DNA of 21,336 nucleotides from a virus: the IMG/VR virus record IMGVR_UViG_3300017708_001867, positions 1 to 21,336 of that record; one strand, written 5' to 3'. Within the stretch, counting starts at the first letter, position 1, and each line of letters starts with the position of its first letter. The notes beneath the pieces were generated by a model that was not told the DNA's origin, did no database searches, and saw only the letters and a list, made by a program, of their open reading frames with translations. Below, piece by piece: positions 1 through 21,336 of the stretch. A program made the translations under genes and the position numbers.

Positions 1-83
1 CCACCCGTAGGGATGATCACCTGCCCACAGTCGTTTGCCTGCATGGCATCGAAAGCGCGTTGCTGGTGGGGACGGAGTTGCAT
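1..83 (-). CDS. Superfamily II helicase, N-terminus only (UvsW-like), cut by window edge
   Basis: Only the first 27 codons are present; the gene continues beyond base 1. The protein opens MQLRPHQQRAFDAM and reaches IIPTGG, where the window ends. LRPHQ followed about 20 residues later by a PTGG Walker A start (expected to continue GKT) is the Q-motif/motif I arrangement of SF2 DEAD/DEAH-type helicases such as phage T4 UvsW, which unwinds branched DNA and R-loops. T4 UvsW has a sizeable N-terminal domain before this core, whereas here the helicase core starts almost at residue 1, so this may be a shorter relative. The ATG at 83 has an AAGGA ribosome-binding site about ten bases upstream. Its promoter is the sigma70-like element at 109-137. 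SF2 helicase is well supported; the UvsW identity is tentative. Confidence 0.7.
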   Translation of the reverse strand, partial: MQLRPHQQRAFDAMQANDCGQVIIPTG

Positions 84-108
84 TGAATGGCGTTCCTTTG
101 ACTTTTAT

Positions 109-137
109 AGTATGGCATAAAAAAAGACCCCCGTCAA
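109..137 (-). promoter_or_regulatory. Sigma70-like promoter with extended -10 for the helicase gene
   Basis: On the minus strand TTGACG (132-137) is followed by exactly 17 bases and CATACT (109-114), with a TG one base before the -10 hexamer (extended -10). The -35 hexamer is exactly the loop of the terminator at 119-144. Predicted start is near base 102, giving a short leader to the ATG at 83. Seen directly; activity is inferred. Confidence 0.6.
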
Positions 138-144
138 GGGGTCT
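119..144 (-). terminator. Rho-independent terminator of the left small-gene operon
   Basis: Minus-strand transcript forms a perfect 7-bp stem AGACCCC/GGGGTCT (bases 138-144 with 125-131) around a 6-base loop, followed by seven Ts (119-125). It lies 18 bases beyond the stop codon of the last tiny gene (163-324). The loop is also the -35 hexamer of the next promoter. Confidence 0.9.
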
Positions 145-162
145 AGACCAGTTCAGCGACTG

Positions 163-324
163 TCACGCGGGAAGAACATCCCAGTTTACATTTTCTGGCA
201 CAAGATTGTCGATTACATATTCAACATTGTGCATTCCATAAACTACAACTTCTTGAGTTGCATAAAATCCTGGTTTTTTCTCCTTCTTCCAGAGAATACG
301 CCAACGATCATAGTCTCTTTTCAT
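163..324 (-). CDS. Hypothetical protein, 53 aa
   Basis: A 53-residue ORF starting MKRDYDRWRI and ending WDVLPA. It begins with an ATGA overlap (start 322-324, preceding stop 321-323), so translation is probably coupled to the gene before it. The first half is basic (KKEKK around residues 13-17); the second half is hydrophobic and acidic (VVVYGMHNVEYVIDNLVPEN). I see no known domain. It is the last gene of an eight-gene operon and is followed 18 bases later by a terminator. Compact overlapping architecture is the main support for it being real; function is unknown. Confidence 0.65.
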   Translation of the reverse strand: MKRDYDRWRILWKKEKKPGFYATQEVVVYGMHNVEYVIDNLVPENVNWDVLPA

Positions 325-455
325 TGAATTTCAGAGAGAACATCATAAATTGCTTCATCTTCAGTGCCGAGGATAGAAGAAATCCAGTCATCTTCCTGAA
401 CTTGAACCATATCGGTCTCGTCCCAGGAGACGTTAAAAGTGTCATCAGTCATCAT
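321..455 (-). CDS. Hypothetical acidic protein, 44 aa
   Basis: A very small acidic ORF reading MMTDDTFNVSWDETDMVQ and ending YDVLSEIQ. Two adjacent ATGs (455 and 452) are possible starts; both overlap the 3' end of the previous gene, which stops at 445-447. Its stop overlaps the next start (ATGA). About a third of the residues are Asp or Glu and the sequence contains no cysteine. Small acidic proteins in early phage operons often bind host enzymes, but nothing here identifies a target. The tight overlaps on both sides favour a genuine gene. Confidence 0.6.
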   Translation of the reverse strand: MMTDDTFNVSWDETDMVQVQEDDWISSILGTEDEAIYDVLSEIQ

Positions 456-639
456 TGTTTTGTTCATCAAGGTACTGTCCGAAACCATTGTTTTGTGAAA
501 TAGTAGCAGAATGAATCCATTCTTGCAGTTTGCGACGTTTCTTTTTCAAATAGTGAAGTTCACTTTCGCTGTATGATACTTCACCACGCTCACCTTTGCG
601 GATTGCTTTGTTCAATAGGCGAATGTCTTTTCTCAACAT
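445..639 (-). CDS. Hypothetical protein, 64 aa, basic helical
   Basis: A 64-residue protein beginning MLRKDIRLLNKAIRKGERG. Residues 1-42 are rich in Lys/Arg with regularly spaced Leu, suggesting a basic amphipathic helix or helical hairpin (LLNKAIRKG, then ELHYLKKKRRKLQEWI). The C-terminus is polar and acidic (LDEQNNDD). A basic helix of this kind is compatible with nucleic-acid or protein binding, but no family is recognised. It is separated from the upstream gene by a 58-base gap holding an imperfect inverted repeat, and overlaps the downstream gene by 11 bases. Confidence 0.7.
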   Translation of the reverse strand: MLRKDIRLLNKAIRKGERGEVSYSESELHYLKKKRRKLQEWIHSATISQNNGFGQYLDEQNNDD

Positions 640-697
640 AATTAGTATTGCATAGATTGTTTAGGTTGGCAAGGCATAGTGGACACCTTGTGAAGTG

Positions 698-895
698 TCA
701 CTGGCGATATAACTCACTTAAATGTAATATCTCAACAATTTCTTTCACCCGTTCCATCTTACTTAGATAAGCATCTTCAGGAATCACACCATCAGCATAA
801 TGCCGTTTCTGTATGTCCGAGACATACAAAATTAACGCATCTTTTAAGACCATCTTCTCATCCCTGTCAAGGATTGGTGAGTGTAGAAATTGCAT
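698..895 (-). CDS. Hypothetical protein, 65 aa
   Basis: Begins MQFLHSPILDRDEKMVLKDA and ends EILHLSELYRQ. The pattern is mainly helical: a first helix around residues 12-30 (EKMVLKDALILYVSDIQKR), a loop containing GVIPEDAY, and a second helix SKMERVKEIVEILHLSELY. No transmembrane segment or known motif is visible. The start codon overlaps the stop of the upstream gene by one base (TGATG), indicating translational coupling. Function unknown; part of the left early-type operon. Confidence 0.72.
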   Translation of the reverse strand: MQFLHSPILDRDEKMVLKDALILYVSDIQKRHYADGVIPEDAYLSKMERVKEIVEILHLSELYRQ

Positions 896-1080
896 CAGTC
901 GTCTCTTCTTAGAGTTTTTAGATAGTCAAGAACATAGGAACGGACATACATCAGTTCGGTGTAACATTTTTGGTTGTGAGCACACTCACGCAGTTTACTG
1001 TCTGGTTTTAGTACAGATTCAATGAACAAATCGAGTCCTCGATTGAACTTAATGTCCTGTGATTCGTTTTCAAAGTCCAT
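895..1080 (-). CDS. Hypothetical protein, 61 aa
   Basis: Reads MDFENESQDIKFNRGLDLFI and ends YLKTLRRDD. It contains two cysteines (in LRECAHNQKCYTEL, around residues 32-40), too few for a classical zinc finger, with a following helix ELMYVRSYVLDYLKTL. Its stop codon shares a base with the next start (TGATG), and it starts five bases after the end of the upstream small ORF. No domain recognised. Confidence 0.72.
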   Translation of the reverse strand: MDFENESQDIKFNRGLDLFIESVLKPDSKLRECAHNQKCYTELMYVRSYVLDYLKTLRRDD

Positions 1081-1084
1081 TGGA

Positions 1085-1174
1085 TTAGTATTGTGAGGTG
1101 TAATCTAGATCGTAATCCACTTCAGAACAATCATCAAATTCAGGTTCTTCAACTTCAATACCATCCAGTGTCAT
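1085..1174 (-). CDS. Hypothetical very small acidic protein, 29 aa
   Basis: An ATG at 1172-1174 opens a 29-residue acidic ORF, MTLDGIEVEEPEFDDCSEV and ending DYTSQY. Roughly ten residues are Asp or Glu. It overlaps the C-terminal 20 bases of the preceding gene in another frame and ends four bases before the next gene starts, which fits the packing of this operon. The same frame stays open up to 1333, but that upstream part runs antisense-like through the basic gene at 1155-1352, so I use the internal start. Small size makes the call uncertain. Confidence 0.45.
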   Translation of the reverse strand: MTLDGIEVEEPEFDDCSEVDYDLDYTSQY

Positions 1175-1352
1175 TATCTCTTTCGGAATCAAACTTTCTT
1201 CCTTTTTTGTTGCCTTTGGAGAAATTGTCATAGTTGGTTTCATCTGCCCAAGTTGAACGGTTTGTACCACCTTTTGCACGTTTGTCACGAATAGATTTAC
1301 CAGGAGAGTAGTAACCCCGTTCGGCACCGCCACGTCGAAAAGTCTTACCCAT
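1155..1352 (-). CDS. Hypothetical basic, Gly/Arg-rich protein, 65 aa
   Basis: Starts MGKTFRRGGAERGYYSPGKS and ends DSERDNDTGWY. Composition is dominated by Lys, Arg, Gly, Asn and Asp with few hydrophobics, so it is probably intrinsically disordered or folds only on binding nucleic acid or a partner. Small proteins of this MGKTFRRG type recur in cyanomyoviruses, as far as I recall. The ATG at 1350-1352 is preferred over an upstream TTG at 1370. No catalytic motif is visible. Confidence 0.7.
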   Translation of the reverse strand: MGKTFRRGGAERGYYSPGKSIRDKRAKGGTNRSTWADETNYDNFSKGNKKGRKFDSERDNDTGWY

Positions 1353-1391
1353 TGTAATGAATGTGATCAAAAATAACTACACTATATGTAT

Positions 1392-1595
1392 TCAGTCTAC
1401 ATCCCTGTAAATAGACTGAATTTCATCAACTTCGGGGATAGGGTACACTTGTGTGCGTAGTTCTTCAAAACAATAACCAACACCCTTCAGAAAGTCTTCT
1501 GTCTTGTCTACAACATCTTCTAGGATAGTTGCTTCAAATTCTTTAGTTGTTACCGTTGAATCTTCATCAGTGCAGATGAGAGTGAATTGAGGCAT
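1392..1595 (-). CDS. Hypothetical acidic protein, 67 aa; first gene of the left operon
   Basis: Begins MPQFTLICTDEDSTVTTKEF and ends QSIYRDVD. The alternating hydrophobic start (FTLICTDEDSTVTTKEFEA) suggests a beta hairpin, followed by a helix ILEDVVDKTEDFLKGVGY. It is strongly acidic. The start at 1595 has an AGGA ribosome-binding site five bases upstream and lies about 20 bases downstream of the predicted transcription start from the sigma70-like promoter at 1621-1649. It therefore heads the eight-gene operon. No family recognised. Confidence 0.75.
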   Translation of the reverse strand: MPQFTLICTDEDSTVTTKEFEATILEDVVDKTEDFLKGVGYCFEELRTQVYPIPEVDEIQSIYRDVD

Positions 1596-1620
1596 GATCC
1601 TGTCATTTGTTTACCTATGC

Positions 1621-1649
1621 AATATAGCATGAAAAAAGAGGGGTTGCAA
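1621..1649 (-). promoter_or_regulatory. Sigma70-like promoter with extended -10 for the left small-gene operon
   Basis: Minus strand: TTGCAA (1644-1649), a 17-base spacer, then TATATT (1621-1626) preceded by TGC (extended -10). The -35 hexamer lies in the loop of the terminator at 1632-1658. Predicted start near 1614, 20 bases before the first ATG. Confidence 0.7.
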
Positions 1650-1658
1650 CCCCCCTCT
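1632..1658 (-). terminator. Rho-independent terminator of the late fibre/oxygenase block
   Basis: On the minus strand AGAGGGG (1652-1658) pairs perfectly with CCCCTCT (1637-1643) around an 8-base loop, followed by a run of six Ts. It sits 24 bases past the stop of the XkdW-like gene (1683-2036), closing the late transcript. Confidence 0.9.
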
Positions 1659-1682
1659 GTGACACTTATTTCAACTGGCACA

Positions 1683-2036
1683 CTATTCAGCAGGTTTGGG
1701 ATCTGCGTCCTTAATTGCTTCAATCGCTGCAATCCATGTGCCACTGTTTAACTTACCTTCTTTAATATCATGGTATAGCATATCCAACTGTTTTTCTATA
1801 CCAGGATACTTAGGTGCTCTATCACGCTGATATTGTTTTCCATTCCAAACTGCTAATTGTTTATCATATTCATTAGTAATTTCTTCATCAGTAGGACGAG
1901 GAAGTGTATTAATATCACTCCACTCAAACTTTGTCAAATCATTTTCATAGATGATCCACTCACAACCTGGTCTGAGTGCGTTAATGGCAGTCCCGAATGA
2001 TGGTGCCTTTTCGTTTTTTTGTGCTAATGCTGTCAT
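1683..2036 (-). CDS. XkdW-like small tail-region protein, 117 aa
   Basis: Two regions are visible. Residues about 17-55 carry AINALRPGCEW, then FEWSDINTLPRPTDEEI, a pattern similar to the XkdW family of phage tail-region proteins (I..L.P...., a W in a short strand, then P.PT..E[IL]). The C-terminal part has YPGIEKQLDMLYHDIKEGKL and ends AIKDADPKPAE, a motif common at the end of small proteins encoded beside phage fibres. These proteins are often annotated as fibre-associated or fibre-assembly factors; the role here is inferred. The N-terminal module recurs in the gene at 5003-5332. It lies 15 bases after a fibre-like gene and is the last gene before the terminator at 1632-1658. Confidence 0.72.
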   Translation of the reverse strand: MTALAQKNEKAPSFGTAINALRPGCEWIIYENDLTKFEWSDINTLPRPTDEEITNEYDKQLAVWNGKQYQRDRAPKYPGIEKQLDMLYHDIKEGKLNSGTWIAAIEAIKDADPKPAE

Positions 2037-2051
2037 TTTTCTTTCTATTAA

Positions 2052-2795
2052 TTAAGGTGCAAGTTCCCATGCAATCATGACAATCATGCCACGAGCATTT
2101 TGGTTATTAGCGGCATCCCAACCGCCAAAATCAATTGTGCCGCCTGCCCAACCACCAAGATATTGTTGATAACGGATGAGGGTATTTACTGGTTGATTTG
2201 GTGAATCTATGAAGGTTGAGAAGTAGTCTCCTTCAAAAGCACCGTTACCATTTTGCCAGTGAATTCCTGCAAAAGTATCAATAGTGCTATTTGTACGATA
2301 CGCTTCAACCAGTGAGGTAAAACTACCACTTCCACCAACTCTTCTTCTCAAGTCAACATATTGGTGCTGAGTGTTAGGACCATACATTTTAGTCTTCCAC
2401 TGTATTAGAAATTTGGAGTTTTCTACTGTTGATGTAATATCAATCCACCAATCACCAATTGCAGTTAAGTTACTTAGATTATTACCATATGCAGAGTTAC
2501 CAAACTCACCATAAGAGTTGCTAACTCTCTGCACAACTTGCAAAACTTGTCCCGTTGACAGAGGATCACCATTCAAATCTTGAAGAGCACCAGTTTTAAT
2601 AGTGTTACCCTGAACAACACCTGTAGTGGTAACATTACCTGCAACACTAACACTGCCATCAGCGTTTGGTGTAAGAGCTGATGTATTTGCAGAAGCATGT
2701 TTTAGACCACCTGCACTGAGCGTGCCTGTAACACTTGCATCACCAGACACGTTAGCAGTCGTTGTAGTGACTGTATTTACATTAATTTCAGACAT
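2052..2795 (-). CDS. Tail fibre-like structural protein, 247 aa
   Basis: The N-terminus MSEINVNTVTTTTANVSGDA matches the short MS-x-I-x-V leader of the other fibre genes in the window. Residues about 15-60 are low-complexity Thr/Ser/Gly/Ala (SVTGTLSAGGL, SVSVAGNVTTTG), typical of a triple-beta or beta-prism fibre shaft. Residues about 95-247 form a globular-looking beta-rich tip with many aromatics (IGDWWIDIT, YQQYLGGWAGG) and a hydrophobic end (GMIVMIAWELAP). It lacks the RP-containing collar module of the adhesins at 8501-13143. A perfect late promoter ends 25 bases upstream. Probably a distal or short fibre; binding target unknown. Confidence 0.75.
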   Translation of the reverse strand: MSEINVNTVTTTTANVSGDASVTGTLSAGGLKHASANTSALTPNADGSVSVAGNVTTTGVVQGNTIKTGALQDLNGDPLSTGQVLQVVQRVSNSYGEFGNSAYGNNLSNLTAIGDWWIDITSTVENSKFLIQWKTKMYGPNTQHQYVDLRRRVGGSGSFTSLVEAYRTNSTIDTFAGIHWQNGNGAFEGDYFSTFIDSPNQPVNTLIRYQQYLGGWAGGTIDFGGWDAANNQNARGMIVMIAWELAP

Positions 2796-2819
2796 TAAGA
2801 CAACTACTTATCATCGTTT

Positions 2820-3431
2820 TTATTTATAATAAATCATCCTATTTACCATTGCATCAAATTCACCAGAGAGCATGTAATCAAATGCAAGAGAATATCTAGA
2901 TGTTTTAGACATATTTTTTGCTACAGAATGTTTTAGCACAGAAGGAAATAATACAATCATATCATTTCTACATTCTATTGTTGCTCTGTGAGTATTCCTT
3001 TGATTAAACTGACTATATTTTAAGACTGTAAAGAACTTACCAAAAGGTCCACCATTTTCTGCATCAAATTGTATAGCGCCTTGCTTAGTCGCATCAACTT
3101 GGAGATAATATACTCCACTAATTAGTGAGTTTGAATGATGGTGAAGTGGAGTGCTATCTCCTGTATCATTTTTATTAACCCATGCACCATGACAAAATAA
3201 TCCATACTCTCTACTGAGAAACATATTATCATAGGCATACTCATGAACATGCCTACAAATCTTTTGTTCGATAGATTTGTATTCATCATTCATATGTAAG
3301 TTAGTTGCACTAACCCAGGCATCATCATCTCTATTTCTATTCATCGGAATAGACATAAGATAATTCTTCTCACTATCACTCAATTCAAATGAATTGGCGT
3401 AGATCGATGTAGAAAATAAATCAATAATCAC
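2820..3431 (-). CDS. Putative 2OG-Fe(II) oxygenase (TIGR02466-like, HxH type), 203 aa
   Basis: Predicted non-haem iron dioxygenase coupling decarboxylation of 2-oxoglutarate to hydroxylation of an unknown substrate. The core double-stranded beta-helix is seen as TPLHHHSNSLISGVYYL (about residues 94-110; candidate ligands H97 and H99), then MIVLFPSVLKHSV (distal H168) and SRYSLAFDY (R179, expected to hold 2-oxoglutarate). GVYYL and LFPS..H are hallmarks of the TIGR02466/PF13759 group. The only sensible start is GTG at 3431 (next Met is residue 26), giving the family's short N-terminus IDLFSTSIY; it overlaps the upstream oxygenase by 11 bases. Downstream is the late promoter of the next fibre gene. 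Substrate cannot be read from the sequence. Confidence 0.82.
   Translation of the reverse strand: MIIDLFSTSIYANSFELSDSEKNYLMSIPMNRNRDDDAWVSATNLHMNDEYKSIEQKICRHVHEYAYDNMFLSREYGLFCHGAWVNKNDTGDSTPLHHHSNSLISGVYYLQVDATKQGAIQFDAENGGPFGKFFTVLKYSQFNQRNTHRATIECRNDMIVLFPSVLKHSVAKNMSKTSRYSLAFDYMLSGEFDAMVNRMIYYK
2821..2828 (-). promoter_or_regulatory. T4-type late promoter TATAAATA
   Basis: Exact TATAAATA on the minus strand, 25 bases before the fibre gene starting at 2795. T4-like late promoters consist of just this -10-like octamer read by the phage gp55 sigma factor. Confidence 0.8.
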
Positions 3432-3936
3432 TGTTTAAAGTTTTATACCAAGTTGCAATAGTGTAACGGTGACCAGATATAACTGGTTCAACGCCATGTT
3501 GAACATATCTACCTTGAAACATAATCATAGCACCTTTCTTTGGTTTGATACTTTCACCATCAACATATGTACAACCTCCCTCAAAATCATCATTGAGATA
3601 TAAAATAGAGGTCCAAGTATGCCACCAAAAATCTTGATGAATTGGTTGATGAATTGGTGCTTCCCAATCTACAAGATGACTATAGTTAATAAATGCTCGG
3701 GGATCGTGCGTTTTGATTACTCTTGTATGTTCGGATAACACAAACTTCAAATAATCAGAAGATGATAATGGTTCATCAACATAAGTTTTATCTGCTAAAG
3801 TTACAAGATTAGCAATCTTTCTATTAGAAAATGTTTTACCACCTATGGGATGGTAAACTTTGTGATAATTTATTAACCAATCACAAAAATCATGAGATAA
3901 AAAGTTCTCATAATAATGCACTTCATTATTCGACAT
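3421..3936 (-). CDS. 2OG-Fe(II) oxygenase, prolyl 4-hydroxylase type (HxD), 171 aa
   Basis: Complete catalytic domain with the canonical facial triad: H100 and D102 in PIHQDFWWHTWTSILYLND, distal H147 in GRYVQHGVEPV, and R157 in GHRYTIATWY for 2-oxoglutarate. GAMIMFQG before the distal His and FEGGCTYVDG after the iron site are typical of P4H-like enzymes. The opening MSNNEVHYYENFLSHDFCDW is the usual 'F.s...C..li' entry helix. At 171 residues it is catalytic domain only, with no substrate-recognition extension. It sits between two other oxygenases, overlapping both by 11 bases, so the three are surely co-translated. Substrate unknown; protein Pro/Lys or a small molecule are both possible. 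Confidence 0.88.
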   Translation of the reverse strand: MSNNEVHYYENFLSHDFCDWLINYHKVYHPIGGKTFSNRKIANLVTLADKTYVDEPLSSSDYLKFVLSEHTRVIKTHDPRAFINYSHLVDWEAPIHQPIHQDFWWHTWTSILYLNDDFEGGCTYVDGESIKPKKGAMIMFQGRYVQHGVEPVISGHRYTIATWYKTLNSDY

Positions 3937-4483
3937 TGTTCACTACAATATTAAAGGAGAGAGTTTTTCTAACTATATCGGAATTATGAGGAGAAACACC
4001 GTGCATCATGTGAGATGGGAATAGAATAATATCACCCGCTCTCACTTCAGGATAGTATATGTTTGACAATCCCATCTTAGTTATCATTTTAATCCAAGGT
4101 TTAGTAAATGCTGTGTGATTAGCATCCCAAAAATAAAACTTACCAAAGTCAGGACCATCATTCAAAAAGACAACAGCAGCAATATCACAATCATCATGAT
4201 AATGGATCTCCTGAAATCCTCCTCGTTCATACATATTCACCCACGGATGAGATATATTTGCTCCGAACGTAATTTTTAATTCTTGTGATAACAATTTGAC
4301 AGGTTCAACTAAAACATCTAACCAATCATCAATGTTATAACTTTCTCTTTTTACTTTACATAACTCACCCCAAGTAAAATCTTCGTCACCATGTGATTTT
4401 GCACTGAGGAGTGTTCCCCTAAAAGCATCATAATTAGGTAGACGATACTGAAAATAAAAATTATTTGAGAATAGGTTTTTCAT
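3926..4483 (-). CDS. Putative 2OG-Fe(II) oxygenase (TIGR02466-like, HxH type), 185 aa
   Basis: Start at the ATG 4483 (MKNLFSNNFYFQYRLP); a TTG twelve bases upstream also opens the frame but is less likely. Core elements: FQEIHYHDDCDIAAVVFLN (candidate ligands H94 and H96, with D97/D98 directly after), PDFGKFYFWD, then AGDIILFPSHMMHGVSP (distal H161) and VRKTLSFNIVV (R172). LFPS..H and the arginine strand are shared with the neighbours at 2820-3431 and 4461-5000, so these look like an old local duplication that has diverged strongly. Overlaps the upstream gene by 23 bases and the downstream one by 11. Substrate unknown. Confidence 0.82.
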   Translation of the reverse strand: MKNLFSNNFYFQYRLPNYDAFRGTLLSAKSHGDEDFTWGELCKVKRESYNIDDWLDVLVEPVKLLSQELKITFGANISHPWVNMYERGGFQEIHYHDDCDIAAVVFLNDGPDFGKFYFWDANHTAFTKPWIKMITKMGLSNIYYPEVRAGDIILFPSHMMHGVSPHNSDIVRKTLSFNIVVNNVE

Positions 4484-5000
4484 AATAAAAGTCAATGTTA
4501 AGAGTTTGTCTCATATCACTTGATTGGGGATATGTACCATGATACATCCATGCAGGAAAAATTACAACATCTCCCGTAGTTGGTGTAAATGATCTGGGTC
4601 TATGGGTATCACCCATAAAGTAGAAAAAGTTACCACTTTCTCTAACTGTTTCTTCACCGACATTCAAATAAGTTACGGTGCAAATATCATTTGAGTGATT
4701 TCCATGATTATGAATGCTGTGCCAACCACCTTTCTTTCCGTAAATTGTCCAAGCATTTGAAATATGAAGATTGGAGTTTCCACAGCAGTCTGTAACAATT
4801 TCCTTTAAAGTTTTTTCTGCTTTTGGATATGAACCAATTAAATCAAAATTTAGGTGATACTGATCACCATTTTTTGTAGAGATATCATAAACAGAGGGAT
4901 CGATTAGTGTGCCACGAGTAGCAATAACATAATCAATCTCCTCTTTTAGTTCTTTTACTTTTTCAACTTCAAGTTTATAATGATAAAAATTAGAAATCAT
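4461..5000 (-). CDS. Putative 2OG-Fe(II) oxygenase (TIGR02466-like, HxH type), 179 aa
   Basis: Catalytic core is visible as GGWHSIHNHGNHSNDICTV (candidate metal ligands H97 and H99), SGNFFYFMGD, then TGDVVIFPAWMYHGTYP (distal H154) and MRQTLNIDFYYE (R164). Compared with its neighbours there is a short insertion after the HxH motif (GNHSND). The N-terminal 70 residues are helical (LEVEKVKELKEEIDYVI) and end near a CC pair (residues 72-73). It begins two bases after the small gene at 5003-5332. Assignment to the putative 2OG-Fe(II) family is by motif spacing; substrate unknown. Confidence 0.8.
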   Translation of the reverse strand: MISNFYHYKLEVEKVKELKEEIDYVIATRGTLIDPSVYDISTKNGDQYHLNFDLIGSYPKAEKTLKEIVTDCCGNSNLHISNAWTIYGKKGGWHSIHNHGNHSNDICTVTYLNVGEETVRESGNFFYFMGDTHRPRSFTPTTGDVVIFPAWMYHGTYPQSSDMRQTLNIDFYYEKPILK

Positions 5001-5002
5001 AC

Positions 5003-5332
5003 TTATTGTGGTGCAACACCTCCTTTACCTGCTTCTCCTCCATATGATCCTCCATCACTAGAAGCATTAGGATCATAAGCATCAATTCCAGCAACAACAC
5101 CTTCAGGTGTTTGTGCAGGATCATCTTCTGCCAATTGATCAGGGAGAAGAATATAATCAATACTTTCTTCAAAGTCTCTGATCTTATTGATTACCTGTGT
5201 AATTTCATCAAGTGTAGGCATTGGTCTGGGATCTTCCCAAACAAATTTACCATGATTTAAGTTCCATTTAGCACCAGGTCGTAATAATGCAACGGCAGAA
5301 TCAAAAGCGACCCATTCATATCTATGTTTCAT
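5003..5332 (-). CDS. Small XkdW-like protein with Gly-rich tail, 109 aa
   Basis: Residues about 11-45 repeat the module seen in the gene at 1683-2036: AVALLRPGAKW, FVWEDPRPMPTLDEI. The shared pattern is A-x-x-L-R-P-G-x-x-W, a short strand with W, then P-T-x-[DE]-E-I. After a helical linker (QVINKIRDFEESIDYIL) the protein ends in a flexible, Gly/Ser-rich tail (SSDGGSYGGEAGKGGVAPQ) instead of the partner's YPGI..QLD..YH motif. It starts with an ATGA overlap to the gene before it. Likely a virion- or fibre-associated factor; function inferred only from context. Confidence 0.7.
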   Translation of the reverse strand: MKHRYEWVAFDSAVALLRPGAKWNLNHGKFVWEDPRPMPTLDEITQVINKIRDFEESIDYILLPDQLAEDDPAQTPEGVVAGIDAYDPNASSDGGSYGGEAGKGGVAPQ

Positions 5333-5703
5333 TGTTCCTCTCTAATCCAATTTTGAAGGGTTTCATCCCAATCGAAAGTAATATTACCACTAGATTCGGG
5401 ACGTTCAATAGGGGGTTCCCATTGTAATTTATCAGTATTTAGAGACCAAGAAGGATATGGACGGGCAGGAATCCATTTTCCTAATTCTTCATTCCAAGTA
5501 TCACCTATCTTTGCAAACTTACCTCCCCAATTTGAAGTGTAAGAGGTCTTTTTCCACCTAGTATCTTCACCATGAATTTTTTGTAGTCTCCTCTCTGCTT
5601 TATTAAGATCAAGTTCACCAACGTCATCTAATTCGTAGATGTCTTGCAAGACACTAACTCTGACGACCACGTTATCTTCATTTATTTGTGCGTAGTGTGC
5701 CAT
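5329..5703 (-). CDS. Conserved phage protein with repeated aromatic W-P motifs, 124 aa
   Basis: Opens MAHYAQINEDNVVVRVSVLQ, the usual start of a small protein family widely found in marine myoviruses beside structural genes. Further marks are WKKTSYTSNWGGKFAKIGDT, then WNEELGKWIPARPYPSWSLN, WEPPIERPE and FDWDETLQNWIREE: three or four short Trp-centred beta units. No enzyme motif. Its role is unknown; it is most often annotated as hypothetical or virion-associated. A late-promoter-like ACTAAATA lies 31 bases upstream, and its stop overlaps the start of the XkdW-like gene by four bases (ATGA). Confidence 0.78.
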   Translation of the reverse strand: MAHYAQINEDNVVVRVSVLQDIYELDDVGELDLNKAERRLQKIHGEDTRWKKTSYTSNWGGKFAKIGDTWNEELGKWIPARPYPSWSLNTDKLQWEPPIERPESSGNITFDWDETLQNWIREEQ

Positions 5704-5734
5704 CTTGATAAAATTGTTTTACAGCATATGAAGG

Positions 5735-5742
5735 TATTTAGT
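5735..5742 (-). promoter_or_regulatory. Late-promoter-like octamer ACTAAATA
   Basis: Minus-strand ACTAAATA, differing from TATAAATA at the first two positions, located 31 bases upstream of the start at 5703. CTAAATA is reported as a cyanophage late motif. Supported by position only. Confidence 0.5.
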
Positions 5743-6326
5743 TAATTTCCACAAGAAGTATCGTATGCATAATGTACATTATACCCGTCTCTCCTCACAT
5801 AATGAAAGAAAATTTGATGATAATATGTATTTTTATTTCCAATCAATGGTTCTCTCCAGTGCTCTAACTCACATCCCTTATAAAGAACAGCATCACCAGG
5901 TTTCCCCGTTGCAACAGAAACAGTTTCATCTCCTTGCATAAAGTATATCGGCCAATCATAATCTGCATTGGTACTGATATGCATAGATACGCTAATCTCG
6001 CACGATTCTCTATCCTTATGAGGTTTCAAATCCTGACCCTTAAAATAGAACCTATCATAATAGTAAGTGGGATATAATTTTTCACCAATTACTTTTTCAA
6101 CTACACTCTTAATTTGATAATGACATGTTCGGAACTTAGGATAGTTATACCTAGCAAAAGATCCCTGGACTTGAGGATCAAATTGATACCAATCTTTAAT
6201 AGCACCATTTTTATCGTAACCAAATTTTCCCCTATCTTTAGAAGGTTCTTCATAAAGAGACTTCGCATCTGGAATTAAATTTCTAAGTCTGATTAGGGAC
6301 CAATTACCTTTTTCTACTTGCATCAT
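5742..6326 (-). CDS. 2OG-Fe(II) oxygenase (HxD type), 194 aa
   Basis: Start at the ATG 6324-6326, which overlaps the previous stop (ATGA) and has a GAGG ribosome-binding site in the preceding codons; an upstream TTG at 6350 is less likely. Iron ligands: H103 and D105 in DLKPHKDRESCEISVSMHIS and distal H156 in YKGCELEHWREPL. The end of the fold reads NTYYHQIFFHYV. Motifs PHKDRESCEIS and the ELEHWREP segment match phage and bacterial P4H-like proteins that often carry a preceding Tyr-rich region (YPTYYYDRFYF). The usual 2-oxoglutarate arginine is not obvious; K165 may take that role. Substrate unknown. Confidence 0.83.
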   Translation of the reverse strand: MMQVEKGNWSLIRLRNLIPDAKSLYEEPSKDRGKFGYDKNGAIKDWYQFDPQVQGSFARYNYPKFRTCHYQIKSVVEKVIGEKLYPTYYYDRFYFKGQDLKPHKDRESCEISVSMHISTNADYDWPIYFMQGDETVSVATGKPGDAVLYKGCELEHWREPLIGNKNTYYHQIFFHYVRRDGYNVHYAYDTSCGN

Positions 6327-6877
6327 TTCCACCTCGGACCTACTACCCAACCGACCAGAGATCTTCTAACACCAGAATGCACTTTTCTAACTCGATGTCT
6401 TGTTCTGCTGTCAAACATAATAACTGTTCCTCTTTTTTTAGGAACAATATATGGTGTTCCATCTTCACTCATCATTTGCACCTCACCTCCTTCATACTCA
6501 TGAGGATCTGACAATTGAACAACTACAGATAGTTTACGACAAATTCCTGCATTCATTGCCTCAACACCAGAATCTTGATGCCAGTTGTAATAGTCTCCAG
6601 AATTATAGACGGTATATTGCATCGTATTGCCATCAAATCCTTGAATATCATACTGCCAATTTTCTCTATTTGCTTTTAATACATATGACATACAAAGACC
6701 TGAGACCCAACTTTCTTCTCGGATCCAAGTATTCTTACTGTCTCTGATGTTGAAGTTTACACCATTACTTACTTCAGAGATACGTGCCTCATCGGAAAAA
6801 ATTATAGTTTCTTTTGCAATCAAGTCAATTAATTCTTCAGGAATGCACGTATCAATCCATGATGTTTGATATACCAT
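6323..6877 (-). CDS. 2OG-Fe(II) oxygenase, PKHD/prolyl hydroxylase type, 184 aa
   Basis: A complete, canonical domain: YYNWHQDSG gives H100 and D102, EYEGGEVQM follows the iron site, and PKKRGTVIMFDSRTRHRVRK gives distal H161; R171 in SGVRRSLVGWVVGP should bind 2-oxoglutarate. This resembles the PKHD-type hydroxylase (YbiX/PiuC-like) group. The N-terminal opening IDTCIPEELIDLIAKE is the standard entry helix. First gene of the oxygenase run; it diverges from the plus-strand carbamoyltransferase across a 38-base gap. The gene after it starts within its stop codon. Confidence 0.9.
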   Translation of the reverse strand: MVYQTSWIDTCIPEELIDLIAKETIIFSDEARISEVSNGVNFNIRDSKNTWIREESWVSGLCMSYVLKANRENWQYDIQGFDGNTMQYTVYNSGDYYNWHQDSGVEAMNAGICRKLSVVVQLSDPHEYEGGEVQMMSEDGTPYIVPKKRGTVIMFDSRTRHRVRKVHSGVRRSLVGWVVGPRWK

Positions 6878-6879
6878 AA

Positions 6880-6891
6880 ATCTAATTAGAT
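6880..6891. repeat. Perfect 12-bp palindrome in the divergent intergenic region
   Basis: ATCTAATTAGAT is a perfect inverted repeat midway in the 38-base gap (6878-6915) between the oxygenase and the carbamoyltransferase. It could be an operator for both directions. AT-rich palindromes of this size do occur by chance. Confidence 0.45.
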
Positions 6892-6899
6892 GTTATAAT
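6891..6899 (+). promoter_or_regulatory. Extended -10 promoter for the carbamoyltransferase gene
   Basis: TGTTATAAT on the plus strand is a perfect extended -10 element. No well-spaced -35 is seen. The predicted start is near 6906, so the leader is only about 10 bases for the ATG at 6916, or about 22 bases for that at 6928. It abuts the palindrome at 6880-6891. Confidence 0.6.
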
Positions 6900-6915
6900 T
6901 ATGTAGTTTGTCATA

Positions 6916-8532
6916 ATGCTGAATAATATGAGAAATTTAGGGATTAGTAGAGTTCACAACTCCTCAACTACTCTACTGCAAAATGGTGAAATTGTCTACC
7001 ACTTAGAGAATGAAAGACTGTCCAGTAGAAAGTATGACGCATTTCCATTTCAATGTTTGACGCAATTAGATACAAAAAATCTTGATAATATCTGTATCGC
7101 TGGTGTTGGCAAATTGACACCCGCAGATTGTTTCATTTCTGATGATGCGTATAGTCTATATGTAAAGACTAAGGAAAACAAATACGACACTACTGTACAT
7201 GATCTTTCTTTATCTCATCATGGATTACATGCAGCACATGCATTTTACAATTCTGGATTTAATGAAGCAATCTGTATCGTGAAAGATGGTATGGGTTCTG
7301 ATGTTCCATTGAATGGAGATATGTTTCAACCAGGAACATTTGGTAGAGAATTAACTACAACATTTACAGCATCATATCCAGCAAAGTTTGATGTTATAGA
7401 CAAACACGTTGCTGTACCTTTTGAAGCAAGTCATAGATTTGGTAATGTATTCATCTCTAACAATCTAGGTGAAGGTATGGCATTTCAAAAGACATCGATG
7501 GCATTTGGTTTTCATGAACTGGATGCAGGTAAGGTGATGGGAGTTGCATCTTATGGTGAAGAACTGCCCATTTCAATCTATCAGAATGGATTGATCGATA
7601 ATGAATTGTTTTATATTGGCAATGATTTACATGGTACAGGTGTAAATTATATCTTTGAAGATTTTCAAACTAAAGCAGACTTTGCCTTTACCTTACAGAA
7701 ACAAACTCAAGAATATGTTGGACAATACATTCTTGACATGATTGAGAAGACTGGATGTAAGAATGTCTGCCTATCTGGTGGGTTCTTTCTTAACTGTGTT
7801 GCAAACTATTATTATCTCAGTATCCTTCCAAAAGATGTGAATTTGTATATCGAACCTGTGTCAAGTGATGCAGGCACATCTATTGGTGCTGCCAAATATG
7901 TTTGGCATAAGCAGACAAATGACACGACAAAGAGACCTCTTCAAAGTCTATATCTAGGACCAGAGAGGACTATGTGTCCACAGGGTAAGTATGTGACTGA
8001 TGATGATGTTGCAGACCTGTTAATTGATGGAAAGGTTGTTGCAATCTATCAAGGAAGATCAGAAGCAGGACCAAGAGCACTTGGCAACAGATCTATTCTA
8101 TTTGACCCTCGTAATCCTGCAGCTAAAGATATCATCAATCGCATCAAAAAACGTGAAGAATTCAGACCTTTTGCAGGCACTGTAATGGCAGAATATGCAG
8201 ATGAATACTTCGATATGCGAGGACTGAAAGAAAGTCCCTTTATGATGTATGCAGTGAATGTATTGTCAGATAAAATTCCTGGTATTACACATGTAGATAA
8301 CACATGCAGAATTCAAACAGTAACTAAAGAACAAAATACTCACTATTACAATCTAATCAAATGTTTTCATAAAAAAACAGGAGTTCCTATTCTGTTCAAT
8401 ACATCTTTCAACCTTGCGGGTGAATGTATTGTAGAAACTCCTGAAGATGCTATCCGAGTTGTGAATAACTCAGACATCGATTATGTTTATTTTGCTGAGT
8501 TTAAGCGGTTGGTGTTGTATAACGGACAATAA
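6916..8532 (+). CDS. Carbamoyltransferase, NodU/CmcH/TobZ family, 538 aa
   Basis: Predicted O-carbamoyltransferase, which moves the carbamoyl group of carbamoyl phosphate to a hydroxyl through a carbamoyl-adenylate intermediate. N-terminal Kae1-like half: NLGISRVHNSST at residue 7, HHGLHAAHAFYNSGF (metal-site His 101, 102, 105), KDGMGSD, LSGGFFLNCVANY (287-299), SDAGTSIGAAKY. C-terminal YrdC-like half: IYQGRSEAGPRALGNRS (378-393), KKREEFRPFAG, FNTSFNLAGECIVETPEDA. All signature blocks are present, so it is probably active. An ATG at 6928 (MRNLGIS) fits the family's start better than 6916. It is the only plus-strand gene, sits among oxygenases and fibres, and overlaps the glycine-rich fibre gene tail to tail by 32 bases. 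Known relatives carbamoylate sugars, Nod factors or antibiotics; the acceptor here is unknown. Confidence 0.93.
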   Translation: MLNNMRNLGISRVHNSSTTLLQNGEIVYHLENERLSSRKYDAFPFQCLTQLDTKNLDNICIAGVGKLTPADCFISDDAYSLYVKTKENKYDTTVHDLSLSHHGLHAAHAFYNSGFNEAICIVKDGMGSDVPLNGDMFQPGTFGRELTTTFTASYPAKFDVIDKHVAVPFEASHRFGNVFISNNLGEGMAFQKTSMAFGFHELDAGKVMGVASYGEELPISIYQNGLIDNELFYIGNDLHGTGVNYIFEDFQTKADFAFTLQKQTQEYVGQYILDMIEKTGCKNVCLSGGFFLNCVANYYYLSILPKDVNLYIEPVSSDAGTSIGAAKYVWHKQTNDTTKRPLQSLYLGPERTMCPQGKYVTDDDVADLLIDGKVVAIYQGRSEAGPRALGNRSILFDPRNPAAKDIINRIKKREEFRPFAGTVMAEYADEYFDMRGLKESPFMMYAVNVLSDKIPGITHVDNTCRIQTVTKEQNTHYYNLIKCFHKKTGVPILFNTSFNLAGECIVETPEDAIRVVNNSDIDYVYFAEFKRLVLYNGQ

Positions 8533-9688
8533 CAATACCAGAACCGCCGTTGCCAGCACGACCTGAGGGCCAGGAAGATCCTGCGCCACCTCCTCCACCG
8601 CCACCAGTATTGGCGTCACCTGCTTCACCTTGCCCAGTGCTAGTTCTTTGGGGTGAAGATCCGCCGTGTCCACCACCTCCAGAACCACCGTTACCGCCTC
8701 TAGAAGGAGATGGGAAACCTCCACCACCACCGCCACCTCCAGCGTAGGTTACAGAAGATCCAGAGTAGGTGCTAGCACGTCCATTGCCACCAGGTGCTTG
8801 ACGACTGTTACCACCAGAAGCACCAGCACCAGCAGCACCACCACCGCCAGAACCCGTATAACTTGCCTGATTGGGGTTAGGACCACCAGGGTTGCCAAAT
8901 CCGCTAGATCCAGACAGTCCAGGTGCGCCAGGTTGTGTAGCACCGCCACCACTACCAGGTGACCCACCACCACCGCCTGCACCGCCCCCAGATCCTCCAG
9001 GACCACCAGGACGGTTACCAGGACCACAGGCACCATATCCGCCGCCGTATGCTACTAGACCATTAAATTCTGATGTTGCTCCAGGTCCGCCAGGTTGTGC
9101 ATTTCCTGGGGAATTTGCACCACCACCACCGCCACCAACGACAACAGGGTAATTTCCAGGACTAGTGAGAGACATGTTAGAAACTTGCACCCAACCGCCT
9201 GCACCACCTCCAGATCCTCCATCAGTTCCGCCAGAATCAGGTCCAGCATTTCTACTACCACCACCAGCACCGCCACCGACTAAGAGAACATCTACATTTA
9301 GAGTACTGTCTCCGTCTTCAATATCAAAGGTATCGTCACTAGTAAATGTATGAATAGTGTATCCACCAGCAGTGCTAGGAGTTCCACCAGTTGATGTCAC
9401 AGGCGAAGCACCACCAGCATTAATCCACTCAGTTCCAATCCAGATCTGAATTACCTCGTCATCAGTATTATAAACTACCGTACCCAAAGCAGGACTTGTT
9501 GGTAAATTCGCAGTAGTGTAATTAGGAAGACGCAATGATGAAGTGACAGTAACATCATCTGCTGTAATATCACCAGTAGAAGTGATGTCACCATCAAATG
9601 TCATATCTCCAGCAGCACTGAAACTAACTTCAGGACCATTAATACCTGCTTGAAGACCTTTTACTTTGTCAACTTTAATTTCAGACAT
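8501..9688 (-). CDS. Glycine-rich tail fibre adhesin, 395 aa
   Basis: Leader MSEIKVDKVKGLQAGI and a weak version of the shared collar module at residues about 52-90 (LRLPNYTTANLPTSP, then VVYNTDDEVIQIWIGTEW). From about residue 131 (VDVLLVGGGAGGG) to 380 the protein is roughly half glycine, with runs such as GGGGGG, GGPGGSGGGAGGGGG and collagen-like GAPGLSGSSG. It ends GGSGIVIVRYTTPTA; GGSGIVIVRY is a recurrent terminus of glycine-rich phage and bacterial surface proteins. Polyglycine-II sandwich tips occur in T2/S16-type adhesins, so this is a candidate receptor-binding tip. A perfect late promoter ends 25 bases upstream. The gene is GC-rich compared with its neighbours because of the Gly and Pro codons. 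Confidence 0.85.
   Translation of the reverse strand: MSEIKVDKVKGLQAGINGPEVSFSAAGDMTFDGDITSTGDITADDVTVTSSLRLPNYTTANLPTSPALGTVVYNTDDEVIQIWIGTEWINAGGASPVTSTGGTPSTAGGYTIHTFTSDDTFDIEDGDSTLNVDVLLVGGGAGGGSRNAGPDSGGTDGGSGGGAGGWVQVSNMSLTSPGNYPVVVGGGGGGANSPGNAQPGGPGATSEFNGLVAYGGGYGACGPGNRPGGPGGSGGGAGGGGGSPGSGGGATQPGAPGLSGSSGFGNPGGPNPNQASYTGSGGGGAAGAGASGGNSRQAPGGNGRASTYSGSSVTYAGGGGGGGGFPSPSRGGNGGSGGGGHGGSSPQRTSTGQGEAGDANTGGGGGGGAGSSWPSGRAGNGGSGIVIVRYTTPTA
8520..9300 (-). repeat. Glycine-rich low-complexity coding region
   Basis: About 260 codons dominated by GGN, with Pro, Ser, Ala and Asn interspersed, inside the adhesin gene 8501-9688. Repeats are irregular, not a fixed-period tandem array. It produces spurious long open frames on both strands. 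Confidence 0.85.
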
Positions 9689-9713
9689 TTGATACGATAT
9701 TATCCTTTGTTGT

Positions 9714-9721
9714 TATTTATA
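9714..9721 (-). promoter_or_regulatory. T4-type late promoter TATAAATA
   Basis: Exact octamer on the minus strand, 25 bases upstream of the glycine-rich adhesin start at 9688; an AAGGA lies in the leader. Confidence 0.82.
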
Positions 9722-9724
9722 GTT

Positions 9725-10789
9725 TTACCAACGAAGAAGAACGATAGATCTTCTATTCTCGTTATTATTAAATCTGCTATCTGTAGAACCTGTAAATATC
9801 CATTGATTACCTTGGTTGATGTCACCAAAAAATCCCATATGTCTAGAGATTTCAATAACACCAAAATTTGGTGCCGTTACATGTCCACGGTCCCAGTAAC
9901 CCATATTAGCATTATATCCAGTACCACCAGCAACATTATCTGTAGCAGGTTGAAAGTTATTTGTTCCACTATAATTAGAAATTTCTGGATTGGTATTTGC
10001 TACAGCAAAAGACACCTGATAATTAGTACCACCACCAGTTGCGGCAGGACTACTAAGGATGCCATTACTCCATTGTAGAGAATTATAATGTGCTCTCCAA
10101 AAATCCATCTCTCTTTGACGATTTAATTTCTTCTGAAAATAAATTCCCGAAGTACCAGAGTAATCATCATTTTTAAAATGAATTCTAACAACAAATCTAC
10201 TATCTTGCCAAATGGCATTCATATCATCTCTAGAAAGTCGTGAATAATCTGCATATCCATCAAGTGTAGGTACTGCTAAATTAGAAACACTTCTTTCTGC
10301 TGCATCATAAATGTTTGTATTATTTTTACTGTGACCACCCCATTTACTAACGATGACCCAGTTTCCACCATCATTACTAAAATCCGTCCATAAACGTTTT
10401 ACATTATTTGTACCAGGAATTTTATAATAATATGCACCACTTGTAGTACTTGGATATTTTTCTTTTAGAGCAGTTGCACTAAATGCTGCATTTGCCACAC
10501 TTGTGCCGTCACCAGTTACACTATTAGCTCCAATTCCAGCACCACCGATAAAATCAATCCAACTTGTACCATCATAAACTTCTGCTGCATTACTCTCACT
10601 ATTATGTCGCATCATACCTATTTGAGGTATTCCAGGACGTTGTGCTTCAGTACCACTAGGTATTACTAATTTTTTTGATGGATTATTTTCATAAGTTCCA
10701 GCAACATTGATATCTGTAGTCGCATCCATCTCAATAGTATAATTATGCTCTGAAGATGCTTCTATTTGATTTACTCTAACTGTGCTCAT
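9725..10789 (-). CDS. Tail fibre adhesin with fibrinogen-like distal domain, 354 aa
   Basis: Start at ATG 10789 (MSTVRVNQIEASSEHN), five bases after the previous gene's stop; an upstream in-frame extension to 10813 lacks ATG. Residues 42-78 carry the collar module IPSGTEAQRPG...RHN...VYDGTSW. From about 111 on there is a fibrinogen-related pattern: SGAYYYKIPG, then RLWTDFSNDGGNWVIVSKWG, which mirrors the 'G.Y.I......V.CDM...GGW..I' entrance of fibrinogen C-terminal domains. The distal part is aromatic- and Asn-rich and ends ENRRSIVLLRW. There is little or no cysteine, so it would be a disulphide-free version. Likely a host-surface or glycan-binding fibre; the domain call is by pattern only. 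Confidence 0.75.
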   Translation of the reverse strand: MSTVRVNQIEASSEHNYTIEMDATTDINVAGTYENNPSKKLVIPSGTEAQRPGIPQIGMMRHNSESNAAEVYDGTSWIDFIGGAGIGANSVTGDGTSVANAAFSATALKEKYPSTTSGAYYYKIPGTNNVKRLWTDFSNDGGNWVIVSKWGGHSKNNTNIYDAAERSVSNLAVPTLDGYADYSRLSRDDMNAIWQDSRFVVRIHFKNDDYSGTSGIYFQKKLNRQREMDFWRAHYNSLQWSNGILSSPAATGGGTNYQVSFAVANTNPEISNYSGTNNFQPATDNVAGGTGYNANMGYWDRGHVTAPNFGVIEISRHMGFFGDINQGNQWIFTGSTDSRFNNNENRRSIVLLRW

Positions 10790-10794
10790 TTGTA

Positions 10795-11736
10795 TTACCT
10801 TACAAAAATCCAACCGTTCTTTGCATAACGAACAGTACTACTCCAACGGAATCCGCCAGCAGCACAGTTTCTATCACCACTAGCATTTTGACCATTTGTA
10901 TAACATCCAAACCCAACTGCAGAGTCGTTAGAGTTACACTCGTCCTCGTTGTTCATAGTGAGACCAAATCTCATACCTACACTACTAACATCTGTTCTAT
11001 AGAAACCTTCAGCATTACAATAGGGTTGATTATCCCAATACGTATAGTCTTCTTCCATCCAATCTAACCATTGCCAACGACTAAGTGATGTATCAAATCT
11101 ACTGTTAAATGCAGATCTTGATGTAACTCCCGCACGAGCAACTCTGATTAAGTTTGTAGGACTAGTCATTCCCATAGCAAATCCATCAAGAGAAGTATAC
11201 TGATAGTATCCTCTATTTAATGCATCTCCAGAATTTACATTCTGACATTGAGTTTCATTAGTAGGTGTTTGCTGGTTCCAACGTGTCCCACTATATGACC
11301 ATGGATTTGAAGTATCTGCTGGACTATTTGAAATTTTACCAACTAACAAGTAACCTCCACTTTTCATATCAGCATACGCTTGATATGAACCTTGACCATG
11401 ATCAAAATAGTAAATACCATCTACTGCTTCAGGATTTCCAGCAAGAATAGCAAGAGGACCAGTTGCAGGAGATGCTTGTGTTCCTACCTCAGTATTTGCT
11501 TCACTCCATGCAGAACCATCATAATACTCAGGTAAGTTAGTTGTTGTATTGAAACGCAAATAACCTACAACAGGAGAACCAGGGCGATCTGCTGTTGTAC
11601 CAGTTGGTAACTGAAAATAATCGTTTCCTGCATGAATTACGTCACCATTAGTTTTTAAGATGTGACCTGCTGGAACTGTAATTTTATCGAGAGTTTGAGG
11701 AATACCCCCAAGTTCTGCAACAATTAACTTACTCAT
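10795..11736 (-). CDS. Tail fibre adhesin with fibrinogen-like, Cys-containing distal domain, 313 aa
   Basis: N-terminus MSKLIVAELGGIPQTLDKIT, then collar module at residues 43-77 (LPTGTTADRPGSPVVGYLRF, YYDGSAW). From about residue 100: VDGIYYFDHGQG, YQAYADMKSGGYLLVGK, the fibrinogen-like entrance again. The distal part includes WLDWMEEDYTYWDNQPYC and FGLTMNNEDECNSNDS, then FGCYTNGQN and DRNCAAGGFRW, resembling the calcium-loop/NCA segment of fibrinogen-related domains, with five cysteines. It ends YAKNGWIFVR. It forms a tandem pair with the gene at 9725-10789, with similar architecture but strongly diverged. A perfect late promoter lies 25 bases upstream. Confidence 0.77.
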   Translation of the reverse strand: MSKLIVAELGGIPQTLDKITVPAGHILKTNGDVIHAGNDYFQLPTGTTADRPGSPVVGYLRFNTTTNLPEYYDGSAWSEANTEVGTQASPATGPLAILAGNPEAVDGIYYFDHGQGSYQAYADMKSGGYLLVGKISNSPADTSNPWSYSGTRWNQQTPTNETQCQNVNSGDALNRGYYQYTSLDGFAMGMTSPTNLIRVARAGVTSRSAFNSRFDTSLSRWQWLDWMEEDYTYWDNQPYCNAEGFYRTDVSSVGMRFGLTMNNEDECNSNDSAVGFGCYTNGQNASGDRNCAAGGFRWSSTVRYAKNGWIFVR

Positions 11737-11761
11737 TAGTAAAGAGGTTTACCCGTCTCTT

Positions 11762-11769
11762 TATTTATA
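11762..11769 (-). promoter_or_regulatory. T4-type late promoter TATAAATA
   Basis: Exact octamer on the minus strand, 25 bases before the start at 11736. It overlaps the last codons of the upstream LamG-type gene (stop at 11765-11767). Confidence 0.82.
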
Positions 11770-12727
11770 GACCATACTGAGACTTGGATGCGTTGTAATT
11801 ATTATTGATCTCAACGAAAGAAAGTGCTCTAGTGTAAATTCTATAATAACCAATATCAAGTTCACGGGTCGCATCATTATCTCCATGAAATGCTGTGGCA
11901 CCTCTAGTTCCAAGATAATTTGTAGCATTTGCAAAATTAGCAAAAGTAGCACTAGAACTTCTAGCAGTATTAGTTATTAACTGACCATTATAATAACATA
12001 ACGGTTGAGTTCCAGATCGCCAAACAAATGAATATAAACCGTATGCTGTTGTGCTAGGTACGTTGAAATCTTTTGCACCAACAGCACTGTTTGTATGTAT
12101 CCAATTATCAGTAGTAGGACTAGAAGAAAGACCTCCCTTTGAGTTGAAGAAAGCACCAAATGCACCAGAATTACTATTCCAGTCTGAGGTATGCTCAAAA
12201 ACCATAGCATTTGCCGCTAATGAATTCACCTTTGCCGCTACTTCAACAGTAATCTGATTGGTGCCAGTAAGATCTAAATTTCTAGAGGCATACTGAGATC
12301 CAGCAGAAGTAAACGCAATAGAACTGTCAGTAAGATCTCTTGTAGGACTATTGAATAATGTGTAATCATTATTATTTCCTGATAAATCACTCCAAGTATT
12401 GCTACCAGGTGTATATGATGCTGAATTATTTGCATCCAAATATACTAGCAATCCAGTCGGATTAATGTTCAAACCAGTACTAATAATTGCACTAACCCAT
12501 TGCCCATTACCATACATCTCCATCACACCTGTGGTCTGATTAAATCTAACAGTCCCATTTTCAGGGTTAACAGGTCTGCTATTATTATCTCCATATGGCA
12601 TAGGGAAATAACTAGTGCCAGTTACATTTAATCTACCACCCTTAAATTTTACAGTGCTATTTTCTGGAACTGTTACTCTATTTGAATTAGTAACTAATCC
12701 TTGTATCTGAGCAACTTTTAACTTCAT
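11765..12727 (-). CDS. Tail fibre adhesin with LamG/concanavalin A-like domain, 320 aa
   Basis: Leader MKLKVAQIQGLVTNSNRVTV and collar module at residues 43-77 (MPYGDNNSRPVNPENG, VRFNQ, MYGNGQW). Residues about 90-320 form a LamG-like jelly roll: NPTGLLVYLDANNSASY, TWSDLSGNNNDYTL, TVEVAAKVNS, YSFVWRSGTQPLCYYNGQ, and the typical end IGYYRIYTRALSFVEINNNY. This domain commonly binds carbohydrate or protein ligands, so it is a plausible glycan-binding tip. The start codon shares a base with the previous stop (TGATG), giving coupled translation with the short fibre at 12727-13143. Confidence 0.85.
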   Translation of the reverse strand: MKLKVAQIQGLVTNSNRVTVPENSTVKFKGGRLNVTGTSYFPMPYGDNNSRPVNPENGTVRFNQTTGVMEMYGNGQWVSAIISTGLNINPTGLLVYLDANNSASYTPGSNTWSDLSGNNNDYTLFNSPTRDLTDSSIAFTSAGSQYASRNLDLTGTNQITVEVAAKVNSLAANAMVFEHTSDWNSNSGAFGAFFNSKGGLSSSPTTDNWIHTNSAVGAKDFNVPSTTAYGLYSFVWRSGTQPLCYYNGQLITNTARSSSATFANFANATNYLGTRGATAFHGDNDATRELDIGYYRIYTRALSFVEINNNYNASKSQYGL

Positions 12728-13143
12728 CAGATAATACTCCAGGTCCCATTTGTTTCAACTGTTACAGTCCATCCATTGGCAATTGTAATGGGACCAGCAC
12801 TCATACCATTAGAAAATTCATTACCTGCTGTAGGTCCAACAGTAATATTCTCAGAGATAGTTGTAGGATTAGTCCTAATGATACTATCTGTACCAAGAGA
12901 AGGACCACCACCAGAAATAGCAGCCCAACCAGCATTACCAGTGCCATCATCTGCTTTATAAATTTCTGCAGAATCTGTATCTGTATTGAAACGAATTGTA
13001 CCCGCAGAAACACCTGCGGGTCTTTGTGCTTCAGTTCCAGCGGGAATTCTTAATACAGAATCAGTATTAAGAAAACTCAATGTAGTTACAATTGCTTCTG
13101 TTGAAGTGGCAATCTGATTGCCGCTAATCTTTGAAATTGCCAT
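12727..13143 (-). CDS. Short tail fibre-like protein, 138 aa
   Basis: Begins MAISKISGNQIATSTEAIVT, followed by the collar module IPAGTEAQRPAG (residues 33-44), IRFNTDTDSAEIY and WAAIS. The C-terminal unit FSNGMSAGPITIANGWTVTV, then TNGTWSII, is a short beta tip very common at the end of phage fibre and structural proteins. The gene is essentially the shared N-terminal adapter with a minimal head. It may act as a capping or adapter protein for the larger adhesins, or as a default fibre. A TCTAAATA late-like element lies 22 bases upstream. Confidence 0.78.
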   Translation of the reverse strand: MAISKISGNQIATSTEAIVTTLSFLNTDSVLRIPAGTEAQRPAGVSAGTIRFNTDTDSAEIYKADDGTGNAGWAAISGGGPSLGTDSIIRTNPTTISENITVGPTAGNEFSNGMSAGPITIANGWTVTVETNGTWSII

Positions 13144-13165
13144 ATCGGTACAATATCCTCCCTAG

Positions 13166-13173
13166 TATTTAGA
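13166..13173 (-). promoter_or_regulatory. Late-promoter-like octamer TCTAAATA
   Basis: Minus strand, 22 bases upstream of the start at 13143. Matches the CTAAATA version of the cyanophage late motif; it overlaps the stop region of the upstream 1322-aa gene. Confidence 0.55.
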
Positions 13174-16100
13174 TAGGTAGTTCTAAAATGTGAACTGTGT
13201 CTGTAGTTTGTGGTGCATCTCCAGAACTAAAGACAACGTTAGCACCATTAGAATCAACTGTATAGTTTGTACCAGCAATCTGTGCAACACCATTCAGAAA
13301 TACTAGGACAGAATCATCGGTATGCTGAATACCACCCGTGTACGTAGTAATAGCGAATGTTAGAGTTGATCCGTCACCAGTATAAGACTTGGTAACATAC
13401 TTGTCAGAACCAACGCCACCTCGTCCAGTAACAACTAAGTCACCATCAACTCTAGTGCTGCCACCAACATTCAATACATAAGGTGATAATGGGGCAACAC
13501 CAAGACCAAAACGTGTGGTGCCATTGTCATTAACAATATTAAGATCACCAACATCAGTCAATCCAAACTCATACCAAGTTCCTTCGTAGTAAATCCAACC
13601 AAGAGATTTACCAGGGTTCCAGTTAATGTTGTAAACTAAATCTCCATCAGCAGGAGTATCGTATCCTGAGATATTAGTAAAATTAGGTTGACCATTAGCA
13701 TCTTCAGGTGCAAGAAGAGTCTGCTTAATTACAGTACCATCTTGGTTATTGTAAGTGATCTTCTTAGCAATGATATTGTTAGTAGAAGATAATTGACCTT
13801 GGAAAGTAACAGGACCAGCAAAGATTGATTCTAACTGGTTAGATGCACCACCAATAACGGTGAGTTTATCAGTAAGAACCAACTCAGAGAATGTTTCAAT
13901 TGTTGTATTCTCTTCACCAACAACATTCAATTGAGCAACATCTTCATTCGTAATCTGACCCGTAACAGGGTTAATAATCTGGTTACCAATGAATAGGTCT
14001 CCATTAGAGTTTAGACCTGAGTAGAATGCAACACCTGCTTCCTCTTTAATAGACTGAGAGAACTTAATCTGGTCTTGTGATAACGTTTCTACTTGTGTCT
14101 GAGGGAATGCAGTTGAGTAGTTACCAGGACCGAAACCAAGATACTCAAAAGTATGGTTACCAGAACGCATAATAGAATGCCTTCTAAGTTCTACTGGGAT
14201 AGGTGCTACAACACCTTCAGCATTCTGACGAATATTAATCTTTCTTGTTTCTTCATTACCAGCACGAGCAGTTACTCTGACATTAGAAAGTTCTTTAGGA
14301 ACAGATTCATATGCAGGTTCTGTTCCAGGCAATTCCCAACCAGTATCAGTCAAAAGGAATTGAATCCCTTCTTTGGTAATAGACAGTTTAGGATCTTTAT
14401 TAGGTGTAGGTGATGCACCATCAGTTGCACTTACGAGACCGATAGTTTCATTGTCAGCGACGGATATTGCAGCATCAGGGTCAGCAAGAGGGTTGTCTCT
14501 GTCAAATGTAGGATAGACTTCGTTGACGTTTTGACTGAACTTTCTGTCGTTAAAATTAGAAGTTGAAGGTGCAATAGATGCACAAAGCAGGGTAAGGTAG
14601 TAGATACCATCGGAAATACCTCGTTCAAATTCCTGAACAATTTCAATGTCGTAGATATAGAATGTTCTCTGTAACTTATAGGATGTAGTATCCGTATTCA
14701 GAGGTTGCACAACATAACCTGATAGGGGATCACGAGGCAAGGGATTGCTCTTGTCTTTATCAATTACATAACGAACACGATAAGTCCTATCCTGCAAGTC
14801 TCTGCTGTCAGGAATTCTCTTAATGAATGTTGTAGGTGTAAATGCAATATTTTGATAAGTGCCACCAGCACCACTATTATTAGCAATGGTTTGATAAATT
14901 GCATTATTTGTAGCACTTGTGGTCAAATACCAACCACCTACAGATCCAGCAACGCCACTAATAGTATATGTTGCACTATCAAATTGTAGCGGGGAACCTG
15001 CTACCCCTGCATCTAAACCTGAAACACTTGGACCATAAGGAGAAATTGCTGCTGATTGTACGGTAGGTTCGGTTGCACCTTGAGCAACTAATTGAACATT
15101 AATTTTATCAGCAACAGCATTTACACCTATACCATCTTGGCGAGCACCAATAGTATAACCTTGAACTCTTGTTGTAGGTGGAGACGTTTCGTTCTGATAT
15201 CCAAAGAGATATAATCTTGTACCAGGAGTTCCACCCTGACCAGAAAGTGCTTGGTTAATTACTTTGGTTCTTTGAATGTCAACGTTAACCCAGTTAATAG
15301 AAGTTTCTTCACCAAAGATAACATTACCATTAACAGTTCCTGTATTAGAAGCAGTGAGTGTAACAACTCCAGTAGTAGTATTGACAGAACCTACAGTTGC
15401 ACCAGAACCAATATTGTCACCACTTACGACCATTCCCTGAAGAACGCCATTTACACTACCGTCATTTGTAAGTGTAATGGTAGATGCACCATTAGTACCT
15501 GTAGCAGATGTTGAGATAACATTTAGTGCCTTAGGAGGGATGATATGTGTGATCTCGCCTGCTTTATCTTTAGAGAATGCTTTTGCTTTAAAACCAGCAG
15601 ATCTTAAAGCGGTGTTTCCAAAGTTACTGTTGGAGTTAGTAATCGACATGTCAGCACCACTGAGTGCTGTAAAGTGTGTGCCATATCCAACAGCAAACAC
15701 CGAAACTGCCTGGATGAATGAGTCATTACTACACTTAATATGCTCGTGTGCCCAACCCTTACGATACTCAGCAAAACCATCTAAGTGAGCACCATCACCA
15801 GCAACTGCTGCATCATAATTACCAGTAGAAGCATTATATCTTACAAACGCTCTATCATCTTTTTGGAGGGACAATCCTGTGAACTGAGCTACAACCATGG
15901 ACTTAAATCCAGTTGCTTTGCTACCATCAGCGTGCATACCATTCATGCCCCAGACACTTCTCAGTGACAAGTTAAACGCATATGGTGATGCAGAGTCAAC
16001 AGTATCAATCTCAGTCTTAACAGTGATGTTAGAACCTACAGCATTACCAGACGGTTCTTCTTGCATCTGATAGGTAAACACATTACCAGATGCAGAAGTT

Positions 16101-17137
16101 ACAGTGAATGAACCATTATATCTACCAACATCCAATTCAGAGTTTGGTCCAGTAGATCCAGTAACACCACTAATATTAATATTAACACCTACAGAGAAAC
16201 CGTGATCTCTTGGATTATCAAGTTCATCAACAGTAACCGCAGTTGCAGTTTGACCATTACGAGTAATTTGAAGAATTCTATATTCATCAGAAATAGGACC
16301 AACAATTCTATTTTCTTCAACTCTTGCCTGAATTTGGTCAGTTGCAGGATCTCCAGATGTATCAGGAATAGTAGCAAATGCCTTGGAGATTTTTTGATAG
16401 TAAATCTCTAAATCTGTTCTTTCTAAGATATTAGGAACAGCAGAATAATCTCCAGAGGGTACATTTCCGTCAGTAATTAACTGAGATAGACTGTTAAGAC
16501 CATCAGCAAACTCAAAACAAGTTAGTCTATGATGAGAGAACTTAGGAGCAAGAGTATTTGTACTATCAGGTCTATAATATACACCCTCTTCAGCACCATC
16601 AAAGAATGAAAACTGCCAGAAGTACGTACCACCAGTTACTTTGAAAATAGAAGTACGAGGAGGTTCTTGACCTTCTAAAATTTCTGTTCCGTAACTTGTA
16701 GGATAAGGAACATATTTGGGAATAATTTTTGTACGACGAAGATCAGTACCAACGAGGGAGCAACCTCTAGGAACAATGATACCACCTTCAACCGAGTTAA
16801 ACTTATGTAATACGTTGTTTGGTGAGGTAAGATCTAAGTTTGAGTTAGAATCAATAGGAGCAACGTTAGTATAAAGAACCTCTCCAGGTCTATTATCAAC
16901 AATATATTCTGCTGGATACAGCATGATCGAGAAGGCGTCAAATTCATCGTTTGACAAACCTACTCGATACGAAAATCTAGCAACTTCTAAAAATGCTCGT
17001 TGCAGAGACTTAAATGGACGCAATGCCGAGTTACCCCTGTTATCAATAGCATCAGATGCATCAAAATCGTCAGGGTTAACGTAAATAATACGTCCCGTGC
17101 GGGACGTAATAATATTCTTAAGTCTAGTTAGAGACAT
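13169..17137 (-). CDS. Large virion structural (baseplate/tail fibre-type) protein, 1322 aa
   Basis: Starts MSLTRLKNIITSRTGRIIYV; the N-terminal region (NRGNSALRPFKSLQRAFLEV, and GGIIVPRGCSLVGTDLRRTK near residue 120) resembles the beginning of beta-helix fibre proteins and recurs in large cyanomyovirus structural proteins. Around residues 545-610 is an inserted repeat-type beta unit (GASTITLTNDGSVNG, MVVSGDNIGSGATVG, TTTGVVTLTASNTG). Near residue 1010 is GFGPGNYSTAFPQ. The C-terminal unit (about 1248-1322) has TKSYTGDGSTLTFAI, SVLVFLNGVAQIAGTNYTVD and ends TVHILELPI, a fibre-end domain found in many phages. No enzymatic motif. A GATAAATA late-like promoter lies upstream. Probably the largest fibre or baseplate-linked component; exact position unknown. 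Confidence 0.8.
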   Translation of the reverse strand: MSLTRLKNIITSRTGRIIYVNPDDFDASDAIDNRGNSALRPFKSLQRAFLEVARFSYRVGLSNDEFDAFSIMLYPAEYIVDNRPGEVLYTNVAPIDSNSNLDLTSPNNVLHKFNSVEGGIIVPRGCSLVGTDLRRTKIIPKYVPYPTSYGTEILEGQEPPRTSIFKVTGGTYFWQFSFFDGAEEGVYYRPDSTNTLAPKFSHHRLTCFEFADGLNSLSQLITDGNVPSGDYSAVPNILERTDLEIYYQKISKAFATIPDTSGDPATDQIQARVEENRIVGPISDEYRILQITRNGQTATAVTVDELDNPRDHGFSVGVNINISGVTGSTGPNSELDVGRYNGSFTVTSASGNVFTYQMQEEPSGNAVGSNITVKTEIDTVDSASPYAFNLSLRSVWGMNGMHADGSKATGFKSMVVAQFTGLSLQKDDRAFVRYNASTGNYDAAVAGDGAHLDGFAEYRKGWAHEHIKCSNDSFIQAVSVFAVGYGTHFTALSGADMSITNSNSNFGNTALRSAGFKAKAFSKDKAGEITHIIPPKALNVISTSATGTNGASTITLTNDGSVNGVLQGMVVSGDNIGSGATVGSVNTTTGVVTLTASNTGTVNGNVIFGEETSINWVNVDIQRTKVINQALSGQGGTPGTRLYLFGYQNETSPPTTRVQGYTIGARQDGIGVNAVADKINVQLVAQGATEPTVQSAAISPYGPSVSGLDAGVAGSPLQFDSATYTISGVAGSVGGWYLTTSATNNAIYQTIANNSGAGGTYQNIAFTPTTFIKRIPDSRDLQDRTYRVRYVIDKDKSNPLPRDPLSGYVVQPLNTDTTSYKLQRTFYIYDIEIVQEFERGISDGIYYLTLLCASIAPSTSNFNDRKFSQNVNEVYPTFDRDNPLADPDAAISVADNETIGLVSATDGASPTPNKDPKLSITKEGIQFLLTDTGWELPGTEPAYESVPKELSNVRVTARAGNEETRKINIRQNAEGVVAPIPVELRRHSIMRSGNHTFEYLGFGPGNYSTAFPQTQVETLSQDQIKFSQSIKEEAGVAFYSGLNSNGDLFIGNQIINPVTGQITNEDVAQLNVVGEENTTIETFSELVLTDKLTVIGGASNQLESIFAGPVTFQGQLSSTNNIIAKKITYNNQDGTVIKQTLLAPEDANGQPNFTNISGYDTPADGDLVYNINWNPGKSLGWIYYEGTWYEFGLTDVGDLNIVNDNGTTRFGLGVAPLSPYVLNVGGSTRVDGDLVVTGRGGVGSDKYVTKSYTGDGSTLTFAITTYTGGIQHTDDSVLVFLNGVAQIAGTNYTVDSNGANVVFSSGDAPQTTDTVHILELPI

Positions 17138-17156
17138 TTTTACGCTGCTTTTTGAT

Positions 17157-17164
17157 TATTTATC
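17157..17164 (-). promoter_or_regulatory. Late-promoter-like octamer GATAAATA
   Basis: One mismatch from TATAAATA on the minus strand, 19 bases upstream of the 1322-aa gene start and overlapping the stop codon of the preceding gene. Confidence 0.6.
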
Positions 17165-18632
17165 AGACGCCAAAACGTCTAGTTGTGAGGGCGGTTGAGA
17201 TATCCTCAAATCCAATGAGACTGAAGGTATTATCACCAGTAGCACTATTGACAATAACTCTTTCCCCAGGACCAATAACGAGAGATGTAGTTCTATCTAC
17301 AGCATTTGCTGCATTAGTTTTACCTTCAATGATATATTCACCTGCCTGCAATGCAGTTGTAGCAACATCAACAGAACTTACAGTAACAGTAGATCTATCT
17401 GCAGCACTATTTAAAGGAGCATCAAGGAAAGTGTCAGTACCAGCAAAGTCTGCCGAGTATAAACCTTTAATTACTTGAAGGGTAGTGCCGCTGTAACTAC
17501 GAACATAACCGTAAGGACCAGCATCTTGTGCAGTTACGGTGAAGGTTGTGCCACCAACTAGGAAAGCATCCGTAGCATTTACCCAAGTTCCTTCTACATC
17601 ATAAACAAAGAACTGAGTAAAGGTAGGTGTAGCAGTGTTTGTCAGATAACCAGACTCACTACCATAAGTATTGTTAGTAGCAGTTGTTAAATCTCCATTA
17701 TACCAATAGAAAAGACTGTTACCAGATGTATCTAAAGTGAAATCAAATTGAACATATGCACTAGAAGAACCTGCTGTGCCAGAGGTAGTTTTACCTGCGG
17801 TATTTTCTGTACCACCATCACCAGTATCACTTGGATCAGAAGGTGATAAACCATCAGGACCCCACTCACCATTAGTAGTTGTTGAAAGTTGGAAAAGATG
17901 TCCTGTCATAGAGGAATCAGAAACATCAAATCTATATGGACGATCGTTAAAAAGTGACAGATTATTACCTGCAGCAGTCAGATATAAATCATAAATGCCA
18001 CTAACTGTAGTAGAAAAAACAAACTTGTTTGCTGCAGCAAATAAACCACCAGTAGAAATAGTACCACCAGATCCGCCAGCAGTGCTAATTGTGTCACCTT
18101 CTGCAAATTCAGCACCACTAGTAAAGGTGGAGGGACCGATATAAATCGTATTACCATTTATACCGTAAATAACTGCGGTTGTATCTGCAGGTGCAGTACC
18201 TTTAGTAATTGTATCACCAATACTGAAAGCGTCACCAGTTACACTTTCAAGTGCTACCTGACGAATTGAAATACTTTTAACAAAATACTCAACAAATTCT
18301 GGTCTAATAGAAGATTCAAACTTAAATTTTTTCTCAGCATCAACGCTGGTAAGTTGCAATCCAGAACTAAATCCTGCACTAATAGGTTCAAATGGAGTAT
18401 CAACAGTAACAGTATATCCTGTAACTAGATCACCTTCATGTAAAAGATACGTGCTGGCATCAACCGTCAGCTCTTGATCATACCTCTTGACACCGACACT
18501 ATAAGCAGATCCTGTGCCATCATTAGCAACATTCAATACTGTGCTTGCAGATCTGTTAGCGGGTGCAGAATACAACAAAGTGTTAGTTGCACCTGCTGGT
18601 TTAGATTGTCCTAAAAATCCTTGATTAGACAT
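17163..18632 (-). CDS. Virion structural protein, 489 aa
   Basis: Begins MSNQGFLGQSKPAGATNTLL with ASTVLNVANDGTGSAYSVGV soon after, a start pattern I associate with conserved cyanomyovirus structural genes next to the large fibre. The protein is Thr/Ser/Gly/Ala-rich, low in charged residues and almost free of Cys, as expected of an all-beta extracellular phage component. Notable units are TGDAFSIGDTITKGTAPADT and FTSGAEFAEGDTISTAGGSG (residues about 135-185), which look like two diverged copies of a short beta unit, and a polar linker LSPSDPSDTGDGGTENT near 265-285. It ends LTTRRFGV. It starts six bases after the previous gene. Confidence 0.75.
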   Translation of the reverse strand: MSNQGFLGQSKPAGATNTLLYSAPANRSASTVLNVANDGTGSAYSVGVKRYDQELTVDASTYLLHEGDLVTGYTVTVDTPFEPISAGFSSGLQLTSVDAEKKFKFESSIRPEFVEYFVKSISIRQVALESVTGDAFSIGDTITKGTAPADTTAVIYGINGNTIYIGPSTFTSGAEFAEGDTISTAGGSGGTISTGGLFAAANKFVFSTTVSGIYDLYLTAAGNNLSLFNDRPYRFDVSDSSMTGHLFQLSTTTNGEWGPDGLSPSDPSDTGDGGTENTAGKTTSGTAGSSSAYVQFDFTLDTSGNSLFYWYNGDLTTATNNTYGSESGYLTNTATPTFTQFFVYDVEGTWVNATDAFLVGGTTFTVTAQDAGPYGYVRSYSGTTLQVIKGLYSADFAGTDTFLDAPLNSAADRSTVTVSSVDVATTALQAGEYIIEGKTNAANAVDRTTSLVIGPGERVIVNSATGDNTFSLIGFEDISTALTTRRFGV

Positions 18633-18638
18633 TTGTTA

Positions 18639-19964
18639 TTAAAATCCTGCGTAGAAGAATTGTTGGAGTCTGGTTCTGCCAGATAAGTTTGCGGCACTGA
18701 TACCAGCACCAAAAGTTACATCATCAAAAGTAATGTTCTCTGTAGAGAGAAGCGTCGCATCAGCATCAGGGAACCTGATTGTTCTATTAGCAGTAATATT
18801 ATCTATTGCTAAAGTAATCTTAGATGAAACATCCAAGTTAGTAGAACCTAATTGAGGTGTAACTAATGTTTTATTTCTAAGATCTTGTTCTGCTCGCTCA
18901 GTAACAAATACATTATTGAGCCCACCATTATTTAGAGTGTTTGTTTCAGGGAACTCAAATGTTTGACTTGATGCAGTATTTTGATTATCAACATTAAAGA
19001 TAATCTTTTTAGTAGCATCATTAGGGGATTGAATAATTGGAGATTCAAAAGTTTTATTCAAAAGAACCTGAGTTGCTTCAGTACCAACTAATGTAAGACT
19101 TTGATCAGGAACTGTAATAGTTCTGTTGGAAGTAATATTAGATGTATTAAATTGAACAAATGCGGTATCAACTTCTGCATTAGGAGCAAGTTTGATATCA
19201 ACAAATGTTTTAGAAAGAACAGTTTGTACTGTCTTTGTATCAAGTAATGTTGAAGAAGTTGCTGTTGGTTCGGCAGTAGTAATTACTGCACCAGCATCAG
19301 GTAAAAAGTAAGATCTACGTGCATTAGCAGTAGTTGCCCAGTTAATTTGGAAAATTGCTTCCTCTTGCCCATCAACAATAACAAAGTTATCTTCATCAAT
19401 TAAGATGGTCTTGTTCGTTAATGTTTGTTGTGTATCTCCACCAACGAGAGTAGTTCCACTACCAGCAGTGATAGCAGGAAGTGTGAAAATTCTAGTGGCA
19501 GTTCCAGTACCAATATTACCAACTTCAAATCGTGCTTTGGGTCCTTGAGCATCTTCAAGAATGAAGTTGCTATCTCCCATCAAAAATTGTCCTGTAACTT
19601 GTACAGATCCAGTTCCTTTTGGAGAAAGAACAATATTTGTATTGGTTGCGGTATCATCAATAGCATTCAAATATAATGAAGTATTATTACCACCATCGTC
19701 GGTTCTGGACATATAGAGTGCCCCAGCACCAAATGCAATACCAATTTGGTCATATGCATTCTGATAGAGACCAGTATTTCGATCCAGGTCAAAAGCTAAT
19801 CCAGGATCTGTTTTTGTACCCTGTCCAATCGTTTTAAATAATTGATTGATTTTTGCTTTCCTGTTAGGAATCAAGGGATCTGATACGACAACAGGAAGAA
19901 TTGCTTCTCCTGATAGATTCGCATCTGAAATTGTTTCCAACTGAGAAATCTTTCTGGTTCCCAC
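18639..19964 (-). CDS. Tail fibre-like structural protein with shaft repeats, 441 aa
   Basis: The start is GTG at 19964, giving MGTRKISQLETISDANLSGE, a leader (RKIS.LE..) shared with other phage fibre proteins; no suitable ATG is nearby. From about residue 150 on there are four to five diverged copies of a unit of roughly 60 residues built from L-x-NKT (TLTNKTILIDEDN, VLSKTFVDIK, LLNKTFESPII, DLRNKTLVTPQL) followed by NRTI-x-[FV]PD (ARRSYFLPDAG, SNRTITVPDQS, ANRTIRFPDAD) and TLL or TTL. This repeat is characteristic of trimeric fibre shafts in marine phages. It ends RTRLQQFFYAGF. A perfect late promoter lies 27 bases upstream. Probably fibre or neck-fibre; exact role unknown. Confidence 0.78.
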   Translation of the reverse strand: MGTRKISQLETISDANLSGEAILPVVVSDPLIPNRKAKINQLFKTIGQGTKTDPGLAFDLDRNTGLYQNAYDQIGIAFGAGALYMSRTDDGGNNTSLYLNAIDDTATNTNIVLSPKGTGSVQVTGQFLMGDSNFILEDAQGPKARFEVGNIGTGTATRIFTLPAITAGSGTTLVGGDTQQTLTNKTILIDEDNFVIVDGQEEAIFQINWATTANARRSYFLPDAGAVITTAEPTATSSTLLDTKTVQTVLSKTFVDIKLAPNAEVDTAFVQFNTSNITSNRTITVPDQSLTLVGTEATQVLLNKTFESPIIQSPNDATKKIIFNVDNQNTASSQTFEFPETNTLNNGGLNNVFVTERAEQDLRNKTLVTPQLGSTNLDVSSKITLAIDNITANRTIRFPDADATLLSTENITFDDVTFGAGISAANLSGRTRLQQFFYAGF

Positions 19965-19990
19965 GTATAATCACACGATTTGCTACAAGG

Positions 19991-20167
19991 TTATTTATAC
20001 GGAAATAATTCGTTGTATCTTAAAAATCTGCGTTTATTAGGTTCTATACCAAAAGATGCACACACATCAGTGTATGACTGCCATTCAGTTTCCAAGTGAG
20101 AAGGAATTGAGAGATTCAATCCCTCTATATCCGTACATGAGTTGTTTGAGTTCGACTGCTTTGTCAT
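19991..20167 (-). CDS. Hypothetical protein, 58 aa; last gene of the right small-gene pocket
   Basis: An ATG at 20165-20167 opens a 58-residue frame, MTKQSNSNNSCTDIEGLNLS, continuing IPSHLETEWQSYTDVCASFG and ending RRFLRYNELFPYK. The second half (residues about 21-58) looks like a real folded protein: amphipathic, Trp/Tyr-containing, with two Cys in all. The first 28 codons overlap the end of the 88-aa gene in a different frame, which is more overlap than its neighbours show. Its final codons CCG-TAT-AAA-TAA contain the late promoter of the fibre gene at 18639-19964. Without this ORF, about 120 bases would be empty, which is unusual in so dense a region. No family recognised. Confidence 0.6.
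   Translation of the reverse strand: MTKQSNSNNSCTDIEGLNLSIPSHLETEWQSYTDVCASFGIEPNKRRFLRYNELFPYK
19992..19999 (-). promoter_or_regulatory. T4-type late promoter TATAAATA
   Basis: Exact octamer on the minus strand, 27 bases before the GTG start at 19964; marks the switch from the small-gene pocket to the late structural block. It lies within the last codons of the 58-aa ORF. Confidence 0.82.
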
Positions 20168-20351
20168 ATTGTGTTTTATGATAATTGATTACATCATCGA
20201 CGCAAGATAACATCTCTTCATACGTTTGTCGTGCATCAACCTTATCATCGTTGAGATAATCGTCGATCGCATCTTGCATACGATCTTTACGCTGTTTTCT
20301 ATACTCTTTGCCCCAATCAACCTGCAGATCAGAATGACTTTCAATTGCCAT
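20085..20351 (-). CDS. Conserved hypothetical protein, 88 aa, helical
   Basis: Starts MAIESHSDLQVDWGKEYRKQ and ends LNSFSLGN. It is charged and predicted all-helical: RKQRKDRMQDAIDDYLNDDK, then TYEEMLSCVDDVINYHKTQY and KAVELKQLMYG. The middle segment could form a coiled coil. One Cys, no catalytic motif. It overlaps the preceding gene by 11 bases and the following 58-aa ORF. The regular helical pattern and position make it a credible early phage protein of unknown role. Confidence 0.8.
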   Translation of the reverse strand: MAIESHSDLQVDWGKEYRKQRKDRMQDAIDDYLNDDKVDARQTYEEMLSCVDDVINYHKTQYDKAVELKQLMYGYRGIESLNSFSLGN

Positions 20352-20550
20352 TTAGTTTTTCCTCTTTTAAAGTTTTAAAGTACAGTTTGTAATAAGGTTT
20401 TTTCATTTCATTGAGCGTGTTCATATCTTCTTCAAATCCCATAAATTTGAGGAGTTGATATGATCCTTCTAACTCACTAATCAATCTTAGTATGTTAGCA
20501 GGGTGACGTTCAAGACCATTGAATTGATACTTACTTAGATCCTGTGTCAT
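20341..20550 (-). CDS. Hypothetical protein, 69 aa
   Basis: Begins MTQDLSKYQFNGLERHPANI and ends LKEEKLNGN. Predicted helical (ILRLISELEGSYQLLKFMGF, then DMNTLNEMKKPYYKLYFKTL), with a basic C-terminal half. It overlaps the preceding 52-aa gene by 20 bases and the next by 11. No domain recognised. Confidence 0.75.
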   Translation of the reverse strand: MTQDLSKYQFNGLERHPANILRLISELEGSYQLLKFMGFEEDMNTLNEMKKPYYKLYFKTLKEEKLNGN

Positions 20551-20689
20551 AGTTTAATTGATCGTCTTGCTCTTTCATCTTACGTTGACGAATACCCGCA
20601 TGAAGTGCTGCGAGTGCTGCTTTAGTTTCGGGAGTTTCTTCATACTCCCACTGTGTATTCTTCTTGGAGTTAAATGTTTTTTTAGTCAT
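20531..20689 (-). CDS. Hypothetical protein, 52 aa
   Basis: ATG at 20687-20689 gives MTKKTFNSKKNTQWEYEETP, then TKAALAALHAGIRQRKMKEQ and a polar end NYDTGSK. A basic start is followed by an Ala/Leu-rich helix. The start overlaps the stop of the gene before it (ATGA), and the stop falls 20 bases inside the next gene, so translation is probably coupled through the whole pocket. Too short for family assignment. Confidence 0.68.
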   Translation of the reverse strand: MTKKTFNSKKNTQWEYEETPETKAALAALHAGIRQRKMKEQDDQLNYDTGSK

Positions 20690-20853
20690 TTGCCAGTGTA
20701 CAGATAGAGTTTGTAATTACAATTGTATCTATTTACATACTTTTCAGCGTGTTCTTCACAGGTAAACCAACATTTTTTACCTTCACTCATATCTTGCATG
20801 AAGTATGGGAAAGTTTCAACCCATGGGAATAAATCTTTCTTACGAGAGTTCAT
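20686..20853 (-). CDS. Hypothetical protein, 55 aa, with two cysteines and aromatic core
   Basis: The ATG at 20853 gives MNSRKKDLFPWVETFPYFMQ, CWFTCEEHAEKYVNRYNCNY and the end KLYLYTGK. The CWFTCEEH segment (two Cys three apart, plus His and a later Cys in NRYNCNY) could be a small metal-binding site (CxxxC plus H/C), and the protein is rich in aromatics. The frame stays open upstream to 21102, but that part is a low-complexity shadow of the acidic gene, so the internal start is used. It overlaps the acidic gene by 14 bases and the next gene by 4. Confidence 0.68.
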   Translation of the reverse strand: MNSRKKDLFPWVETFPYFMQDMSEGKKCWFTCEEHAEKYVNRYNCNYKLYLYTGK

Positions 20854-21109
20854 CACCTTTAATTTTATTTGCTTCTGGACCGTGCCAGAAGTCTTCCCAG
20901 TCTTCCTCTGTCGCTTCTTTGGAGTCTCCATCTTCTCCAGATTTTTCTCCAGATTTGTCTGAGTCTTTACTAAGTTCTTCTTCTGCTGCCCAACGGAGGA
21001 AGTTTGTGAAGTCCTCTTTGGTCCAGTCGTTGAAGATACTTTCTGCTTCGTCGTTTTCATCCCATTCGATGACGAACGAACCGTCTTCGTTGTCTTTGAC
21101 ATTGATCAT
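20840..21109 (-). CDS. Conserved hypothetical acidic protein, 89 aa; first gene of the right pocket
   Basis: Start at ATG 21109: MINVKDNEDGSFVIEWDEND, then ESIFNDWTKEDFTNFLRWAA, then a disordered acidic stretch ELSKDSDKSGEKSGEDGDSK and a last element EDWEDFWHGPEANK. The N-terminal beta hairpin followed by a helix looks folded; the middle is a linker. Net charge is strongly negative, which in an early gene could mean a host-protein binder or DNA mimic, but that is only a possibility. The frame stays open into the tRNA-Asn, so starts beyond 21159 are excluded. The sigma70-like promoter at 21131-21159 lies directly upstream. Confidence 0.78.
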   Translation of the reverse strand: MINVKDNEDGSFVIEWDENDEAESIFNDWTKEDFTNFLRWAAEEELSKDSDKSGEKSGEDGDSKEATEEDWEDFWHGPEANKIKGDELS

Positions 21110-21130
21110 CTTAAAAAGAGAACTGAGTGT

Positions 21131-21159
21131 ACTATACCATGATTTATGAAAGAGGTCAA
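21131..21159 (-). promoter_or_regulatory. Sigma70-like promoter of the right small-gene pocket
   Basis: Minus strand TTGACC (21154-21159), 17-base spacer, TATAGT (21131-21136). One mismatch in each hexamer from consensus. Predicted start about 21124, 15 bases before the ATG at 21109. It lies 58 bases after the tRNA-Asn 3' end. Confidence 0.78.
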
Positions 21160-21216
21160 CCTTCCAATATGGTGCGTACAAAGGATACTGGTAATTCATA
21201 ATATATTTGTTACTAA

Positions 21217-21288
21217 CTCCCCCTCCTGGGATCGAACCAGGGACAAATTGATTAACAGTCAACCGCTCTACCGCTGAGCTAAGGAGGA
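21217..21288 (-). tRNA. tRNA-Asn (anticodon GUU)
   Basis: A complete 72-base cloverleaf: acceptor TCCTCCT/AGGGGGA (one G-U pair) with discriminator G, D-stem GCTC/GAGC, anticodon stem GTTGA/TCAAT around CTGTTAA, T-stem CCTGG/CCAGG around TTCGATC. The genomic sequence after the discriminator is TTA, so CCA is not encoded. Phage tRNAs of this kind supplement host translation of AT-rich late genes; Asn is abundant in the adhesins here. Confidence 0.97.
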
Positions 21289-21293
21289 TTGAG

Positions 21294-21336
21294 AGCCTCT
21301 GACAAGATTTGAACTTGCGACCTGAGCTTTACAAAA
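21294..21336 (-). tRNA. tRNA-Thr (anticodon UGU), 3' part, cut by window edge
   Basis: Minus-strand reading from the window edge: anticodon loop TTTGTAA (anticodon TGT), half stem AGCTC, variable loop AGGTC, T-arm GCAAG-TTCAAAT-CTTGT, acceptor 3' strand CAGAGGC and discriminator T. The 5' half is outside the window. It lies five bases from the tRNA-Asn, so both are probably processed from one transcript. Confidence 0.8.

Follow-up and report, generated by a model that had tools for sequence, protein, structure and literature searches.

A terminator and an early promoter appear to be fused into one element at positions 1658-1621 on the minus strand of the window, a 21,336-nucleotide stretch of viral DNA, a reading to which we give a probability of about three in four. 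It draws on the anatomy, recurrence, conservation and fixed spacings of the element, which would both end the transcripts of the genes upstream and start those of early genes downstream.

Anatomy, gene context and conservation

The window derives from a T4-like cyanophage, to which Synechococcus phage S-CAM8 (NC_021530.1; Kyanoviridae) is 97-98% identical over 3 kb around the element. In the order of transcription, the minus strand carries a dyad (1682-1658; TGTGCCAGTT-GAAAT-AAGTGTCACA), a hairpin (1658-1637; AGAGGGGGGTTGCAACCCCTCT), a T-tract (1636-1632) and the extended -10 TGCTATATT (1629-1621), in which TG occupies 1629-1628 and TATATT 1626-1621. The -35-like hexamer TTGCAA lies within the hairpin (1649-1644) and is separated from TATATT by 17 bases, with the T-tract inside the promoter spacer. 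The hairpin, TTGCAA, 17-base spacer, TG and TATATT named in the original prediction are all present on this strand. Its 7-bp stem with TTGCAA in the loop exists as well, but the loop then comprises eight bases (GGTTGCAA), and RNA folding gives nine pairs, G-U included, and a UGCA tetraloop at -13.9 kcal/mol, a stability reached by none of 200 shuffles. Judged by its sequence, 1658-1632 has the make-up of an intrinsic terminator, i.e. a T-tract immediately behind a stable hairpin rich in G+C, and the promoter signals that of the sigma70 extended -10 class (TGnTAnnnT with a -35-like hexamer at a distance of 16-18 bases). The S-CAM8 counterpart has an 8-bp stem, a tetraloop and TTGCGA where the window has TTGCAA; the window's hairpin equals this version plus two extra G, which bring the distance from the dyad to the -35, itself weak, to 8 bases instead of the usual 7.

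Upstream of the element, a 117-aa gene (1683..2036, minus strand; SXCG_00038 in S-CAM8; PHROG 9114, unknown function) closes a tail-fibre/2OG-Fe(II)-oxygenase block. Downstream, a 67-aa ORF (1392..1595, minus strand; PHROG 935, unknown function) with its ATG at 1595 heads a cluster of small genes that we infer to be early. A second candidate terminator/promoter lies at 144-109 on the same strand, bearing out the claim that the window holds two instances of identical geometry: a hairpin (144-125) containing TTGACG (137-132), a T-tract, a 17-base spacer, TG and CATACT (114-109), preceded by a dyad of its own (CGTGACAGTC-GCTG-AACTGGTCTA; 167-144). Elements of this second type occur at 283 places in 198 phage records, with two to three copies in some genomes. 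The proposed role of the module in separating late from early transcription units agrees with the gene content around 1658-1621, where tail-fibre and oxygenase genes face small early-type genes, but not with the copy at 144-109, which has a small early-type ORF on one side and a helicase gene on the other; late/early separation is therefore not a general rule.

A -10-type sequence, mostly TG-extended, is found 5′ of the 67-aa gene in 80 related viral loci (L007-L086), whose upstream genes form about 10 clusters without blastp links between them. Most of these loci retain the hairpin with changed stem bases, including one stem that is flipped (CCCCC-TTGCAT-GGGGG where others have GGGGG...CCCCC); since hairpin detection demanded pairing, the 100% of paired stems arises by construction, and the 16 distinct stems are informative only through their variety of pair types. 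The promoter persists in orthologues with a decayed or absent hairpin, among them the L077 group, which has no hairpin and combines a full TATAAT lacking the TG with TTGACA at the place of the window's TTGCAA, giving a perfect TTGACA-17-TATAAT. This suggests that the promoter is what stays constant, the terminator being an addition that this locus can do without. According to cluster labels that we read from the protein sequences, the hairpin is present in 14 of 14 loci with a large glycine-rich tail-fibre cluster upstream and in 0 of 14 with one oxygenase-like cluster, which gives a hint, and only a hint because the loci are not independent, that the terminator may serve structural-gene blocks. 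A tie between hairpin presence and upstream-gene orientation was also considered and is uninformative, as all analysed upstream ORFs run in the same direction. In three loci (L018, L021 and L046), hairpin remnants (GGGGGTTGC...CTCC) without a T-tract lie ~50 bases 5′ of the 67-aa gene and follow an oxygenase-like upstream gene, an apparent case of terminator decay with the promoter intact.

Recurrence against shuffled sequence and the upstream dyad

Strong hairpins were collected from S-CAM8, the window and the 80 related loci, yielding 54 unique ones. A -10 lies within 4-30 bases of the hairpin in 27 of them, compared with 4.6 in shuffles (maximum 11 among 300), and nearly all of these start 8-13 bases from the stem; similarity to TTGACA across the hairpin/-10 elements peaks only at a spacer of 17. 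Because the loci were fetched via a neighbouring gene, many elements in this set are orthologues, a bias that whole-genome scans avoid. In such scans, fused elements with the -35 inside the hairpin exceeded shuffles in S-CAM8 (4 vs 0.25), S-RIM12 (3 vs 0.25) and Syn9 (2 vs 0.15); the matches at 161922 in S-CAM8 and 157556 in Syn9 (both minus strand) look weak and chance-like, and the fused copies in S-CAM8 are few (2-4). A pattern scan of viral contigs for unique sites with TTGAC, a T-tract and a -10 found a stem of at least 6 bp at 35 of 35 (4.0 expected) and, without a stem requirement, at 15 of 76 (0.4 expected). The corresponding figure in genome contigs was 9 of 19 unique sites (0.7 expected), indicating that the fused layout also exists outside cyanophages. 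The original prediction that a composite module of fixed geometry recurs more often than by chance, for which a motif scan of this genome and of relatives had been proposed, is thus borne out by the shuffle comparisons, the whole genomes of S-CAM8, S-RIM12 and Syn9, the independent pattern scans and conservation in related loci.

Several further arrangements came to light. One contig titled as a Rhodopirellula MAG (L327; NZVD01000053.1) carries the cyanophage element, as noted together with L153, and is exactly as long (14,985) as viral contig IMGVR_UViG_2788500417_000003; it is probably of phage origin and was placed in the MAG by binning. At S-CAM8 ~156680-156725 and in L112, L097, L107 and L160, the hairpin is longer, has the inner arms AACTGG...CCAGTT and contains TTGAC in its descending arm, followed by a T-tract and an extended -10, which represents another mode of fusion. 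Finally, terminators in S-CAM8 (88256, 111356, 146227 and 153400) and in loci L003-L006 are directly followed by a late-promoter-like TAAATA, a sequence that comes after 4 of 16 strong hairpins versus 0.8 expected, suggesting that the fused design has a late counterpart.

The dyad just 5′ of the hairpin has the consensus TGTGNCAGTY-N4/5-AASTGNCACA, spans 24-25 bp and ends ~7 bases before the -35. In its cleanest test, a scan of viral contigs for the dyad alone, 69% of 67 unique sites adjoin a promoter versus 20% when shuffled. The gap between the arms is 4 in 64 of the 67, the -35 starts exactly 7 bases 3′ of the dyad in 31 of 46, and a terminator is present at a single site (1/67). Because the dyad keeps to sigma70-like promoters and hardly ever has a terminator beside it, it looks like an operator of early promoters. 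A good dyad, at clustered positions, accompanies 9.6% of 261 promoter candidates chosen by loose criteria, compared with 0.5% in shuffles. S-CAM8 also has promoters with a dyad and no hairpin (e.g. 42857, 44748, 45956 and 47023); a loose dyad scan of this genome matches about as often as in random sequences (89-112 in random), so that these dyads rest on the promoter following each. Neither RB49 nor Syn9 contains a match to the strict pattern, and a literature search by sequence strings gave no phage paper among the 20 of 249 matches listed.

At the variable fifth base the two dyad arms could pair at only 12 of the 41 unique sites, which favours protein recognition of DNA over an RNA stem; on this figure and the persistence of the dyad without a terminator, the RNA stem was rejected as a candidate. 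The window's own copy can fold weakly as RNA. With slightly more doubt than confidence, we suggest that the dyad may be the operator of a probably host-encoded factor by which many cyanophages select their early promoters, hairpins having been fused into some of these as insulation. A third early promoter with a dyad, at S-CAM8 41378-41440, has CCCCTTGACAGGGG at the -35, TTGACA-17-TATTAT and no T-tract, and is possibly a fused element whose terminator function has been lost.

Proposed working and rival readings

In the working that we propose, transcripts from the upstream block, including that of the 117-aa gene, would fold into the hairpin and terminate at the T-tract, while the same DNA in double-stranded form would be read by the RNA polymerase of the host carrying its main sigma factor. 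The hairpin region would supply a weak -35, and the descending arm together with the T-tract the 17-base spacer, followed by the TG-extended -10, placing the start of the early transcript near 1614, which leaves ~19 bases to the ATG at 1595. A transcription factor would probably bind the dyad that precedes the -35; it is most likely one of the host, since no phage proteins have yet been made when early genes are transcribed. In this scheme, the hairpin would be an optional insulator for places where the upstream unit must stop, and the promoter with its dyad the constant part.

It is very unlikely that we are dealing with a plain terminator whose promoter-like hexamers arose by chance, T-tracts and A+T-rich sequence resembling promoters in any case. 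Taken alone, such hexamers are indeed not above chance in the window (56 found vs 69.6 expected), and the -35 of the 1658-1621 copy is weak, but this account leaves aside the 17-base spacer and the 8-10 bases from stem to -10, both fixed across unique elements, the -10 kept without a hairpin, the TTGACA-17-TATAAT of the L077 group and the dyad at its fixed distance. The termination point and the promoter core coincide within ~10 bases, and polymerase released at the T-tract might restart there, so that late transcription would keep the early genes on; given that loci without the hairpin still have the promoter and that RB49 keeps the two apart, we regard such a coupling as highly improbable.

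The element could also be primarily a recombination junction, as proposed for the promoter early stem-loop (PeSL) cassettes discussed below, in which the short homology of copies swaps gene modules and regulation is secondary. In blastn comparisons, none of the 80 loci stays similar to the window past 1688, and all break off at the dyad's outer edge or within it; only S-CAM8 isolates stay highly identical into the upstream gene, and in S-RIM12 and ACG-2014 phages similarity ends at 1685-1664. These breaks imply that the conserved early unit begins at or inside the dyad, and the unlinked clusters of upstream genes and the multiple copies of the 144-109 type in some genomes speak for exchange as well. 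Yet the edge fits module exchange without proving it, because tail-fibre regions are hypervariable anyway and, where the conserved early block ends, a break would be expected even with no special mechanism. Moreover, the S-CAM8 copies share little sequence with each other, and PeSL shuffling was judged unlikely in S-PM2 (PMC4503421), all of which makes a primary role in recombination unlikely.

Under the preferred reading of a fused terminator and early promoter, a compact genome would fit both a stop and a start signal within 40 bases, and the motif would flag early operons and the edges of modules in cyanophage contigs. The promoter-locked dyad, in turn, would offer a concrete bait for finding a regulator of early transcription in cyanomyoviruses, which a review portrays as lacking Alt, ModA/B, MotA and Asi of T4 and as unclear in their early-transcription control (PMC2984593).

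Comparison with known systems

Early promoters of the sigma70 type have been reported for S-PM2 and Syn9 and resemble the present ones in having host-type -35/-10 signals without the Alt/Mod machinery of T4; the account given of them in this part of the review includes neither a dyad nor a fused terminator (PMC2984593). Intrinsic (rho-independent) terminators share the G+C-rich hairpin followed by a T-tract, but the hairpin of the cyanophage element doubles as promoter DNA.

The closest comparison made here is with PeSL cassettes, which are reportedly found in RB49/phi1, PST and nt-1, in work ascribed to Arbiol in 2010 and Comeau in 2014. In T4-like coliphages, these cassettes are described as composites of an early promoter and a stem-loop and are said to mediate shuffling (PMC4503421). 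Neither this precedent nor the dyad figured in the original prediction. Both systems belong to T4-like phages and combine an early promoter of the sigma70 type with a predicted stem-loop terminator where variable early genes adjoin. The cyanophage promoter is sigma70-like in its conserved, TG-extended -10 and 17-base spacer, and, on sequence grounds, a stem-loop terminator lies in the same cassette. Copies number 2-4 in S-CAM8 and three in S-RIM12, against 14 tandem cases in RB49, and the genes upstream of the cyanophage element vary. Our scan of coliphage RB49, a type phage of the PeSL cassettes, found these 14 tandem cases versus 2.5 expected, plus one fused case; the tandem layout consists of a hairpin, a T-tract and then a separate promoter, mostly with a perfect TTGACA, whose -35 comes after the T-tract. 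The cyanophage element, by contrast, has its -35 inside the hairpin and its T-tract as the spacer, whereas 14 of the 15 RB49 cases are tandem, and the strict pattern of its dyad is unmatched in RB49. The cyanophage copies thus depart from the RB49 order by being fused, although tandem order may not be part of the published definition of PeSLs. Since its two signals are superimposed, we consider the cyanophage element PeSL-like in its working, a fused variant rather than a PeSL proper.
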